Below the pieces are notes generated by a model. The model searched no databases. It was not told the DNA's origin and saw only the letters and a list, made by a program, of their open reading frames with translations. Made by a program: the position numbers and the translations under genes. From the NCBI RefSeq assembly GCF_001399755.1, contig NZ_LJCP01000011.1, forward strand, positions 1 through 64,000: 64,000 bases of DNA. The letters are read 5' to 3'. This DNA is from Thiohalorhabdus denitrificans (GTDB taxonomy: Bacteria > Pseudomonadota > Gammaproteobacteria > Thiohalorhabdales > Thiohalorhabdaceae). Shown here in pieces: positions 1-64,000 of this stretch (positions are counted from its first letter, which is position 1; the number at the start of each line of letters is the position of its first letter).

Positions 1-71
1 CGGCCCGCCCGGACCAGTTCCACCATCTGCTCCCGGAATTCCGCGGAATACCGGGCTTGCGACTTGGCCAT
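1..71 (-). CDS. IS3-like transposase OrfA, N-terminus (cut by window edge)
   Basis: Only the first ~23 codons are in the window. The protein starts MAKSQARYSAEFREQMV, which looks like the N-terminal HTH region of IS3-family OrfA proteins (the RYSxEFRxQMVELV pattern). The start is the ATG at 69-71, preceded by a strong AAAGGAG Shine-Dalgarno about 6 nt upstream. The remainder, including any DDE catalytic domain, lies outside the window, so activity cannot be judged. Confidence 0.75.
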   Translation of the reverse strand, partial: MAKSQARYSAEFREQMVELVRAG

Positions 72-120
72 CGTGGACTCCTTTCAAGCCAAAGGGTCAG
101 GTGTCCACGAAAGCGGGTCA
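1..120 (-). mobile_element. Left end of an IS3-like insertion sequence
   Basis: The transposase start is followed outward by about 50 nt ending TGACCCGCTTTCGTGGACAC (read on the minus strand, 120 to 101). Beginning with 5'-TGA suits the TG...CA ends of IS3-family elements, so the element probably ends at 120. The opposite inverted repeat and the target duplication lie outside the window, so the boundary is inferred. Confidence 0.45.
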
Positions 121-657
121 ACTCCAGTTTTGGGTTTTTCTTAATGGGTTGTCGTTTCCTGCTGGTTGGGCAGCCTAGATATCAATCCGTCCTCCTGCCT
201 TAACGGGAGGATTTCTTCCCGCCTCCCCTTCCTAGGGGGCGGCCTTTTCCGCTTCCTGATCCTTCCGGAATTCGGAGGCGTTTTTTTCCAGGGGGGCCCA
301 GGTAGGGAGCCCTATCCTGCCTTAACCGCTCCTGTTGCCCCTTATCCCGTTTGTAAAATTTGAGGGGTGAGATGGGCTCGCCATCCGGTAAAATTTCCAG
401 GTGGCGGTACTCTCTGTTAATTTTTAAAAATTTGCGGTTTTTTATCAGAGGGCTAGGCTGATCAGTTCTTGGTAGCGGTTCTTAGAACCCACCTAACTGG
501 TGCATTCCACTCTTAGGTCTACCTCAAGGCGCCCCCATATTTTAAAGACCCCACGCCTTTATAGCCTAAGGTTTAGATTAAGGCGACGACGTCCACCTAT
601 TATCATCTGAGGATAGGTGGCCTGGAGGTCTCGCCTCTCAAGTTTACCTTCCGATTC
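121..657. other. Gene-free stretch between IS end and cusA; two hairpins
   Basis: No convincing gene is seen in these 537 bases, and they are less GC-rich than the flanks (for example a T/A run near 418-435). Two structures stand out. An imperfect hairpin at 261-279 is followed by seven T (281-287) and could be a plus-strand terminator. A perfect 8-bp inverted repeat, CCACCTAT (593-600) and ATAGGTGG (613-620), has a 12-nt loop and lies just downstream of the cusA stop. The lower GC suggests acquired or decayed DNA beside the IS. Confidence 0.5.
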
Positions 658-3600
658 CTACTCTCTTCTCATATACCGCCCCTGCACCCACCGATAAACC
701 ACCGGAATCACGATCAACGTCAGGATGGTCGTGGTCACCATCCCGCCCACCATAGGCCCGGCGATGCGCTTCATGACCTGCGAGCCGGTGCCGTGGCCGA
801 TCATGATGGGCAGCAGGCCCAGGGTGGTGGCGAGCACGGTCATGGCGATGGGGCGGATGCGGCGCAGGGCGCCGTCCATGATGGCCTCGCGCAGGCCGCC
901 TTCCTCCTCCAGCCGGCCCTCCTGGCGGTAGCGCTCCACGGCCAGGTTCAGGTAGACGAGCATCACCACGCCGATCTCCACGGCCACGCCGGCCAGGGCG
1001 ATGAAGCCCACCCCGGCGGCGATGGAGAGGTCGTAACCGAGCAGGTAGAACAGCCAGAAGCCGCCCACTAACGCGAAGGGCACGGTGCCGAGGACCACGG
1101 CCACCTCGGTGAGGCGGCGGAAGTTCAGGTACAGCAGCAGGGCGATGATCACCAGGGTCAGCGGCACCAGGAGCTGCAGCTTGGCCATGGCCCGCTCCAT
1201 GTACTCGTACTGCCCGGACCAGGTGAGCGAGTAGCCGGCGGGGATGTCCACCTGCTCCGCCACCGCCTGCTTGGCCCGCTCCACGTAGGTGCCCACGTCC
1301 ACCCCGGCCAGGTCGATGTAGATGTAGCCGTTCAGGCGGGCGTTGTCGCTCTTGATCATGGGCGGGCCGTCCTCCACCCGGATGTCGGCCACCTGGGTGA
1401 GCGGCACCTGGGCGCCGGTGGGCGTGGCCACGCGCACCTGACGCAGCTCCTCCAGGCTGTCGCGGTACTCGCGCGGGTAGCGCAGGTTCACCGGGTAGCG
1501 CTCGCGGCCCTCCACGCTCTCGGTGACCTCCATGCCGCCCACGGCACTCTGCACCACCTCCTGCACGTCGGCGACGTTAAGGCCGTAGCGGGCGGCCAGC
1601 TCGCGGTCGGGCTCCACGATCACGTAACGACCGGAGGCGCTGCGCTCGGCGTAGGCGGAGGCGGTACCGGGCACCTCGGCCACCACCTCCTCGATCTCCC
1701 CGGCCAGCTCCTGGATGCCCTCCAGGTCGGGGCCGGCCACCTTGATGCCGACCGGGGTCTTGATCCCGGTGGCGAGCATGTCGATTCGCGTCTTGATGGG
1801 CATGGTCCAGGCGTCGGACAGGCCCGGGAAGTCGATGGCCTCGTCCAGCTCGCGCTTGAGCTTCTCCACCGTCATGCCCTCGCGCCACTCGGACCGGGGC
1901 TTGAGGGTGATGGTGGTCTCGATCATGGTCAGCGGCGCCGGGTCCGTGGCGGTGTCGGCGCGGCCCACCTTGCCGAAGGTGGTCTCCACCTCCGGGAAGG
2001 ACTGGATGATCTTGTCGGTCTGCTGCAGGAGCTGGCGCGCCTTGCCGATGGAGATGCCGGGGTCGGTGGTGGGCATGTACAGCAGGTCGCCCTCCCACAG
2101 CGGCGGCATGAACTCCGAGCCCAGCTTGCTGTAGGGATAGTAGGTGGAGGCGAGCACCAACGCGGCCAGGGCCACGGTGGTCTTGGGCCAGCCCAGCGCG
2201 GAACCGAGCACCGGCCGGTAGAGGCCCGCCACGGCCCGGTTCACCGGATTGGCCGTCTCCTTCCGGATGCGGCCGCGGATGAAGTAGCCCATGAGCACCG
2301 GCACCAGGGTGATGGACAGCCCGGCGGCGAAGGCCATGGCGTAGGTCTTGGTGAACGCCAGCGGCGCGAACATGCGCCCTTCCTGCGCCTCCAGGGCGAA
2401 CACCGGCACGAAGGACAGGGCGATGATGGCCAGGCTGAAGAACAGCGCCGGGCCCACCTCGGTGCTGGCGCGGCGCACCACCTCCCAGCGGTCGGCGTCC
2501 GGGTCGCGCTCCAGCTGCTTGTGGGCGTTCTCGATCATGACCATGGCGCCGTCCACCATGGTGCCGATGGCCAGGGCGATGCCGCCCAGGGACATGATGT
2601 TGGCGTTGATGCCCTGGTAGTACATCACCACGAAGCTGCCCAGGATCCCCAGCGGCAGGGCCACCACCGCCACCAGCGTGGAGCGCAGGTGGAACAGGAA
2701 GATCAGCGCCACCAGGGCGACGATGATCAGCTCCTCGATGAGCCGCTCCTGGAGGGTGTCCACGGCGTCGAGGATGAGCCCGGAGCGGTCGTAGGTGGTG
2801 ACGATCTCCACGCCCTCGGGCAGCCCTTCCTTCAGCTGGTCCAGGCGGTCCTTCACCCGGTCGATGGTGGCCAAAGCGTTCTCGCCGTGGCGCATGACCA
2901 CGATGCCGCCGGCCACCTCGCCGTTGCCGTTCAGCTCCGCCACGCCGCGGCGCAGCTCGGGGCCGTGGCGCACCTCGGCCACGTCGCGCACGTGGATGGG
3001 GGTGCCGTCCTCGTCCACGCCCAGGGGGATGGAGCGCAGGTCGTCCAGGCCGTCGATGTAGCCGGTGGCCCGCACCATGTACTCGGCCTCGGCCATCTCG
3101 ATCACCGAGCCGCCGGCCTCCTGGTTGCCGCGCTGCAGGGCGCTCTTCACCTTGGAGAGCGGGATGTCCAGGGCGAGCAGCTTCTCGGGGTCGGCCACCA
3201 CCTGGTACTGGCGCACCATGCCGCCCACGGCGGCCACCTCGGAGACCCCCTCCACGGTCTGCAGCTCGTACTCCAGGAACCAGTCCTGCAGGGAGCGCAG
3301 ATCCGCCAGGGAGTGCTCGCCGCTGCGGTCCACCAGGGCGTACTGGTAGACCCAGCCCACGGAGGTGGCGTCGGGCCCCAGGGAGGGCTGGACCCCCTCG
3401 GGCAGCTCGGAGGCCGCCTCGTTTAGGTACTCCAGGACCCGCGAGCGGGCCCAGTACATGTCCGTGCCGTCCTCGAAGACGACGTTGATGAAGCTGTCGC
3501 CGAAGAAGGAATAGCCGCGCACCGCCTTGGTGTTCGGCACCGAGAGCATGGTGGTGGTGAGCGGATAGGTGACCTGGTCCTCCACCACCTGCGGCGCCTG

Positions 3601-3765
3601 GCCGGGGTACTCGGTCTTGATGATGACCTGCACGTCGGACAGGTCCGGAATGGCGTCCAGGGGCGTCCGCAGCATGGCGAAGATGCCCCAGCCCAGGAGC
3701 AGCAGCGCCCCGACGACCACCAGGAAGCGGTTGGCCAGGGACCATTCGATGACGCGGCGGATCAT
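658..3765 (-). CDS. cusA: CusA/CzcA-family heavy-metal RND efflux permease
   Basis: This inner-membrane proton-driven RND pump (1035 aa, usual length for CusA) is expected to export Cu(I)/Ag(I) through a CusCBA-type tripartite complex. It begins MIRRVIEWSLANRFLVV, typical of HME-RND proteins. It has TM1, two large periplasmic loops and the TM4 signature AIGTMVDGAMVMIENAHK, whose Asp is the proton-relay residue of the family. The periplasmic part carries IPDLSDVQVI and the SFFGDSF segment of CusA proteins. Its ATG overlaps the cusB stop as ATGA (3762-3765), so translation is probably coupled. Substrate Cu/Ag rather than Co/Zn/Cd is inferred from the Met/His-rich CusB partner and the neighbouring CxxC/Met-rich protein. 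Confidence 0.93.
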   Translation of the reverse strand: MIRRVIEWSLANRFLVVVGALLLLGWGIFAMLRTPLDAIPDLSDVQVIIKTEYPGQAPQVVEDQVTYPLTTTMLSVPNTKAVRGYSFFGDSFINVVFEDGTDMYWARSRVLEYLNEAASELPEGVQPSLGPDATSVGWVYQYALVDRSGEHSLADLRSLQDWFLEYELQTVEGVSEVAAVGGMVRQYQVVADPEKLLALDIPLSKVKSALQRGNQEAGGSVIEMAEAEYMVRATGYIDGLDDLRSIPLGVDEDGTPIHVRDVAEVRHGPELRRGVAELNGNGEVAGGIVVMRHGENALATIDRVKDRLDQLKEGLPEGVEIVTTYDRSGLILDAVDTLQERLIEELIIVALVALIFLFHLRSTLVAVVALPLGILGSFVVMYYQGINANIMSLGGIALAIGTMVDGAMVMIENAHKQLERDPDADRWEVVRRASTEVGPALFFSLAIIALSFVPVFALEAQEGRMFAPLAFTKTYAMAFAAGLSITLVPVLMGYFIRGRIRKETANPVNRAVAGLYRPVLGSALGWPKTTVALAALVLASTYYPYSKLGSEFMPPLWEGDLLYMPTTDPGISIGKARQLLQQTDKIIQSFPEVETTFGKVGRADTATDPAPLTMIETTITLKPRSEWREGMTVEKLKRELDEAIDFPGLSDAWTMPIKTRIDMLATGIKTPVGIKVAGPDLEGIQELAGEIEEVVAEVPGTASAYAERSASGRYVIVEPDRELAARYGLNVADVQEVVQSAVGGMEVTESVEGRERYPVNLRYPREYRDSLEELRQVRVATPTGAQVPLTQVADIRVEDGPPMIKSDNARLNGYIYIDLAGVDVGTYVERAKQAVAEQVDIPAGYSLTWSGQYEYMERAMAKLQLLVPLTLVIIALLLYLNFRRLTEVAVVLGTVPFALVGGFWLFYLLGYDLSIAAGVGFIALAGVAVEIGVVMLVYLNLAVERYRQEGRLEEEGGLREAIMDGALRRIRPIAMTVLATTLGLLPIMIGHGTGSQVMKRIAGPMVGGMVTTTILTLIVIPVVYRWVQGRYMRRE

Positions 3766-5675
3766 GAACGGACCCCCGCGCCGCCGTTAGCTGTAGGAGC
3801 CGCGGCCCCCGCCGCGACCTGCCCAAAACGGGCACCCGTTGGGGATAGGCCAACCGCTCCACCAATAGATTCAGGGTAGGAGCGGCCGTCCCGGCCGCGA
3901 TGCCGTTCGGTGGATTTGGCCACGGGGGCATAAAACGCCCCGACCGTGGGGTAAGGGGCCGTTGTAGGAGCGACGGCCCCCGTCGCGATTGTCGTTGCAT
4001 TTCGGCCGGTCGCGGCCGGGGCGGCCGCTCCTACGGGGGATGGTGTTGGGGTGTAAATCCCGGGCGGATTGGGAGGCACCATTCGGGTGGTCGCGACGGG
4101 GGCCGTCGCTCCTACCGGCTTCGTTTCCGGGGCCGAGGACATGTCCTCCATGGAATGACCCTCGTGGTCCATGCCCTCGTGGTCCATGGCATCGCCCTGC
4201 TGGCCGCCCTCCTCCATGGATTCGTGATCCATGTTTTCGTGATCCATGGACTCTCCGGATGCGCCCTCGTCCCCGTTCATGGAGTCATGGTCCATGTCCT
4301 CGCCGTCGCCGTTGCCGGAGCCGTTGTCCATGTCGCCGTGGTCCATGCCCTCCATGTCCTGCTGCTCGCCGTCCTCCATGCGCTCCATGCCGGCGCCCAG
4401 GTCGCTTTCCGAGTCGATCAGGAACTGGCCGGAAGTGACCACTTGCTCTCCGGCGGCCAGGCCCTTGCGGACCTCCACCCATTCGCCGGACTCCACGCCG
4501 GTCTGCACCTCCACGGGCCGGAAGCGGCCCTCGCCGAGGGCCGTGACCACCACCTCGCGCTTGCCGGTGCGGATCACCGTCTCGCTGGGCACCGCCACCA
4601 CATCTTCCTTGGGGTCGGCGTGGATGATGGCGGTGGCGAACATCTCCGGCTTGAGGACGCCGTCGGGGTTGTCGAAGACCAGCCGGGCGTGGACGGTACG
4701 GGTCTGCGGGTCCATGTAGGGGTAGACGTACTCCACCTTCCCCTCCCACTGGCGCCCCGGGTAGAAGGGCAGCTCCAGGGTGACGGGGTCGCCCTTGGCC
4801 ACCCACTCGCCCTGGTAGGCGTAGATGTCGGCCATGACCCAGACGCTGGACAGGTCGGCCACGGTGTAGAGGTTGTTCTCGGGGGTGACGCGCATGCCCT
4901 CGCGCACGCCGAGCTCGGTCACCACCCCGGCGTGGGGGGCGCGCAGCACCACCGTGGGCTGGATCTCGCCGCTGCGCTCCAGTTCGTCGATCTCCTGGCG
5001 CGAAACGCCGTAGAACAGCAGCCGCTCGCGGGCCTGGCGGACCATGCTCTCCGCCGGCGAGCCGTCGCCGCCGCCGAGGCGATCGCGCCGGCGCAGGGCG
5101 AGCAGGTACTCCTCCTGGGCGGTGACCAGCTCCGGGGAGTAGATCTCCAGGATGGGGTCGTCCACGGCCACCCGGTCGCCCTCGGCGTCCACGTGCAGCT
5201 TCTCCACCCAGCCCTCCACGCGGGTGTGGATGTGGCTCACCTTGCGCTCGTCGTAGCCCACCGTTCCCACGGTGCGCAGGGTCCGGGAGAGGGTGCGCCG
5301 CTCGGCCTCCGCCGTCTTCACGCCGAGGCTGTTCACCACCGCCGGGCTCACCTCCACGGTGCCGGGCTCGCCGGCGGCCTCGTCGGCGTAGACGGGCTCC
5401 AGGTCCATGCCCATGGGCGACTTGCCGGGCTCGTCGCGCTTGTAGGAGGGGTCCATGGGCGCGACCCAGTAGAGGATCTCGCGCTCCTCCTCGCCGTCGC
5501 CGTCGCCATCGCCGTTCTTGGCCGCCTGGTCTTCCGCGGCCTTGCCGTCTCCGGCAGGGGCGCCGGTCTCCAGGCCCAGCCAGGCGGGTTGGTAAACGCT
5601 CACGGCGAACAAAGCCCCCGCCCCCAGGGCCACGCCGAGTACCAGGAGCAGGGTGGATTTCAGGTTCGAGCTCAT
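3762..5675 (-). CDS. cusB: CusB-like RND periplasmic adaptor with Met/His repeats and REP-derived tail
   Basis: This is the membrane-fusion protein linking CusA to the outer-membrane channel (637 aa). Residues ~1-30 are a signal anchor. Residues ~65-95 hold a heavy-metal-binding motif (APMDP...PGKSPMGMDLEPVY), followed by the adaptor hairpin, lipoyl and beta-barrel domains to ~420. Residues ~425-515 are a Met/His/Asp-rich stretch with repeated MDHE(N/G)M units, expected to bind Cu/Ag. From ~520 to the stop the frame runs through five REP palindromes (3793-4115), giving Ala/Pro/Thr/Val-rich repeats such as VGATAPVAT and GAVAPT. That tail has no counterpart in the family and looks like read-through into REP DNA after loss of the original stop. 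The frame stays open and ends in ATGA overlap with cusA. The start has a plausible signal anchor. Confidence 0.9.
   Translation of the reverse strand: MSSNLKSTLLLVLGVALGAGALFAVSVYQPAWLGLETGAPAGDGKAAEDQAAKNGDGDGDGEEEREILYWVAPMDPSYKRDEPGKSPMGMDLEPVYADEAAGEPGTVEVSPAVVNSLGVKTAEAERRTLSRTLRTVGTVGYDERKVSHIHTRVEGWVEKLHVDAEGDRVAVDDPILEIYSPELVTAQEEYLLALRRRDRLGGGDGSPAESMVRQARERLLFYGVSRQEIDELERSGEIQPTVVLRAPHAGVVTELGVREGMRVTPENNLYTVADLSSVWVMADIYAYQGEWVAKGDPVTLELPFYPGRQWEGKVEYVYPYMDPQTRTVHARLVFDNPDGVLKPEMFATAIIHADPKEDVVAVPSETVIRTGKREVVVTALGEGRFRPVEVQTGVESGEWVEVRKGLAAGEQVVTSGQFLIDSESDLGAGMERMEDGEQQDMEGMDHGDMDNGSGNGDGEDMDHDSMNGDEGASGESMDHENMDHESMEEGGQQGDAMDHEGMDHEGHSMEDMSSAPETKPVGATAPVATTRMVPPNPPGIYTPTPSPVGAAAPAATGRNATTIATGAVAPTTAPYPTVGAFYAPVAKSTERHRGRDGRSYPESIGGAVGLSPTGARFGQVAAGAAAPTANGGAGVRS
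3793..4115. repeat. Five REP palindromes forming the 3' end of cusB
   Basis: Copies: 3793-3819 (+), 3876-3900 (+), 3964-3988 (+), 4008-4034 (-), 4089-4115 (-). Each begins GTAGGAGC and ends GCGA(C/T), with a GC-rich stem between. Stem bases differ among copies but change in pairs, so the hairpin is kept. All five are translated within the cusB frame without a stop codon. Confidence 0.9.
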
Positions 5676-5734
5676 TGGGGGCTTCCTTGGGGAATCTGGT
5701 TGTCCGGAACGGGCAAATAGGCCACCGGGCTTGT

Positions 5735-6179
5735 GTAGGAGCGGCTATCAGCCGCGACCGGGTTGTCGGGCCGGGGGCCATCCAACCGAAAGGCGTCGCG
5801 GCCGATGACCGCTCCCACAGGGGGGCTGGCCGGGGATGCGGATTCCGGTTTGATTTGGGGCGGAATTGGGCCGGTCGCGACGGGGGCCGTCGCTCCTACA
5901 ACGGCTGGATAGGCCCGTAGGAGCGACGGTCTCCGTCGCGACCACCGGCCGGGCCCCATCTGCCGAGAAAGACCTGTAGGAGCCCAGCTCTGCTGGGCGA
6001 TGGCCCGATTCGGGAATCGCCCGCTAAAGCGGGCTCCCACGACGGCAAATGAGGCCCCTTTAGGAGCAGCGGTCTCCAGACCGCGACCGCAAAGGCCCGT
6101 TCGGGCATATCGCGAGCTGGAGCTCGCTGCTACACCTTCAATTGGGCCACTTGTAGGAGCGGCGGCCCCCGCCGCGACC
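5735..6179. repeat. Cluster of nine REP palindromes between cusC and cusB
   Basis: Copies: 5735-5759 (+), 5795-5818 (-, GTGGGAGC variant), 5873-5899 (-), 5917-5943 (+), 5976-6000 (+), 6017-6040 (- variant), 6060-6088 (+), 6110-6134 (-), 6153-6179 (+). They fill the 532-nt gap (5676-6207) between two genes that should be one operon, and nothing else is seen in that gap. Several neighbours face each other in inverted orientation, as in REPIN/BIME arrangements. Confidence 0.9.
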
Positions 6180-6207
6180 GCCTTCCGGTTGATACGGCAT
6201 TCGCCCA

Positions 6208-7473
6208 TCACCGCTCCCCCTCCCCGTCGGCGGCCAGGTACAGCAGGTCCGCCTTGGCCTGCTCCACGTCCACGCGCAGGCGCCACTTGTCGAGCTGGTG
6301 CTCGAAGTCCTCGATGCGGGAGCGCACCAGGTCGAGGAAGCCCAGCCGTCCGGTGGTGTAGGCGGCCACGGAGGCCTCCACCGTCTGCGCGCTCTCCGGG
6401 ATGATGGTGTCCTCGTAGAGCTCCACCCGGCGTTTGGAGGCCTCCAGGGCCGCCCGCTGGGAGCGCGCCGCGCTGCGCAGGTCGAGCAGCATGTTGCGGC
6501 GCTTGTGCTCCAGGGCGTCGCGCTCGGCCAGGGCCGCGGCCAGCTCGCGGTCCTGGCGGTCGGCGGTGAACAGCGGCAGGGACACGCGGAACCGGGCGGT
6601 GACGAAATCGGCCCACGCCTCCCCGTCCGAGGCGCTGCCGGGCCGGTGGCCGTAGGTAAGGTCCACCCCCATCTTCGGGAGGGCGGCCTTCCGGGCCAGA
6701 TCGGCGCCCGTGCGCTGCCCCCGGATCCGGGCGTCCATGGCGCGGACCTTGGGGTGCTCCGGCAGGGTATCGCCCAGGGCATCGCGGGCGGGGGGATCGG
6801 GCAGCTCGGGCAGGGCCTCGGGGAGGCGGAAGCGGTACTCCCGCCCGGTCAGGAGCTTGGCGAGCCGGCTGTCGGCGGCCGCCCGCTGGCGCTCCAGGTC
6901 CGTCTGCTTGTCGAGGAGCTTGTCGCGCTCCAGCTGGGCCAGCAGCACCTCCTGCTGCAGGCCCTCGCCCACCCGGTACTGGGAGCGGGCGATGGACAGC
7001 AGCTCCTCGAACAGCTCCAGGTTCTCCGCCACCACCGCCAGGGCGCGGTCGAGGTAGAAGCGCTCCAGCCAGGCCTTGCGCACCCGGCGCACCAGCTCGG
7101 CACGGGTGTCGGCGCGCCGCCAGCGGTAGGCCTCCCCTTTCTGCCGTTCCTGGCGCTCGCGCAGACCCAGCGTCCCCGGCGGCGGGAAGTCCTGGTGGAG
7201 GCCCACCTGCACCTGGGTCATGGGCTCCTGGTCGAGGTCGAAGGTGTCCACCGGGACGTTGGAGAAGCCCGCCGACAGGCGGGGGTCGTCCAGCTCGCCC
7301 TCGGCCACGGCGCGCTCCTCGGCGGCGCGGATGCGCTCCCGGAGCTCGTCCAGGGAGGGGTGATTCTGGAGGCTGCGGGTCTCGGCCCGCTCCAGGGTCA
7401 GCACCGGACCCGGCGGCGCGGCGGCCGCCAGACCGGCGAACAAGCAGAGGATCAACGACGCGGGGATACGCAC
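6208..7473 (-). CDS. cusC: TolC/CusC-family outer-membrane efflux protein
   Basis: Predicted outer-membrane channel of the efflux complex (421 aa, normal for TolC family). The N-terminus MRIPASLILCLFAGLAAAA is a signal peptide. The body is long alpha-helical with heptad-like LERAE...NHPSL and paired OEP repeats (for example VRKAWLERFYLDRALAV and ARSQRAALEASKRRVELYE). I chose the GTG at 7471-7473 because AGGAG sits ~8 nt upstream and the signal peptide then begins at once; the frame also opens at a GTG at 7504-7506. It is upstream of cusB and cusA on the same strand, separated from cusB by the REP cluster. Confidence 0.88.
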   Translation of the reverse strand: MRIPASLILCLFAGLAAAAPPGPVLTLERAETRSLQNHPSLDELRERIRAAEERAVAEGELDDPRLSAGFSNVPVDTFDLDQEPMTQVQVGLHQDFPPPGTLGLRERQERQKGEAYRWRRADTRAELVRRVRKAWLERFYLDRALAVVAENLELFEELLSIARSQYRVGEGLQQEVLLAQLERDKLLDKQTDLERQRAAADSRLAKLLTGREYRFRLPEALPELPDPPARDALGDTLPEHPKVRAMDARIRGQRTGADLARKAALPKMGVDLTYGHRPGSASDGEAWADFVTARFRVSLPLFTADRQDRELAAALAERDALEHKRRNMLLDLRSAARSQRAALEASKRRVELYEDTIIPESAQTVEASVAAYTTGRLGFLDLVRSRIEDFEHQLDKWRLRVDVEQAKADLLYLAADGEGER

Positions 7474-7550
7474 GGTACCGCTCCTGGTTGGCAGGACGTA
7501 CACCACCGGTGCCCGGAACCGGGCGCCGGCGCATCACGGAGCGGTACGGA

Positions 7551-7934
7551 TCAGATCAGGAAGCGCTCGAGGGCGAGATAGCGCGGGAGGGAATCGGCGA
7601 CAACAGGCGGCGACGGGCCGGCGCGGGGCTCGGCGAGCCGGGCCGAGCCGATGCTCGGCGCCCCGGTGGGCGGCAGGGCCAGCAGCGGGGCCCCCGGGGC
7701 GTTGGGGTCGACGGCGGTGCGGGCGACCTCCAGGTCGCAGTGGAGGCAGGTGTCGCCGTGCTCCATCTCCCCGTCGTGGTCCATGGGCCCGCAGTGGGGG
7801 CAGGCCGCGGTTCCCCCCATGTCCATATCCATGGCCAGGCAGGGCATGCCGGCCACGAGCAGGACCAGCGCCCAGAAGGCGGCGGCCCAGCCTCGGGGGC
7901 GCGGGCGGCTATGGGGTGCGGTAGCGGCCACCAT
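7551..7934 (-). CDS. Small exported Cys/His/Met-rich protein upstream of cusC
   Basis: No named family recognised. From the ATG at 7932-7934 (127 aa) it has a signal peptide or anchor (RPRPRGWAAAFWALVLLVAG) followed by a metal-ligand-rich block: MDMDMGG, CPHC, MDHDGEMEHGD, CLHC. The C-terminal half is Pro/Ala-rich with no recognisable fold. Its position at the head of the cus-like genes and its ligand content suggest a periplasmic Cu/Ag-binding accessory protein (CopL-like in character), which is inference. An earlier in-frame ATG at 7989-7991 exists; neither start has a clear Shine-Dalgarno. Confidence 0.6.
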   Translation of the reverse strand: MVAATAPHSRPRPRGWAAAFWALVLLVAGMPCLAMDMDMGGTAACPHCGPMDHDGEMEHGDTCLHCDLEVARTAVDPNAPGAPLLALPPTGAPSIGSARLAEPRAGPSPPVVADSLPRYLALERFLI

Positions 7935-8047
7935 GGGTATCGGTCCGGTTACCCCAAGGGGAAATTCAACGGGTTGGACGGCGCGGCCCATTGTAGGCGC
8001 GCCGGCAATGAGCGCAATGGTCGCGGTTCCGGCGGGACCCCTTCGGC

Positions 8048-8203
8048 GGTCGCGGCGGGGCCGCCGCTCCTACCCCAGCGGGACAGGCCCGTAGGATCGG
8101 TTTCCAGGCGACGACGGCTTTTAGCCCTCCGCCGAGGTCGCGAGCTGGAGCTCGCTCCTACACCTACGGTTCGGCTCCCGTAGGAGCGGCCGTCCCGGCC
8201 GCG
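8048..8203. repeat. Three REP palindromes downstream of nsrR
   Basis: Copies: 8048-8073 (-), 8136-8161 (-, GAGCTCCAGCTC stem) and 8180-8203 (+). The last ends 4 nt before the nsrR stop codon region, so it lies at the 3' end of that transcript. A degenerate copy may exist near 7992-8010. Confidence 0.85.
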
Positions 8204-8207
8204 CCCC

Positions 8208-8645
8208 CTACTCCGCCGGCGCCGCGTCGAACAGGGCGTGGAGGATGTCTGCCTGCGGGACCACCAGGTCCGCGAGGGTGTAGCCGTCCAGCACGGCCAT
8301 GAAGGCGTCCCGGGCCTCGCCCAGGGCCGTGCGCAGACGGCACGGGGCGATGATGGGGCACTCGGTGCCGACGCAGTCGATGATGTCGAGGTGCTCCTCC
8401 ATGGTGCGCACCACCGAGCCCACCACGATCTGCTCCGGCGGCATGCCCAGGCGGATGCCCCCGCCTTTGCCGCGCACGGTCTGCAGGTAGCCTTCCCGGC
8501 CCAGCACGTTCACCACCTTCACCAGGTGGTTGCGGGAGATCTTATAGACCTCCGCCACCTCGGTGATGGTGGCCAGCCGGTTGTCGCGGGCGCCGAGGTA
8601 CATGAGCACCCGCAGGGCGTAATCGGTATGTCGCGTCAGGCGCAT
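8208..8645 (-). CDS. nsrR: NsrR, Rrf2-family nitric-oxide-sensing repressor
   Basis: Rrf2-family winged-helix regulator (145 aa). The N-terminus MRLTRHTDYALRVLMYLG and the recognition region (YKISRNHLVKVVNVLG) match NsrR. Three cysteines at C91, C96 and C102 (CVGTEC...PCRLR) have the spacing and numbering of the Fe-S ligands of NsrR. In the family, NO damages the cluster and relieves repression. It is divergent from norS, and an NsrR-type operator lies between them. A TACAAT hexamer at 8670-8675 (minus strand) may be its -10. Retaining all three ligands makes NsrR the preferred call over IscR or other Rrf2 members. Confidence 0.93.
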   Translation of the reverse strand: MRLTRHTDYALRVLMYLGARDNRLATITEVAEVYKISRNHLVKVVNVLGREGYLQTVRGKGGGIRLGMPPEQIVVGSVVRTMEEHLDIIDCVGTECPIIAPCRLRTALGEARDAFMAVLDGYTLADLVVPQADILHALFDAAPAE

Positions 8646-8771
8646 GGCGTTTCCCTTCCAAACCCCGGCATTGTAATCCCTCCCCGGGCCCCCGGCTAGG
8701 CGGTACCCACAGGAATCCTGAGGACATTAGACACCTCGTTCATCAGGGGTTGCTTTTGAACCCGGTCGAAT

Positions 8772-8800
8772 TTAAAGTTGCATTCCCATTGCAACTTTAA
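8772..8800 (+). promoter_or_regulatory. NsrR operator in the norS promoter
   Basis: A perfect 11-bp inverted repeat, TTAAAGTTGCA (8772-8782) and TGCAACTTTAA (8790-8800), is separated by 7 nt. The layout AAG(T)TGCA-N7-TGCA(A)CTT equals the E. coli NsrR consensus AAGATGCA-N7-TGCATCTT, with only the A/T position changed. It overlaps a possible -10 region (TTTAAA at 8771-8776, with TTGCTT at 8750-8755 upstream) and sits 15 nt before the norS start, an arrangement suited to repression. Confidence 0.85.
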
Positions 8801-8814
8801 CGGAGGACGCCCTC

Positions 8815-9354
8815 ATGTACCAGGAGATCGCGTGGCAGGTATCCCTGCTCGGGGTCCTGCTCCTCGCCGCGGTTTTCCTCTTCGTGGTCATGCGCTCGGG
8901 GGATCCCACGGAATACGGGCCGGTCCAGAAGCGGTTCTACCGCTTCCGGGCCCTCTGGTTCTGGGGCCTCGTGGCCGTGGGCAGCTGGCTGTCGGTCGAG
9001 ACCCTGGCCGGCCTGCCCTACGGCCCCACCCACGGCGAGGACGACGGTTCCGCCGCGGTCACCGTGGAGGTCACCGGGCAGCAGTGGTACTGGGACATGA
9101 GCCGCACGGAGCTCCCCGCCGGCCGCACGGTGCAGTTCAACGTCACCTCCGCGGACGTGAACCACGGCTTCGCCATCTACAACGCCGACGACGAGGTGGT
9201 GGCGCAGACCCAGGCCATGCCGGAGTACACCAACAAGCTGCGCCACACCTTCCGCGAGCCGGGAACCTACCGGGTGATGTGCCTGGAGTACTGCGGCCCC
9301 CCGCACCACAACATGACCGCCGAGATCCAGGTCACGGCCGAGAAGGAGGGATAG
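8815..9354 (+). CDS. norS: NorS: CuA-containing subunit II of an sNOR-type heme-copper NO reductase
   Basis: Cytochrome c oxidase subunit II-like protein (179 aa) with two N-terminal TM helices (~10-26, ~46-62) and a cupredoxin domain. The CuA ligands are complete: H117, C156, E158, C160, H164 and M167 in the C-x3-C-x3-H-x2-M array. It would take electrons from a soluble cytochrome c or copper protein and pass them to NorY. The order norS-norY-senC-orf1 with an NsrR site matches the norSY-senC-orf1 operons described in ammonia oxidisers. CGGAGGA lies just upstream of the ATG. A microaerobic oxidase subunit is the alternative. Confidence 0.85.
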   Translation: MYQEIAWQVSLLGVLLLAAVFLFVVMRSGDPTEYGPVQKRFYRFRALWFWGLVAVGSWLSVETLAGLPYGPTHGEDDGSAAVTVEVTGQQWYWDMSRTELPAGRTVQFNVTSADVNHGFAIYNADDEVVAQTQAMPEYTNKLRHTFREPGTYRVMCLEYCGPPHHNMTAEIQVTAEKEG

Positions 9355-9357
9355 CCG

Positions 9358-10836
9358 ATGAGTAATCCGTATCAGCCCGACACCGACCTCGGGCGCCCCG
9401 AACGCCAGGTGGTGCTGGCCTACATGGGCACAGCCGGGGTCCTGCTGCTCCTGATGATGGCCTTCGGCCTGGTCATGCGCCTGGCCCAGGGCGACCTAAT
9501 AGGCGTGGCCCCCGACTGGTTCTACCGCATCCTCACCCTGCACGGCACCGGCATGGTGGGCCTGGCGGGCCTCGCCGGGGCGGGCATCATGTGGTACTTC
9601 CTGCGCCAGCACGTGCACCTGTCCCTGGGCATCGCCTGGACCAATCTGGCGCTGTTCCTGATCGGCGTGGTGCTGATCCTGGGCGGCATCCTGCTGGGCG
9701 GCTACGCCGGCGGCTGGACCTTCCTCTATCCGCTGCCCGCCAAGCCCATGGGCATGTGGTCCACCACCGGGACGGCCTCCTTCCTCACCGGCCTGCTCTT
9801 GATCGGCGTGGGCTTCCTGTTGCTGCACCTGGACACCGCGCGCGGCATCGTCCAGCGCTACGGCGGGCTCGGCAAGGGCCTGGGCTGGCCGCAGCTGTTC
9901 GGCCACAACGACGGCAACGCCCCGCCGGCGCCGGTGGTGGCCTCCACCATGGTGCTGATCGTCAACATCCTGGGGCTGGTGTCGGGCGCCGCCATCGTGG
10001 TGATGAGCCTGATCAACCTGTACTTCCCGGCCTTCGAGGTGGATCCGCTGCTGGCCAAGAACATGATCTACTTCTTCGGCCACGTGTTTATCAACGCCAC
10101 CATCTACATGGGGGTGATCGCGGTCTACGCCCTGCTGCCGCGCTACACGGGCCGGCCCTGGAAGTCCAGCACCAAGGCCTTCCTCGGGGCCTGGACGGCC
10201 TCCACGGTCATGGTGATCATCGTCTACCCCCACCACATCCTCATGGACTTCGCCCAACCCCAGTGGATGCACGTCATGGGGCAGATCATCTCCTACACCA
10301 GCGGCCTGCCGGTGCTGGCGGTGACCGCCTACGGCGCCATCACCATCCTCTACCGCAGCGGCATCAAGTGGGACCTGGCCTCCGGGCTGCTGACCCTGTC
10401 CGCCTTCGGCTGGGCGGCGGGCACCATCCCCGCCATGGTGGACGCCACCATCGTGGTCAACGAGGTGATGCACAACACCCTGTGGGTGCCCGGGCACTTC
10501 CACTTCTACTTGCTGCTCGGCGTCATGGCCATGGCCCTGGGCTTCATGGTCTGGATGGCCCGCACCTACGGCAACGGCGGGGGAAGCGCACTGGACGCCC
10601 CGGCCTTCTGGCTGTACGCCCTCGGCGGCGTGGGCTTCGTGGGCATGTTCCTGATGGGCGGCCGCGAGGGCGCGCCGAGGCGCTTCGCGGAGTACCTGCC
10701 GGAGTGGGTGCCCTACGCCCAGTGGGGCGCGCTGTTCGCCGCGCTGGTGCTGGTCGCCACCACCGTTCTCGTGGGGCGCTTCTTCGGCCAGTTCCTGGCC
10801 GGGCGACGGGAGGCGCCGGATGCGGGCGTGGCTTAG
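9358..10836 (+). CDS. norY: NorY: catalytic subunit I of an sNOR-type heme-copper NO reductase
   Basis: Twelve-helix heme-copper oxidase superfamily subunit I (492 aa). Visible ligands: H62 (LHGTGM) and H382 of the HFH pair for the low-spin heme, H380 for the high-spin heme, and H242, H292 and H293 (YPHHI) for the active-site metal. The H-x3-Y of oxygen reductases is replaced by H242-VFI-N246, so the cross-linked Tyr is absent, as expected for a NO-reducing rather than O2-reducing enzyme. It starts 3 nt after norS and its end overlaps senC by 17 nt, so the three are co-translated. Function as NO reductase is inferred from family, the Asn substitution and NsrR control. Confidence 0.85.
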   Translation: MSNPYQPDTDLGRPERQVVLAYMGTAGVLLLLMMAFGLVMRLAQGDLIGVAPDWFYRILTLHGTGMVGLAGLAGAGIMWYFLRQHVHLSLGIAWTNLALFLIGVVLILGGILLGGYAGGWTFLYPLPAKPMGMWSTTGTASFLTGLLLIGVGFLLLHLDTARGIVQRYGGLGKGLGWPQLFGHNDGNAPPAPVVASTMVLIVNILGLVSGAAIVVMSLINLYFPAFEVDPLLAKNMIYFFGHVFINATIYMGVIAVYALLPRYTGRPWKSSTKAFLGAWTASTVMVIIVYPHHILMDFAQPQWMHVMGQIISYTSGLPVLAVTAYGAITILYRSGIKWDLASGLLTLSAFGWAAGTIPAMVDATIVVNEVMHNTLWVPGHFHFYLLLGVMAMALGFMVWMARTYGNGGGSALDAPAFWLYALGGVGFVGMFLMGGREGAPRRFAEYLPEWVPYAQWGALFAALVLVATTVLVGRFFGQFLAGRREAPDAGVA

Positions 10837-11416
10837 CGCCCTTGGGGTGGCCGTCCTGGGGGCGGCCACCCTCTTCTGGGCAACCGACGGCTTCCGGGCC
10901 CTGACGGCCGAGACGGCCCGCCGGATCGCCGTGGCCGAGCAGCCGCGCGCGGTGCCGGACCTCCGCCTCCAACTGCAGTCGGGGGCGGAGGCCCGGCTCC
11001 GCGAGCTGCGCGGCAAGCTGGTGGTGGCCACCTTCATCTACACCCGCTGCACCCACGCCTGCCCCATGCTGGGCATGCGCATGAAGCGCATCCGCGCCGG
11101 CCTGCCCCAGGAGGCCGTGGGCGAGGAGGTGCGCTTTCTCAGCCTGAGCTTCGATCCGGACTACGACCGGCCGGAACGCCTGGCCGAATACGGCGGCCGC
11201 TACGGCGCCGAGCCGGAGCACTGGTGGGTGGCGCGGCCGCGCGGCGGCCTGGAGGAAGCGCTGGACGCCTTCGGCGTGGTGGTGCTGCCCGACGGCCAGG
11301 GCGACTTCATGCACAACGCCGCCTTTTACCTCATCGACCGCGAGGGCCGCCTGGCCGGGATCTATCCCGACGACGAGCCGGAGCAGGTGGTGGACGCGGT
11401 GGAGGAGCGGCTTTGA
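10820..11416 (+). CDS. senC: SCO1/SenC copper chaperone of the nor cluster
   Basis: Membrane-anchored thioredoxin-fold copper chaperone (198 aa). It has an N-terminal anchor (~1-22), the CxxxC motif C77-THA-C81 inside FIYTRCTHACPM, and the third Cu ligand H165 in GDFMHNAAFYLID. SCO proteins deliver copper to CuA sites, which fits the CuA subunit NorS. The start lies inside the norY 3' end. The next gene of the cluster (orf1) is 454 nt away, the gap filled by REPs. Confidence 0.93.
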   Translation: MRAWLSALGVAVLGAATLFWATDGFRALTAETARRIAVAEQPRAVPDLRLQLQSGAEARLRELRGKLVVATFIYTRCTHACPMLGMRMKRIRAGLPQEAVGEEVRFLSLSFDPDYDRPERLAEYGGRYGAEPEHWWVARPRGGLEEALDAFGVVVLPDGQGDFMHNAAFYLIDREGRLAGIYPDDEPEQVVDAVEERL

Positions 11417-11434
11417 AGACCTACCAGCACCCCC

Positions 11435-11845
11435 GTAGGAGCGACGGCCCCCGTCGCGACCGCTTCAATTCCTTGACTAACCAGCAGCGGGGGGCGCTGC
11501 AAAGCGCCCACCACCGTCCAGCCCCCCACCCCGAACGAAGGTGTAGGAGCGAGCTCCAGCTCGCGACCGCTACCCAGTTGCGCCAGTTTAACCGGCAGCG
11601 GGCCTGCCGCAGGGCAGGCACCGCCACCCAGTTGCGCCAAACTTACAAGCGGCGGGGGCGCTGGAGAGCGCCCCCCTACCCGAACGGGCACGCCGGATGG
11701 ATGCCCTGCGATCCCGTGGCTGGTTCATTTGGCGAAACCGGGTCGCGGCCTGGAGGCCGCTCCTACAGGGGCCCCGTTCAGGCCTCCCGTCCCTTGCCCG
11801 GGAGGTCCGATTCCGGCAGGCCGCGAAGGGGGCCGTCGCTCCTAC
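11435..11845. repeat. REP cluster between senC and orf1
   Basis: Copies: 11435-11461 (+), 11543-11568 (+, GAGCTC stem), 11741-11766 (-) and 11821-11845 (-, degenerate at one foot). With three hairpins of a second type they occupy the whole 454-nt gap between senC and the membrane gene; no coding sequence is seen there. Confidence 0.88.
11492..11675 (+). repeat. Second-type hairpins following REPs (three copies)
   Basis: Perfect inverted repeats with 4-nt loops: 11492-11509 (GGGCGCT / AGCGCCC), 11602-11619 (GCCTGCC / GGCAGGC) and 11654-11675 (GGGGGCGCT / AGCGCCCCC). The first two begin 30 and 33 nt after the ends of plus-oriented REPs at 11461 and 11568. The linkers share the wording CAGTTGCGCCA before an A/C-rich run and (C/G)AGCGGG. 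Further copies are at 16979-16996 and 18956-18973. Confidence 0.75.
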
Positions 11846-11870
11846 AACCGGCTCATAGGGGAGGGGCGTC

Positions 11871-12464
11871 ATGACGCGATCCACCCGCAACTGGCTGGCG
11901 GCGGGCATCGGCATGTGGGCGCTGCTCGCCCTGTCCCCCGTGCGCACCGGCCTGGAGGCCACCCTGGCCGGCCACATGGCCGCCCAGCTGCCGCTGCTGG
12001 TGGCGGCGGGCTGGTGGCTGGGCCGGGGGCTCGGGCCGGTGCGGGCGGACGAGCTGGCCGGGTTCAACCGGCACGGCGCCCCCGGCGTGCTGCTGGCTGC
12101 CTTCACCCTGGCCTTCTGGCTCCTGCCCCGCTCGCTGGACGCCGCCCTCCAGGAGCCCGCCTGGGAGGTCGCCAAATTTCTGGCCCTGCCCCTGCTGGCG
12201 GGGGTGCCTTTGGGCCGCAGCTGGCCCCGCCTGCCGGGCCTGGCCCGCGCTGCCCTCTGGGCCAACCTGATCCCCATGCTGGGGGTGATGGGCTGGCTCT
12301 ACATCCAGTCGCCGGTACGGCTGTGCAACAGCTACCTGATCGATCAGCAGGATCTGCTGGGGTGGGTGCTGCTGGGGATCACGGGGATGCTGGCGCTGTA
12401 CTGGGTGGGGTGGGCCTTCTTCGGCGGGCTGGGACGCGCGGTGGCCACGGACCGGGCCCGCTGA
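11871..12464 (+). CDS. Polytopic membrane protein, orf1-like partner of norSY-senC
   Basis: Integral membrane protein (197 aa) with about five hydrophobic helices and a conserved-looking GHMAAQLPLLVAAGWWLG segment reminiscent of CtaG-like assembly factors. No catalytic motif is seen. Its place after senC fits the orf1 of norSY-senC-orf1 clusters, so a role in assembly or copper insertion of the NorSY enzyme is inferred. The start ATG follows GGGGAGGGGCGTC. The gap from senC may mean separate expression or a transcript reading through the REP hairpins. Confidence 0.75.
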   Translation: MTRSTRNWLAAGIGMWALLALSPVRTGLEATLAGHMAAQLPLLVAAGWWLGRGLGPVRADELAGFNRHGAPGVLLAAFTLAFWLLPRSLDAALQEPAWEVAKFLALPLLAGVPLGRSWPRLPGLARAALWANLIPMLGVMGWLYIQSPVRLCNSYLIDQQDLLGWVLLGITGMLALYWVGWAFFGGLGRAVATDRAR

Positions 12465-12470
12465 ATCGAC

Positions 12471-12542
12471 ATCGCGGCCGAGACGGCCGCTCCTACAAGG
12501 ACAAACGGGGCACCTGTAGGAGCGGCGTCCTCGCCGCGAGCC
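12471..12542. repeat. Inverted REP pair between orf1 and the OM protein gene
   Basis: Copies at 12471-12496 (-) and 12516-12542 (+) lie back-to-back with their GTAG feet facing, 19 nt apart. They sit between the convergent 3' ends of orf1 and the OM barrel gene, where a bidirectional 3'-end hairpin would be useful. Confidence 0.88.
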
Positions 12543-12552
12543 GTTTCCCACG

Positions 12553-13062
12553 CTAGAAGTGCACCAGCACGCCGCCGGTGAGCTGATCGAAGTCCGAATC
12601 GTAGCGGGTGTGCTCCAGGAAGGCGGAAAGCTGGCTGCTGATCCGATACTGGCCGCCCAGGCCCCAGCTCACCCACACATCCGAATCGCTGCCTCCCACC
12701 TCGGGATCGGCATCCACCCAGGCCAGCCCCAGCCGGGCCTTAAGGGACACTCGCCGGTTCGGCAGCGGCACCATGTAGGTGGCGTAGCCGCCCAGGGTGG
12801 TGAAGCTCGTATCGACGCCGTTGGCCCCCTCCGGGTCCATGAGTGAGGTGGTCAGCTCGCCCTCCACCCCGAAGCCCGGGGTCACCCCGTCCAGCTGGGC
12901 GCCTGCCTTGGCCGCGATGCCGAGGCCGTCGTCGTGGCCGGTGGCGGACTGGATGCCCACGCCACCGCCGAAGTAGACGGGGTTCTCCGCCCCCACCGCC
13001 GGGGCGGCGGCCGTCAGGCCGGCCACCATCGCTCCCAGGACCAGCTTGCGTTGCATGTCCAT
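12553..13062 (-). CDS. Small outer-membrane beta-barrel protein (OmpA-like porin fold)
   Basis: Exported protein (169 aa) with a signal peptide (residues ~1-25, ending AAPAVGA). Alternating hydrophobic/polar strands (VYFGGGVGIQSATGH, YATYMVPLPN, AFLEHTRYDSDF) suit an eight-stranded barrel, and the C-terminus ends VLVHF with the terminal Phe recognised by the BAM complex. It resembles the generic OMP beta-brl family; no enzymatic residues of PagL or PagP are evident. Function unknown. It is transcribed alone toward the REP pair. AACAGGGGGGAT lies before the start. Confidence 0.75.
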   Translation of the reverse strand: MDMQRKLVLGAMVAGLTAAAPAVGAENPVYFGGGVGIQSATGHDDGLGIAAKAGAQLDGVTPGFGVEGELTTSLMDPEGANGVDTSFTTLGGYATYMVPLPNRRVSLKARLGLAWVDADPEVGGSDSDVWVSWGLGGQYRISSQLSAFLEHTRYDSDFDQLTGGVLVHF

Positions 13063-13222
13063 CCCCCCTGTTTGGGTGTATGTGATCGAGGGCGTACCCT
13101 CTTGACTGTTTCCGGTACGGCGGACACCGCACCGAGGCCGTCCATATCATGCCAGCCCCGTTGTCCGAAATCACCTGCCGCTGGCTGGCGACACCCGAAC
13201 CCGGAGGGACCGCCCGACGACC

Positions 13223-14725
13223 ATGCTCACCGGCTCGCAGAATCTGGCCCTGACCCTCCTCGGCTGGATGGCCACCGTGTTCATCGTGGTGGTGGGCGCG
13301 GCGGCCCTGGCCCTGGTGATCGTCTTCGTCCGCGACATCACCCAGAACCGCCACGCCATCCACCGCAACTTCCCCGTGATCGGGCACATGCGCTCCCTGC
13401 TGGAGCTCCTGGGGCGCTTCTTCCGCCGCTACCTGTACGCCATGGACCGCGAGGAGCTGCCCTTCAACCGCGCGGAGCGCAGCTGGGTCTACAGCGCCGC
13501 CCGCAACCGGCCCGGCACGGCCGCCTTCGGCTCCACCAAGGACATCCGCCGACCCGGCACCATCCAGTTCAACAACTGTCCCTTTCCCACCCTGGACACG
13601 GACTCCTGCGCCCCCTCCCCGGTCACCATCGGGCCCCATTGCGCCCGTCCCTACAACACCAGCGGGCTCTTCCACGTCTCCGCCCTCAGCTACGGCGCCC
13701 TGTCCCGACCCGCCATCCAGGCGCTGTCCCGCGGCGCGGAGCGGGCCGGTTGCTGGCTGAACACCGGCGAGGGCGGCCTGTCCCCCTACCACCTGGAGGG
13801 CGACTGCGACCTGGTCTTCCAGATCGGCACGGCCAAGTACGGCGTGCGGGGCCCCGAGGGCGGACTGGACGAGGGGCGGCTGCGGGAGGTGGCCGGGCAC
13901 GAGCGGGTGCGCATGTTCGAGCTCAAGCTGGCCCAGGGCGCCAAGCCGGGCAAGGGGGGCATCCTGCCGGGGGTGAAGGTGACCCCGGAGATCGCCCGCA
14001 TCCGCGGCATCCCGCCCTACCGGGACGCCATCAGCCCCAACCGCCACCCGGAGGTGGACAGCGTCCCCGAGCTGCTGGACATGATGGAGCGGGTCCGGGA
14101 GGTCACCGGCAAGCCCACCGGCTTCAAGATGGTCATGGGCGACCCGGACTGGCTCGATACCCTGGCCGCCGAGATCCACCGCCGCGGCCCGGAGGCCGCC
14201 CCGGACTTCATCACCCTCGACGGGGCCGAGGGCGGCTCGGGCGCGGCGCCCATGAGCCTCATGGACAACATGGGCATGGCACGCACCGAGGCGCTGCCGA
14301 TCCTGGTGGAGAAGCTCGACGCGCACGGCCTGCGGCCGCGGGTGCGGGTGATCGCCTCCGGCAAGATGGTCACGGCGGAGGGCGTGGCCTGGGCCCTGGC
14401 CGTAGGCGCGGACTTCGTCGCCTCGGGGCGGGGCTTCATGTTCGCCCTGGGCTGCATCCAATCCCTGCGCTGCGACCAGGACACCTGCCCCACCGGCATC
14501 ACCACCCACAACCCCCGCCTGCAGAAAGGCCTCGACCCGGCCGACAAGGGGGAACGGGTGCGCCACTACGTGGACCAGATGACCCACGAGGTGGGCACCA
14601 TCGCCCACGCCTGCGGCGTCCACGACCCCCGCGAGCTAAAGCCCAAGCACGTGCGGCTGGTGACGGGACCGGGGCGGTCGGTGAATTGGGGGGAGCTTTT
14701 TGAGCGGAGGGGTGTGGGGGCGTAA
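13223..14725 (+). CDS. FMN-binding glutamate-synthase-family membrane-anchored oxidoreductase
   Basis: GltB/GOGAT FMN-domain protein (500 aa) without the amidotransferase domain. An N-terminal TM helix (~12-38) precedes the TIM-barrel domain. Visible signatures are SALSYGALSRPAI, ELKLAQGAKPGKGG, TLDGAEGGSGAAP (FMN phosphate region) and CIQSLRCDQDTCPTG (Fe-S type Cys cluster). Stand-alone proteins of this type are widespread and their physiological reaction is poorly defined, so glutamate synthesis should not be assumed. It is monocistronic, with a REP 24 nt after the stop. GGAGGG lies ~14 nt before the ATG. Confidence 0.88.
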   Translation: MLTGSQNLALTLLGWMATVFIVVVGAAALALVIVFVRDITQNRHAIHRNFPVIGHMRSLLELLGRFFRRYLYAMDREELPFNRAERSWVYSAARNRPGTAAFGSTKDIRRPGTIQFNNCPFPTLDTDSCAPSPVTIGPHCARPYNTSGLFHVSALSYGALSRPAIQALSRGAERAGCWLNTGEGGLSPYHLEGDCDLVFQIGTAKYGVRGPEGGLDEGRLREVAGHERVRMFELKLAQGAKPGKGGILPGVKVTPEIARIRGIPPYRDAISPNRHPEVDSVPELLDMMERVREVTGKPTGFKMVMGDPDWLDTLAAEIHRRGPEAAPDFITLDGAEGGSGAAPMSLMDNMGMARTEALPILVEKLDAHGLRPRVRVIASGKMVTAEGVAWALAVGADFVASGRGFMFALGCIQSLRCDQDTCPTGITTHNPRLQKGLDPADKGERVRHYVDQMTHEVGTIAHACGVHDPRELKPKHVRLVTGPGRSVNWGELFERRGVGA

Positions 14726-14748
14726 AGCACTTGCCGTAAAACGAAGGT

Positions 14749-14774
14749 GTAGGAGCGGCCTCCAGGCCGCGACC
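14749..14774 (+). repeat. REP immediately upstream of the RAYT gene
   Basis: Begins GTAGGAGC and ends GCGACC with a perfect GCGGCCT / AGGCCGC stem. It ends 13 nt before the RAYT start, and the RAYT Shine-Dalgarno follows directly. The inverted sequence recurs exactly at 11741-11766. Confidence 0.93.
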
Positions 14775-14787
14775 AAAGGGGGGAGCC

Positions 14788-15297
14788 ATGATGGCTACCA
14801 CGGGGGCTGCTCGCGGCCAGCACCAACTACGCAAAGGCCGGGTATCCATCGGGGGACAGGCCTACATACTGACAACCGTAACCAACCAACGCCGGCCGGT
14901 TTTCCGCAACATCAAGGCCGCCCGGTTAGTGGTGAGCACTTTGCGCCACCAGCAAGACGCTGGAAGGGCGTATTCTCTGGCCTATGTGCTCATGCCGGAC
15001 CACCTGCATTGGATGGTGATCCTAAAGGGCTCAACCAGCCTGGACGGACTAATGCGGTCGGTGAAATCCTACAGCGGAAGGCAAATCAAATCGCTGTTCT
15101 CCGAGGACGAGGCGCCCGTATGGCAAGCCGGGTTTCACGACCGGGCCCTGCGGCGGGACGAGGACCTCCTCCAAGCCGCCCGCTACATCGTGGCCAATCC
15201 GTTAAGGGCGGGATTGGCTGAAAGGGTGGGAGATTATCCCCATTGGGATGCCGTGTGGCTGGGAGAGGGTGACGGGCCGGACTGGATCCTTGGTTAA
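14788..15297 (+). CDS. RAYT: REP-associated tyrosine transposase (TnpA-REP, Y1 family)
   Basis: IS200/IS605-like Y1 HUH protein (169 aa). The HUH motif is H72-L-H74 (LMPDHLHWMV) and the likely catalytic Tyr is Y133 in ARYIVANPLRAGL, both intact. RAYTs are domesticated single-copy transposases that bind and nick REP hairpins at a GTAG foot; every REP here starts with GTAG or GTGG. The gene lies between a plus REP (14749) and a minus REP (15301), as expected of a RAYT locus. Shine-Dalgarno GGGGGAG precedes the ATG. The gene looks intact, so it may still act on the REPs of this genome. Confidence 0.93.
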   Translation: MMATTGAARGQHQLRKGRVSIGGQAYILTTVTNQRRPVFRNIKAARLVVSTLRHQQDAGRAYSLAYVLMPDHLHWMVILKGSTSLDGLMRSVKSYSGRQIKSLFSEDEAPVWQAGFHDRALRRDEDLLQAARYIVANPLRAGLAERVGDYPHWDAVWLGEGDGPDWILG

Positions 15298-15300
15298 CCG

Positions 15301-15422
15301 GGTCGCGAGCTGGAGCTCGCTCCTACACCTTCGCTCAACATTGGTGGGGTCCAGGCAGAGCTCTTCCCGAAAAGGGTCTCGCCCTTTAGCGAGGGTGTAG
15401 AAGCGGCCTCCCGGCCGCGACC
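15301..15422. repeat. REPs downstream of the RAYT
   Basis: 15301-15326 (-, GAGCTC stem) begins 4 nt after the RAYT stop and faces the upstream copy, bracketing the gene. 15397-15422 (+) has one change in the foot (GTAGAAGC) and ends 14 nt before the hisC stop. Between them an AAAGGG / CCCTTT hairpin (about 15371-15387) is also visible. Confidence 0.88.
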
Positions 15423-15435
15423 TTCCGGCTAGCTC

Positions 15436-16500
15436 TCACCCGCCGGAAATGCCATCCAACACCCCCAACAACGCCTCATTCTCCTCCGGCGTGCCGATGC
15501 TGATGCGCAGGCCGTCGGCGAGCTCCTCGTCCGGGAAGTAGCGGATCAGGATGCCCCGCTCCTTGAGGGCCTCGTACCAGGGGCGGGCGTCGCCGTGGGG
15601 GACGCGGGCGAAGAGGAAGTTGGCCTGGCTCTCCGCCACGCGGAAGCCGCGCTCGCGCAGGGCCTGGGTCATCCGGGCGCGCTCGGCCACCACCGCGTCC
15701 AGGTTGGGCCGGTAGGCGTCGAGGTTGTCCAGGGCGGCCGCGGCGCCGGCCTGGGCCAGGGCGTCCACGTTGTAGGAGTCGCGCACCTTGTGCAGCTCGG
15801 CAGCCACCTCGGGATGGGCGAAGCCCAGGCCCAGGCGCAGGCCGGCCAGGGAGAAGCCCTTGGAGAAGCTGCGCGTGACGATCAGGTTGGGGTGCTCGGC
15901 GAGCAGTGCGAGGCCGTTGTCGCTCGCGAAGTCGGCGTAGGCCTCGTCCAGGACCACGGGGGCGTCCACCGCCCGGCACAGCGCCGCCACCTGCTCCAGT
16001 CCGCAGGCGAAGCCGAAGGGGGCGTTGGGGCGGGTGATGAACACCAGGGCCGGATCCGCGTCGGCGATGGCGCGAACCAGCAGGGAGCCGCCCACGCCCC
16101 AGGGCACCTCGCGGTAGGCGCCGCCCTGGATGTTGGTGAGCGTCTCGTAGAGGGAGTAGGTGGGCGCGGGGGCCACCACGTTCTCCCCGGGCCCCACGAA
16201 GGTGCGCAGCAGCATGGTGAGCAGGTCGTCGGAGCCGTTGCCCACCACCACCTGGTCGGGGTCGAGGCCGTAGGCGCGCGCCGCCGCCTCGCGCACGGGC
16301 CGGGCGTCGGGGACCGGATAGCGCCGCAGGGCCTCGCCGGCCGCCGCCTCGCGGAGGGCGTCCAGCACCACCGCCGGGGCGGGATAGGGGTTCTCGTTGG
16401 TGTTGAGCTTGATGACGCGCTGGCCCGGGGCGGGCTGCTCGCCCGGCTGGTAGCCGGCCATGGCCCGGATCCCGGGGCGCACCCAGTCGGAAATTGACAT
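15436..16500 (-). CDS. hisC: Histidinol-phosphate aminotransferase
   Basis: Fold-type I PLP enzyme converting imidazole-acetol phosphate and glutamate to histidinol phosphate (354 aa, normal length). Signatures: LNTNENPYPAP near the N-terminus, VVGNGSDDLL (PLP phosphate loop), DEAYADF, and the PLP lysine in SFSKGFSLAGLRLG. No other his genes are adjacent, so it may be the stand-alone HisC copy common in proteobacteria, perhaps also serving aromatic aminotransfer. It is divergent from the cupin gene. Confidence 0.94.
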   Translation of the reverse strand: MSISDWVRPGIRAMAGYQPGEQPAPGQRVIKLNTNENPYPAPAVVLDALREAAAGEALRRYPVPDARPVREAAARAYGLDPDQVVVGNGSDDLLTMLLRTFVGPGENVVAPAPTYSLYETLTNIQGGAYREVPWGVGGSLLVRAIADADPALVFITRPNAPFGFACGLEQVAALCRAVDAPVVLDEAYADFASDNGLALLAEHPNLIVTRSFSKGFSLAGLRLGLGFAHPEVAAELHKVRDSYNVDALAQAGAAAALDNLDAYRPNLDAVVAERARMTQALRERGFRVAESQANFLFARVPHGDARPWYEALKERGILIRYFPDEELADGLRISIGTPEENEALLGVLDGISGG

Positions 16501-16571
16501 GCCTTGCCTGCCCTACCCTACACTGACGCGCATTTGCCGAACCCCACCCCACCACCGAGCGAGGAGAGGCC

Positions 16572-16850
16572 ATGAGCCGCATCGAAGTCCGCCAGCCCAG
16601 CGAGGAGGAGCTCCGCGACCTCGGGGTCTTCGACTGGCCGATCTGGGAAAAGGGGGAATCCCGCTTCCCCTGGACCTACGACGAGCAGGAGGTCTGCTAC
16701 CTCCTCCAGGGCCGGGTCACCGTAGAGCCCGAGGAAGGGGAGCCGGTAACCTTCGCCGCGGGCGACCTGGTGACCTTCCCGCAGGGGATGAACTGCACCT
16801 GGGACATCCACGAGGCGGTGCGCAAGCACTACCAGCTCGGCGAGGAGTGA
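16572..16850 (+). CDS. Small cupin-domain protein
   Basis: Single-domain cupin (92 aa) of the Cupin_3/DUF861 type: WTYDEQEVCYLLQGRVTVEP and GDLVTFPQGMNCTWDIHEAVRKHY give the two cupin motifs, although the canonical His residues are mostly replaced, so metal binding is doubtful. AGGAGAGGCC precedes the ATG. Substrate unknown. The REP cluster follows its stop. Confidence 0.85.
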   Translation: MSRIEVRQPSEEELRDLGVFDWPIWEKGESRFPWTYDEQEVCYLLQGRVTVEPEEGEPVTFAAGDLVTFPQGMNCTWDIHEAVRKHYQLGEE

Positions 16851-16880
16851 GGCCCTGGACGGTGGGGAGCGCTCTGCAGC

Positions 16881-17044
16881 GGTCGCGCCGGGGCCCCGCT
16901 CCTACGAGCCTATCCCGCGCCGGTAGGAGCGACGGCCCCCGTCGCGACCACTTCAACTTCCTGACCTAACGAGCAGGGAGGCGCTGCAGAGCGCCTACGT
17001 CTTGCAACCGGTCGGGCAGGTCGCGAGCTGGAGCTCGCTCCTAC
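16881..17044. repeat. Three REPs and one second-type hairpin
   Basis: REPs at 16881-16905 (-, imperfect), 16923-16949 (+) and 17019-17044 (-, GAGCTC stem). A second-type hairpin at 16979-16996 (AGGCGCT, loop GCAG, AGCGCCT) begins 30 nt after the plus REP. They fill the gap between the convergent cupin and DUF3579 genes. Confidence 0.88.
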
Positions 17045-17061
17045 ACCTTCGATCCGGCCGC

Positions 17062-17424
17062 CTAGCTCGGCTCCTCGGCCTCCAACTCCTCCACCAGCTC
17101 CTGAAGCTCCGAGACGCCGCAGGTCCGCGGAATTCGGAGGCGGTTGGCGCGAGCGAAGCTCACCAGCTGCTGGAAGAGCTCGGGGCGTTCCTCGCGCAGG
17201 GCGGGGTCCACCAGCAGCCCCTTCACCCCCTTGTAGACGGTGGGCTTGATGTACGGGGAATAGTGGAGGCGGTTATCGTCGCCAAAGGTGGCGGCGTTAC
17301 CGGCGAAGCGCTCGACCCAGTCGCTGGGACGGAACTTGCCCCCGCTCTGGGTGACGCCCTCGACAATGATCATGCAAGGGTCGTCCTGGATCCTGGCTAC
17401 GTCGTTGCCCTCATGCTCGGTCAT
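17062..17424 (-). CDS. DUF3579 family protein
   Basis: Soluble protein (120 aa from the ATG at 17422-17424) with the DUF3579 pattern: MIIVEGVTQSGGKFRPSDWVERFAG, YSPYIKPTVYKGVKGLLVD and a Leu/Glu-rich C-terminal helix. Proteins of this family are common in beta- and gammaproteobacteria and uncharacterised. The open frame extends upstream to 17535, but the family domain starts just after the internal ATG, which has an AGGA element nearby. Confidence 0.8.
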   Translation of the reverse strand: MTEHEGNDVARIQDDPCMIIVEGVTQSGGKFRPSDWVERFAGNAATFGDDNRLHYSPYIKPTVYKGVKGLLVDPALREERPELFQQLVSFARANRLRIPRTCGVSELQELVEELEAEEPS

Positions 17425-17697
17425 GGCCGGTGCGTATCCTGTTCGGTCGGCGATTCCGGGAAGCCGTCCTCGCCTCGAAGGGGCGATCGATTTTTCGGAG
17501 GGGGGCCGGGCCAGTGGCCTCGGAGATGATCCCACAAAACGGCCGCCGCGTTCAATTGCCGGCCCCGCCCCGGGGGAACCGGGACGGCCGGCTTGTACCG
17601 CGGGCGGCCGTTGGGCAATACTGCCCCGCCTTCGGGCCGGCGGATGGACGCCGCCTCGGCGTTTGGTGCGAACCGAATCAACCTAACGGAGCCCGCG

Positions 17698-18750
17698 ATG
17701 CGCTATAACCCGCTTGGCAACAGTGGTCTGCAGGTGTCGGAGATCTGCCTGGGCACCATGACCTTCGGTGACCAGAACTCCCGCGAGGACGCCCATGCCC
17801 AGATCGACCGGGCGCTGGAGCGGGGCATCAACTTCATCGACACCGCCGAGCTGTACCCGGTTCCGCCCAAGGCGGAAACCCACAGCCGCACGGAGTCCTA
17901 CATCGGCGACTGGATCGCCAAGAACCCCGGCAAGCGCGGGGACATCGTGCTCGCCACCAAGGTGGTGGGCCGCTCGCAGATGCTGCCGTGGATCCGGGGC
18001 GGCGACGAGCTGCCGGTGGTGGACCGCAGCAACATCGAGCGGGCCATCGAGGGCAGCCTGAAGCGTCTGCAGACCGACTACGTGGACCTCTACCAGATCC
18101 ACTGGCCGGACCGGAACGTGCCCAAGTTCGGCGAGGCGCGGTTCGATCCGCAGCGCGAGTGGGAGGCCCACCCGGTCCGCGAGCAGCTCGAAGTGCTGAA
18201 GGAGCTGGTGGACGCCGGCAAGGTCCGCTACATCGGCCTGTCCAACGAGACGCCCTGGGGCGTTATGCAGTTCACCCGCATGGCGGAGGAGCACGGCCTG
18301 CCGCACGTAGTGTCCGTGCAGAACGCCTACAACCTCATCAACCGCGCCTTCGAGAACGGCCTGGACGAGGTGAGCTACCGCGAGAACGTGGGCCTGCTCG
18401 CCTATTCGGTGCTGGCCTTCGGCCACCTCACCGGCAAGTACCTGGACGGCGGCCAGCCCGAGGGCGCCCGCCTCACCCTCTATCCAGACTTCGGCAACCG
18501 CTACGCCAAGCCCGGGGTGGAGCCGGCCTGCCGCGAGTACGTGAACCTGGCCCGGGAGGCGGGCCTGGACCCGGCCCAGATGGCCCTGGCCTTCGTCCGC
18601 CAGCAGCCCTTCACCACCAGCACCATCATAGGCGCCACCACCATGGAGCAGCTCGACGCCGACATCGACAGCGCCGAGGTGACCCTGGGCGACGACCTGC
18701 TCGCCGCCATCGACGACATCCACCGGCGGTATACGAACCCGGCGCTGTAG
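17698..18750 (+). CDS. tas: Aldo/keto reductase, Tas-like
   Basis: NADPH-dependent (beta/alpha)8 aldo-keto reductase (350 aa). Tas-like features: MRYNPLGNSGLQVSEICLGTMTFG, catalytic Asp/Tyr in DTAELYPVPP, Lys in ATKVVG, His in QIHWPDRN. The frame is open further upstream, but the ATG at 17698 has ACGGAG upstream and matches the family N-terminus. Substrate unknown. A strong terminator follows. Confidence 0.92.
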   Translation: MRYNPLGNSGLQVSEICLGTMTFGDQNSREDAHAQIDRALERGINFIDTAELYPVPPKAETHSRTESYIGDWIAKNPGKRGDIVLATKVVGRSQMLPWIRGGDELPVVDRSNIERAIEGSLKRLQTDYVDLYQIHWPDRNVPKFGEARFDPQREWEAHPVREQLEVLKELVDAGKVRYIGLSNETPWGVMQFTRMAEEHGLPHVVSVQNAYNLINRAFENGLDEVSYRENVGLLAYSVLAFGHLTGKYLDGGQPEGARLTLYPDFGNRYAKPGVEPACREYVNLAREAGLDPAQMALAFVRQQPFTTSTIIGATTMEQLDADIDSAEVTLGDDLLAAIDDIHRRYTNPAL

Positions 18751-18773
18751 GGGGGATCCGCGGAACCCGGCAG

Positions 18774-18807
18774 AAAAGGCACGGAGTGCGCCTCCGTGCC
18801 TTTTTTT
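18774..18807 (+). terminator. Intrinsic terminator after the aldo/keto reductase
   Basis: Perfect 9-bp stem GGCACGGAG (18778-18786) / CTCCGTGCC (18792-18800), 5-nt loop, then seven T. Four A precede the stem, so it could work in the other direction too. Confidence 0.93.
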
Positions 18808-18849
18808 GGCCTACGCCTCGAAGGCCCCACCTCTCGGCCCCTGGATGGT

Positions 18850-18973
18850 TGTCGCGACGAGGGACCGTCGCTCCTACGGGCCTGTCCGGCGTCGGTAGGA
18901 GCGACGGTCCCCCGTCGCGATCGCTATCCAGTTTCGCCAATTCAAAGCGCAGCGAGGGCGCTGTAGAGCGCAC
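18850..18973. repeat. REP pair and a second-type hairpin
   Basis: REPs at 18850-18877 (-) and 18895-18922 (+) face each other 17 nt apart, both of the GCGACGG stem class. A second-type hairpin at 18956-18973 (GGGCGCT, loop GTAG, AGCGCAC with one mismatch) begins 33 nt after the plus REP, with the linker CCAGTTTCGCCAATT. They lie between convergent genes. Confidence 0.87.
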
Positions 18974-19002
18974 ACCAGACTAATCGGCGCCTGGCCTTTC
19001 CC

Positions 19003-20061
19003 TCAATCCGAGCGCGGGTACAGCGGGAAGTTCGGCGAGGGCGGGTTGAGGACCCGGTGCAGGCGTCGCCGGGGCAGGCCCGGCCGCGGACGGGCCCGGC
19101 CCACGCGGGCCACCAGCTGGGGGTGGTCCCGGCCAAGGAGCTCCGCGGTGCGCCGCCGGGCCTCGGGATCGGCGGTGAGCGCCGCCTCTGGCCCCAGGGC
19201 CACGCCGGCGTGGGCCAGCTCCAGCCCCAGGCGCTGGTAGGCCCGCCCTGTGGCGAGCCAGTACCCGGCGCCGTCCCCCTCCGTGGAGAGCGCCAGCAGG
19301 GCCGGGGCCTTGCGCAGGCGCCGGGCCGCCTTGCGCCCGGGTCCCATGAGGCCGGGGACGCGCAGCATGGCCTGCCGGGCCCCCGCGGCCACCCAGCCCG
19401 GCAGCCGCCGGCGGTTGGTGAGGGCCATGCCGTCCCGCTCCTGCTCCAGCGCGGCGGCGTCCTTGCGCAGCCACCGCCACAACTCGCGGCGGAAGGCCCG
19501 CCGCCGCCAGCGCCGGGTCACCGCCTCCACAGCGATGGCGATCAGCGGCTCGCGCTCCGCCTCCGCCACCCAGTCCAGGTGGACCCCCTCCAGGTCCAGG
19601 CCTTCCGCCGCCTGGCGCATGGCCTCGTCCGCGGGGCCGTGCAGGGGACCGTGGGCGGTACGCCGCACCGCCTGGAGCCCCACCCGCGGGTCCGGCTCGG
19701 GCAGGGGCCCCGGCTCCGGCAGGTGGATGCGGGCCACCGTCGCCCCCTCCTCCCCCTCGGGGAATTCCTCCAGCTCGGGCGCGAACCCCAGGTCGGCGGC
19801 GGCGATCAGGAAGTTCTCCAGGGCCGCGCCCAGAGCCAGGAAGAGGAGCCGCCCATCGGGATCGGCCTCCTGAAGGCGGCGCTGCTCGTCCCGCTGCAGG
19901 TCCACCACCGCCGGGTCCTTGCTGCGGAAGCGCCACGGCTGGGTGTTGTAGGGCGAGGGCGCCATGGCCGCCCGCCCCACCAGATAGTCCAGGCGTCGCT
20001 TGGGGTCCGCGTCGTGCAGGAGTTGCCGCGGATCGGGAGGCAGGTCGCCCGGCTCCGCCAC
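19003..20061 (-). CDS. Nitroreductase-fold protein (Acg-like)
   Basis: FMN-reductase-like protein (352 aa) with the nitroreductase N-terminal pattern MAPSPYNTQPWRF, a duplicated-domain length as in the Acg group, and LALGAALENFLIAAADLG. The middle is Arg-rich and hydrophobic. It starts at a GTG (20059-20061) one base after the upstream gene's stop, with GGAGG 6 nt upstream inside that gene, so it is translationally coupled. Redox substrate unknown; some Acg proteins may only bind FMN. Confidence 0.75.
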   Translation of the reverse strand: MAEPGDLPPDPRQLLHDADPKRRLDYLVGRAAMAPSPYNTQPWRFRSKDPAVVDLQRDEQRRLQEADPDGRLLFLALGAALENFLIAAADLGFAPELEEFPEGEEGATVARIHLPEPGPLPEPDPRVGLQAVRRTAHGPLHGPADEAMRQAAEGLDLEGVHLDWVAEAEREPLIAIAVEAVTRRWRRRAFRRELWRWLRKDAAALEQERDGMALTNRRRLPGWVAAGARQAMLRVPGLMGPGRKAARRLRKAPALLALSTEGDGAGYWLATGRAYQRLGLELAHAGVALGPEAALTADPEARRRTAELLGRDHPQLVARVGRARPRPGLPRRRLHRVLNPPSPNFPLYPRSD

Positions 20062-20062
20062 C

Positions 20063-20851
20063 TCAGGCCTCCGCTTCGCGATCGGCCACCCGGCTGGCGA
20101 ACAGCTCCCGCAGATAGGCCAGGTCCACGGCGCCGTGCTCCGGAAGCGGGGCGCCGCCGGCCAGCCGCCGGGCGGGATCGCTGTCGGGCTCGCCGAGCCG
20201 GTCGAAGACCGCCAGGGCTCCGGGGAACTCCCGCTCGCGGGTGTACTCGCTGGTGGTCACGATCACCGGCAGGTCCGTGGCCACCGCCGCCTCCACCCCC
20301 GGCGGCGAGTCCTCCACCGCGAGGCACTGCTCCGCCGGCAGGCCCAGGTCCGCCACGGCCTTGTGGTAGGCGTCCGGGGAGGGCTTTTTCTCCGCCACCT
20401 CGTCACCGGCCACGATCACCTCGAACCAGTCCGCGGCCTCGGGAGCCAGGGTGTGAGCCAGCAGCTCCATGAGCGGGGCGCGGGTGGTGGTGGTGGCGAT
20501 GGCCAGGCGGACCCCCGCCTCACGGGCCTCGCCCAGCAGGCGCAGGATGCCGCTGCGCGGCGGCACCAGGCCGTCCCGGATGCGCTCGGTGTAGATCTCC
20601 GCCTTTCGCTCGTGCAGGCCCTTGACCCATTCCCAATCGGGGTCGGGCTCGCCCTTGTATTGGGTCCAGTAGTGGCGGATGCGCTCCTTGCCGCCGGGCA
20701 CCGCCAGCAGCTCGCCGTACAGCTCGGCGTCCCAGCGGTCCTCCAGGCCGGCCTCCTCGAAGGCCTGGTTGAAGCCCACGCGGTGGGCGTCGCGCTCGGT
20801 CTCCGCGAGCGTCCCGTCCACGTCGAATATCAGCGCCTTCAGATCGCCCAT
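20063..20851 (-). CDS. cbbY: HAD-superfamily phosphatase, CbbY-like
   Basis: HAD subfamily IA hydrolase (262 aa). Motif I is DVDGTLAETE, motif II the Thr-rich IATTTTRAP, motif III Lys in KKPSPDAYHKA, motif IV VEDSPPGVEAA. This pattern matches CbbY-type phosphatases, which remove inhibitory xylulose-1,5-bisphosphate in Calvin-cycle organisms. No RuBisCO gene is in the window, so a generic sugar-phosphate phosphatase is also possible. It is the middle gene of a three-gene operon. Confidence 0.85.
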   Translation of the reverse strand: MGDLKALIFDVDGTLAETERDAHRVGFNQAFEEAGLEDRWDAELYGELLAVPGGKERIRHYWTQYKGEPDPDWEWVKGLHERKAEIYTERIRDGLVPPRSGILRLLGEAREAGVRLAIATTTTRAPLMELLAHTLAPEAADWFEVIVAGDEVAEKKPSPDAYHKAVADLGLPAEQCLAVEDSPPGVEAAVATDLPVIVTTSEYTREREFPGALAVFDRLGEPDSDPARRLAGGAPLPEHGAVDLAYLRELFASRVADREAEA

Positions 20852-20864
20852 GCAACGCTCCTAT

Positions 20865-21851
20865 CTATGCACCACCCCCGCCGAGGGAGGATTGGATCAC
20901 CCAGAAAACGTAGCCCACGTAGGCCACCATCAGCACGCCGCCCTCCAGGCGGTTGATGCGGTAGCTGCCGCGCGGGCCGTTGATGAACAGGGGGCCCAGG
21001 ATCAGGGTCAGGCCGATGAGCACCGGCAGGTCGCGCCACACGGCCTCCGGGCCCGTCGGCATGCCGCCGATCATGGCGGGCACCCCCAGCACCAGGAGGA
21101 TGTTGAGCAGGCAGGAGCCCACCACGTTGCCCACCACCAGGTCGTCCTCCTTCTTGGCCACGGCGGCGAGGCTGGCGGCCAGCTCGGGCAGGCTGGTGCC
21201 GAAGGCCACCAGGGTCAGACCGATCACCAGATCGGAGATCCCCACCGCCTGGGCCATCTCCGCGGCCCCGAACACCAGCCCCCGGCTGCCCAGTACCAGC
21301 CCGGCCAGCCCCACCAGCAGCCAGAGCACCGCCTTGCCCACCGGCAGGGCCTCCGGCACGTCCTCGGTGACCTCGGCGAGGAAGGGGTCGTCCTTGGCGC
21401 GGCGGGCGTCCCGGAAGGTCCAGTAGGCGTACCCCACCAGACCGATGGTGAGCAGCACACCCTCCAGGGGCTGCAGCCCCTCGTCCATGATCATGGCGCC
21501 GAGCAGGATGGTGACCCCCAGCAGCAGGGGATACTCCCGGCGCAGCACCTGGGAGTGCACCGTGAGCGGCAGCAGCAGCGCCGAGACCCCCAGCACCAGG
21601 CCGATGTTGGCGATGTTGCTCCCCACCACGTTGCCGAAGGCCATGGCGGGGGCCCCGGTGAGCTGGGCGGTGAAGTTCACCAGCAGCTCCGGCGCGCTGG
21701 TACCCAGCGACACCACGGTCAGGCCGATGACCAGGGTGGAGACGCCCAGGCTCCGGGCCAGGCCGGCGGCACCGTGCACGAAGCGCTCGGCCCCCCAGAC
21801 CAGGAGCAGGAGGCCCACCAGGGCGATGGTCAGGTTCAGGAGCATGGGCAT
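20865..21851 (-). CDS. CaCA-family calcium/sodium antiporter (YrbG-like)
   Basis: Ten-helix antiporter (328 aa) with two inverted alpha-repeats: SLGTSAPELLVNF...GNVVGSNIANIGLV and AFGTSLPELAASL...GNVVGSCLLNILLV, which carry the ion-binding Glu and Asn residues. The acidic loop between halves (~140-165) is short. It exchanges Ca2+ or another cation for Na+ or H+. First gene of the operon leading to cbbY and the nitroreductase (13-nt gap). Confidence 0.92.
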   Translation of the reverse strand: MPMLLNLTIALVGLLLLVWGAERFVHGAAGLARSLGVSTLVIGLTVVSLGTSAPELLVNFTAQLTGAPAMAFGNVVGSNIANIGLVLGVSALLLPLTVHSQVLRREYPLLLGVTILLGAMIMDEGLQPLEGVLLTIGLVGYAYWTFRDARRAKDDPFLAEVTEDVPEALPVGKAVLWLLVGLAGLVLGSRGLVFGAAEMAQAVGISDLVIGLTLVAFGTSLPELAASLAAVAKKEDDLVVGNVVGSCLLNILLVLGVPAMIGGMPTGPEAVWRDLPVLIGLTLILGPLFINGPRGSYRINRLEGGVLMVAYVGYVFWVIQSSLGGGGA

Positions 21852-22047
21852 CCGTTTCTCCCCTTCTGTGGCGTCGGTCGGTACGGCCCCGCGTCCCGTG
21901 CGGCGCCCGCAGGCCTCCGGGCGCAGCCGGGGCTCCGGCCTTCCGGGCGCCGGGCCCTCGGCTACGGATCCCCTTCCCTAGTACCATGGCGGACCGTCAC
22001 CGGGGGAGGATCCCCGCTCCCCGGCCCACAGCAGGAGCCCACCGCCC

Positions 22048-22473
22048 ATGGCCGCACCCGGCTCGCGCAACCTCTGGCTCATCCCCGCCGCCCTGCTGGG
22101 GGCGGCGATCCTACTCCTGGTGCTCCTCCAGCACCTGGTGGGCGGGCCGGACCTGCCCGATCCCGAGGGTCCGGAGCCGGAGGAGGCCGCCCTGGAGGCC
22201 GTGCGCTCCGCACCGGCGGACCCCTTCCGCTACGGCGGACGCACCGTCGCGGAGGTGCTCCGCCAGGTGGAGCCGCGCACCGGCTGGACGGACTCCGGGT
22301 GGTCGGTGCGCCCCCTGACCGAGGGGCGCTACCGGGTGGAGCGCACCTACAGCCGTGCGGAGGGCGGGAAGCGCGTCTACGCCTTCACCGTGGCCGCGGA
22401 TCTGGACTACGTCTGGCCCGCCAACGGCCACGCCCGGGCCCTCATGCACCGCGGACCGCGCTCCGGCTCCTGA
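22048..22473 (+). CDS. Single-pass membrane protein of unknown function
   Basis: No family recognised (141 aa). One N-terminal TM helix (residues ~9-28) is followed by an acidic Pro/Glu stretch and a small domain of ~85 residues with Trp-rich and basic patches (TGWTDSGWSVRPL, GRYRVERTY). It precedes argS on the same strand but is separated by a strong hairpin. Codon use resembles its neighbours. Confidence 0.6.
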   Translation: MAAPGSRNLWLIPAALLGAAILLLVLLQHLVGGPDLPDPEGPEPEEAALEAVRSAPADPFRYGGRTVAEVLRQVEPRTGWTDSGWSVRPLTEGRYRVERTYSRAEGGKRVYAFTVAADLDYVWPANGHARALMHRGPRSGS

Positions 22474-22490
22474 GCCCCCACCTCCGGCCC

Positions 22491-22536
22491 GACGGCAGAA
22501 GGGGGAGAATACCAGGACCGACCCCCCTTTGCCGTC
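22491..22536. terminator. Long hairpin between the membrane gene and argS
   Basis: GACGGCAGAAGGGGG (22491-22505) pairs with CCCCCTTTGCCGTC (22523-22536) with a single bulged base; the loop is ~17 nt. There is no T-tract, so it is not a classical intrinsic terminator. It may end the upstream transcript, block RNases or act in the argS leader. Confidence 0.5.
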
Positions 22537-22642
22537 CCCCGGCTTGGGGCGTTCTCCCGGATTCGGTTATGCTATTCCGCCTTGGCACACGCCCCGGGAC
22601 CGTCCGGTCCCGGTCCTGGATCGTTGCAATCCCCGCCCAGCC

Positions 22643-24400
22643 ATGGAGACCCCCTTGAACGCGCGACTTGTGCAGCTCCTCGAGGCCGCCCTCAAGACCA
22701 TCCAGGAACAGGGCCTGGTCCCCCCGGACACCGCGCCGGAGGTCCAGGTGGAGCGGCCCCGGGAGGAGGGGCACGGCGACTTCGCCACCAACCTGGCCAT
22801 GCGCCTGGCCAAGCCCGCCGGCAAGCCGCCCCGGGAAGTGGCCGAGGCCCTGGTGGCGGCCCTGCCCGAGACCGACGAGCTGGAGCGGGTGGAGGTGGCC
22901 GGGCCCGGCTTCATCAACTTCCACCTCGCCGAGTCGGTGTTCCAGGCGGTGGTGCCGGAGATCCTGCGGGCGGGCGCCGGCTACGGGCGCGGCGCGGTGG
23001 GCCGCGGCGAGCGCGTGCAGGTGGAGTTCGTCTCCGCCAACCCCACCGGGCCCCTGCACGTGGGCCACGGCCGCGGCGCCGCCTACGGCGACGCCCTGGC
23101 GAGGGTGCTGGAGGCCGCGGGCTACAACGTGGAGCGCGAGTACTACGTCAACGACGCCGGCCGGCAGATGAACATCCTCGCCGCCAGCGTCATGAGCCGC
23201 TACCGCGATCTGGTCCAGGGGGCAGAGGGGACCTTTCCCGAGAAGGGCTACCAGGGCCCCTACATCCGGGACATCGCCCGCGAGGTGCGGGAGGAATTCG
23301 GGGACGCCCTGGACTGCGGCTTCGCCTATCCGGAGGACGCGGAGGACCCGGAACAGGCCATGGACCGCTACATCCGGGAGATCCGGGAGCGCATCGGCGA
23401 GGAGGCCTTCCACGCGGTCTCCCGGCGCGCCCTGGACCATATCCTCGCCGAGATCCGCGCCGATCTGGACGCCTTCGGCGTGGCCTTCGACAGCTGGGCC
23501 CACGAGCAGGACGTGGTGGACGAGGGCGCGGTGGAAAAGGCCCTGGCCCGCCTGCGCGACAACGGCCAGCTGTACGAGGCCGACGGCGCCACCTGGTTCC
23601 GCAGCTCCGACTTCGGCGACGAGAAGGACCGCGTGGTGACCCGCGCCGACGGCGTGGCCACCTACTTCGCCAACGACATCGGCTACCACTGGGCCAAGTA
23701 CAGCCGCGGCTACGACCACCTCATCGACATCTGGGGCGCCGACCACCACGGCTACGTGCCGCGGGTGAAGGCGGCCATGCAGGCCCTGGGCCAGGACCCC
23801 GAGGGCCTGGAGATCCAGCTGGTGCAGTTCGCCAACCTCTACCGCGGCAGCGAGAAGGTGCCCATGTCCACCCGCTCCGGGCAGTACGTGACGCTGCGCG
23901 AGCTGGTGGACGAGGTGGGCCGCGACGCCGCGCGCTTCTTCTACGTGCTGCGCCGCTCCGACCAGCATATGGACTTCGACCTGGAGCTGGCCAAACGCCA
24001 CACCGAGGACAACCCGGTCTACTACATCCACTACGCCCACGTGCGCGTCCAGAGCATCCGTGCCAAGCTGGAAGAAGCCGGCGAGGCCCTGCCCACGTCC
24101 GCCGAGCTGGCGGATGCGGACGTGTCCCGGCTGTTGGAGGAGAAGGAAGGCCGGCTGCTGCGTCGTCTGCAGCGCTACCCGGAGACCGTGGAGGCGGCCG
24201 CCGTGAGCCGGGAGCCGCACCGGGTGGCCCGCTACCTCCAGGAGGTGGCGGCGGAGCTCCACACCTTCTACAACTCCCACCGGGTGCTGGTGGACGACCC
24301 CGAACTGCGGCGCGCCCGCCTCGCCCTGGTGGAGGCGGTCCGCCAGGTCCTGGGCAACGGCCTCCACATGCTCGGCGTGGAAGCCCCCGACAGGATGTAA
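22643..24400 (+). CDS. argS: Arginyl-tRNA synthetase
   Basis: Class I aminoacyl-tRNA synthetase (585 aa). It has an N-terminal additional domain with EGHGDFATN, the HIGH-like motif in GPLHVGHGRGAAYGD, the KMSKS-equivalent region (EKVPMSTRSGQ) and the C-terminal anticodon-binding DALR domain. The start is chosen at the ATG at 22643 because family alignment begins there; the frame is open for 96 more codons upstream without family similarity. Followed 6 nt later by the SPOR gene, as in many gammaproteobacteria. Confidence 0.96.
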   Translation: METPLNARLVQLLEAALKTIQEQGLVPPDTAPEVQVERPREEGHGDFATNLAMRLAKPAGKPPREVAEALVAALPETDELERVEVAGPGFINFHLAESVFQAVVPEILRAGAGYGRGAVGRGERVQVEFVSANPTGPLHVGHGRGAAYGDALARVLEAAGYNVEREYYVNDAGRQMNILAASVMSRYRDLVQGAEGTFPEKGYQGPYIRDIAREVREEFGDALDCGFAYPEDAEDPEQAMDRYIREIRERIGEEAFHAVSRRALDHILAEIRADLDAFGVAFDSWAHEQDVVDEGAVEKALARLRDNGQLYEADGATWFRSSDFGDEKDRVVTRADGVATYFANDIGYHWAKYSRGYDHLIDIWGADHHGYVPRVKAAMQALGQDPEGLEIQLVQFANLYRGSEKVPMSTRSGQYVTLRELVDEVGRDAARFFYVLRRSDQHMDFDLELAKRHTEDNPVYYIHYAHVRVQSIRAKLEEAGEALPTSAELADADVSRLLEEKEGRLLRRLQRYPETVEAAAVSREPHRVARYLQEVAAELHTFYNSHRVLVDDPELRRARLALVEAVRQVLGNGLHMLGVEAPDRM

Positions 24401-24406
24401 TTGCCC

Positions 24407-25132
24407 ATGGCCCGCTCCTCCGGTCGCCGGACCACGAAGAAACGGCGCAAAGGCCCCGGCCGCGGCAGCCGCTCCCGGCGCGGCCAAGCCCGGATCGGCC
24501 TTCTGCAGGCCATCCTCTGGTTCCTCGGCGGCATCGGGCTGGGCCTGCTGATCCTGCTTCCGTTCTACCTCCTTGGCGGGGACGGGGAGCGGGAGACCCG
24601 GCCCGCCGAGCCGCAGCGGGAGGCCCCCAGCCCGGACCAACCGCCGGAGCCCGAGGACGTCCCCCCGCCGCAGCCCCAGACCGACCCCGCACCGTCCCCG
24701 GAGGAGCGGAGCGACCGGGAGGAGGAGGGCTACCGCTTCTACACCCTGCTGCCGCAGATGGAGGTGGAGGTCTCCGAGCATCCGCCCGGGGACCAACCGG
24801 CGGAGGGGGACACGGAGCCCCCCGCGCAGGACACCCGGCGCCCCGATCCCGCGGGCGGGTCGGGAAACGGCGTCGCGGAGACGCCGCGGCCCGATGACGC
24901 CGGCGACTTCCTGGTGCAGGTGGCCTCCTTCCGCGAGGCGGAGGCGGCGGAGTCCCTGAAAGCCCGCCTCGCCCTCCGGGACTTCCGGGCCCGGGTCGTG
25001 CAGGCCGACCTGGCGAGCCGAGGCACCTGGTACCGCGTGCGGCTGGGCCCCTACGCCGGGCGCTCCGCCGCCGAGACGGTCCGGAGCCGGCTGGCGGCGG
25101 AGGGCATCGACGCCCTGGTGCTGCGACCCTGA
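24407..25132 (+). CDS. SPOR-domain protein, FtsN-like, downstream of argS
   Basis: Bitopic cell-division-type protein (241 aa). A basic cytoplasmic N-terminus (RRTTKKRRKGPGRGSRSRR) precedes one TM helix (~28-50), a long Pro/Glu/Asp-rich periplasmic linker and a C-terminal SPOR domain (~168-241, FLVQVASFREAEAAESLKA...WYRVRLGPYAGR) that binds denuded peptidoglycan. Location after argS matches the place of ftsN-like genes in related bacteria. Start is the ATG at 24407; a TTG two codons earlier is in frame. Confidence 0.85.
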   Translation: MARSSGRRTTKKRRKGPGRGSRSRRGQARIGLLQAILWFLGGIGLGLLILLPFYLLGGDGERETRPAEPQREAPSPDQPPEPEDVPPPQPQTDPAPSPEERSDREEEGYRFYTLLPQMEVEVSEHPPGDQPAEGDTEPPAQDTRRPDPAGGSGNGVAETPRPDDAGDFLVQVASFREAEAAESLKARLALRDFRARVVQADLASRGTWYRVRLGPYAGRSAAETVRSRLAAEGIDALVLRP

Positions 25133-25176
25133 CCGCAGGGCCCCGTTTCTCCCACCACGCGCCCTGAAACAGACAA

Positions 25177-25197
25177 GGGGGGACGCGAAGTCCCCCC
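25177..25197. terminator. Hairpin between convergent SPOR and DsbC-like genes
   Basis: GGGGGGA (25177-25183) and TCCCCCC (25191-25197) form a 7-bp stem with a 7-nt loop. There is no clear T-run, so efficiency is uncertain; it could serve both converging transcripts. Confidence 0.5.
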
Positions 25198-25249
25198 AGG
25201 CGATGGCCTCCCGGCGGACCCAACCGGCCCACCCTTTACCTCGCCAGGA

Positions 25250-26314
25250 TCAGGAATCCCCGGCCAGGGCCTCCCGGACCTTCTGCTCGGGGAAGCCCTT
25301 GAACAGCCGCCCATCGAAGTACACCGAAGGCACGGAATGCACCTGCATGCGGTCGGCGAAGCCCTTGTAGCGCTCCAGCCGCTCCTCGCCCTGGCCGGAC
25401 GCCACGCATTCCCGCACCGGCTTGGGCACCGTGACCTCCTGGTTCTCCAGGATGGTGTAGACGTCCTCGGTGCTGTTGGGCTGGGTCCCCTCCAGGGCAT
25501 CGAACAGGGCCGACTGCCGCTCCGGAGCGGTGCAGGCCAGCACCTCCGCCTTGGGCTTGGCGTGCTGGTGCATGTCCAGGGGGAGCCACAGCAGATACCC
25601 GGTTAGATCGTCGCCGTGCTCCTCCACGAGCGCCTCGATGCGGCCCTTGGCCCGCTGGCAGGCGGGGCAGTCGGGGTCGGTGAACATGGCGAATTTGACC
25701 TCGGTATCCCCGGGGCCGAACACCGGCTCCAGGCCCTTCACCAGCTCCTCCCAGTCCACCTGGCTGCCGGCCCACTTCTGCTCGGCGGCCTCCGTGAGGT
25801 TGGCGTTGTCGGGCCCGAACAGCTGACCCACCACGCCGAAGTCCTCGCCCACGTAGGCGGTCACCGGCTGGGGCCCGCGCTGGGGCACCTCCACCTCGTA
25901 CAGGTACTCCCGGACACCCTCCAGGGGGGTGTCCCGGGACTGCAGGAGCTCGCGCTCGAATTGCTCGGGCAAGCGCTTGTCCATGGCCGCCTCGGCCTTG
26001 GCGTCCGCGTCTCGGGAGGGATCCAGCGAATACATCTTGCCCATGAAGGTGTAGTCGGCCCCCTCGCGGACGAAGAGCTCCACGGGGATCCAGCCGCGGT
26101 CGGACTGGGCCTCGTAGACCACGTGCACCCAGCCGGACACCTCGGCCTCCTCCATGGTCTTCTGCCGGGTCTCGATCTCGGAAGGCAGCAGGGCATCCAT
26201 CACCCGCAGGGCCCGCTCCTCCACCTCCAGCTCGTCATAGGCCCCGGCCGGACCGGCCAGGAACGTAAGGCCCGCGGCCAATGCCAGCCATCCAATCCAG
26301 CCCCTCGTGCGCAA
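25250..26314 (-). CDS. DsbC/DsbG-like periplasmic thiol-disulfide protein
   Basis: Secreted thioredoxin-fold protein (354 aa) with the redox pair in TDPDCPACQRAK (C-x2-C) and the cis-Pro in VHSVPSVYFDGR. An extra N-terminal domain of ~190 residues before the thioredoxin fold is larger than the dimerisation domain of DsbC. The start is placed at TTG (26312-26314) because GGGAGA lies just upstream and a signal peptide (GWIGWLALAAGLTFLAG) follows at once; the frame is open to 26428 but lacks a Shine-Dalgarno. Role in disulfide isomerisation or cytochrome maturation is inferred. Confidence 0.8.
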   Translation of the reverse strand: MRTRGWIGWLALAAGLTFLAGPAGAYDELEVEERALRVMDALLPSEIETRQKTMEEAEVSGWVHVVYEAQSDRGWIPVELFVREGADYTFMGKMYSLDPSRDADAKAEAAMDKRLPEQFERELLQSRDTPLEGVREYLYEVEVPQRGPQPVTAYVGEDFGVVGQLFGPDNANLTEAAEQKWAGSQVDWEELVKGLEPVFGPGDTEVKFAMFTDPDCPACQRAKGRIEALVEEHGDDLTGYLLWLPLDMHQHAKPKAEVLACTAPERQSALFDALEGTQPNSTEDVYTILENQEVTVPKPVRECVASGQGEERLERYKGFADRMQVHSVPSVYFDGRLFKGFPEQKVREALAGDS

Positions 26315-26460
26315 TGGTCTCTCCCTTTGTCCCTTGTTTCCTCCGGCCGGACCACGACCGGCCCCGTGCCCCCGCACCCGGGGGAGGACGACCAGCTTAT
26401 CAGAAGCATCGAGGCCCTTGTTCCCCAAGGGGATCCCCGGCCAGGGCTGTCAGGGACCCC

Positions 26461-27207
26461 CTACCCCCCGGCCTGGGTGCAGGCAAGCGCCCGCAGCCGC
26501 TCCGGATCGTGGATCTGGACCCGCTTGCTCTTGACCGTGGCCAGACCCTGGTCCCGGAAACGGCGGAACAGCCGGCTGATCGTCTCCGGGGCCACGCCCA
26601 GGTAGCTGGCCAAGTCCTGGTTGGAGATCTTGAGCCCGAAGTCCAAGGGGGCAAACCCCAGCCGGGAGAAACGTTCCGAGACATCCAGCAGGAAGGCCGC
26701 CAACCGGGGGTCGGCATCGGCCCGGGACCGGTTGCGGCGCTCCTGCTCGTCCTGATGGATCTCCCGGCTCATGAACCGGAACAGCTGCTCGCGCAGGCTG
26801 TCGATCCGCCCGGCCAGCTCGTTCAGCCGGCCGAAGGGGATCTCGCACAGGCTGGTGGTATCCAGGGCCCTGGCGGAGCAGGTGTGGGTGCCGCTGGCGA
26901 TGGCGTCCAAGCCCACCAGCTCCCCGGGAAAGTGGAAGCCCGTTATGTGCTCCTCGCCCTCCCGCTCCAACAGGTAGGTCTTGACCACCCCCGAGCGCAC
27001 GGCGAACAGGGCCCGGAAGGGGTCGCCTTCGGCGTAGGCGAGGTCCCCGGCCGCCAGGGGGGCCTTGCGCTCGATGATCCGGTCGAGCCGTTCCAGATCA
27101 TCCCGATCCATGCCGCAGGGAAGGCAGAGCTCCCGGATGCTGCAGCCCTCGCAGATGGACTTGAAGGCCTCTATATCGATAACCGGCGAAGCGGATTGGG
27201 ATGGCAT
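26461..27207 (-). CDS. fnr: FNR/ANR-type oxygen-sensing regulator
   Basis: Crp-Fnr regulator (248 aa). Four Fe-S ligands at C19, C22, C28 and C121 match the E. coli FNR pattern (C-x2-C-x5-C plus the Cys before EIP). The cNMP-like barrel covers ~40-150 and the HTH ends in ETISRLFRRF, whose E-x2-S-R contacts give specificity for TTGAT-N4-ATCAA. A [4Fe-4S] cluster would make it active without oxygen. Its promoter region carries a degenerate FNR box, suggesting autoregulation. A second FNR-type gene is at 57.6 kb. Confidence 0.93.
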   Translation of the reverse strand: MPSQSASPVIDIEAFKSICEGCSIRELCLPCGMDRDDLERLDRIIERKAPLAAGDLAYAEGDPFRALFAVRSGVVKTYLLEREGEEHITGFHFPGELVGLDAIASGTHTCSARALDTTSLCEIPFGRLNELAGRIDSLREQLFRFMSREIHQDEQERRNRSRADADPRLAAFLLDVSERFSRLGFAPLDFGLKISNQDLASYLGVAPETISRLFRRFRDQGLATVKSKRVQIHDPERLRALACTQAGG

Positions 27208-27237
27208 CGCCTGTCCAGTGTCCTAAGGCGTCTCAGC

Positions 27238-27265
27238 GCTATAAGATTCTTTTGAAGTAAAACAA
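27238..27265 (-). promoter_or_regulatory. fnr promoter with overlapping FNR-like box
   Basis: On the minus strand TTGTTT (27265-27260), a 16-nt spacer and TATAGC (27243-27238) make a plausible sigma-70 promoter. TTGAA-N4-AACAA (27252-27265) matches the FNR box at 8 of 10 positions and covers the -35, where binding would repress. Confidence 0.5.
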
Positions 27266-27397
27266 TTAGCCTGCGGGGCATCAACACCCGGATGCCGGCC
27301 GGATACCCCCGTGGGGAACCTGCCGGTTTGCCCAACCCAACCCCTTGTCGTAGCGTATGGATAAGCCTTCGCACCCCCACCGGAAACCGACCGAGCC

Positions 27398-27715
27398 ATG
27401 AGCGACGATTCGCCCCGATTCCGTGTCGGCCAGCTCGTCCACCACCGCCGCTTCAACTACCGCGGGGTGATCGTGGGCGTGGATCCCGAGTTCCGGGGTA
27501 CCGAGGCCTGGTACCAGCTAATGGCCACCAGCCGCCCGCCGAAAGACCGGCCCTGGTACCAGGTCCTGGTCCACAACGCCGGCCACCGTACTTACGTGGC
27601 GGAGCGCAACCTGGAGCCCGACCCCAGCGGCGAGCAGATCGACCATCCGGAACTGGGCCAGTTCTTCAAGGCCTTTTCCGGCGGCCGCTACGTCCCGCGC
27701 GGGGAGAACGACTGA
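27398..27715 (+). CDS. hspQ: Heat shock protein HspQ (hemimethylated-DNA-binding fold)
   Basis: Small YccV-like beta-barrel protein (105 aa): FRVGQLVHHRRFNYRGVIVGVDPEF, WYQVLVHNAGHRTYVAERNLEPD and HPELGQFFKAFSGGRY. HspQ modulates Lon-dependent proteolysis in enterobacteria. Divergent from fnr; a Na+/H+ antiporter-type gene follows 17 nt after its stop, so co-transcription is likely. Confidence 0.93.
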   Translation: MSDDSPRFRVGQLVHHRRFNYRGVIVGVDPEFRGTEAWYQLMATSRPPKDRPWYQVLVHNAGHRTYVAERNLEPDPSGEQIDHPELGQFFKAFSGGRYVPRGEND

Positions 27716-27732
27716 TCCCCGCGGCCACGGCC

Positions 27733-29544
27733 ATGGAGCTCCCCGCCGAGCTGACCATCATGCTGGTGGTGGTCCTCGGCCTATCGGCCCAGTGGATCGC
27801 CTGGCGCCTCAACCAGCCGGCGCTGGTGCTCATGATCCTCGCCGGCCTGCTCGCGGGCCCGGTGCTCGGCCTCATCGAGCCCGACCGGCTCCTCGGCCCC
27901 CTGCTGACGCCCCTCGTGGGCCTGGCCGTGGCCGTGATCCTCTTCGAGGACGCCTTCAGCTTCCAGCTCCACGAGGTGCGGCACACCGCCCGCGGCGTGC
28001 TGCGACTGGTTTCCCTCGGCGTGGCGCTCACCTGGGGGCTGGCCGCGGTGGCGGCCCACTACGTGGCGGACTTGTCCTGGCCGGTGGCGGCCGCCCTGGG
28101 CGCCATCCTGGTCACCACCGGCCCCACCGTGGTGGGCCCCCTGCTGCGCCAAGCCCGCTTGCAGATGCGCCCGGCCTCCTTCCTCAAGTGGGAAGGAATC
28201 ATCAACGACCCCATCGGCGCCCTGCTGGCCATCCTCACCTTCGAGTACCTCCTCCTGTTCGGTGACGACAGCGCCGTCCTCCTGGTGGCCGAGGGCATGG
28301 CCCTGGCCGTCGGCACGGCCGCCGTCCTCGGCGGGGGCGGCGGCTACCTGCTCGGCCGGGTGCTCGCCCGCGGCTGGATGCCGGAGTTCCTCAAGGCCCC
28401 CGGCATGCTGGGCGCGGTGCTGCTGATCTACGCGGTGGCCAACCTGTTCCAGGAGGAGGCCGGCCTGCTGGCCACCACCGTGATGGGGGTGGTGATGGCC
28501 AACATGGGGCTGGCCAGCACCCTGGAGCTGCGGCGCTTCAAGGGGCAGGTGGTGGTCTTCCTGGTCTCGGGGCTGTTCGTGCTCCTCACCGCGAACCTGG
28601 ACCTGGAGACCCTGGGGCTTTTGGGGCTGGGGGACGCGCTCTTCGTGGCGGCCATGATCGTGGGGGTCCGGCCGGCGGCGGTGCTGCTCGCCACCATCCG
28701 CGCCCCCATGACCTGGCGGGAGCGTCTGTTCGTGGCCTTCGTGGGGCCACGGGGCATCGTCACCGCGGCCATGGCGGGGATCGTGGGGCCGGCCATGGCG
28801 GGCGCCGGGTATGAGGACGCGGGCCGGATCCTGCCCCTGGTCTTCACCGTGATCCTGGCCACCGCCCTCTTCCACGGTTTCACCATCAACTGGCTGGCCC
28901 GGCGGCTGGACCTGGTCGCCTCGCGGCGGGACGGCGTGCTCATCGTGGGAGCCAACGGCTGGACCGTGCGGCTGGCCACCCTGTTGCAGGAGCTGGAGGT
29001 GCCCGTGCTGCTGGCGGACAGCTCCTGGAACCGACTGCGCCCGGCGCGCATGGCGGGGATCCCCACCCAGTCCGGGGAGCTGCTCTCCGACCTCGGCCAG
29101 CAACGGCTGGATCTCACCGGCATGGGCTACCTGCTGGCGGCCACCGACAACGACGCCTACAACGCCCTGCTGTGCACCCAGCTGTCCCCGGAGCTGGGCC
29201 GGGGCAACGTCTTCCAGCTGGCGCCGGGCCGGGAGGTGGAGAGCGATACGCAGGCCTTCAGCCTGCCCTTCCGGGGGCAGATCGCCTTCAGCGAGGAGGC
29301 CACCCACGAGCGGATGATGGAGCGCCACTACCTGGGGTGGACCCTCCAGAAGACCCGGCTGACCGAGGAGTTCACCTACGAGGACTTCCTCGAGGGCTGC
29401 CCCGCCGGCGCCGAGGTGCTGCTTCTGGTGCGGGGGGACGGCCGGGTGGTCTTCCAATCCCCCGAGCAGCCCGTGGAGCCGGCCACCGGGGACACCCTGG
29501 TCTGCTACCGTCGAGCCCCCGAGGACGCTGCACCGGGTTACTGA
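27733..29544 (+). CDS. CPA-type cation:proton antiporter with C-terminal TrkA-N-like domain
   Basis: Membrane antiporter (603 aa). About 12 TM helices (residues 1-400) show the Na+/H+ exchanger fold: ALVLMILAGLLAGPVLGLI, the conserved acidic EDAFSFQL, GIINDPIGALLA (ion-binding ND) and FVGPRGIVTAAMAG. A C-terminal cytosolic region (~400-600) begins DGVLIVGANGWTVRLATLLQE, a Rossmann-like TrkA-N fold expected to bind nucleotide. The start is the ATG at 27733, where the first TM begins. Probably Na+ or K+ export coupled to proton entry. Confidence 0.92.
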   Translation: MELPAELTIMLVVVLGLSAQWIAWRLNQPALVLMILAGLLAGPVLGLIEPDRLLGPLLTPLVGLAVAVILFEDAFSFQLHEVRHTARGVLRLVSLGVALTWGLAAVAAHYVADLSWPVAAALGAILVTTGPTVVGPLLRQARLQMRPASFLKWEGIINDPIGALLAILTFEYLLLFGDDSAVLLVAEGMALAVGTAAVLGGGGGYLLGRVLARGWMPEFLKAPGMLGAVLLIYAVANLFQEEAGLLATTVMGVVMANMGLASTLELRRFKGQVVVFLVSGLFVLLTANLDLETLGLLGLGDALFVAAMIVGVRPAAVLLATIRAPMTWRERLFVAFVGPRGIVTAAMAGIVGPAMAGAGYEDAGRILPLVFTVILATALFHGFTINWLARRLDLVASRRDGVLIVGANGWTVRLATLLQELEVPVLLADSSWNRLRPARMAGIPTQSGELLSDLGQQRLDLTGMGYLLAATDNDAYNALLCTQLSPELGRGNVFQLAPGREVESDTQAFSLPFRGQIAFSEEATHERMMERHYLGWTLQKTRLTEEFTYEDFLEGCPAGAEVLLLVRGDGRVVFQSPEQPVEPATGDTLVCYRRAPEDAAPGY

Positions 29545-29717
29545 GTCGACCCGAAGGGAAGCCTTACAGGAGCCATTTGCCGAAAGGAGGCCTGTGGGAG
29601 CGGTCCGGGACGGCGACCTGAAGCGAGGCCAGGCAAACGGTCGGGGTCGTAGCCCCCTCCCACGAGCTCCTCCAAAGGGGTCGCTTTACCTGGCCTTGTT
29701 CATGGGCTTTGCGGGGC
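29545..29717. other. Gap with a degenerate REP-like copy
   Basis: Between the convergent antiporter and PilZ genes, 29594-29618 reads GTGGGAGCGG...GGCGACC, resembling a REP of the GTGGGAGC type but with imperfect pairing. Nothing else is recognised. Confidence 0.4.
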
Positions 29718-30080
29718 TCACAGGAAGATGGAATAGCAGGCGCCGGCCTCCCGGAACTCCCCATCCGCCCGCGGGGCACGGTCCAGGAGCCCGTCCAGGG
29801 TGTCCACGTCCGCGCCGTCCACGACCGTGAAGCGCACCCCCATGCACCCATCGTCGCAATGGATCACCCGTCCGGGCAGGCGCAGGTAGGCGTCGTCGCC
29901 CTCGGGCAGGGACAGGTCCACCTCCACGGTGCTGCCCGGCTCCAGCCCCAGGGGCCCGCAGTACAGCCGCGCACCCTCCAGACTCATGTCCAGGGTGGAG
30001 CAGAATGCCACGGGCAGGCCCCGGTGGCGGACCAGGACGTTCAGATGCACGGGACGGCGCCGGAGGCCACGTTTCTCCAC
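29718..30080 (-). CDS. PilZ-domain protein (probable c-di-GMP effector)
   Basis: Single PilZ domain (120 aa from the GTG at 30078-30080, which has a strong AAGGAGGAA upstream). The two c-di-GMP motifs are present: RxxxR at R4-R8 and DxSxxG at D31-S33-G36 (DMSLEG). The segment LYCGPLGLEPGSTVEVDL is shared with the degenerate paralogue at 57.2 kb, both containing LPVAxCS/IPVAxCS and LYCGPL. Target process unknown (motility, polysaccharide or secretion are usual for the family). Confidence 0.85.
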   Translation of the reverse strand: MEKRGLRRRPVHLNVLVRHRGLPVAFCSTLDMSLEGARLYCGPLGLEPGSTVEVDLSLPEGDDAYLRLPGRVIHCDDGCMGVRFTVVDGADVDTLDGLLDRAPRADGEFREAGACYSIFL

Positions 30081-30353
30081 GGCCGATTCCTCCTTCCAAA
30101 TTCCGGGTTGAGCGGATGCGTCTGGAAGACCCGGAGGCATGCTGCCTCCCCCTTTTCGCTCCCATCCACAATCGAAAACGGGATTCTTGCCCGAAGGGCG
30201 GACACAGGATATCGGGTTGACCGGCCAGGGGAATCAGGGTTTTCCCTTACGCCTCCGGACACCGCGCGGACTTCGGGACCCGCCGGATAGCTTCACGTTC
30301 CGAAACGGGGCTAGGTTGAGAGGCAGGACCACGCCATCGACCCCGGAGTCCCC

Positions 30354-31127
30354 ATGCCGGATCGCCTTGCCATCGCCCGGGACTGGCTGCCGCGCTACAC
30401 CGGCATGCCTCTGGACCGGTTCGGGGACCATGTCCTGCTCACCAACTTCTACAGCTACGTGGAAGCGTTCGCGGAGGAGTTCGGCGCCTGGATCCACGGG
30501 ACGGACCGGCCCATGCAGGCGGCCTCCAACGACCGGGGCCTGTCGATCATCAACTTCGGCATCGGCACCGCCAACGCGGCCACCATCATGGATCTGCTCA
30601 TCGCCCGGCAGCCGCGCGGCGTGCTGTTCCTGGGCAAGTGCGGGGGCCTCAAGGAGTCCACCGAGATCGGCCATTTCATCCTGCCCACCGCCGCCATCCG
30701 CGGCGAGGGCACCAGCGACGACTACTTCCCGCCCCGGGTGCCCGCCCTGCCCTCCTTCAAGCTCCACAAGCTGGTCTCCGAGAAGATCCTGAACCGCGGC
30801 CACGACTACCGCACCGGCGTGGTGTACACCACCAACCGGCGGATGTGGGAGCACGACGACCAGTTCATTCGCCGGCTGGAAGGGATGACCCCGATTGCCG
30901 TGGATATGGAGACCGCCACACTGTTCGTTGTCGGCCACGCCAACGAAATCGCCCGGGGCGCCCTGCTGCTGGTCTCGGACCTGCCGCTCACCCCCGACGG
31001 CATCAAGACCGAGGCCTCGGACCGGGCGGTAACCAATCGTTGGGCACGGGACCACCTGGCCATCGGCATCGAGGCCATGCACGAGCTGGGCGTCAGCGGC
31101 GAGCAGATCAAGCACTTCCGCTACTGA
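30354..31127 (+). CDS. AMP nucleosidase (short form)
   Basis: Nucleoside-phosphorylase-fold enzyme (257 aa) expected to split AMP into adenine and ribose-5-phosphate. Signatures: NFYSYVEAFAEEFGA near the N-terminus, INFGIGTANAATIMDLL, FLGKCGGLKESTEIGHF, and AVDMETATLFVVGHANEI (catalytic Asp/Glu region) with LLVSDLPL. This short type lacks the N-terminal regulatory domain of E. coli Amn. GGAG lies before the ATG. A purine salvage or energy-charge role is likely; MTA/SAH-type nucleosidases are the main alternative. Confidence 0.85.
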   Translation: MPDRLAIARDWLPRYTGMPLDRFGDHVLLTNFYSYVEAFAEEFGAWIHGTDRPMQAASNDRGLSIINFGIGTANAATIMDLLIARQPRGVLFLGKCGGLKESTEIGHFILPTAAIRGEGTSDDYFPPRVPALPSFKLHKLVSEKILNRGHDYRTGVVYTTNRRMWEHDDQFIRRLEGMTPIAVDMETATLFVVGHANEIARGALLLVSDLPLTPDGIKTEASDRAVTNRWARDHLAIGIEAMHELGVSGEQIKHFRY

Positions 31128-31156
31128 GCGCCGGGGGCACCAGGAAGGAGGCCGCC

Positions 31157-32128
31157 ATGGGGAGAACCGGTCCGGCCGGCATCCTGCTTTTGGCCCTGGC
31201 CGCCACCGGCTGCGACCTGGAGCCGGGATCCTTCCAGGCCTTCGCCGTGGAGGGCGACGGCGAGGGGACGGGCCTGTCGGCGGCGGACGGGATCTGGCGG
31301 GGCACCCTGACCCAGGACGAGGGGCTCGCCGGGGAGTCGGTCACCGCCGTGGTCTGGGACGGCGAGGTGCGGATGATGGCGCCCGGGCCGGACGCGGGCT
31401 TCGCGGGGAGCCTGGCCCGGCGGGACACCGCGACCCGGGAAGAGACGTCCGGGGAGGCCTCCGCCGAGGGCGACTCCATCCTGGACCCCGGCTTTACCCT
31501 GGACCCCGGCCCCACCTCCGAGGACCCGTTGACCCGGGACACCCGGTTCACCACCGAGACGAGCTTCTCCCGCCCCGTCGAGCCCGTCGGGGACACCTTC
31601 TCCACCGAGGCGGAAACCGCCGCCAGTACGGTAGCCGCGGAGGGTCCCGTGCGGTCCTACGATCTGTCCGGCGGGACAGCGGGGACGGGGCGGATGGCGG
31701 TCACCATCGACCCGGAGACCAGCATGCGGGGGACCGTTTCCGGCACCCGCGAGGACGGCGAGCTGGACCTCGCCTTCAGCGACCGCTTCCGCCAGGAGGT
31801 GGTGCTCTCCGACCTGACGGGGAGCTGGTCGGTGACCCGGAACAACCGCACCCTCACCATCACCGTGGACGGGCTGGGCGGGCTGGAGGGCAGCGATACC
31901 GAGGGCTGCGTCCTCAACGGCGGCCTCGAGCTGCTGCAGCGGGGCCACAACCTCTTCGCGGTGGACCTCTCCCTCGAGAACTGCCCCGGCGACAGCGGCG
32001 ACTACACCGGCTTCGCCTTCCTGGACGCCGAGGTGGCGGGTGCGGCCTCCGGGCTGGATGAGCTCTGGCTGCTCGCCGAGGGGGAGCGCCGGGATGGTTT
32101 CCTCGGCATGGTTCTGGTGCGCCAATAG
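31157..32128 (+). CDS. Predicted lipoprotein of unknown function
   Basis: Lipoprotein (323 aa) with signal sequence and lipobox LAATGC (acyl Cys near residue 19). The mature part is Thr/Ser/Glu/Gly-rich and acidic with repeats of amphipathic beta-strand type, and two later cysteines ([14 protein letters not shown]). The C-terminal ~130 residues ([20 protein letters not shown]...) look like a small beta-barrel or sandwich. No family assigned. AAGGAG stands upstream of the ATG; it follows the AMP nucleosidase closely and may be co-transcribed. Confidence 0.7.
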
Positions 32129-32175
32129 GCCGCGGGACCTGCCCGGCAACCCCCCATAATCCGGGAGGACTCACC

Positions 32176-32784
32176 ATGACCACGCGCATCCTGGTGCTCT
32201 ACTACAGCATGTACGGCCACATGGAGGTTATGGCCAACGCCGAGGCCGAAGGAGCCCGGCAGACGCCGGACACGGAGGTTACGGTAAAGCGGGTGCCCGA
32301 ACTCATCCCCGAGGATCGGGCCCTGGAGGTCGGCGTGAAGCTGGACCAGCCGGCCCCCGTGGCCGAGGTGGAGGAACTGCCCCAGTACGACGGCATCATC
32401 TTCGGCAGCCCCACCCGCTTCGGCAACATGACCGCCCAGATGCGCAACTTCCTCGACCAGACCGGCAGGCTGTGGCTGAACGGGGACCTGATCGGCAAGG
32501 TGGGCAGCGTGTTCACCAGCACCGCCACCCAGCACGGCGGCCAGGAAACCACCATCACCAGCTTCCACTCCACCCTGCTGCACCTGGGCTTCGTGATCGC
32601 CGGAGTCCCCTATTCCTGTTCGGGGCTGCTCAACATGGACGAGATCACCGGCGGCTCGCCCTACGGAGCCGGCACCCTCGCGCGAGGGGACGGCAGCCGG
32701 TGGCCTTCGGAGAACGAGCTGGCCATCGCCCGGTTCCAGGGCGGCCATGTGGCCGAACTGGCGCGGAAGCTGAAGGGCGCCTAG
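32176..32784 (+). CDS. wrbA: WrbA-type NAD(P)H:quinone oxidoreductase
   Basis: Flavodoxin-fold quinone reductase (202 aa). FMN-binding loops are [16 protein letters not shown] at the N-terminus and [36 protein letters not shown] is diagnostic for WrbA. It performs two-electron reduction of quinones, limiting semiquinone stress. GGAGG precedes the ATG. Confidence 0.95.
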
Positions 32785-33120
32785 GAACGGGGCGTCCCCG
32801 GACCTTGCAGGCGCCCTCCGCGGCGGTTCCGCGTCCCCCGGACGCCTCCTCCTGTTCGCGCTTCCACCGCGATGGCACCCCCAGCAGCAGGGCCACCACC
32901 TGCTCGAAGCGGCTCATAGGCCCCATCAGACAGGTCTCCCTGCGCTCCGCCTTCACGGCTCCGTCTACCCCCTGTGGCCCAGGAACGTGCGGTTTACCGG
33001 ATCGGGCCGGGTACGCCCGGATTCAAGGCCCGCAGGGGCAACCATCCGGGGTGACACCCACCCCATGGGGGATTACCCTGGACGTAAGGACCGGAGGCCC
33101 TACAATGGATGAGGTTATAG
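32785..33120. other. Intergenic region with a doubtful minus-strand ORF
   Basis: A minus-strand frame starting ATG at 32956 (MSRFEQVVALLLGVPSRWKR follows ~13 codons later) has GGGAGA upstream of an internal ATG, but its frame runs into wrbA antisense, so it is doubtful. Short hairpins are visible around 33000-33060. No RNA gene recognised. Confidence 0.35.
33078..33106 (+). promoter_or_regulatory. Possible sigma-70 promoter for the orphan kinase
   Basis: CTGGAC (33078-33083), 17-nt spacer and TACAAT (33101-33106). A start of transcription near 33113 would leave too little leader for a GTG at 33121, favouring translation from 33298. Confidence 0.4.
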
Positions 33121-33297
33121 GTGCAAGCCTCCCGGTCCCGCATTCTCGCGGCCAGGACCCGCTCGGCGGCGTCCCCGACGGGATGGCGGGGCCGGGGCAC
33201 ACGGGAAACCCTATTCGAGCAGCAGGTCGCCGCGCCGCCTCCGGATAACGGCAAGGGGATTCCGGGCGACGCGCCGGACCGGGAGCGTCCGCAAGAC

Positions 33298-34569
33298 ATG
33301 ACCGCCAGGTACAAAAGCCCAGAACCGGGGGCAGCTAGCGGTTCCTCCATTCCCCCGCAGGACCCGGCCCCGCAGCAGCCGCAGGACCACGGCGAGCTGC
33401 TCGCCTATCAGCGGGAGCTGGAGCTGCAGAACGCGCTGCTCCGCGAGACCCAGGAGGCCCTGGAGGCGGCGCGCAACCGCTACATGGACCTCTACGACTC
33501 CGCCCCGGTGGGCTTCGTCACCCTGACTCCCGAGGGCCTCATCCGCGAGGCCAACCTCACCGCCACCGGGTTGCTCGGCCGGGAGCGCGCGCACCTCCTG
33601 GGCCGCCCCATGACGGACTTCCTGGCCCCCGGCCAGGAGGAGCCGCTGTTCGAGCACCTGCGCCGCGCCGCCTCCTCCCGGGAGCGGGTCACCGCCGAGC
33701 TCTCCCTGCAGGGCCCCGACGGGGAGCCGCTGCCGGTGCGGCTGGACACCACCGTCACCGAGCCCGCGGGCGCCGCTTTCGCCTACCTCGCCACCCTCAC
33801 CGACATCTCCGAGCAGAAACGGCTCGAGGCGGAGAACCGGCGGCATCAGCGGGAGCTGGAGCAGCTCTCCCGGGCGGCCCTGGTGGGCGAGATCGCCTCC
33901 ACCCTCGCCCACGACCTCAACCAGCCCCTCGCGGCCATCAACAACTACGCCGCCGCCGCGCGCAACGACCTGGCAGCCCCGGAATCCCGCTACGACCGGG
34001 CCCGGGAGGCCATGGCCCGGCTCTCGGAGCAGGTGGGCTACGCCGGGGACCTCATCCGCTCGGTGCGGGAGATGCTGCGACCCAGCGACTCCCTCCAGGA
34101 GGCGCTGGACATCAACGGGGTCATCCGGGAGTCCGGCCGGCTGATGGCGAGGTTCCTGGAGGAGCACGCGGGCACGCTCCGGACGGAGCTGGCCGGGGAC
34201 CTGCCCCCGGTTACCGGCAACGCCACCCAGCTCAAGCAGGTGATCGTGAACCTGGCGGTCAACGCCCTGGAGGCCTACGAGGAGCGGGGCCTCAATAGCC
34301 GTCCCATCCGCATTCGCACCCGGAAGGGCGACAACGGCGAGGTGCTGGTGGAGGTCATGGACCAAGCGGGTGGCATGGAAGAGGCTACGCGGCAGAACCT
34401 GTTCGAGCCCTTCTACACCACCAAGGCCCAGGGGCTCGGCATGGGGCTGGCCATCTGCCGGACCATCGTGGAGAGCCACGGCGGCGCCCTGTGGGCGCGG
34501 CCCAACGACCAGGGCGGCACCACCGTGGGCTTCAAGATGCCGGGACCGTGGGAAAGCCAGGACCCCTAG
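33298..34569 (+). CDS. Orphan PAS-sensor histidine kinase (FixL/HPK4-like)
   Basis: Cytoplasmic kinase (423 aa from this ATG). A short coiled coil precedes one PAS domain (~65-165, DLYDSAPVGFVTLTPEGLI), then the H-box EIASTLAHDLNQPLAAINNY, N-box VNLAVNALEAYE, G1 MDQAGGM, F-box FEPFYTTKAQ and G2 GLGMGLAICRTIVESHGG. The HDLNQPLAAxNNY form is typical of FixL/DctB-type kinases. No TM helix and no adjacent response regulator; the FixJ-like protein at 52.8 kb is a possible partner. The frame opens at a GTG at 33121 with GAGG nearby, giving 482 aa, so the start is uncertain. Confidence 0.88.
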   Translation: MTARYKSPEPGAASGSSIPPQDPAPQQPQDHGELLAYQRELELQNALLRETQEALEAARNRYMDLYDSAPVGFVTLTPEGLIREANLTATGLLGRERAHLLGRPMTDFLAPGQEEPLFEHLRRAASSRERVTAELSLQGPDGEPLPVRLDTTVTEPAGAAFAYLATLTDISEQKRLEAENRRHQRELEQLSRAALVGEIASTLAHDLNQPLAAINNYAAAARNDLAAPESRYDRAREAMARLSEQVGYAGDLIRSVREMLRPSDSLQEALDINGVIRESGRLMARFLEEHAGTLRTELAGDLPPVTGNATQLKQVIVNLAVNALEAYEERGLNSRPIRIRTRKGDNGEVLVEVMDQAGGMEEATRQNLFEPFYTTKAQGLGMGLAICRTIVESHGGALWARPNDQGGTTVGFKMPGPWESQDP

Positions 34570-34609
34570 CGCGCATGTAGGGGCGGCCCGCCCACGGTTG
34601 CCTGCCCCT

Positions 34610-34633
34610 GTGGGAGCGGCCAGGGGCCGCGAC
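34610..34633 (+). repeat. Isolated GTGGGAGC-type REP
   Basis: GTGGGAGCGGCC, four bases, then GGCCGCGAC; palindrome intact but with the GTGG foot instead of GTAG. It lies between the convergent kinase and MocR genes. Confidence 0.7.
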
Positions 34634-34658
34634 GCCTCTGGTCCCGGCCCCGGTAGCC

Positions 34659-36086
34659 CTATCCCGCCCGCTCCCGGGCCAGCTCCCCCACCCGCCGCAG
34701 GGCCTGTTCGAAGGCGGCGTTCCAGGGCTGGGCGCAGTTGAGGCGGACGAAGTTCCGGAACTTCTGGGTGGGCGAGAACATGGGGCCGGGGGCGAGGCTG
34801 ATGCCCTCCGCCAGGGCGGACTGATACAGCGCCAGGGCGTCCACCGACTCCGGCAGCTCCACCCACAGCACGAATCCCCCTCCGGGCCGGGTCTGCCGGG
34901 TGCCCTGCGGGAAGTGCTCCGCCACCGTCCGGCTCACCCGGGCCACGGCGCGGGCGTAGTCGCCCCGCACCCGGCGCAGATAGCGGTCGTAGCCGCCGCG
35001 GCCAAGGAACTCCGCCACCGCGAAGCCTGGATAGGCGGGCGTCGCCGCGCTGGCGGCGTATTTCAGGTACTCCACCCGGTCCCGGAAGCGGCCGGGCGCC
35101 GCCCACCCCACCCGCAGCCCCGGCGACAGGGTCTTGGAGAAGGAGCCGCAGTACAGCACCCCGCCCCGGGCCTCGTAGGCCTTGGCCGCCCAGGGCCGCG
35201 GCGCCTCGAAGGCCAGATCGCCGTAGACGTCGTCCTCGATGAGCGGCACCCCGCGCTCCTCCAGCAGCGCCACCACCTCCCGCTTGCGCCCCTCGGAGGC
35301 GCAGTGACCGAGGGGATTGCCGAAGTTGGGCATGAGCATGGCCGCCGCCACCGGCCACTGCTCCAGGGCCAGCGCCAGGGCGTCCGGGGAGATGCCCTCG
35401 TCGGGGTCGGTGGGGATCTCCAGGGCCTGCATGCCCTGGCCCTCGATGGCCTGCAACAGGCCGTAGAAGGTGGGCGACTCGATGACCACCACGTCGCCCG
35501 GCTCCGCCACGGCGCGGAGGGAGAGCACCAGCGCCTCCTGGGCGCCGTTGGTGACCACGATCTCCTCGGGGGAGATCCGGCAGCCGGCGTCGGCCATGCG
35601 CCGGGCGATCTGCTGGCGCAGCTCCGGTGGGCCGGGCGGGAAGGGGTAGTCGGTGGCGCGGCCCGGGTAGCGCCGCGGCACGCTGGAAAAGGCCCGCTGC
35701 AAACCCTGGGTGGGCAGGAAGTCGGCGTGGGGCACGGCGGCGCCGAGCTGGACCATGTGGGGCTCGTTGGCGGCCTGCACCACGCGCAGCACCAGGGCCT
35801 GGCCAGTGACCCGGGTGGGCTGGCCCTCGGGGTGGGTGGTCTCGGGGGGCTCGGCGGGGCGCCGGGGCTGGAGACGGACGTAGTAGCCGGAGCGCGGGCG
35901 GGCCTCGATGACCCCCTGGTCCTCCAACAGGTGCTGGGCGGCCACCACCGTGGACACGCTCACCCCGAACTGGCGGGCCAGCTTGCGCACCCCCGGCAGG
36001 CGGTCCCCGGGGCCGTACACCCCGTCCTCCACCTGGTCGGCGATGGCCCGGGCCACCTCCTCGTAGCGGTATCCCGCCACCTGCAC
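34659..36086 (-). CDS. MocR/PdxR-family regulator (GntR HTH plus aminotransferase domain)
   Basis: Fusion regulator (475 aa): N-terminal GntR winged helix (GVRKLARQFGVSVSTVVAAQHLLEDQGVI) and a fold-type I aminotransferase-like domain with PLP lysine in YCGSFSKTLSPGLRVGW. MocR proteins sense PLP or amino-acid-derived ligands and typically regulate a neighbouring gene; the divergent gene here (36188) is a membrane protein. It starts at GTG with GGAGG just before it. Annotation as a pure aminotransferase would be misleading. Confidence 0.92.
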   Translation of the reverse strand: MQVAGYRYEEVARAIADQVEDGVYGPGDRLPGVRKLARQFGVSVSTVVAAQHLLEDQGVIEARPRSGYYVRLQPRRPAEPPETTHPEGQPTRVTGQALVLRVVQAANEPHMVQLGAAVPHADFLPTQGLQRAFSSVPRRYPGRATDYPFPPGPPELRQQIARRMADAGCRISPEEIVVTNGAQEALVLSLRAVAEPGDVVVIESPTFYGLLQAIEGQGMQALEIPTDPDEGISPDALALALEQWPVAAAMLMPNFGNPLGHCASEGRKREVVALLEERGVPLIEDDVYGDLAFEAPRPWAAKAYEARGGVLYCGSFSKTLSPGLRVGWAAPGRFRDRVEYLKYAASAATPAYPGFAVAEFLGRGGYDRYLRRVRGDYARAVARVSRTVAEHFPQGTRQTRPGGGFVLWVELPESVDALALYQSALAEGISLAPGPMFSPTQKFRNFVRLNCAQPWNAAFEQALRRVGELARERAG

Positions 36087-36187
36087 TCCCTCCGTCGCGG
36101 ACGGCCCCGGTACCCCTATGGCGGCGTCGGCGCCTGGCCTACCATGGGACTTCGCGCACCCCGGGGACAGAGAGGAACCGAGGCCCC

Positions 36188-36571
36188 ATGAACCTGGAAA
36201 AGACGGTCTTCGCCTTTGTCATCGTGCTGGCCCTGACCATCAACTATGGCTTCTACCTGGGCGAGCTCGACAACCCCACCCACCATAACGTCTACGAGCT
36301 GTTCGCCGCCCTGGTGGTGAGCCTCATCGCCACGGTGATGAAGCTCGGCGAGCGCACCCAGATCGGCGCCCTGCTGCTGGCCACCAGCCTGGTGGCCGAC
36401 GTCCAGCTCATCCTGGCGGCCATCGTGTGGGGCTGGGCCCTCCACGTCACCGGCCAGGGCATGACTCCCCATGTCATGTCCACCATCGTGTCCCTGTCCG
36501 GCGGGGCGCTGCTGGCCAACATCATCTCGGTGGTGCTGCTGGTGGTGGAGACCAGCCTGGGGCGGCGCTGA
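36188..36571 (+). CDS. DUF6394-like four-helix membrane protein preceding a TrkA-type channel
   Basis: Small polytopic protein (127 aa) with four hydrophobic helices (KTVFAFVIVLALTINYGF, ELFAALVVSLIATVM, ALLLATSLVADVQLILAAIVWG, ALLANIISVVLLVVE). The pairing with a downstream TrkA-N ion channel gene fits DUF6394 proteins, to which I assign it from memory of that context. Likely an accessory membrane subunit of the K+ system, an inference. Confidence 0.7.
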   Translation: MNLEKTVFAFVIVLALTINYGFYLGELDNPTHHNVYELFAALVVSLIATVMKLGERTQIGALLLATSLVADVQLILAAIVWGWALHVTGQGMTPHVMSTIVSLSGGALLANIISVVLLVVETSLGRR

Positions 36572-36623
36572 TGGGCGAGAGCTCGCCCAAGGCGTCCCTG
36601 CCTGAAGCAGGAGGTCCCTTGCC

Positions 36624-38336
36624 GTGCAGGAGGTAATCTTCCTCCTCTTCCGCCGCATGCGGGCGCCCCTGCTGGTGCTCATCCTCGCCTACGCGGTGGC
36701 CATCATCGGTCTGGTGCTGGTCCCGGGGCAGGACGACCAGGGCAACCCGTGGCGCATGGACTTCTTCCACGCCTTCTACGTAGTGACCTATACCAGCCCC
36801 ACCATCGGCTTCGGCGAGATCCCCTACGAGTTCACCGCTGCCCAGCGGCTGTGGATGATGTTCGCCATCTACGCCACGGTGTTCGCCTGGCTGTACGCCA
36901 TCGGCTCGTTGCTGGCCATCCTCCAGGACCCCGCCTTCCGCCGGGTAGTGAGCATCAGCAACTTCCGGCGCGGCGTGCGGCGCATCTCCGAGCCCTTCTA
37001 CATCGTCTGCGGCTACGGTGAGGGGGGCAGCCTGCTGGTGCGCGCCCTCACCGACGAGGGCATCAAGCCCGTGGTGGTGGACCGGGACCAAGGGCGCATC
37101 GACATGCTCAAAGTGGAGGGCCTGGCCCGCGAGGTGCCGGGGATCCAGGCGGACGCCAGCGACCCCGAGGTGCTGGTAATGGCCGGCCTGAGGCGGCGCG
37201 AGTGCGCCGGAGTCATCGCCGTGAGCCGCCTGGAGCAGGACAACCTGTCCACCGCCATCGCCGCCAAGCTCCTGGCGCCGCGGGTAACAGTGATCTGCCG
37301 GGCCCGCTACCGCGACACCGAGGCCAACCTGGCCTCCTTCGGCACGGACCGCATCATCAACCCCTTCGAGCGGTTCGCCGACCGCTTCGCCCTGGCCCTG
37401 CGCGCGCCGGCCATGTACCTGCTCTACGCCTGGCTCACCGGCATCGAGCACCAGCCGGTGGCACGACCCCTGGTGCCGCCGCGCGGCACCTGGGTGCTCT
37501 GCGGCTTCGGCCGCTTCGGCAAGGCCCTGCGGGAACGGCTCCACCGGGAGGGGCAGCACGTGGTGGTGGTGGAGGCCCGCCCCCGCGAGACGGGGGCCGC
37601 CGTGGGCACCGTGGCAGGCCGGGGGACCGAGGCCGAGACCCTGGAACGGGCGGAGATCCGCCAGGCCGACGGCATCATCGCCGGCACCGACAACGACCCC
37701 GACAACCTCTCCATCATCCTCACCGCCCGGCAGCTGAACCCGAACCTGTTCACCGTGGCCCGCCAGAACCGGGACTCCAACCGCGCCATCTTCGAGGCCG
37801 CGGACCTCGACCTGACCGTCAACCCCAGCACCATCCTCACCCGCGAGGTGCTGGGGGTGATCAACACGCCGCTGCTGGCCCGGTTCCTGGAACGAGCGGT
37901 GGAGCAGGACGAGGACTGGGCCAACGTGCTGATCAGCCGCATCAGCGCCGTGACCGGGGAAGACCTACCAGAGACATGGACCCTGGACATACTACCCGAC
38001 ACGGCCCCGGCGGTCCTGGAGGCCATCGCCGAGGGGGAGCGGTTGTGCCTGCGCCATCTCCTCACCGACTTCCGGCAGCGGGAGGAATGGCTACCCGCCA
38101 TCCCTCTCCTGCTGTGCCGCGGGGCGACCGAGTGGCTACTTCCCGGGCTGGACACCGCCCTGCACCCCGGGGACCGCATCCTGTTCTGCGGGCGGGGGGC
38201 CGTGGGCGGCTACATGGAGTGGATCCTCACCGACCAGAAGGTGCTGGCCTACGTGGCCACCGGCAAGGACCGGCCCGGGGGCTGGCTGTGGCAGTGGCTG
38301 GAGCAGCGGCGCGAGGCGCGGGGCGGGCAGCCCTAG
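36624..38336 (+). CDS. Potassium channel with two TrkA-N domains
   Basis: Membrane protein (570 aa). Two TM helices bracket a pore loop with the filter-like TSPTIGFGEIP (residues ~55-66, in place of TVGYG). Then two Rossmann RCK/TrkA-N units: IVCGYGEGGSLLVRAL (~115-250) and WVLCGFGRFGKALRERL (~285-410), each with the GxGxxG nucleotide fold, and a C-terminal TrkA-C-like part. NAD(H) or other nucleotide would gate K+ flux. It starts at GTG with AGGAGGT upstream. Convergent with dsbG, one base between stop codons. Confidence 0.9.
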   Translation: MQEVIFLLFRRMRAPLLVLILAYAVAIIGLVLVPGQDDQGNPWRMDFFHAFYVVTYTSPTIGFGEIPYEFTAAQRLWMMFAIYATVFAWLYAIGSLLAILQDPAFRRVVSISNFRRGVRRISEPFYIVCGYGEGGSLLVRALTDEGIKPVVVDRDQGRIDMLKVEGLAREVPGIQADASDPEVLVMAGLRRRECAGVIAVSRLEQDNLSTAIAAKLLAPRVTVICRARYRDTEANLASFGTDRIINPFERFADRFALALRAPAMYLLYAWLTGIEHQPVARPLVPPRGTWVLCGFGRFGKALRERLHREGQHVVVVEARPRETGAAVGTVAGRGTEAETLERAEIRQADGIIAGTDNDPDNLSIILTARQLNPNLFTVARQNRDSNRAIFEAADLDLTVNPSTILTREVLGVINTPLLARFLERAVEQDEDWANVLISRISAVTGEDLPETWTLDILPDTAPAVLEAIAEGERLCLRHLLTDFRQREEWLPAIPLLLCRGATEWLLPGLDTALHPGDRILFCGRGAVGGYMEWILTDQKVLAYVATGKDRPGGWLWQWLEQRREARGGQP

Positions 38337-38337
38337 C

Positions 38338-39174
38338 CTACCGGAACCGGCTCAGCGAGGGATCGCCCGTGTCCTGCTTGGGCAGGCGGTAGATCTCCGC
38401 CAGCCGGTCCAGGCCGGGCATGCCGCTCACCGACTTCACCCCGCCCGACCCGGTCCTGTAGAAGACCGCCGGGGTGCCCCGCACCCCCAGCTCCTGCATT
38501 AGCTGGGTGTTGGCGTGCACCTTCCGCGCCTCCGGCCCCTCGGGCGCCGGCACCGGATCGATGCCGCCCTCCCCGAAGGACCGCTCGTGGCGCCCCATGG
38601 CCTCCGCCGGGTCCTCGGCGCTTAGGATGGCCGTCGCCTTGCCCAGGCTCGACTCCTTGAGCATGGCCACGGGCAGGTAGCGCACCTGGAGGCCCTCCTC
38701 GTAGTAGGGCTGATTGGCCTTCCACAAGGCGTTGCAGTAGGGGCAGTTGGGATCGGTGAAGACGTAGGCCACCCGCTTGGGGTCCTCCGCCCCCTCGGCC
38801 ACCCAGTTGGCCGCCTCCAGGTCGGCCCAGGCATCCGACATATCCGGCCCGGGCATGTGCTCGGCCATCTGCTGCCGCGTGAGGTTGTTGCCCTGCGCGT
38901 CCAGCATGGTACCGGCCAGGACGTGCTCGCCGTCGGGGGTGGCGTAGAGGATCACCTCCTGGCCGCCGGCGCGCGCGGCGTAGCCGGTGAGGCCGCCCGG
39001 GGCCTCGAAGCGGTTGACCACCTCCAGCCCCTGCCCCTCCATGGCCTTCACCGCCGGAGGCAGATCCTCGGGCCGCTCGGCGCAGGCGGGCAGGGCCGCC
39101 ATGCCGGCGAGCAGCGACAGGAAGGTCAGGGCGCGCGGCCGCGGGAGGCGGACAAAGCGGGAAAAGGTATCCAT
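38338..39174 (-). CDS. dsbG: DsbG-like thiol:disulfide interchange lipoprotein
   Basis: Periplasmic isomerase/reductase (278 aa). A signal sequence ends in a lipobox-like LPAC, so membrane anchoring is possible. An N-terminal dimerisation domain (~30-110) precedes a thioredoxin fold with FTDPNCPYCNALW (CPYC) and cis-Pro in GVRGTPAVFYR. CPYC and YLPVAMLKESSLGKA favour DsbG over DsbC. Last gene of the pagL / TlpA-fusion / dsbG set. Confidence 0.88.
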   Translation of the reverse strand: MDTFSRFVRLPRPRALTFLSLLAGMAALPACAERPEDLPPAVKAMEGQGLEVVNRFEAPGGLTGYAARAGGQEVILYATPDGEHVLAGTMLDAQGNNLTRQQMAEHMPGPDMSDAWADLEAANWVAEGAEDPKRVAYVFTDPNCPYCNALWKANQPYYEEGLQVRYLPVAMLKESSLGKATAILSAEDPAEAMGRHERSFGEGGIDPVPAPEGPEARKVHANTQLMQELGVRGTPAVFYRTGSGGVKSVSGMPGLDRLAEIYRLPKQDTGDPSLSRFR

Positions 39175-39204
39175 GCAGCACCTCGTGGCGTTCCTGAGCG
39201 GGGC

Positions 39205-40014
39205 TCAGGGCTCGGTTATCCGGTCCAGTTGGCTGTTCAGGGCGGCGCGGGAGACCTCGCCCACGTGGGAGGCCACCAGCTCGCCGCGGGCATTATAGAA
39301 CAGGGTGGCGGGCAGCCCGGCAGCGTCGTAATGGGCCCCCACGCGGCGCTCATGATCCAGGAAAACGGTCGCCGGGGCCACCCCGTAGTCCCCGAGGAAA
39401 TCGGCCACCTGCTCCCGGGACTCCCCCTGGTTGACGAAGGCGAAGGCCACCTCCTCGCGGGCGCGGGCCGCCTGGGCAAAGCGGGGCATCTCGCGGCGAC
39501 AGGGCGGGCACCAGCTCGCCCACAGGTTCACCACCACCGGCCGGCCCTCCAGGTCGCCGAGGGCCCGGGACTCCCCCGCCAGGGTGGGCAGGGAGCCCCC
39601 GGGCAGCCCGGGCCCGTCGCCGGCGGCGATCAGGGCGTGGCCCCCCGACAGGGCCAGCCAGACCCCCAGTCCCGCCGCCAGCGGCAGCTGGGCGCGCGCC
39701 TGCCGCGCCCGGGACCCGCGATACCGCCATAGTGCGTACAGGGCCGCCGCCACCACCCCCCAGAGGGGCGCGAAGCCTCCCTGCCAGAAGAACAGCGCGC
39801 TCCAGGGCTCGGCGCGGTAGGCCTCCAGGTGGGCGAGCACGTAGGCCAGCCGCGCCGCCACCCCTCCCACCAGGATGGCCGGCATGCCCCAGTCCCCAAT
39901 CTCCGGATCGCGGCGGCGCAGCCAGGCGGCCGCCGCAAGGACGACGGCGAGGCTCAGGAGGGCGAAGAGGCGGGGATAGGAAAGGACGAAGGGACCGACG
40001 TTGACCGCGTTCAT
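39205..40014 (-). CDS. TlpA-like thioredoxin fused to an Lgt-like membrane domain
   Basis: Two-part protein (269 aa). Residues ~1-130 have four TM helices resembling the N-terminal half of prolipoprotein diacylglyceryl transferase (LSYPRLFALLSLAVVL, GGVAARLAYVLAHLEAYRAEPWS, FFWQGGFAPLWGVV). Residues ~140-269 are a TlpA/ResA thioredoxin with WASWCPPCRREMP and cis-Pro in AGLPATLFYN. The full set of Lgt catalytic residues is not seen, so lipoprotein acylation is unlikely; the membrane part may anchor or feed electrons to the thioredoxin. The ATG at 40012-40014 is chosen; the frame extends to 40404 over pagL. Confidence 0.85.
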   Translation of the reverse strand: MNAVNVGPFVLSYPRLFALLSLAVVLAAAAWLRRRDPEIGDWGMPAILVGGVAARLAYVLAHLEAYRAEPWSALFFWQGGFAPLWGVVAAALYALWRYRGSRARQARAQLPLAAGLGVWLALSGGHALIAAGDGPGLPGGSLPTLAGESRALGDLEGRPVVVNLWASWCPPCRREMPRFAQAARAREEVAFAFVNQGESREQVADFLGDYGVAPATVFLDHERRVGAHYDAAGLPATLFYNARGELVASHVGEVSRAALNSQLDRITEP

Positions 40015-40037
40015 GGAACCTCGTTGTCGTGGCGGTC

Positions 40038-40604
40038 TCAGTACGAATACCGCATGCGGAGGATATGGAAGTTGATCCCCGGGTTGGGGGTCGCCAGATG
40101 GGCGTTGGAAGTGTGCGAGTACCCGTAGGACAACGCCCAGCGCCGCGCGGCTCCCAATCGGGCGCCGATGCCCACATCGGTGCGGAAGTGGAGCCGGCCG
40201 CCGAGATCCAGGGACCCGAGCCGATCGCCGGAGCGCAGCACCGGGCCGCAGCCCGCCTCGAGGAAGAGGCGGTCCCAGGAGCGGCGGCGTAGCCGGAGCA
40301 CGGCGCGGACCCCACCCTCGGTGAGGGCGTCCTCCTCCCCCCGGCCCGCGTCCTGGGCCCACAACCTCCCCACGGTGAGCTCGGCCAGGGGAATCAGTGC
40401 CCAATTGCCCGCCGCCCAGCGATCCACGGCCCAGCGGCCGCTCACATCCAGGCGGCGGGCGTCCACGGGGCCGCCGTTGCTAATCCCGCCCTGCAGGGCG
40501 ACCCCGCCCCCCGCCGAGGCCGGTGGGCATGATAGGCCGCCCGCCAGGACCAGCACCACCCCCGCCCATCCCCTGACCCCCAGCATTCCCCCCGGTTTTC
40601 GCAC
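40038..40604 (-). CDS. pagL: PagL-type lipid A 3-O-deacylase
   Basis: Outer-membrane beta-barrel enzyme (188 aa from the GTG at 40602-40604). The signal peptide is in WAGVVLVLAGGLSCPPASA. The C-terminal motif SHTSNAHLATPNPGINFHILRMRYSY holds the PagL catalytic H-x-S pair and PNPG segment, and ends in an aromatic residue. It would remove the 3-position acyl chain of lipid A, modulating the outer membrane. GGGAGG stands 7 nt before this GTG; another GTG one codon earlier is possible. First gene of the envelope operon. Confidence 0.88.
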   Translation of the reverse strand: MRKPGGMLGVRGWAGVVLVLAGGLSCPPASAGGGVALQGGISNGGPVDARRLDVSGRWAVDRWAAGNWALIPLAELTVGRLWAQDAGRGEEDALTEGGVRAVLRLRRRSWDRLFLEAGCGPVLRSGDRLGSLDLGGRLHFRTDVGIGARLGAARRWALSYGYSHTSNAHLATPNPGINFHILRMRYSY

Positions 40605-40774
40605 CACGATTCCTCCCTGTTCCCTCGGACTGCCACGCACCGTCGGTCTCCTTTCCACCCATAGCAGTCGCCGGCGGCCGGGGAGACCTCCGGACCCGGG
40701 TTCCGTCAGGTCGGGAGCATGCGCAGAATGAGGGTTGTGCCCGTTCGCTGGTCCAGCCCCGAGGAGCGCCCCCT

Positions 40775-41467
40775 ATGAGCGACCCCCAACCCCCCCGGAA
40801 CCTGCTGATCACCGGCGGCGCCCGGGGGATCGGCTTCGCCACCGCCGCCCTGGCCCTGGAGCGGGGCCATCGCGTGCTCATCGGCGCCCCGCACAAAACC
40901 TCCCTCCAGCAGGCCCGGGCGGACCTGGAGGGCCGGGGCGAACTGGCCGTTCGGGTGGTGGACGTCAGCGATTACGGCGATGTGCAGGCCTTCATCGAGG
41001 AGGGGCGGTCGCGCTTCGGGCGGGTGGACGCCCTGGTGAACAACGCCGGGGTGGCCTGGTCGGGTCCCTTCGCGGAGATGCCGGTGGCGGAGCTGGACGC
41101 GGCGGTGGAGGTCAACGTGCGCGGCGTGCTGTACGGCTGCCGCGCCGTTCTACCCCACCTGCTGGAGACGGGCGGCACCATCGTCAACCTCTCCTCCGGC
41201 GCCGGGCGCGCGGGCATCCCCGGCCTGGCCGCCTACTCCGCCTCCAAGTTCGCCGTCTGCGGGCTGACCGAGGCCCTGGCCGCGGAGGTGGATCCCCAGA
41301 AGGTGGGGGTCTACGCCGTCTGCCCGGGGCGTGTGGCCACGGAGATGCAGGAGCGGGTCTCCGGGCGCCGCCAGGGCATCCCTCCCGAGCGGGTGGCGGC
41401 GGCCATCCTCGACCTGCTCGGCCCCCGTCCCCCCATCCGTCCGGGGGACTGCCTGGAGACCCGCTAG
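40775..41467 (+). CDS. Short-chain dehydrogenase/reductase
   Basis: Classical SDR (230 aa): TGGARGIGFATAALA (cofactor loop), NNAGVAW, NLSSGAGR (catalytic Ser region), and YSASKFAV (Tyr-x3-Lys), with PGRVATEM after. Substrate unknown. GAGGAG precedes the ATG. Its stop overlaps the stop of the convergent membrane gene by 4 nt. Confidence 0.92.
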   Translation: MSDPQPPRNLLITGGARGIGFATAALALERGHRVLIGAPHKTSLQQARADLEGRGELAVRVVDVSDYGDVQAFIEEGRSRFGRVDALVNNAGVAWSGPFAEMPVAELDAAVEVNVRGVLYGCRAVLPHLLETGGTIVNLSSGAGRAGIPGLAAYSASKFAVCGLTEALAAEVDPQKVGVYAVCPGRVATEMQERVSGRRQGIPPERVAAAILDLLGPRPPIRPGDCLETR

Positions 41468-42633
41468 CCCTGGCCGGCACCCCCCACCGGGCCCCACAGG
41501 AGCCGGGCCCGGTTGCGCCGCAGCACCAGGGTCACCGCCGCCACGCACTCCAGGCCGAAGGGCAGATAGCCCGCGTAGCCCAGAATGGGCATGGCGAAGA
41601 GGTGGAAGCGATCCACGTAGGGGACGGTGTATTCCCAGCGGGCCAGGCTTCCCCAGTTCCACAGCTCCCAGAAGAAGCCGCACACCAGGCCGGCCAGGGC
41701 CGCCCGCCACACGGGCCGCCAGTCCCCCGCCGCCAGGACGCCCAGCAGGGAGCGCTCCCCGGCCAGCTCCTGCAGCCCCACCAGCACCAGCAGCGGGGCC
41801 ACCCAGAGCAGGGGATAGAGGATCTCCGGCAGCAGGCCGATGCCCACCAGGCCCAGGGCGCCCGCCGCCACCACCCACCCGGCCACGGGACGGCGCCGAG
41901 CGGCGCCGATCCCCGGCATGCGCTCGAGTCCCGCCTCCAGGCGGGGGAAGGTGGCCAGCAGATCCCGCACCCCGAGGACGGCGGGCAGCACCGTGGCGAA
42001 GGGCAGGCTGGAGGCCAGGAAGCGCGCCCACCCCTCCTGCTCCCCGGTGCCCAGGTAGCTCCAGTTTTCGGCAAATCCGTTGAGGTACTCGAAGACCCAC
42101 CAGAACCCCGCGCTGATGGGAAAAAGCAGAAGGAAGGCGCCGGGATGGCGCGCCGGCAGGGAATGGCCGGCGCGCACCTGGACCAGGCCGTGCACCACCA
42201 GCACGAAACCCAGCCACAGGGGGGTGAAGGCGTGCCGCCGCAGGGCCACCCACGCATCGGGCGCCCCCCAGGCCACGGCCCAGGACCCCGCCACCAGCGC
42301 CAGGCCCAGCCAGGCCCACCAGGGAAAGGGCACCCGCGCCGGGCGGAAGGCCTCCGGCGTGGGCGCCCGCAGCACGCGGAGCAGAAAGGGGGCCAGCACC
42401 GCCGCCACCACCGCCGCGATGGCCAGGAACACCGGCCAGGAAAACCCCGGGGCGCGCTCCCCGCCCAGGGGGGCCGGGGGCCAGTCCCCGTAGGCCGCCA
42501 CCACCCCCTCCGTCAGCCCCGCGCCCACCGGCGGCAGGCCCAGGACGACCAGGAGCACTCCCCCGACCCACGTTGCCCGCCTAAGCAATTCCCCCGCATG
42601 CGGAAGGGGTCCGGAACCCGGCAGGATGGGCAT
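41464..42633 (-). CDS. Polytopic membrane protein of unknown function
   Basis: Integral membrane protein (389 aa) with about ten hydrophobic helices, Trp-rich in the second half (FWWVFEYLNGFAENWSY, CGFFWELWNWGSLARWEYTVPYVDRFHLFAMPILGY, each seen in short pieces). The repeated FW(V/E)(F/L)(E/W)(Y/N) elements suggest an internal duplication. No known transporter motif. The start at ATG 42631-42633 has an excellent AGAGGAG 6 nt upstream. Divergent from the DUF1207 gene. Confidence 0.75.
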   Translation of the reverse strand: MPILPGSGPLPHAGELLRRATWVGGVLLVVLGLPPVGAGLTEGVVAAYGDWPPAPLGGERAPGFSWPVFLAIAAVVAAVLAPFLLRVLRAPTPEAFRPARVPFPWWAWLGLALVAGSWAVAWGAPDAWVALRRHAFTPLWLGFVLVVHGLVQVRAGHSLPARHPGAFLLLFPISAGFWWVFEYLNGFAENWSYLGTGEQEGWARFLASSLPFATVLPAVLGVRDLLATFPRLEAGLERMPGIGAARRRPVAGWVVAAGALGLVGIGLLPEILYPLLWVAPLLVLVGLQELAGERSLLGVLAAGDWRPVWRAALAGLVCGFFWELWNWGSLARWEYTVPYVDRFHLFAMPILGYAGYLPFGLECVAAVTLVLRRNRARLLWGPVGGAGQG

Positions 42634-42678
42634 TGGCTGCTCCTCTGACTGCTTCCCCACCAACCGGCAGGGAAGATC

Positions 42679-43587
42679 TTGGCACCGAATCCCCCCCTCC
42701 GGACACCGACGGTTGCGCAGGAGCCCCGGAGCGGCCCGGGACGGTCCCTGGGCGGGGCGGCCCTCGCCCTGGCGGCCCTCCTCCCCTCGCCCGGGGCCGC
42801 GGAAACCGTGTTCCTGCCCGCCGGCCACCTGTTCGAGCCCCTGCTCGCCGACCCCAAGCGGCCGCGGTTCCACGTCAGCGTCGTGGATGCCGATCTCCGG
42901 GACGCTAGGACCACCGTAGCCGCCGTGGCCTACGGGGACGAATACGGCCTGATCAAGTGGACGAACCGTTCTCCCTGGGAAGGGTGGCAGCTGGGCCTGT
43001 CGGGAGCGGTGTTCGCCCAGTTCGACCTGGGCTCGCCCTCCATGGACCTGGTGAACGCCGACTACACCATCGGCCTGCCCCTCGCCCACCGCACCGGCCC
43101 CCACAGCCTCCGCCTCCGGGTCTACCACCAGAGCTCCCACCTGGGGGACGAATTCCTCCTGCGCAACAACACCGAGCGGATCGACCTGCACTACGAGGCC
43201 CTGGAAGGGCTCTATGCCCGCGACCTGGGACCCTTCCGCGTCTACGGCGGTGGCGAGTGGCTCTTTCGCCGCGAGCCGGAGGGGCTGGAGCGGGGGCTGG
43301 CCCACCTCGGGATGGACTTCCGGTTCGCCCGTTTCCCCCTGCTCCCCCCCGAGCGGGGGGCCGCCTACTGGGTGGGGGGGCTGGATGCCAAGGGCTTCGA
43401 GCACAACGACTGGGAGCCCGGCTGGAGCGCCGTCTTCGGCGTGGAATTCCGCCCCACCCTGCCGCGGCGCAACGTGGACAAGCGACTGAGCCTGCTGCTC
43501 ACCTGGCACGAGGGCCCTTCCCCCTACGGCCAGTTCTACTCCCAGGAGGTGCGCTACTGGGGACTGAGCCTGGAGTTCGACCTGTAA
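42679..43587 (+). CDS. DUF1207 outer-membrane-type protein
   Basis: Predicted OM protein (302 aa) with a signal sequence ([13 protein letters not shown]) and the DUF1207 pattern: [39 protein letters not shown] and [16 protein letters not shown], ending LEFDL. The HQSSHLGDE and N-terminal features are reminiscent of OM lipid-active barrels, but no activity is established. The start is a TTG (42679) with AGGGA upstream, so it is less certain. Confidence 0.8.
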
Positions 43588-43708
43588 GGCGGAAACCGGT
43601 GGGCCGGAAGGGATAGAATGGCGCTTCCCGGTGTCTTCTCCGGGCGGGGTGCGGCCAATTCCGGCCCCCGCTTTCCCCGACTCCGCATCCATCGCCGATG
43701 GGACCTCG

Positions 43709-46700
43709 ATGGGCCTCGAATCCTTCCATCCCGCCGTAGCCGGCTGGTTCCGGGACGTGTTCCGGGAGCCCACGCCGGTGCAGGAGCAGGCCTGGCCGGC
43801 GGTGGCCTCGGGCCGCCACGCCCTGATCGCCGCCCCCACCGGCTCCGGCAAGACCCTGGCGGCCTTCCTCGCCGCACTGGACGACCTGGTTCGGCAGGCC
43901 GAGGCCGGGACGCTGGAGGACGCGGTGCAGGTGGTCTACGTCTCGCCCCTGCGCGCCCTTTCCAACGACATCCGCCTCAACCTGGAGGGCCCACTGGCGG
44001 GCATCGAGGAGCGCCTGGCGGCGGCCGGTTCCGCCCCCACGGGCATCCGCACCATGGTGCGCACCGGCGACACGCCCCGGGCCGAGCGCGACGCCATGCG
44101 CAAGCGCCCGCCGCACATCCTGGTGACCACGCCGGAGTCCCTGCACATCCTCCTCACCTCGGAGTCCGGGCGGGGGATGCTGGGAACCGCCCGCACGGTG
44201 ATCGTCGACGAGATCCACGCCCTGGCCCCCTCCAAGCGCGGCGCCCACCTGGCGCTGTCCCTGGAGCGCCTTGCGGCCCTCGCCGAGGGGCCCCTCACCC
44301 GGGTGGGCCTGTCGGCCACCCAGAAGCCCATCGTGGAGGTGGCCCGGTTTCTGGTGGGGACGGGGCATCTGGACGCCGAGGGCAGCCCCGACTGCCGCAT
44401 CATCGACGCCGGCCACTTCCGCCGGGCCGATCTGGCGGTGGAGGTGCCGGACTCCCCGCTGGAAGCGGTGATGGCCAACGAGGTGTGGGCGGAGGTCTAC
44501 GACCGCCTGGCCGAACTGGCCGCCAGCCACCGAACCACCCTGGTGTTCGCCAACACCCGACGCACCGCCGAGCGGGTGGCCCGCCACCTGGGCGAGCGCC
44601 TCGGCGAGGAGCAGGTGGCCGCCCACCACGGCAGCCTGTCCCGCGACCGGCGCCTGGCCGCGGAGCGCGCGCTCAAGCACGGCGAGATCCGGGTGCTGGT
44701 GGCCACCGCCTCCCTGGAACTGGGCATCGACATCGGCGCCGTGGACCTGGTGGCGCAGCTCGGCTCCACCCGCACCATCGCCAACTTCCTGCAGCGGGTG
44801 GGCCGCTCCGGCCACGCGGTGGCGGCCACTCCCAAGGGAAGGCTGTTCCCCCTGTCCCGCGACGACCTGGTGGAGTGCATCGCCCTGGTGCGCGCCGCCC
44901 GCGACGGCGAGCTGGACCGCCTGTGGATCCCGGCGGCGCCGCTGGAGGTGCTCGCCCAGCAGGTCACCGCCGAGGTGGCCGCCGAGGGCGAGCTGACCGA
45001 GGCGGAGCTGCGGGCCCGCTGCCGCCGCGCCTACCCGTACCGGGACCTGTCCGACAAGGACTTCGAAGACACGGTGCGAATGGTCGCCGAAGGCTTTGCC
45101 ACCGGGCGCGGCCGCAAGGGGGCGCTCATCCACCGCGACACTGTGAACGGCGTGCTGCGCCCGCGCCGGGGCGCCCGGCTCACCGCGGTGACCTGCGCCG
45201 GCACCATCCCCGACCAGGGCGACTTCGACGTGGTGCTGGAGCCGGAGGGGCAGGTGATCGGCTCGGTCAACGAGGACTTCGCCCTGGAGGCCATGAGCGG
45301 CGACGTCTTCCAGCTCGGCAACCGCAGCTACCGTTTCCTGCGCATCCAGGCCGGGCGCGTGCGGGTGGAGGACGCCCAGGGCCTGCCGCCCAGCCTGCCC
45401 TTCTGGTTCGGCGAGGCGCCGGGGCGTACGGAGGAATTGAGCCGCTACGTCTCCGACCTCCGCCGCGGCGTGGAGGAGCGGCTGGGGCTGGGGCCGAATG
45501 GGGATCCCGGGGTAGAGGTCGCGACGGGGGCCGTCGCTCCTACAGATGCCGAAGAACCGGGTGTAGGAGCGGCCTCCCGGCCGCGACCATCCGAGGGCGG
45601 CGACCATTCCGTAGGAGCGACGGCCCCCGTCGCGACAACCTTGGAGGGGCAAGACCGCTCCCTGGCACCCGCCGTAAATTGGCTCACCGAGACCGACGGC
45701 GTCCCCCGCCCCGCCGCCGAGCAGGCGGTCGCCTACCTCGCCGCCGCCCGCCTCGCCCTGGGCGCGCTGCCCACCCTGGACACGGTGGTCCTGGAGCGCT
45801 TCTTCGACGAGTCCGGCGGCATGCAGCTGGTGCTGCACAGCCCATTCGGCAGCCGCGTGAACAAGGCCTGGGGCTTGGCCCTGCGCAAGCGCTTCTGCCG
45901 CAAGTTCAACTTCGAGCTGCAGGCGGCGGCCACCGAGGACACGGTGATCCTGTCCCTGGCCACCGCGCACAGCTTCCCCCTGGAAGAGGTGGCCCGCTAC
46001 CTGAGCCCGGAGACGGTGCGCGAGATCCTGGTGCAGGCCCTGCTCGACGCGCCGCTGTTCACCACCCGCTGGCGCTGGAACGCCACCACCGCCCTGGCCA
46101 TCCGGCGCTTTCGCAATGGCGGGCGCACCCCGCCCCAGCTGCAGCGCATGGAGTCGGAGGACCTCATTAGCGCGGTGTTCCCCGACCAGATCGCCTGCTT
46201 CGAGAACCTGGCCGGCGACCGCGAGGTGCCGGACCACCCGCTGGTGAGCCAGACCATCCACGACTGCCTGCATGAGGCCATGGATATCGCCGGGCTAGAG
46301 CAAGTGCTCACCAAGATGCGGGACGGCGGCGTGCGGGTGGTGGCCGCCGACCTCACCGAGCCCTCGCCCCTGTGCCACGAGATTCTGAACGCCCGGCCCT
46401 ACGCCTTCCTCGACGACGCCCCCGCGGAGGAGCGGCGCACCCGCATGGTGCAGGCGCGGCGCTACCTGGATCCGGCGGATGCCGCCGACATCGGCCGCCT
46501 GGACCCCGACGCCATCGCCCGGGTCCGCGAGGAGGCCTGGCCCGAGGCCCGCGACCGCGACGAGCTGCACGATGCCCTTGACCTGCTGGGGGCGGTCACC
46601 GCCGAGGAGGGCGGCGCCCACGGCTGGGGCGCGGATTTCGAGACCCTGCGGGGCGAGGGACGCGCCTTCCGGGTGCGCCCCCCTCAAGGCCCGGTGCTGT

Positions 46701-48130
46701 GGGCGGCCGTGGAGCGCCTGGGCCAGCTGCGCGCCGTGCATCCGGAGGCGACCCTGGAGCCGCGGCCGGCCGCGGAGCCCGAACCCCTACCCGAGGCGGA
46801 GGAGGCCCTGCGCGAGCTGGTACGCGGCCGCCTGGACGGCCTCGGCCCCACCACCGCCGAAGCCCTGGCCGCCGCGCTTGGCGTTCCCACCCCCGCGGTG
46901 GAGGGGGCCCTGGCCGCCCTGGAGACGGAGGGCGCCGCCTTCCGCGGCCGCTTCACCCCCGAGGCGGTCGGCGAGGAGTGGTGCGAGCGCCGCCTGCTGG
47001 CGCGCCTCCACCGCCACACCCTGGACCGCCTGCGCCGCGAGATCGAGCCGGTGGAGCCGGCGGACTACACCCGCTTCCTGCTGGAATGGCACGCCCTGGC
47101 CGGCGAGCCCGCGCAAGAGGAGCGCGAGGGCCCGGAGGCCCTGCTGGCGGTGATCGAGCAGCTGGAGGGCTTCGAGGCCCCGGCGGCGGCCTGGGAGAGC
47201 GACATCCTGCCCGCCCGCCTGCCCGGCTACGATCCCCAGTGGCTCGACCAGCTCTGCCTTTCCGGCCGGGTGGTGTGGACCCGCCTCACTCCGCCCGGTG
47301 TGGCGCGCGGCAAGGCCCGGCGGGCCGGCTCCGTGCGCACCGCCCCGGTGGCGCTGGTGCAGCGCAAGAACCTGCCGGACTGGAAGGCCCTGGCGTCCAC
47401 GGTGGCGGTTTCCGAGGAGGGCCTGTCCGGCAAGGCGGCCAAGCTGGAGTCCTGCCTCCGCGAGCGCGGCGCCCAGTTCTTCGACGAGCTGGTGGGCTGC
47501 GCGGGCATGCTGCGCACGGAGGTGGAGGAGGCCCTGGGCGAGCTGGTGGCCTGGGGGCGGGCGTCGAGCGACAGCTTCGCCGGCCTGCGGGCCCTGCTGA
47601 AGCCGACGGAGGCACGTGGACGCCCCCGGCGGGGCGGCCGGAGCCGGAGGCGCCCGCTGGCGGCCCCCGAGCGGGGGGTGGAGGAGGCGGGCCGCTGGGC
47701 ACCGGTCCACCCCGCCGCCGGACCGGACCCGGAGGCCGCCCACGACCCAGCCGCCGTGGAAGCCGCCGCCTGGACCCTGCTGGAGCGCTACGGCGTGGTC
47801 TTCCGGGCGGTACTGGCGCGCGAGCCGGACTGGCTGCCGCCCTGGCGGGAGCTGCTGCGCGTCTATCGGCGCCTGGAGGACCGCGGGGAGGTGCGCGGCG
47901 GGCGCTTCGTGGCCGGCTTCTCCGGCGAGCAGTTCGCCCTGCCGGAGGCGGTGGGGGCCCTGCGCAAGGTGCGCAAGCGCGGCCGGGAGGAGCGCACCGT
48001 AACGGTGGCCGCCACCGACCCCCTCAATCTGGTGGGCATCCTCTCCCCCGGGGAGCGGGTCCCGGCCCGCACCGGGGAGCGCTTGCGTTTCCGGGACGGC
48101 GTGCCCGAGGAAAAGGCTTCCAGCCGATGA
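43709..48130 (+). CDS. lhr: Long-form ATP-dependent helicase Lhr carrying REP insertions
   Basis: Superfamily 2 DNA/RNA helicase (1473 aa, near the ~1500 of long Lhr). RecA1 has the Q-like TPVQEQAW, Walker A APTGSGKT (~43-50) and DEIHAL (~167); RecA2 has [15 protein letters not shown] winged helix and beta domain ([21 protein letters not shown]) follow, then the Lhr C-terminal region. Residues ~603-645 are encoded by three REPs (45517-45636) in frame: an Ala/Pro/Thr/Val-rich insert ([27 protein letters not shown]) in a linker before NWLTETDGV. No frameshift or stop arises. The ATG at 43709 is chosen; the frame opens 26 codons earlier. Role: DNA repair helicase. Confidence 0.93.
45517..45636. 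repeat. Three REPs inside the lhr coding sequence
   Basis: 45517-45543 (-), 45563-45588 (+) and 45611-45636 (+). All have full GTAGGAGC feet and paired stems. The total insert keeps the lhr frame, and orientation differs among the copies, so each was tolerated in the frame it landed in. Conserved lhr motifs flank it directly on both sides. Confidence 0.92.
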
Positions 48131-48165
48131 CTCCCGGACGCGCCAGCCCCCGCCGAAGCGCACTC

Positions 48166-48190
48166 GTAGGAGCCCACTTCAGTGGGCGAT
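48166..48190 (+). repeat. REP downstream of lhr
   Basis: GTAGGAGC then CCACTTCAGTGGG and GCGAT; a partial inverted copy of the stem (CCTGAAGTGGGCGCCTAC) follows at about 48197-48214, giving a REPIN-like pair. Confidence 0.75.
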
Positions 48191-48245
48191 CGGTTTCCTG
48201 AAGTGGGCGCCTACCGGCCCGTCGGGCGAAGCCGCCCAGGCCGTA

Positions 48246-48407
48246 CTAGTCGTGGAAACAGCGCAGCAGAAGGCCCAGCCCCAGCGCGCCGAGCAGCACC
48301 GGGGGCCCGGCCGCGGCCGCCGGGCCCACCCAGAGGTAACCGGCGGCCATGAACAGGACCACGCCCCCCGCGCAGGCCCCATAGAACCCCGTCTTCGCCT
48401 GCCACAT
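48246..48407 (-). CDS. 53-residue membrane protein, two hydrophobic helices
   Basis: Short gene with an excellent Shine-Dalgarno (AGGAGG, 6 nt from the ATG at 48405-48407). The product begins MWQAKTGFYGACAGGVVLFM, has a first helix to ~residue 27 (GYLWVG), a second Leu/Gly helix (VLLGALGLGLLL) and ends RCFHD. No family recognised. It stands alone between lhr and dgt. Hydrophobic periodicity and the ribosome site make it more likely real than the overlapping longer frame at 48179-48412. Confidence 0.7.
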   Translation of the reverse strand: MWQAKTGFYGACAGGVVLFMAAGYLWVGPAAAAGPPVLLGALGLGLLLRCFHD

Positions 48408-48515
48408 GCCAAGCCTCCTGACCGTTCCCCCGCCCGGCCCGGGCGGGCTTTCCCGGATGGATCATGGGGGAATCCTAGCCGCCGGAGGCCAACGTGAAAA
48501 GCCCGGCCCGGGCCC

Positions 48516-49910
48516 TCAGCCGCGGTGGGGCAGGGAGATCCCGGTGAGCTTCTTGTACAGGGAAACGGCGTAGCCGTCGGTCATGCCGGAGACGAAGTCG
48601 GTGAGGTTAAGCAGCAGCAGGTAGGGGTCGGTGAGGCGCTCGCCCGTGACCCCGTCGTAGAGGAACTGCTCCGGCACCAGCTGGGCCACGGTGCGGCTGT
48701 GGGCGGAGGCCTCCCGGAGCCGCCCCGCGCGCTCGGCCTCGGCGGTTTCCCGCACCGGCCCGAAGAAGGTCTCCAGCAGGCCGCCGAGCACCCCGAACCC
48801 GGCGGCGTCGATCTCCAGCACGCCCTTGGCGTTGTAGATGCGCTCGAAGGAAGTGCGCTCGATCTCCGCCATGGCCTCCGCCGAGGGGATCAGCTCCTTG
48901 AGCTCCCGGTCGAACCGCCCGGCCAGGATCTCCTCCTCCCGCTCCAGGAAGGCGGTGGCGGTCTCCTCCACCAGTTGGTTGATGGCCCGCGCCCGGAGGT
49001 ACTCCACCCGCTCCTTCTCCGAGCCGATCTGGGCCAGGCGCGCGTTCACCCGGTCGTCGTCCCGCAGGATGGGCCGGATGTGGCTCGCCACGTCCTCGAA
49101 GCTGAGCAGGCCCAGCCGGTAGGAATCCTCGAAGTCCACGATCTGGTAGGAGATGTCGTCGGCCGCTTCCATGAGGAAGGCAAGGGGGTGGCGGCAGTAG
49201 ACGCCCGCCTCCGGATCGCGGGGCAGCATGCCGGTCCGCTCCACCACCCTGCGGAAGTGCTCCTCCTCGGCGGCGAAGTAGCCGTGCTTCTTGCCGCTGA
49301 CCCCATCGGCGGGATCGGTACGGTGGGCGGGCCGGGGATACTTCAGGGCGGCCCCGAGGGTGGCGAAGGTGAGCTGCAGGCCGCCTTCGTTATCCGGGTT
49401 CTGCAGGCGGGTGACCACCCGCAGGCCCTGGGCGTTGCCCTCGAAGCGCCGGAACTCCGCCGCCTGCTGCTCGGACAGGGGGGCAAGGGCCTCGGCGCCG
49501 AGATTGCTGGTGGCGAACCAGTGCTGGATGGCGTCCTCGCCGGAATGGCCGAAGGGGGGATTGCCGATGTCGTGGGCCAGGCAGGCCGCCGCCACGATGG
49601 AGCCGAAGTCCCCGGGGTCCACCACCTCGAACCGCTCACGGGCGGCCACCTCCTCACCCACCTTGGTCCCCAGGGAACGGCCCACGCAGGACACCTCCAA
49701 ACTGTGCGTCAGCCGGGTGCGGACGTAGTCGCTCTCCGCCAGGGGGAAGACCTGGGTCTTGTCCTGCAGCCGCCGGAAGGCCGAGGAGAAGACGATGCGG
49801 TCGAAGTCCTGCTGGAAATTGGTCCGGTGCCGCTGCGGGGCGGGCTCCTCCTCCCTGCCCAGCCGCTCCTGGGTGACCAGGTGCTCCCACGCCATCCGCG
49901 CCTGTGCCAT
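48516..49910 (-). CDS. dgt: Deoxyguanosinetriphosphate triphosphohydrolase
   Basis: HD-domain dNTPase (464 aa) that releases triphosphate from dGTP. Visible: NFQQDFDRIVFSSAFRRLQDKTQVF, RTRLTHSLEVSCVGR (first metal His) and CLAHDIGNPPFGHSGEDAI (HD pair and later His). The start at ATG 49908-49910 has GGAGG 7 nt upstream; 13 more codons are open before it. Controls dNTP pools and may add phage resistance. Confidence 0.95.
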   Translation of the reverse strand: MAQARMAWEHLVTQERLGREEEPAPQRHRTNFQQDFDRIVFSSAFRRLQDKTQVFPLAESDYVRTRLTHSLEVSCVGRSLGTKVGEEVAARERFEVVDPGDFGSIVAAACLAHDIGNPPFGHSGEDAIQHWFATSNLGAEALAPLSEQQAAEFRRFEGNAQGLRVVTRLQNPDNEGGLQLTFATLGAALKYPRPAHRTDPADGVSGKKHGYFAAEEEHFRRVVERTGMLPRDPEAGVYCRHPLAFLMEAADDISYQIVDFEDSYRLGLLSFEDVASHIRPILRDDDRVNARLAQIGSEKERVEYLRARAINQLVEETATAFLEREEEILAGRFDRELKELIPSAEAMAEIERTSFERIYNAKGVLEIDAAGFGVLGGLLETFFGPVRETAEAERAGRLREASAHSRTVAQLVPEQFLYDGVTGERLTDPYLLLLNLTDFVSGMTDGYAVSLYKKLTGISLPHRG

Positions 49911-50125
49911 GCCTGCGCCTCCGGGGTCGCCGCGCGCCGAAAGGGGCATCCTAGCATGGGGGGCGCCCCGGACACTCCCTCGTCCTCGTCACCGCTCCCG
50001 CACGTCCCTTAGGCTGATTTCCAACCTCCGATGGGGTTATTGTCCTAGCGAGCGGGAAGGTGTAGAAAGACGCATACAATATGTAACTTTACGCACCGCG
50101 CACCACAACCCGACCGGAGGGCACC

Positions 50126-50473
50126 ATGCGCAACCCCATAGCCACGGGCACCATCCTTCTCGCCACCGGCCTGATCTGGGGCTCCACAGCCCACGCCCAG
50201 GAGGGCAAATCCGCGGCCCAGTCCCTGGGCTGCACCGCCTGCCACGCCGCCGAGAACAAGCTGGTCGGTCCCGCCTATGTGGATGTGGCGGAGAAATACG
50301 GCGGGGACAAGGCCAAGATCCTGGAACGGATGAAGGCGGCGGTTGAGAACGGCTCCTCCGGGACCTGGGCCGACGTCACCGGCGGGACCCCCATGCCGCC
50401 GCAGCCGCAGGCCGCCGGCAAGGACGAGCAGCTGGGCCAGATCGCCGCGTGGATCGCCTCCATGGCGGAGTAG
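50126..50473 (+). CDS. Periplasmic class I cytochrome c (c551/c5-like)
   Basis: Exported monoheme cytochrome (115 aa): signal peptide to ~AHA (24), heme motif CTACH at ~36-40, and axial Met in TPMPPQ (~88). Size and the Pro-rich Met loop fit c551/c552 electron carriers. It could donate electrons to the CuA site of NorSY or to a nitrite reductase, which is inference. GGAGGG is placed before the ATG. Confidence 0.92.
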   Translation: MRNPIATGTILLATGLIWGSTAHAQEGKSAAQSLGCTACHAAENKLVGPAYVDVAEKYGGDKAKILERMKAAVENGSSGTWADVTGGTPMPPQPQAAGKDEQLGQIAAWIASMAE

Positions 50474-50495
50474 CCCCGCTCGCTGCCGTCTTCCC

Positions 50496-50525
50496 GGGCC
50501 ATCGGCCGTCGCCGATGGCCCCTTT
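50496..50525 (+). terminator. Terminator-like hairpin after the cytochrome gene
   Basis: GGGCCATCGGC (50496-50506), 4-nt loop, GCCGATGGCCC (50511-50521), then CTTT. The stem is perfect; the T-run is short, so termination may be partial. Confidence 0.75.
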
Positions 50526-50670
50526 GGTGCTGCCCCTTGGGGATCGCTCCCGGAGCCCCGGGGGTCGGGAGCATTGCATTCCGCCCGTTTTTGGCTTAGG
50601 CAGGGGTGGTGGACCGAAATGCCGGGGCGACGCCCGGGAGGGTCCCACCGGTGCTCCGGAGGAGGGCGAG

Positions 50671-51201
50671 ATGGCGGTACGGGAAGTGCTCCGCATGGGG
50701 GATGGGCGTCTGCTGGAGCCGGCCGAGCCGGTGGCCGATCTGGACTCCGGGGAGGTGCACGACCTGATCCGGGATCTATGGGACACCATGGCGGCCCACG
50801 GGGGCGTGGGCCTGGCGGCCCCTCAGATCGGCGTGCCCCGGCGGGTGGTGGTGTTCGCCGTAGCCTCCAGCCCCCGCTACCCGGGGGCGGAGGACGTCCC
50901 GGCCACCGCCCTGATCAACCCCACACTCCACCCCCAGCCCGGGGCCATAGAAGAGGACTGGGAGGGCTGCCTGAGCATCCCCGGTTTCCGCGGCCTGGTC
51001 CCCCGCCACTCCCGCCTGCGCTACACCGGATTTACCCCCGACGGTGAGCCCCTGGACCGGGAGGTGTCCGGGTTCCATGCACGGGTGGTCCAGCACGAAT
51101 GCGACCACCTCGACGGCGTCCTCTACCCCATGCGGATCCGCGACCTGCGCAACTTCGGCTTCGAGGAGGAGCTGGCGGGCCATCCGGCCCTGCTGGAGTG
51201 A
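50671..51201 (+). CDS. def: Peptide deformylase
   Basis: Metallo-hydrolase removing the formyl group from nascent proteins (176 aa). All three motifs are present: GVGLAAPQIG, EGCLSIP (metal Cys) and QHECDHLDG (HExxH). The start at ATG 50671 has GGAGGAGG upstream; the open frame extends further but lacks family similarity. It is away from the usual def-fmt pair, so this may be a second PDF. Confidence 0.95.
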   Translation: MAVREVLRMGDGRLLEPAEPVADLDSGEVHDLIRDLWDTMAAHGGVGLAAPQIGVPRRVVVFAVASSPRYPGAEDVPATALINPTLHPQPGAIEEDWEGCLSIPGFRGLVPRHSRLRYTGFTPDGEPLDREVSGFHARVVQHECDHLDGVLYPMRIRDLRNFGFEEELAGHPALLE

Positions 51202-51291
51202 GCCGTCACAAACCTGTAACGGAGGAGCCCTATCCTGGCCCGTACGGTGCCCACGAGGCATCGCAGCAAGGAACAGGATGAGGCGATCACC

Positions 51292-51540
51292 ATGTACAGC
51301 GAGAACAGCCGCCAGGGAATCCGGACCCTCCTCCAGGAGGCCGCCTTGCGGTACCAGCGGGCCGCGGAGGAGGCGCTGGACAGCGCCCACGGCGACCATT
51401 ACCGGGAACGGGCCGCCCTGCTGGAGGAGCTGATCGGCCAGCTGGGTACCCGGCTCGAGGGTCCGGCGCCCGTCGGAGCACCCGCCCCGGCCCGGCCCCC
51501 CTCCCCGGAAAGCGCCGACACCCGGGGCGACTCCCGCTAG
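51292..51540 (+). CDS. Small helical hypothetical protein
   Basis: No family recognised (82 aa from ATG 51292). The first ~55 residues are amphipathic helix (GIRTLLQEAALRYQRAAEEALDS, in parts), the tail is Pro/Ala-rich and disordered. GAGG lies ~9 nt before this ATG; a GTG at 51247 in frame gives 97 aa. Confidence 0.6.
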   Translation: MYSENSRQGIRTLLQEAALRYQRAAEEALDSAHGDHYRERAALLEELIGQLGTRLEGPAPVGAPAPARPPSPESADTRGDSR

Positions 51541-51559
51541 GCCCGATTCCGGGCCGCAC

Positions 51560-52567
51560 TCAGCCCTCGAAGACCCTGCCGATCTCATCCCGCTCCGGGC
51601 GGGCCAGGGGGCTCCCGTCCGGCCGGCGGACGCCGGCCGGTCCCTCCCCGACCTCGCCGATCTCCCGGCAGTCGATGCCGGCCGCCCGCAGCGCCCCGAT
51701 GATCGCCGGGCTGTCGCCGGGCGCCGCGGCAAGGAGCAGGGCGCCGGAAGCGATGGCCGCCAGGGGATCGATGGCGAAGGCGTCGCAGACGCGCCGGGAG
51801 AGCTCCGGAACGGGCACCGCCTCCGGATCCACCACCAGCCCCCGGCCGGAGGCCTCGGCCAGCTCCCACAGGGCCGTGGCCAGGCCGCCCTCGGTGGGAT
51901 CGTGCATGGCCGTGACCCGCCCGGCCCCGCGCGCGATGCGCGCATCCCGCAGCACGTCCAGGCCGGGCTCGCGCAGGAAGTCCCGCGCCCGCTCCAGGTC
52001 CTCCGGATCGAGCACCCCCCGGAGCCGCTCCGGGAATTCACTGGCCAGGACGCAGGTGGCCTCGATGGGCACGCCCTTGGTCAGCAGGAGCCGGTCCCCG
52101 GGGCGGGCGCCGCGCGGGGTCACCAGGTCCTCCCGGGCCACCTCGCCGATCAGGGCGCCGGCGGCGATGGGACGGTCCAGGCCGTGGGTCACCTCGGTGT
52201 GCCCGCCGATGACGGCGATGCCTTCCGCCCGGCAGGCGGCGTGGATCTGCTCGGCGATGGCCTCGGCCTCGGCGGCAGTGCACCGGTGGGCGGGCAGCAG
52301 CAGGGTCACCAGGAGCCAGCGGGGTTCGGCGCCGCTGGTGGCGATATCGTTGGCGTTGATGCGGACGAGGTACTCGCCGATCCGGTCGGTGGCGAAGGTG
52401 ATGGGGTCCGCCTTGAAGACCAGCAGGGACGCCCCCGCCTCCACAACGGCACAGTCCAGCCCCACCCCGGGGCCCTGAAGCACCCGGGGATCCTCGCACG
52501 GCGCCCGGGCGAGGATCCGGGCCATCAGCTCGGGGGGCAGCTTGCCGACCGGAAGATCGCCGGGCAT
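51560..52567 (-). CDS. AIR synthase / HypE-like protein
   Basis: PurM-like ATP-binding protein (335 aa): GPGVGLDCAVVE, KADPITFATDRIGEYLVRINANDIATSGA, GGHTEVTHGLD, LLLTKGVPIEATCVLA and AMHDPTEGGLATALWELAEA. The last matches HypE-type proteins, but the C-terminal PRxC of true HypE (thiocyanate-forming Cys) is absent and no other hyp or hydrogenase genes are near. ATG 52565-52567 has AGGGGAGA upstream. Function unknown; probably a stand-alone HypE-like phosphotransfer enzyme. Confidence 0.85.
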   Translation of the reverse strand: MPGDLPVGKLPPELMARILARAPCEDPRVLQGPGVGLDCAVVEAGASLLVFKADPITFATDRIGEYLVRINANDIATSGAEPRWLLVTLLLPAHRCTAAEAEAIAEQIHAACRAEGIAVIGGHTEVTHGLDRPIAAGALIGEVAREDLVTPRGARPGDRLLLTKGVPIEATCVLASEFPERLRGVLDPEDLERARDFLREPGLDVLRDARIARGAGRVTAMHDPTEGGLATALWELAEASGRGLVVDPEAVPVPELSRRVCDAFAIDPLAAIASGALLLAAAPGDSPAIIGALRAAGIDCREIGEVGEGPAGVRRPDGSPLARPERDEIGRVFEG

Positions 52568-52770
52568 GGCTCTCCCCTTCACGGCCCCGCCAGGCGGAAG
52601 CCGGGCGCGGGCCGGGCCGGGAGCGGATTCAGGACCCAGGGAAGCAAGTCCGGACCCCCGGGAACCGGTCCGTCGGAACGGCTGGAGGCAGGAGCGTCCC
52701 CGCGAACGGGGGTGCCGCGGGGGGACGCCGGGAAACGGGCGTGGGTCTTCGCCAGGGGAAGGCGGAAGGC

Positions 52771-53409
52771 TCAGGCTTCCTCTTCCTCCGTGGTCCATTC
52801 GGCGGCGATCAGCATCTGGACGAGCTCGGCGGTGGAGCCCGCCTCCATCTTCTCCATGACCCGGCCCCGATGCACTTCCACGGTTTTGGGGCTAAGATCC
52901 AGCTCGCGGGCGATGGCCTTGTTGGAGTAGCCCTGCACCACGCGCTTGGCCACTTGGCTCTCCCGCGTGGTCAGGCGGGCCGCCCGGCGGCGCAGCTCCT
53001 CCCGGCGGCTGCCCAGCTCCCGGCGCTGCTGATCCTGTTCGATGGCCTTCTGCACGGTCTCGATCAGGTACTGGGCGTTGTAGGGCTTCTCGATGAAGTC
53101 CAGGGCCCCGCCCTTCATGGCCCGGACCGCCGCGGGAACATCGGCATGGCCGGTGAGGATGATCACGGGGATCTCCAGACCGCGGTCACGGAGCCATTCC
53201 TGCAGCTCCAGGCCGCTCACCCCGGGCATCCGGATATCCAGCAGGACCACGCCGGGCTGTTCGGGGTCCAGACCCTCCAGGAACTCCTGGGCGTCCGAGT
53301 ACACCTCCACCTTGTGGTTCACGGACTCCAGCAGCCATCGGATCGAATCCCGCATTCCCGCGTCATCGTCGACGACGAAAACGGTTGGTATATCCTTTTC
53401 CTGGCGCAT
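52771..53409 (-). CDS. FixJ-family response regulator
   Basis: Receiver plus LuxR/NarL HTH (212 aa). Acidic pocket D14/D15, phospho-acceptor D58 in LLDIRMPG, Thr in ILTGHAD and Lys in IEKPYN. The C-terminal helix-turn-helix is NKAIARELDLSPKTVEVHRG. It is 19 nt downstream of the kinase stop, so it is its cognate partner. ATG 53409 has AGAGGG upstream; a GTG five codons earlier is possible. Confidence 0.93.
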   Translation of the reverse strand: MRQEKDIPTVFVVDDDAGMRDSIRWLLESVNHKVEVYSDAQEFLEGLDPEQPGVVLLDIRMPGVSGLELQEWLRDRGLEIPVIILTGHADVPAAVRAMKGGALDFIEKPYNAQYLIETVQKAIEQDQQRRELGSRREELRRRAARLTTRESQVAKRVVQGYSNKAIARELDLSPKTVEVHRGRVMEKMEAGSTAELVQMLIAAEWTTEEEEA

Positions 53410-53428
53410 CGGGACCCTCTTCACAGTT

Positions 53429-55555
53429 TCATGGTTCTTGGCAGACAGGTAATGCCAGATGAAAAGTGGTTCCGGGCTCGGGGTCGTTCGGCGCCGCCCA
53501 GAACCGGCCCCCGTGGGATTCCACGATGGACCGGCATATCGAGATCCCCAGACCCATTCCCCCGGTTTTTGTGGTGAATAGCGGCTGGACCGGATCCTCG
53601 CGCAGATCCTCGGGCAGACCGATGCCCTCGTCCTCCACCGCCACCTCCACCAGCTCCCGGGAATACCGCCGCGTGCGCAGGGTGACTACGCCCTTGTCCT
53701 CCAGGGCCTCCTGCGCCGACCGCGCCGCGATGGCCTCCTCGGCGTTCCGGACCAGGTTGCTCAGGCATTCCTGGAGCAGAATGGGATCGGCCTGGACCTG
53801 CGGCAGCTCCGCCTGCAGGTCCAGCTCGAGCCGGGCAGCTTCCATCCCGCCCTGCAAATGGTCCGGTGTCAACCTCTGAATCAGGGAGTTAAGCGACATG
53901 GGGCGGGCCTTCGGCTCCCCGCTGCGCAGGAAATGCCGCACCCCCCAGACGATCTCCCCGGCCTGGCGCACGTAGCCCACCACCTGCTCGAGGCCGAATC
54001 GGATATTGCCGGCCTCGTCGGGCTCTTCCAGCCGCCGCAGGGACCCCTGGGCGAAATTCATGGCCGAGGCCAGCGGCTGGTTCAGCTGATGGGCGAGCAC
54101 CGAGCCCAGCTCCCCCAGGCTCACCAGCCGGCGAACGCGCTCCAGCTCCGCCTGCTGGCTCTTGAATTGACTGAGGTCATGGGCCATAACCGAGAACCGC
54201 TCCACGCGCCCCGCTCCGTCCTTGTGCGCCACCACCACCATGGCCACGGGAATGTCTTGCCCCTCGGCGTCGCGAAGGGCCGCCTCCCCCCTCCAGAGCC
54301 CGGCCTCCCGGGCCTGCGGGAAACCCTCCCGGCGGAGGCGCTCCGCCGCAACAGGGGCCAGGAAATCCCCTAGGAAGGCCCTGCCAGAGTCGCAGCTCGG
54401 GCTCCGCCCCGCCATCCGGAAAGCTCCCGGGTTTGCGTACAGGATTTCCCCCAGCGGATCCGCGATGGCCACGGCGTCCGGCGTGGCGTTCAGAAGCTCC
54501 AGCAGCCGGTCGCGCTCCCGCTCGGCCCGGTGCTGGGCCTCCCGGGCCCGGAAGGAGGCCATGGCGTTGGCGGTCTCGTCCGCCAGGCGGCAGAGCATGT
54601 TCAGCTCGTAGGCGTCGAAGGCCGCGGCCTCCTCGGCGTAGATGCACAGCACACCGTGTACCCGGCGCTCGTCCTGCAAGGGCACGGCCAGCACCGAGCG
54701 GAAGCGCTGACCGGCCGCCTGCTCTCCCCAGAGGTCGTACTGCGGGTCCATGGCGACGTTGGCCACCATGGCGGGCTTGCCCGTCTCCAGGGCCCGACCG
54801 AAGGGGCCCCGTCCGTGGGGGAGGAAACCCCAGGCGATGGGGTCCTGGATCCGCTCCAGGCAGCCATCGAGGTCCGCCGAGGCCAGCACCCGGATGGGCT
54901 CCCCGTCCTCCCCGGCCGGCTCACCGATCCACGCCAGGGTGTAGCCGGCCCCGCGCACCAGGAAATGGCAGATCTCCTGGAGCAGAGTGCCCTCGTCCGG
55001 GGCCCAGCGCACGGCCTGGTTGGTGGCGTTCAGGGCGCGGAGCGCCCGCTCGCCCCGGTAGCGGATCTCCTCCGCCGCGCGCTGCCGGGTGACATCGCGC
55101 GCCGCGAGCAGCACCAGGCCCTCGCCGTCCCCCATCGGCCCGCCCGGCGAGCCCTCCAGGGCCACCTCCTGCACCCGGCTCGGCTCCGCTTCCAGGCGCA
55201 CCTCCAGACCGGCCCCACCCTCCCCGGCGAGCACCTCCTCCAGGAAGGTCTCGAACCTTCTCCCATCGGGCCTGGACAGGAAGCCCTGCAGGGGCCGTCC
55301 CAGGATGCTGGATCCTGACCGACCGAGCAGGTCCCGGGCGGCCCGATTCAGGGAGTACACCCGCCCCGAGCGGTGACAGACGATCTGGGGAACGGGGGAG
55401 GACTCGTAGAAATCCGCGCGCTGTTCTTCCAGGGGCTCCGAGTCCGGCCCGAACGGCCCCTCTTCCCCGTCCTTCTGCCGGCGCCCCCGTCGTACGTGAA
55501 GGGGGATCCGCGACGGCACCTTCAACCCACCCGTTTGCTCCAAGCTTTCCCTCAT
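53429..55555 (-). CDS. PAS-GAF-PAS sensor histidine kinase (FixL-like)
   Basis: Soluble kinase (708 aa). PAS (~40-150, ESSPVPQIVCHRSGRVYSLN), GAF (~185-345, ICHFLVRGAGYTLAWIG), PAS (~355-470, NATPDAVAIADPLGEILYANP), then H-box GELGSVLAHQLNQPLASAMNF, N-box LSNLVRNAEEAI, G1 VEDEGIGLP, F-box LFTTKTGG and G2 GMGLGISICRSIVESHGG. No TM helices, so it senses an intracellular signal; no heme-binding His was identified. The start at 55553-55555 has AAGGA close by; the frame is open 40 codons upstream. It makes an operon with the FixJ-like regulator. Confidence 0.9.
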   Translation of the reverse strand: MRESLEQTGGLKVPSRIPLHVRRGRRQKDGEEGPFGPDSEPLEEQRADFYESSPVPQIVCHRSGRVYSLNRAARDLLGRSGSSILGRPLQGFLSRPDGRRFETFLEEVLAGEGGAGLEVRLEAEPSRVQEVALEGSPGGPMGDGEGLVLLAARDVTRQRAAEEIRYRGERALRALNATNQAVRWAPDEGTLLQEICHFLVRGAGYTLAWIGEPAGEDGEPIRVLASADLDGCLERIQDPIAWGFLPHGRGPFGRALETGKPAMVANVAMDPQYDLWGEQAAGQRFRSVLAVPLQDERRVHGVLCIYAEEAAAFDAYELNMLCRLADETANAMASFRAREAQHRAERERDRLLELLNATPDAVAIADPLGEILYANPGAFRMAGRSPSCDSGRAFLGDFLAPVAAERLRREGFPQAREAGLWRGEAALRDAEGQDIPVAMVVVAHKDGAGRVERFSVMAHDLSQFKSQQAELERVRRLVSLGELGSVLAHQLNQPLASAMNFAQGSLRRLEEPDEAGNIRFGLEQVVGYVRQAGEIVWGVRHFLRSGEPKARPMSLNSLIQRLTPDHLQGGMEAARLELDLQAELPQVQADPILLQECLSNLVRNAEEAIAARSAQEALEDKGVVTLRTRRYSRELVEVAVEDEGIGLPEDLREDPVQPLFTTKTGGMGLGISICRSIVESHGGRFWAAPNDPEPGTTFHLALPVCQEP

Positions 55556-56111
55556 ACCGTCCTTCCCCATGGCCTGCAGCCGGGCTGGGACGGCGGTCTC
55601 CGCCGCGCCGGCGGGAGGACCGTCGCCTTGGCGCGCTCCCGCCCCCCTTTTCCGGGGCCGTCCCTGGTATCCCACAAAACAATTACGGGGAAACGTTCAG
55701 GGACGTAAGGAATCCCGGAATTCCACCGTATAGCCACAGCCATCGGGCCGCCTACCCGCCAACCACCAATCCAGATCAAGTACCCCACTGTTTGTCGGGA
55801 ATTGCATAAGGGCGGGAACCATATTTCATCTTCCCGCCTTCTGCCGAAGGGGTGCCAAAGAAATATCGGAACAACCGGCGAGGCCCCGCATCTTCCTCTT
55901 GCATTAGGGTTTTCCCCTAAAAATTTAAGCCAACATCCCAATTGGACCCCTTTCCCCTGTGTCCTAAAAAGAACGCTACCGAGCGGGGTGTAATTCCCGC
56001 TTTCTGGCCGAACCGGCAAGGAGTCGCACGGAAGCCTGCCGGACCCGGCCCAACGGTCCGGTGACCGAGCCTCCAACCGAGGCCTGGGTCCCGGGAAGGC
56101 AGGGGCGCTCC
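55556..56111. other. AT-richer divergent region with an operator-like palindrome
   Basis: No gene is supported in these ~550 bases between the divergent kinase and the unknown gene at 56112. A 6-5-6 palindrome, TTAGGG (55904-55909) and CCCTAA (55915-55920), is followed by AAAATTTAAG. The lower GC and length suggest a promoter/regulatory region for the plus-strand cluster. No FNR box matching TTGAT-N4-ATCAA was seen here. Confidence 0.5.
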
Positions 56112-56870
56112 ATGCGCACCGACACAGTCCGTATCGGGGTCAATCAGATGGTGCAGTCAGGAGAGTCCGTGGCGAACGGGCGGCAGCCCATGGGGAGGGA
56201 GCGGGTGAGCCCGATCTTTCCGGAGGGCGTGGAGCTGATTCCGCTTGCAGAGAAGACGGAACGCGAGGGACCCCGATATCCAGGGCTGAAGGGGGTCGCG
56301 CGGGCCTCCGGGCGGTGGGCCTCGGGTGGAGAGCCGAGGGCGCGGGTCCGACGGGAATACCAACGCCGGGAGCGGGCCATACGGCGCTGGCGGGAGCTGT
56401 TCGAGAGGGCCGACCCGGTTTCCGCCCTCAAGGCCTTTCACGAGGAGCAGGGGCCGGTCGTGATGGCCCGGGCCCCGCGGGAGCACGCGCGGCTCTCCAC
56501 CCTGGTCACCGCGGCGGAGGCCGGTACCTACCCCGCGGAGCAGATCGCGCGCTCCTATCTGGAGGCCTACCTGGGGGCCCTGCGGGAACCCGTAACCAAA
56601 GAGGGCCTCGGCGCCGTTCTGGGCACGGCGTGGGACGAGCTCTCCCCCCATGTGTCGCAAGCGGAGCGTCGCCAGCTGGGCCAAGTGATCTGGGCCTTCC
56701 TGCGGGGGCGTATTCCTTTGGACAGCGTCCTGCACCGGACGGAGGAGCTGCTCATCCGGAACGGCCTCGCCGACTCGGCCGGCCGGTTACGGAGCCAGCT
56801 CGATGAACGCGACGGCGTGTATTCCGACTATGACAACCAAACCTCGAAGGGGGTCGACAGTGAGCTTTAA
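56112..56870 (+). CDS. Unknown protein, first gene of an uncharacterised cluster
   Basis: No family recognised (252 aa from ATG 56112). Very Arg/Glu-rich helical N-terminal half (REYQRRERAIRRWRELFERADP) and a helical C-terminal half (AEQIARSYLEAYLGALREPV, LGQVIWAFLRGRIPLDSVL). No signal peptide or TM. The next gene starts within its last codons, so they are coupled. The start has only a weak GGGGC upstream; a GTG at 56061 is possible. Confidence 0.65.
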   Translation: MRTDTVRIGVNQMVQSGESVANGRQPMGRERVSPIFPEGVELIPLAEKTEREGPRYPGLKGVARASGRWASGGEPRARVRREYQRRERAIRRWRELFERADPVSALKAFHEEQGPVVMARAPREHARLSTLVTAAEAGTYPAEQIARSYLEAYLGALREPVTKEGLGAVLGTAWDELSPHVSQAERRQLGQVIWAFLRGRIPLDSVLHRTEELLIRNGLADSAGRLRSQLDERDGVYSDYDNQTSKGVDSEL

Positions 56871-57153
56871 CTTCTCAACCCGTGGCCGCAAGAACCTCGG
56901 CTACCTCGTAAAAGATCGGGAATTCATTTCGGTGGTCAATTTCCGCCTGGACCAGGAGGAGGATGAATGGGGTCGGCCCCGCGTCTACGGGGATATGGAG
57001 CTCAAGGGCAAGAACCGCAAGCCGACGGACTATGATGGCCCCCTGACCATCCACTCCAACCAGGGGTACAGCCTGAACCTGGAGATCACCCGGTATCTGG
57101 CCAAGGGGCGGTACGCCTTTCAAGTCAAGCGGGCCAACCAGCCCACCTCCTGA
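56860..57153 (+). CDS. Unknown small protein overlapping the previous gene
   Basis: Basic, beta-rich protein (97 aa): SFNFSTRGRKNLGYLVKDREF, SVVNFRLDQEEDEWGRPRV and GPLTIHSNQGYSLNLEI. No family assigned. GTG 56860 has AGGGGG 6 nt upstream and overlaps the preceding stop by 11 nt. An upstream ATG (56830) would give ~107 aa. Confidence 0.6.
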   Translation: MSFNFSTRGRKNLGYLVKDREFISVVNFRLDQEEDEWGRPRVYGDMELKGKNRKPTDYDGPLTIHSNQGYSLNLEITRYLAKGRYAFQVKRANQPTS

Positions 57154-57232
57154 GGGAGGAGCATCGCGACACCGGCTCTCCCCGGCGGGGACTCCGAGCC
57201 GGACAGGTTTGTACACCCACAGGAGGCCACCC

Positions 57233-57583
57233 ATGGCGACCCTAGCGAACCGCTCGACGCTGCCTGACCGGGTACTGCTCTACCACAACAGCATTCCCGT
57301 AGCCATCTGCTCCGCGAAGCATTTCACCCCCGAGAGCCTGGAGCTCTACTGCGGGCCCCTGCGCTACGAGCGCAACACCGACCTGGAGGTGGAGGTGCAG
57401 TTCGATCTCGCGGAGCCCGAGAGCCGCTTTCGCCTTCCCACGCGCGTGGTGCGGTGCGACAAGAACCACCTGGTCCTGTCCTACAGCTCCCTCCCGGAGG
57501 AGGCGGCGGCGTACCTGCAAGGCTGGGCGGAACGAGGCTCGGGTGCGTCTCCCGGAGTCTCCCCCGCCCGCTACGCGCACTGA
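57233..57583 (+). CDS. Degenerate PilZ-like protein
   Basis: Small protein (116 aa) clearly related to the PilZ protein at 29.7-30.1 kb: HNSIPVAICS, LELYCGPLRYE, DLEVEVQFDL and FRLPTRVVRCDKNHLVLSYS align with its counterparts. The DxSxxG motif is replaced by FTPESL and no clear RxxxR exists, so c-di-GMP binding is unlikely. GGAGG stands before the ATG. It probably belongs to a five-gene run with the FNR and CBS genes. Confidence 0.75.
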   Translation: MATLANRSTLPDRVLLYHNSIPVAICSAKHFTPESLELYCGPLRYERNTDLEVEVQFDLAEPESRFRLPTRVVRCDKNHLVLSYSSLPEEAAAYLQGWAERGSGASPGVSPARYAH

Positions 57584-57595
57584 GGGGGCCGCATC

Positions 57596-58327
57596 ATGAC
57601 AGCACACAGGCGCCCTCGAACGGCCGCCGTCGAATCCCTGGGCGCGGAATGCGACCGGTGCAGCAACCTGCCCGCGTGCCTGGCGGGCCACCTGGACGAC
57701 AACGAGCGCCGGAACCTGGACGCTCGCATCCTGCGGGGCCGTCCACTAAGCAAGGGCGAGGAGGCCTTCGAGCAGGACGACACCTTCGAATGCCTCTACC
57801 TGCTGCGGTCCGGCCTCATGGAGACCTTTCACACCGACTCCAGGGGCCAGGCCACCATCACCGGCTTCCATCTGCCCGGGGACATCCTGGGCCTGGACGC
57901 CATCGCCCAGGGCCGGCACACGGAGACCGCCCGGGCACTGGACACCACCAGCATCTGCGCCCTGCCCTTCACCGTGGCCATGTCGGGCCGCTCCGGCAGC
58001 CTGCACACCGAGCTGCTACGGGCCATGAGCCAGCGCATCGCGCGCAACGGCACCCGGCATCGCCTCTTCAGCAGGCGCTCGGCCCTCTACCGAATCGCGC
58101 ACTTCCTTGCGGAGCTGCACCGCCGGACCCCGACCTCGGCGGCCTCCGCGGCCACCTTCCGCATCCCCAAGCGGGACCTCGCCAATTTCCTCGGCCTGGC
58201 CCCGGAGACTCTGAGCCGCGGGCTGGCCCGCCTCCACGAGCTGGAACTGGTGGAGGTGTCCAAGCGGGGCTTCAAGGTGCGGGATGCGGAGGGCCTGGAG
58301 AACATGACCCGGGAGGAGCTGGAATGA
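57596..58327 (+). CDS. Second FNR-type Crp/Fnr regulator
   Basis: Crp-Fnr protein (243 aa) with C19, C22, C28 and C121 in the same numbering as the first FNR, so a [4Fe-4S] sensor is likely. HTH ends ETLSRGLARL, retaining the E-x2-S-R contacts for an FNR-type box. The two paralogues share FHxPG(E/D)xxGLDAIA and ARALDTTS. It starts 12 nt after the PilZ-like gene and overlaps the CBS gene by ATGA. It may respond to a different O2 or NO range from the first. Confidence 0.92.
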   Translation: MTAHRRPRTAAVESLGAECDRCSNLPACLAGHLDDNERRNLDARILRGRPLSKGEEAFEQDDTFECLYLLRSGLMETFHTDSRGQATITGFHLPGDILGLDAIAQGRHTETARALDTTSICALPFTVAMSGRSGSLHTELLRAMSQRIARNGTRHRLFSRRSALYRIAHFLAELHRRTPTSAASAATFRIPKRDLANFLGLAPETLSRGLARLHELELVEVSKRGFKVRDAEGLENMTREELE

Positions 58328-58812
58328 GCGCCGCCACCCGCTCCGTCCTCCCGCCCCAGGGCATCGGCCAGTACTGCAACCGGGATGTGGCGGTCACGGA
58401 GCGGGAGCGCTCCATCCGCGACGCGGCCCGCCTCATGCGCAACCACCACGTGGGCGACCTGGTGGTGGTGGAGCGCTTCGAGGGGGAGGTGATCCCGGTG
58501 GGGATCGTCACGGACCGCGACTTGGTGGTGGAGGTGCTGGCGGAAGAGGTAGGGGTGGACGAGGTTACCGTGGGCGATGTCATGAGCGCCGAGCCGGCCC
58601 TGGCCCGCGAGGAGGACGACCTCTGGGAGACCCTGCTGCGCATGCAGAGCTGGGGGGTGCGGCGGCTGCCGGTGGTGAGCGCCTCGGGGGAGCTCCAGGG
58701 CATCATCACCGTGGACGACCTCCTCGAGCTTTTCACCGAGTACATGCACGACTTGGTCAAGGTGGTGACCCGGGAGCGCGAGCGCGAGCTGGTACGGCGC
58801 GGGTCCAAATAG
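58324..58812 (+). CDS. Two-CBS-domain protein
   Basis: Tandem CBS (Bateman) protein (162 aa): AARLMRNHHVGDLVVVE...GIVTDRDLV and LLRMQSWGVRRLPVV...GIITVDDLL. Such modules bind adenosine nucleotides. ATG 58324 overlaps the FNR stop by 4 nt, so it is translationally coupled and may tune energy or redox responses of that cluster. Confidence 0.92.
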   Translation: MSAATRSVLPPQGIGQYCNRDVAVTERERSIRDAARLMRNHHVGDLVVVERFEGEVIPVGIVTDRDLVVEVLAEEVGVDEVTVGDVMSAEPALAREEDDLWETLLRMQSWGVRRLPVVSASGELQGIITVDDLLELFTEYMHDLVKVVTRERERELVRRGSK

Positions 58813-58907
58813 GAACGGTCGCCCACGCCACCCTGCTCCGTCCTGGTGCAGGAAGGGGGAGCGGCGCAGGTCCGCCCGGCACCCCAGGGCCGTTTCGCCG
58901 TGCTGCC

Positions 58908-59130
58908 CTACCGTCTCCACGTCCAGAATCCGATCCTGTTCCGGAAGTCCACGCCCGTTTCCCTGCCCTTCCCCGCCAGGGGTTCTTGGACGAAGCCGTC
59001 CAGCAACCGCTCCTCCCCCGGGCTGGGTAGCCGTCCCCGTCACGTCCCCGAGCTCACCCAGGGCCCGGCGGGCCTCGGCGTAGGCACGATCCCGCACCGT
59101 GGCCACCACGTTCCGGTCGGCGAGGTGCAT
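58908..59130 (-). pseudogene. Possible small ORF with a frameshift, downstream of the 92-aa gene
   Basis: 18 nt after the stop of the next gene upstream, ATG 59128-59130 with an AGGGGGG-type ribosome site opens MHLADRNVVATVRDRAYAEA. The continuation reads best if one G is removed from the run CCCGGGGGAGG (~59010-59020), giving LLDGFVQEPLAGKG and a stop at 58908-58910 (~73 aa). Without that change the frame runs across the CBS gene antisense. It may be a sequencing error, a decayed gene, or not a gene. The rest of 58813-59148 holds nothing recognised. Confidence 0.3.
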
Positions 59131-59148
59131 GCCGCCCCCTGCCAACCC

Positions 59149-59427
59149 TCAGCGGGACCGCGCCCGCCAGCGGTCCAGGCGCCCCACCACCCCCCGGGCG
59201 TTGTCCGGGTCGGGCGCTGCCTCGGCCAACACCGCCATCCGTCGCAGATGCGCCTTGGCCCGGGCCGCCCAGGCGGAGCGCTCGCGGAGGGCCTCCTCCG
59301 CGGAACCGTAGGTGGCGGCGCCCTCCAGGTTCCGGTCGATGGCATCCCGCTTCTTGAGGGCGCTCCGCACCTCGCGCAGATGCTCCGCCCATTGCTGGTG
59401 GTCCCATTGCCCTTGGCCTCGGGACAT
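59149..59427 (-). CDS. Small Arg/Ala-rich hypothetical behind an FNR box
   Basis: Soluble helical protein (92 aa), e.g. WAEHLREVRSALKKRDAIDR and RERSAWAARAKAHLRRMAVL. No family recognised. GGGGGAG precedes the ATG. A perfect FNR box is 84 nt upstream, so it should be induced at low oxygen by one of the two FNR proteins encoded here. Confidence 0.65.
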   Translation of the reverse strand: MSRGQGQWDHQQWAEHLREVRSALKKRDAIDRNLEGAATYGSAEEALRERSAWAARAKAHLRRMAVLAEAAPDPDNARGVVGRLDRWRARSR

Positions 59428-59510
59428 GGCTCCCCCCCTCGTCGCGTGTCAAGGATTCATACAGTTAGACGGGGAAACCGCCCGGGCGTGCGGGCAGGGG
59501 CCCATGGCCC

Positions 59511-59524
59511 TTGATCCGCATCAA
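59511..59524 (-). promoter_or_regulatory. Perfect FNR/ANR box upstream of the 92-aa gene
   Basis: TTGATCCGCATCAA is an exact TTGAT-N4-ATCAA. Read toward the minus-strand gene, a -10-like TAACTG at 59468-59463 would put the box near -61.5, a class I activator position. Confidence 0.8.
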
Positions 59525-59544
59525 ATGAGAATCATCCCAGCCCA

Positions 59545-59573
59545 ATAAAAAGGCCGCCCAAGCAGGGCGGCCT
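59545..59573 (-). terminator. Intrinsic terminator of the RND pump operon
   Basis: On the minus strand AGGCCGCCC, loop TGCTT, GGGCGGCCT, then TTTTTATT. It lies 24 nt after the pump stop codon and insulates it from the FNR-controlled gene. Confidence 0.93.
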
Positions 59574-59596
59574 CCACGAGCCCGGGGGTGGGGGAC

Positions 59597-62500
59597 TCAG
59601 GATGCGGGCTCTTCCGCCTCCCCGCGCCCGTGTTCCTTGCCCAGGACCATGTACATGGTGGGCACCACGAAGAGGGTGAACAGGGTACCGATGGACAGAC
59701 CGGTGGTGATCACTAGGCCCAGGGCGTAGCGGCTCTCCGCGCCCGCCCCGCTGGACAGCACCAGCGGCAGGGCGGCGAAGACCATGGCCGCGGCGGTCAT
59801 GAGCACGGGACGCAGCCGGATGCCGGCGGCATCCTCGATGGCGCGGCGCTTGGAGTAGCCCTCCTCCTGGAGCTGGTTGGCGAACTGCACGATCAGGATG
59901 CCGTGCTTGCTGATCAGGCCGATGAGGGTCACCAGGCCGATCTGGGTGTAGATGTTCACCGTGGCCAAGCCGAGGAACAGGAAGATGAGGGCCCCGGCGA
60001 CGGACATGGGCACGGAGACCAGCATCACCAGCGGGTCCCGCCAGCTCTCGTAGAGGGCGGCCAGCATCAGGAAGATCAGCGCCAGGGCCAGGAAGAAGGT
60101 GGTCACCAGCTGGGCGCCCTCCTCCACGTAGTTCCGCGACTGCCCGGCGTAGTCGATGCTGTACCCTCGCGGGAAGATCTCGTCCGCCTTGGACTCCAGG
60201 AACTCCAGGGCCTGCCCCATGGTGACCCCGGGCATGGGCGCAGCGGAGACCGTGGCGCTGTTGAGCTGGTTGAAGCGGTTGAGCTGCTCCGGCTGCACCT
60301 CCCGCTCCAGGGAGACCACCGTGGACAGCGGGATCATGGAGCCGTCGGGGGCCTCGATGTGGTAGCTCTCCAGCTGCTCCGGGTTCAGGCGGTCCACCCG
60401 CTGCACCTGGGGAATCACCTTGTAGGAACGGCCCTGGATGCTGAAGCGGTTCACGTAGGCGCCGCCGAGCATGGAGGCCACCTCGTTGCCCACCTCCTGC
60501 ATGGTGAGGCCGAGATCGGCCACCTTGTCCCGGTCCACCTGGATGCGCGCCTGGGGCAGATCGTACTTGAGGTCGGTGTCGACGAAGGCGAACAGGCCCG
60601 ACTCCTCGGCCGCCTTCTTCAGCTCCTGCGAGACCTCGTTCAGCACCGCGGGATCGTCGGTGGTGCCGATGACGAACTGCACGGGAAGCCCGCCGCCGGA
60701 GCCCGGTAGCGCCGGCGGCAGGAACACCGCCGGGTCCAGTCCCGGGACCGAGCCCAGCTTGCCCTGCAGCTCCTGCTTCAGGTCCATCACGGTGCGCTCG
60801 CGCTCGCTCCAGGGCTTCAGGCGCATGATGGAGAAGGCGCTGTTGGGCGCCGGCGGGCCGCCGGGGGAGATCCCGTTGGCGTTGAAGTAGACCGCCGTCT
60901 CCTCGAAGGACTCGAAGATGGGGTTGTACATGTCGGTCCACATGCGCGTCTGGTCCAGGGTCGCATCCGGTGCCCCGGTGGACATCACGAACAGGGAGCC
61001 CTGGTCCTCGTCCGGGGCCAGCTCGTTCTGGGCGCCGGTGTACAGGAAGAAGACGCTGCCCAGCACGGCCACGGCGAACACCACCCACACCGGGGTGTAG
61101 TTCAGGGTCCGGTGCAGGAGCCGCTCGTAGGCCCAGCGCAGCTTGTCGAAGGCCTGGTCCAGGAAGGCGGCCAGGCGGCTGCCGCTCTCCTCGTCGGACT
61201 TGAGCATGCGCGAGGCCATCATGGGCGACAGGGTCAGGGCCACGATCCCCGAGATCACCACCGCCCCGGCCAGGGAGTAGGCGAACTCCGAGAACAGGGT
61301 GCCGGTGACGCCGCCCATGAAGCCGATGGGCGCGAACACCGCCACCAGGGTGAGGGTCATGGCGACGATGGGCCCGGCCAGCTCGCGGGCGCCGTAGATG
61401 GCGGCGTCGTAGGGCCGCTCGCCGTTCTCGATGTGGCGGTGAACGTTCTCCACCACGATGATGGCGTCGTCCACCACCAGCCCGATGGCGAGCACCATGG
61501 CCAGCAGGGTGAGGATGTTCACCGAGTAGCCGAAGGCCAGCATGAGAAAGCCCGCCCCCACCAGGGAGAGGGGCACGGCCACCACCGGGATGGCCACGGC
61601 ACGCAACGACCCCAGGAACAGGAAGATCACCACCACAACGATGAGGAAGGCCTCAAGGAGGGTCTTCTGCACCTGGGTGATGGACTCCTCGATGAAGTCC
61701 GTGGCGTCGTAGACCACCGTGTGCTCCAGCGTGGCCGGATACTGAGGCTCCAGCTCCGCCAGGGTCTCCCGCACGCGCGGCACCACGTCGAGGGGGTTGG
61801 CGGTGGGGGTCACCTGGATGCCGATAAAGGTGCCGGGCGTCCCCTTGAACACCACCTGGTTCTCGTAGGTCTCGGCGCCCAGCTCCACGTCGGCCACGTC
61901 CGACAGGCGGATGGTGCCCGCATCGGTGCGCTTCACCACCAGGTCCTCGAACGCCTCCACGGAGTGGATGCTGGTCTCCGACTTGAGGCGGACGCTGACC
62001 ATGGAGCCCTTGGTGCGCCCCACCCCCGCCAAGTGGTTGTTGGCCTCCAGCACCCGCCGCACGTCGGCGGGGCTCACCCCCACCGCGGCCATCCGGTCCG
62101 GTTTGAGCCAGGCGCGCAGGGCGAAGGGCCGCCCGCCCAGCAGCTCCGCCTCCTGCACGCCGAGCACGGTGTTCAGCTCCGGCTGCACCACCCGGTTCAG
62201 GTAGTCGGTGACCTGGTTGGTCTCCAGCTCCTCGCTGTGGAAGTTGATGTACATGGTGGCGGTGGTTTCGCCCACCTCCACGTTCAGGGTGGGCTCCTCG
62301 CTGGCCTCGGGCAGCTCCGAGCGCACCTGGTCCACCTTGGAGGAGATCTGGGTCAGGGCCTTGTAGGGGTCGTAGTTGAGCTCGATGTGGGCCTGGATCT
62401 GGCTGGTGCCCTGGACGGAGGTGGACTCCAGGTAATCGATGCCGTCCGCTGTGGCGATGGCCTCCTCCAGCGGCGCGGTGATAAAGCCCTTGATGAGCTC

Positions 62501-62668
62501 GGCGTCGGCGCCGGGGTAGGCGGTGCTGACCGTGACCACCGCGTTGGTGGTCTCGGGGTACTCGCGCACGTTCAGCAGCTGGAAGGAGCGCACGCCGAGC
62601 AGGACGATCAGCAGGCTGACCACCGTGGCCAGCACCGGGCGCCGGATGAAGATGTCGGTGACGTTCAT
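59597..62668 (-). CDS. HAE1-family RND multidrug efflux permease
   Basis: Inner-membrane drug/proton antiporter (1023 aa) of AcrB/MexF type. It begins MNVTDIFIRRPVLATVVSLLI; TM4 carries the proton-relay pair in AIGLVVDDAIVVVENVHRHI (two Asp), a hydrophobic-drug pump feature unlike CusA. It lacks the Met-rich metal features. It shares an operon with its adaptor (9-nt gap); no OM channel gene is in the window. Substrate cannot be told from sequence. Confidence 0.94.
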   Translation of the reverse strand: MNVTDIFIRRPVLATVVSLLIVLLGVRSFQLLNVREYPETTNAVVTVSTAYPGADAELIKGFITAPLEEAIATADGIDYLESTSVQGTSQIQAHIELNYDPYKALTQISSKVDQVRSELPEASEEPTLNVEVGETTATMYINFHSEELETNQVTDYLNRVVQPELNTVLGVQEAELLGGRPFALRAWLKPDRMAAVGVSPADVRRVLEANNHLAGVGRTKGSMVSVRLKSETSIHSVEAFEDLVVKRTDAGTIRLSDVADVELGAETYENQVVFKGTPGTFIGIQVTPTANPLDVVPRVRETLAELEPQYPATLEHTVVYDATDFIEESITQVQKTLLEAFLIVVVVIFLFLGSLRAVAIPVVAVPLSLVGAGFLMLAFGYSVNILTLLAMVLAIGLVVDDAIIVVENVHRHIENGERPYDAAIYGARELAGPIVAMTLTLVAVFAPIGFMGGVTGTLFSEFAYSLAGAVVISGIVALTLSPMMASRMLKSDEESGSRLAAFLDQAFDKLRWAYERLLHRTLNYTPVWVVFAVAVLGSVFFLYTGAQNELAPDEDQGSLFVMSTGAPDATLDQTRMWTDMYNPIFESFEETAVYFNANGISPGGPPAPNSAFSIMRLKPWSERERTVMDLKQELQGKLGSVPGLDPAVFLPPALPGSGGGLPVQFVIGTTDDPAVLNEVSQELKKAAEESGLFAFVDTDLKYDLPQARIQVDRDKVADLGLTMQEVGNEVASMLGGAYVNRFSIQGRSYKVIPQVQRVDRLNPEQLESYHIEAPDGSMIPLSTVVSLEREVQPEQLNRFNQLNSATVSAAPMPGVTMGQALEFLESKADEIFPRGYSIDYAGQSRNYVEEGAQLVTTFFLALALIFLMLAALYESWRDPLVMLVSVPMSVAGALIFLFLGLATVNIYTQIGLVTLIGLISKHGILIVQFANQLQEEGYSKRRAIEDAAGIRLRPVLMTAAAMVFAALPLVLSSGAGAESRYALGLVITTGLSIGTLFTLFVVPTMYMVLGKEHGRGEAEEPAS

Positions 62669-62677
62669 GCCCCGGCC

Positions 62678-63799
62678 CTACTTGTTCGCCGGTTGGGGAT
62701 CGGGATCGTTGGCGGGCTGGACGCTGTTGTCCACCCGGATGCGGGCCCCCTCTTCCAGCTTGAGCTGGCCGCTGGTGACCACCGTCTCGCCGGGCTCCAC
62801 GCCGTCCTCGATGGCCACCTGGTCGCCACGGCGCTCGCCGGTGCGCACGAAGCGCTTTGTGACGGTTGGGGCGTCCTCCTCGCCCTCGGCCTCCTCCACG
62901 ATGAACACCGATTCGCCGTAGGGGTCGGTGGAGACGGCGGTCTGCGGCAGGGTGATCACGTCCCGCTGCTCGGGAAGCTGCACCGCCGCCTGGGCGAACA
63001 TGCCCGGGCGCAGGGCCCTGTCCTCGTTGGGCAAGGTGGCGCGCACGGGGAAGTTGCGGGTCTCCTGGGCCACCTCGGGCTCGATGGCCGTGACCTCGCC
63101 CTCGAAGGTCCGGTCCGGGAAGGTGTCCACGGTGAGGCGCACCGGCATACCCACGCGCACCCGGCCCAGGCTCTGCTGCGGCAGGTCGAAATCCGCATGC
63201 AGGGGCTCCAGCGCCTGAATGGTCACCAGGTCCTGCCCCGGGGAAACGAACTGGCCGCGGTCCACGTGCCGGATGCCCAGCACCCCGGCGAAGGGGGCCC
63301 GGATGTGCTTCTTGGCGATGAGGGCGCGCTGCCCCTCGATCTGGGCTTCCAGGCTCTGCAGCTCGGCCGCCGCCTCGTCCACCGCCTCCTGGGAGGTCTG
63401 GTTCTGCTGGACCAGCTTGCGCTGGCGACGCAGCCGGGCCTCGGCGAGATCCCGGCGGGCCCGCAGCCGCTCCAGCTCAGCCTCCTCGGTGGCGGTGCTC
63501 TGGGCCACCAGAAGATCGCCCTCATCCACCTCCTGGCCGGAATCGAAGGCGATCTCCGCCACCCGCCCATCCAGCTCCGGGCTCACGGCCACCCCGTTAT
63601 CCGCCCGCAGGCTCGCCACCGCCTTCAGCTCCGGCTGCCAGGTCTCCGCTTTCGCCTCCTCGGTGGTCACCGTCACCGGAGGCGGCTTTTGGGAGGCCAT
63701 GTACTCCTGCATGAGCATGCCCTGGTAGAACTTCCAGCCGAAGATGCCCCCGAAGACGACGGCGAGGGCAAGCACCATAAGGATCATGCGCTTGATCAT
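62678..63799 (-). CDS. RND efflux periplasmic adaptor
   Basis: Membrane-fusion protein (373 aa): one N-terminal TM anchor (MILMVLALAVVFGGIFGW), lipoyl halves (AVSPELDGRVAEIAFDSGQEVDEGDLL and HIRAPFAGVLGIRHVDRGQFVSPG), a coiled-coil hairpin (~95-150) and a beta-barrel to ~300. First gene of the pump operon; a palindrome upstream suggests TetR-type repression. Confidence 0.93.
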   Translation of the reverse strand: MIKRMILMVLALAVVFGGIFGWKFYQGMLMQEYMASQKPPPVTVTTEEAKAETWQPELKAVASLRADNGVAVSPELDGRVAEIAFDSGQEVDEGDLLVAQSTATEEAELERLRARRDLAEARLRRQRKLVQQNQTSQEAVDEAAAELQSLEAQIEGQRALIAKKHIRAPFAGVLGIRHVDRGQFVSPGQDLVTIQALEPLHADFDLPQQSLGRVRVGMPVRLTVDTFPDRTFEGEVTAIEPEVAQETRNFPVRATLPNEDRALRPGMFAQAAVQLPEQRDVITLPQTAVSTDPYGESVFIVEEAEGEEDAPTVTKRFVRTGERRGDQVAIEDGVEPGETVVTSGQLKLEEGARIRVDNSVQPANDPDPQPANK

Positions 63800-63858
63800 G
63801 GCTCGGGGTTCCCTTGCAAGAGCTTGCGGATGACGGGGGCCGGGCTTCGGAACGGGGC

Positions 63859-63872
63859 TGACCGGTCGGTCA
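63859..63872. promoter_or_regulatory. TetR-type operator between the pump and the divergent gene
   Basis: TGACCG-GT-CGGTCA is a perfect inverted repeat in the 186-nt gap, about 60 nt from the adaptor start. Such TGACC(G)N2CGGTCA palindromes are typical of TetR-family efflux regulators; the regulator could be the gene at 63986. Confidence 0.65.
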
Positions 63873-63985
63873 GCGCGGAGGCCTGAGCATGGACCAGCAG
63901 TGGGGCGGCGTCAAGACGGACCCGGGACATGCGCGGACGGGACGTTATAATCCGGCGAGCCCCGACCAACCCGGAAAGGGAGCCC

Positions 63986-64000
63986 ATGACCCCGGAACCC
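63986..64000 (+). CDS. Start of a gene cut by the window end
   Basis: ATG at 63986 with AAAGGGAG upstream; only MTPEP is visible. A TATAAT at 63946-63951 could be its -10, without a good -35. Divergence from the RND operon with a shared operator makes a TetR regulator a fair guess. Confidence 0.5.

Follow-up and report, generated by a model that had tools for sequence, protein, structure and literature searches.

How a second, different palindrome came to stand at a near-constant distance behind several GTAG REPs is the question raised by the window, the 64,000 nt stretch analysed here (contig C11:1-64000 of G000, a genome of 2.87 Mb). The first-pass annotation had placed such a hairpin after the REPs ending at 11461, 11568, 16949 and 18922, and this was confirmed, with the stems located (Table 1). 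The genus comparison covers three genomes, G000 and its sisters G001 and G002, one of the three being 82% complete. Three covariance models were used, their E-values being rough: R1, of the hairpin part, built from window units and two units on contig C7; R2, built from 18 units, with u1, u3, u4 and u5 in its training set; and R3, built from G002 units alone and searched against G000 and G001 as an independent test. The best 150 candidates were scored per genome, and the best 14 per genome in a class-wide search.

Table 1. Coordinates of REPs, hairpin units and the RAYT gene in the window, followed by related units elsewhere in the genus.
Feature	Position	Strand	Details
GTAG REP of cassette u1	11435..11461	+	strict REP pattern
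Hairpin unit u1	11462..11512	+	linker 11462-11491; stem 11492-11498/11503-11509; loop GCAA
GTAG REP of cassette u2	11543..11568	+	strict REP pattern
Hairpin unit u2	11566..11627	+	outer stem 11598-11601/11621-11624 (GCGG/CCGC); bulged A 11620; inner stem 11602-11608/11613-11619; loop GCAG
Hairpin unit u3	11620..11681	+	follows u2 in tandem (period 54 nt), without its own REP; hairpin 11654-11675
Minus-strand REP 11741-11766, then degenerate unit u6	11682..11766	-	R3 match 11749-11682
REP left of RAYT gene	14749..14774	+	strict REP pattern
RAYT gene (REP-associated tyrosine transposase), 169 aa	14788..15297	+	NF047646, 148 bits against a cut-off of 80; PF01797
Inverted REP right of RAYT gene	15301..15326	-	strict REP pattern
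Minus-strand REP (16883-16905) fused to right half of unit, u7	16857..16905	-	linker deleted; read directly: CGACCGCTGCAGAGCGCTCCCCACCGTCC
GTAG REP of cassette u4	16923..16949	+	strict REP pattern
Hairpin unit u4	16950..16998	+	stem 16979-16985/16990-16996; loop GCAG; CTAC at end
GTAG REP of cassette u5	18895..18922	+	strict REP pattern
Hairpin unit u5	18920..18980	+	stem 18958-18962/18967-18971 (5 bp); loop GTAG
G002 units, mostly tandem, immediately upstream of tRNA-Leu/Pro/Ser	C63:4803-5197; C37:16835-17117; C166:534-703, 1839-2007; C58:2637-2698
Units downstream of tRNA-Pro(cgg)	G000 C7:154479-154595; G001 C2:166607-166665		opposite orientation relative to tRNA
Tandem family units, no tRNA found within ~1.5 kb	G002 C146:2266-2423

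GTAG REPs and the RAYT locus

GTAG-tagged REPs, REPINs and BIMEs with RAYT have been described before (Nunvar 2010, PMC2817692; Di Nocera 2013, PMC3733652; REPINs, PMC3116915), as have the concentration of REPs around the rayt gene and hybrid BIMEs containing REPs of two RAYTs (PMC2817692). RAYT is known to recognise REP DNA in single-stranded form and to cut it at GTAG (PMC3733652). The first hairpin of the window belongs to the GTAG REPs: it is intergenic, with GTAG at one end of an imperfect palindrome, and present in high copy number. The strict REP pattern has 129 matches in G000 and 0 for a reversed-pattern control; the REPs there are often paired in inverted orientation as REPINs, with a usual length of 70–75 nt. 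Pattern searches gave 22 REPs in G001 and 1 in G002, the latter indistinguishable from chance. Alternating REPs with repeated inter-REP segments, as in a BIME, are found at 16883-16998 and 18852-18975, each as a minus-strand REP, 17 nt, a plus-strand REP and a hairpin unit.

The spacer CTACGGGCCTRTCC is common to head-to-head REP pairs (window 5900-5916, 8074-8090, 16906-16922 and 18878-18894; G000 C7:47900) and represents a repeated BIME junction, the copy at 16906 having one base different. Another REP flavour is seen at window 5976-6000 and 48166-48189, with a stem of CCCAGC..GCTGGG or CCCACTTCAGTGGG after GTAGGAG. Elsewhere in G000 (C9:130703-130812, C9:143306-143412 and C8:129454-129562), REP pairs surround a different long hairpin (CCCGCC-tttgc/tgtgc-GGCGGG), so that other hairpins may also be captured between REPs.

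The RAYT gene is intact, matches TnpA-REP (PDB 4er8, E 2.5e-5) and lies between a plus-strand REP before it and a minus-strand REP after it, the arrangement expected of REP-RAYT association. The locus is like known GTAG REP/REPIN/BIME systems in its GTAG head, palindrome, ACC-type tail, inverted doublets and REP-RAYT-REP order, and unlike known REPINs and BIMEs in that its second palindrome is a unit of an unrelated tRNA-linked family rather than a REP. The orthologous region is colinear in G001 and G002, and RAYT is absent there; the spacer corresponding to that of u4 is ~36–43 nt in the sisters versus ~220 in G000, and no unit was found in the other two spacers of G001 and G002, though G001 has GTGGG-type REPs there. 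As the sister sites hold neither RAYT nor units, RAYT and the cassettes are lineage-specific among the three genomes. Two more RAYT paralogues occur in G000, at C14:66616-67050 and C14:204795-205253 (46% and 55% identity to the window RAYT), and no hairpin units were found near them.

A hairpin unit with tRNA-linked relatives

Judged by sequence, the linker and the second hairpin are a single unit of 54–56 nt. A G002 unit, written on the strand of the window units, reads CCAGTTTCGCCAATCTAAACGATACGGGGGCGCGCTGAAGAGCGCGCACCCCG, and its first part is the linker seen after window REPs; the window linker CCAGTTTCGCCAAT is likewise that of the G002 tRNA-Leu(caa) array. Since the G002 unit begins with the same linker, the linker goes with the hairpin and not with the REP, and the near-constant distance between REP and hairpin reflects the internal length of the unit. 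The linker pieces that the first-pass annotation had described as shared are real and recur in the G002 arrays, but they are parts of this unit and not of the REP. Missed in that reading were the unity of linker and hairpin, and the units following the minus-strand REPs at 11741-11766 (degenerate) and 16883-16905 (a deleted form). The tandem pair at 11566-11681 adds a fifth unit to the four hairpins noted.

In the unit, an inner stem of 7 bp carries a 4-nt loop, and a bulged A and an outer stem of ~5 bp complete the structure. In the 18-unit alignment both sides have changed in 8 of 12 pairs, a covariation score reached by 0 of 500 shuffles, although the array copies are related to each other and the score thus overstates independence. 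Unit u2 matches this structure in full, linker included, and is the top R3 match in G000 (E 3.3e-9, with a model built from G002 units only), followed by the pair at tRNA-Pro(cgg) on C7 and solitary units on C6 and C10. With R2, which had all four in its training set, E is 1.6e-11 for u3, 6.3e-10 for u5, 1.3e-8 genome-wide for u1 (match 11456-11516) and 9.2e-7 for u4. R3 scores are weak for u5, u1, u6 and u4 (E 4e-4 to 0.02 within the window, with 0.011 for u6 and 0.022 for u4), and the outer stem is reduced in u1, u4 and u5; as these three reach only 0.03 (u1), ~1 (u4) and 0.018 (u5) genome-wide with the G002-only model, their membership leans on u2 and u3 and on mutual similarity. The remnant u7 has a 38-nt inverted match of 82% to u1 plus the right flank of u1.

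Outside the window, the family occurs in the genus mainly as tandem arrays in tRNA-gene leaders and spacers. The G002 arrays, found by R1, include seven units of period 55 nt before tRNA-Leu(caa) and five before tRNA-Pro(tgg), with further units before tRNA-Leu(gag), tRNA-Leu(cag) and tRNA-Ser(cga). Each tRNA-adjoining unit in G002 (53–56 nt) carries a copy of the 5' acceptor strand of the tRNA beside it, and in the arrays the outer stem makes use of this copy (GCCGGGG for Leu(caa), GCGCGGG for Leu(gag) and Leu(cag), GGAGGGG for Ser(cga)); the tRNA-Pro(cgg) units of G000 and G001 repeat the tRNA 3' end CACCCCGACCA. Read in window-unit orientation, the piece derived from the tRNA is in every case 3' to the hairpin. 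Inspection by eye suggests that the G002 Leu(caa) array sits between promoter and tRNA, the G000 promoter directly preceding its tRNA. No tRNA was found in the window, nor within ~1.5 kb of the units on C6, C10, G001 C4 and G002 C146.

In the class-wide search of 369 genomes (best 14 candidates scored in each), convincing matches came only from this genus; three matches outside it (E 1.4e-4 to 6.2e-4) were put down to chance, as reading them showed no array and no tRNA. The family appears, as far as searched, to be confined to the genus. Rfam at gathering thresholds gave no match, and no precedent for tRNA-flanking repeat arrays was found in the literature, searched as open-licence papers. The tandem repeats of E. 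coli tyrT (rtT RNA) lie beside a tRNA gene and contain a piece of the tRNA end, and in both respects they are like the family described here; they differ in that units here are 54–56 nt with one hairpin each, have an acceptor-based outer stem and accompany several different tRNA genes. A tRNA-linked family with outer stems matching the acceptor of the neighbouring tRNA appears to be undescribed.

Several other identities were considered. Searches with exact hairpin and linker patterns brought up the window copies and background matches alone and at first suggested a purely local repeat, which was overturned by the covariance models showing a wider family. Across the 2.87 Mb, GGCGCTNNARAGCGC is found exactly 5 times, 4 times in the window stretch and once in an apparent coding sequence; a near match adjoins tRNA-Pro(cgg) on contig C7. 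An intrinsic terminator was ruled out by eye, as the T-run is absent after the second hairpin. The integron attC, likewise a single-strand hairpin site, for recombination, of similar length, was dropped, since paired RYYYAAC/GTTRRRY ends were not seen by eye.

The first hypothesis took the second hairpin for an inverted REP that has diverged, and the whole for an ordinary REPIN, a reading suggested by a length of 72–81 nt, close to the common 70–75 nt, and by CTAC (the complement of GTAG) at the end of u4 and of the G001 copy. It was abandoned once the G002 arrays were seen, is disfavoured by the R3 result and is now very improbable: hairpin and linker match tRNA-linked units and not REPs, and units in G002, which is essentially REP-free, have the same inner stem, loop and bulged A. 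The second hairpin lacks both REP-family similarity and dependence on RAYT, as it matches the tRNA-linked units and is abundant in G002, where REPs are essentially missing and no RAYT was found.

Independence from REPs and joint copying

The R2 unit counts are 9 in G000, 3 in G001 and 20 in G002. The 9 of G000 comprise 5 in the window stretch and 4 that are REP-free, namely two at tRNA-Pro, one on C6 and one on C10, and no RAYT was found in G002 despite its 20 units. With 20 units in a genome of essentially no REPs or RAYT, and 4 REP-free units in G000, the hairpin is not an obligate partner of the REP. Solitary copies, which the first-pass annotation had named as evidence against its own composite, are thus present in numbers. 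A dedicated mobile element of two palindromes, in effect a genuine BIME whose two parts always travel together, would account for the near-constant spacing and for the joint duplication of u1/u4 and u2/u5; it is largely refuted by the solitary copies and is quite improbable, given that most units in the genus are REP-free (C6, C10 and C7 in G000, and all those of G002) and that only a handful of ~130 REPs carry the unit. Of the 51 G000 REPs that lack a following REP, 7 are trailed at that distance by a hairpin of 6 bp (shuffles ~1.0), and the only family members among the 7 are u1, u2 and u4 in the window, u5 having a stem of 5 bp. As single-stranded DNA, the four REP-hairpin composites fold more stably than dinucleotide shuffles (z -3.0 to -4.5).

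What stands of the composite is local joint duplication. The REPs of u1 and u4 are 100% identical and their units 81% identical (z 9.5), in flanks that are unrelated (z 1.6 and 0.8); the units of u2 and u5 are 70% identical (z 7.8), again with unrelated flanks. Alignment thus indicates that REP and unit were copied together locally, the similarity of u1/u4 and of u2/u5 stopping at the cassette ends, GTAG on one side and the hairpin on the other. The upstream REP-bearing segment is also common to u4 and u5 (z 5.0), and ~20 nt of right flank is common to u7 and u1, the right end being not always sharp. Every REP-unit cassette found in G000 lies between 11.4 and 19.0 kb, less than 4 kb from the RAYT gene. 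A related composite occurs at a non-orthologous place in G001: the REP at C3:245243 is followed by one unit (E 4e-5 with R2 over 14.5 kb), then by another recognised by eye, and an inverted REP closes the row. Its blastn match is 101 nt at 71%, and with the models the composite is weak (R1 E 0.08 genome-wide; unlisted by R2 at 0.01).

The pairing could instead reflect a target preference, in which REPs inserted repeatedly beside pre-existing hairpin units and nothing was copied jointly. Unit boundaries do carry ACC like REP tails, so that the hairpin of a unit lying upstream could be replaced by a REP, and the REP stem of u2 is unlike the others. This is nonetheless unlikely, as u1 and u4 share an identical REP and 81% of the unit in unrelated flanks, none of the tRNA-linked or solitary units read has a REP beside it, and the bare unit is absent from the orthologous sites of G001 and G002.

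A REP-hairpin cassette and its possible origin

The explanation that best accommodates these observations, and one that is reasonably probable, is a BIME-like chimera in which a GTAG REP has captured a tRNA-linked hairpin unit and spread locally, probably by RAYT. In the window lineage, GTAG REPs would have gained one or more units on their tail side, giving a chimeric cassette of 72–81 nt that consists of REP, ACC, linker, hairpin and CAC or CTAC, and this cassette would then have been copied into no fewer than three intergenic sites, all within 4 kb of the RAYT gene and its flanking REPs. The most likely course is that RAYT made its cut in single-stranded DNA at GTAG, on the side of the REP, with the second hairpin standing in for the inverted partner REP of a REPIN. 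The length of the cassette, close to that of REPINs, and the CTAC ends of u4 and the G001 copies suggest that the hairpin acts as an inverted REP, a resemblance noted after the fact and in small numbers. The CTAC tag is present at u3, u4 and both G001 units, and absent at u1, u2, u5 and, at the cassette-end position, in all of the tRNA-linked units read. With few events and two clear duplicate pairs, segmental duplication or REP-REP recombination without RAYT is a possible route to the same arrangement.

A more tentative reading, with a rather modest chance of being right as a whole, joins the capture of the hairpin to its life at tRNA genes. Undescribed hairpin elements would settle at these genes, either upstream, with the promoter on one side and the tRNA on the other, or immediately behind the CCA end, where the local acceptor strand would become half of the outer stem and the other half would be rewritten to pair with it, so that the element is re-tailored for each tRNA; RAYT in the window lineage would have recruited one such element to form the right end of a mobile chimera.

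In the prevailing view, the building blocks of REPINs and BIMEs are REPs that belong to one RAYT or to several. A foreign hairpin, joined to a REP and copied around a lineage-specific RAYT, would show how new REP-type elements originate and what the transposase requires at its second end. The parent family would in turn be a test case for the adaptation of a hairpin to its insertion site, and for any effect of such arrays on tRNA expression or processing.
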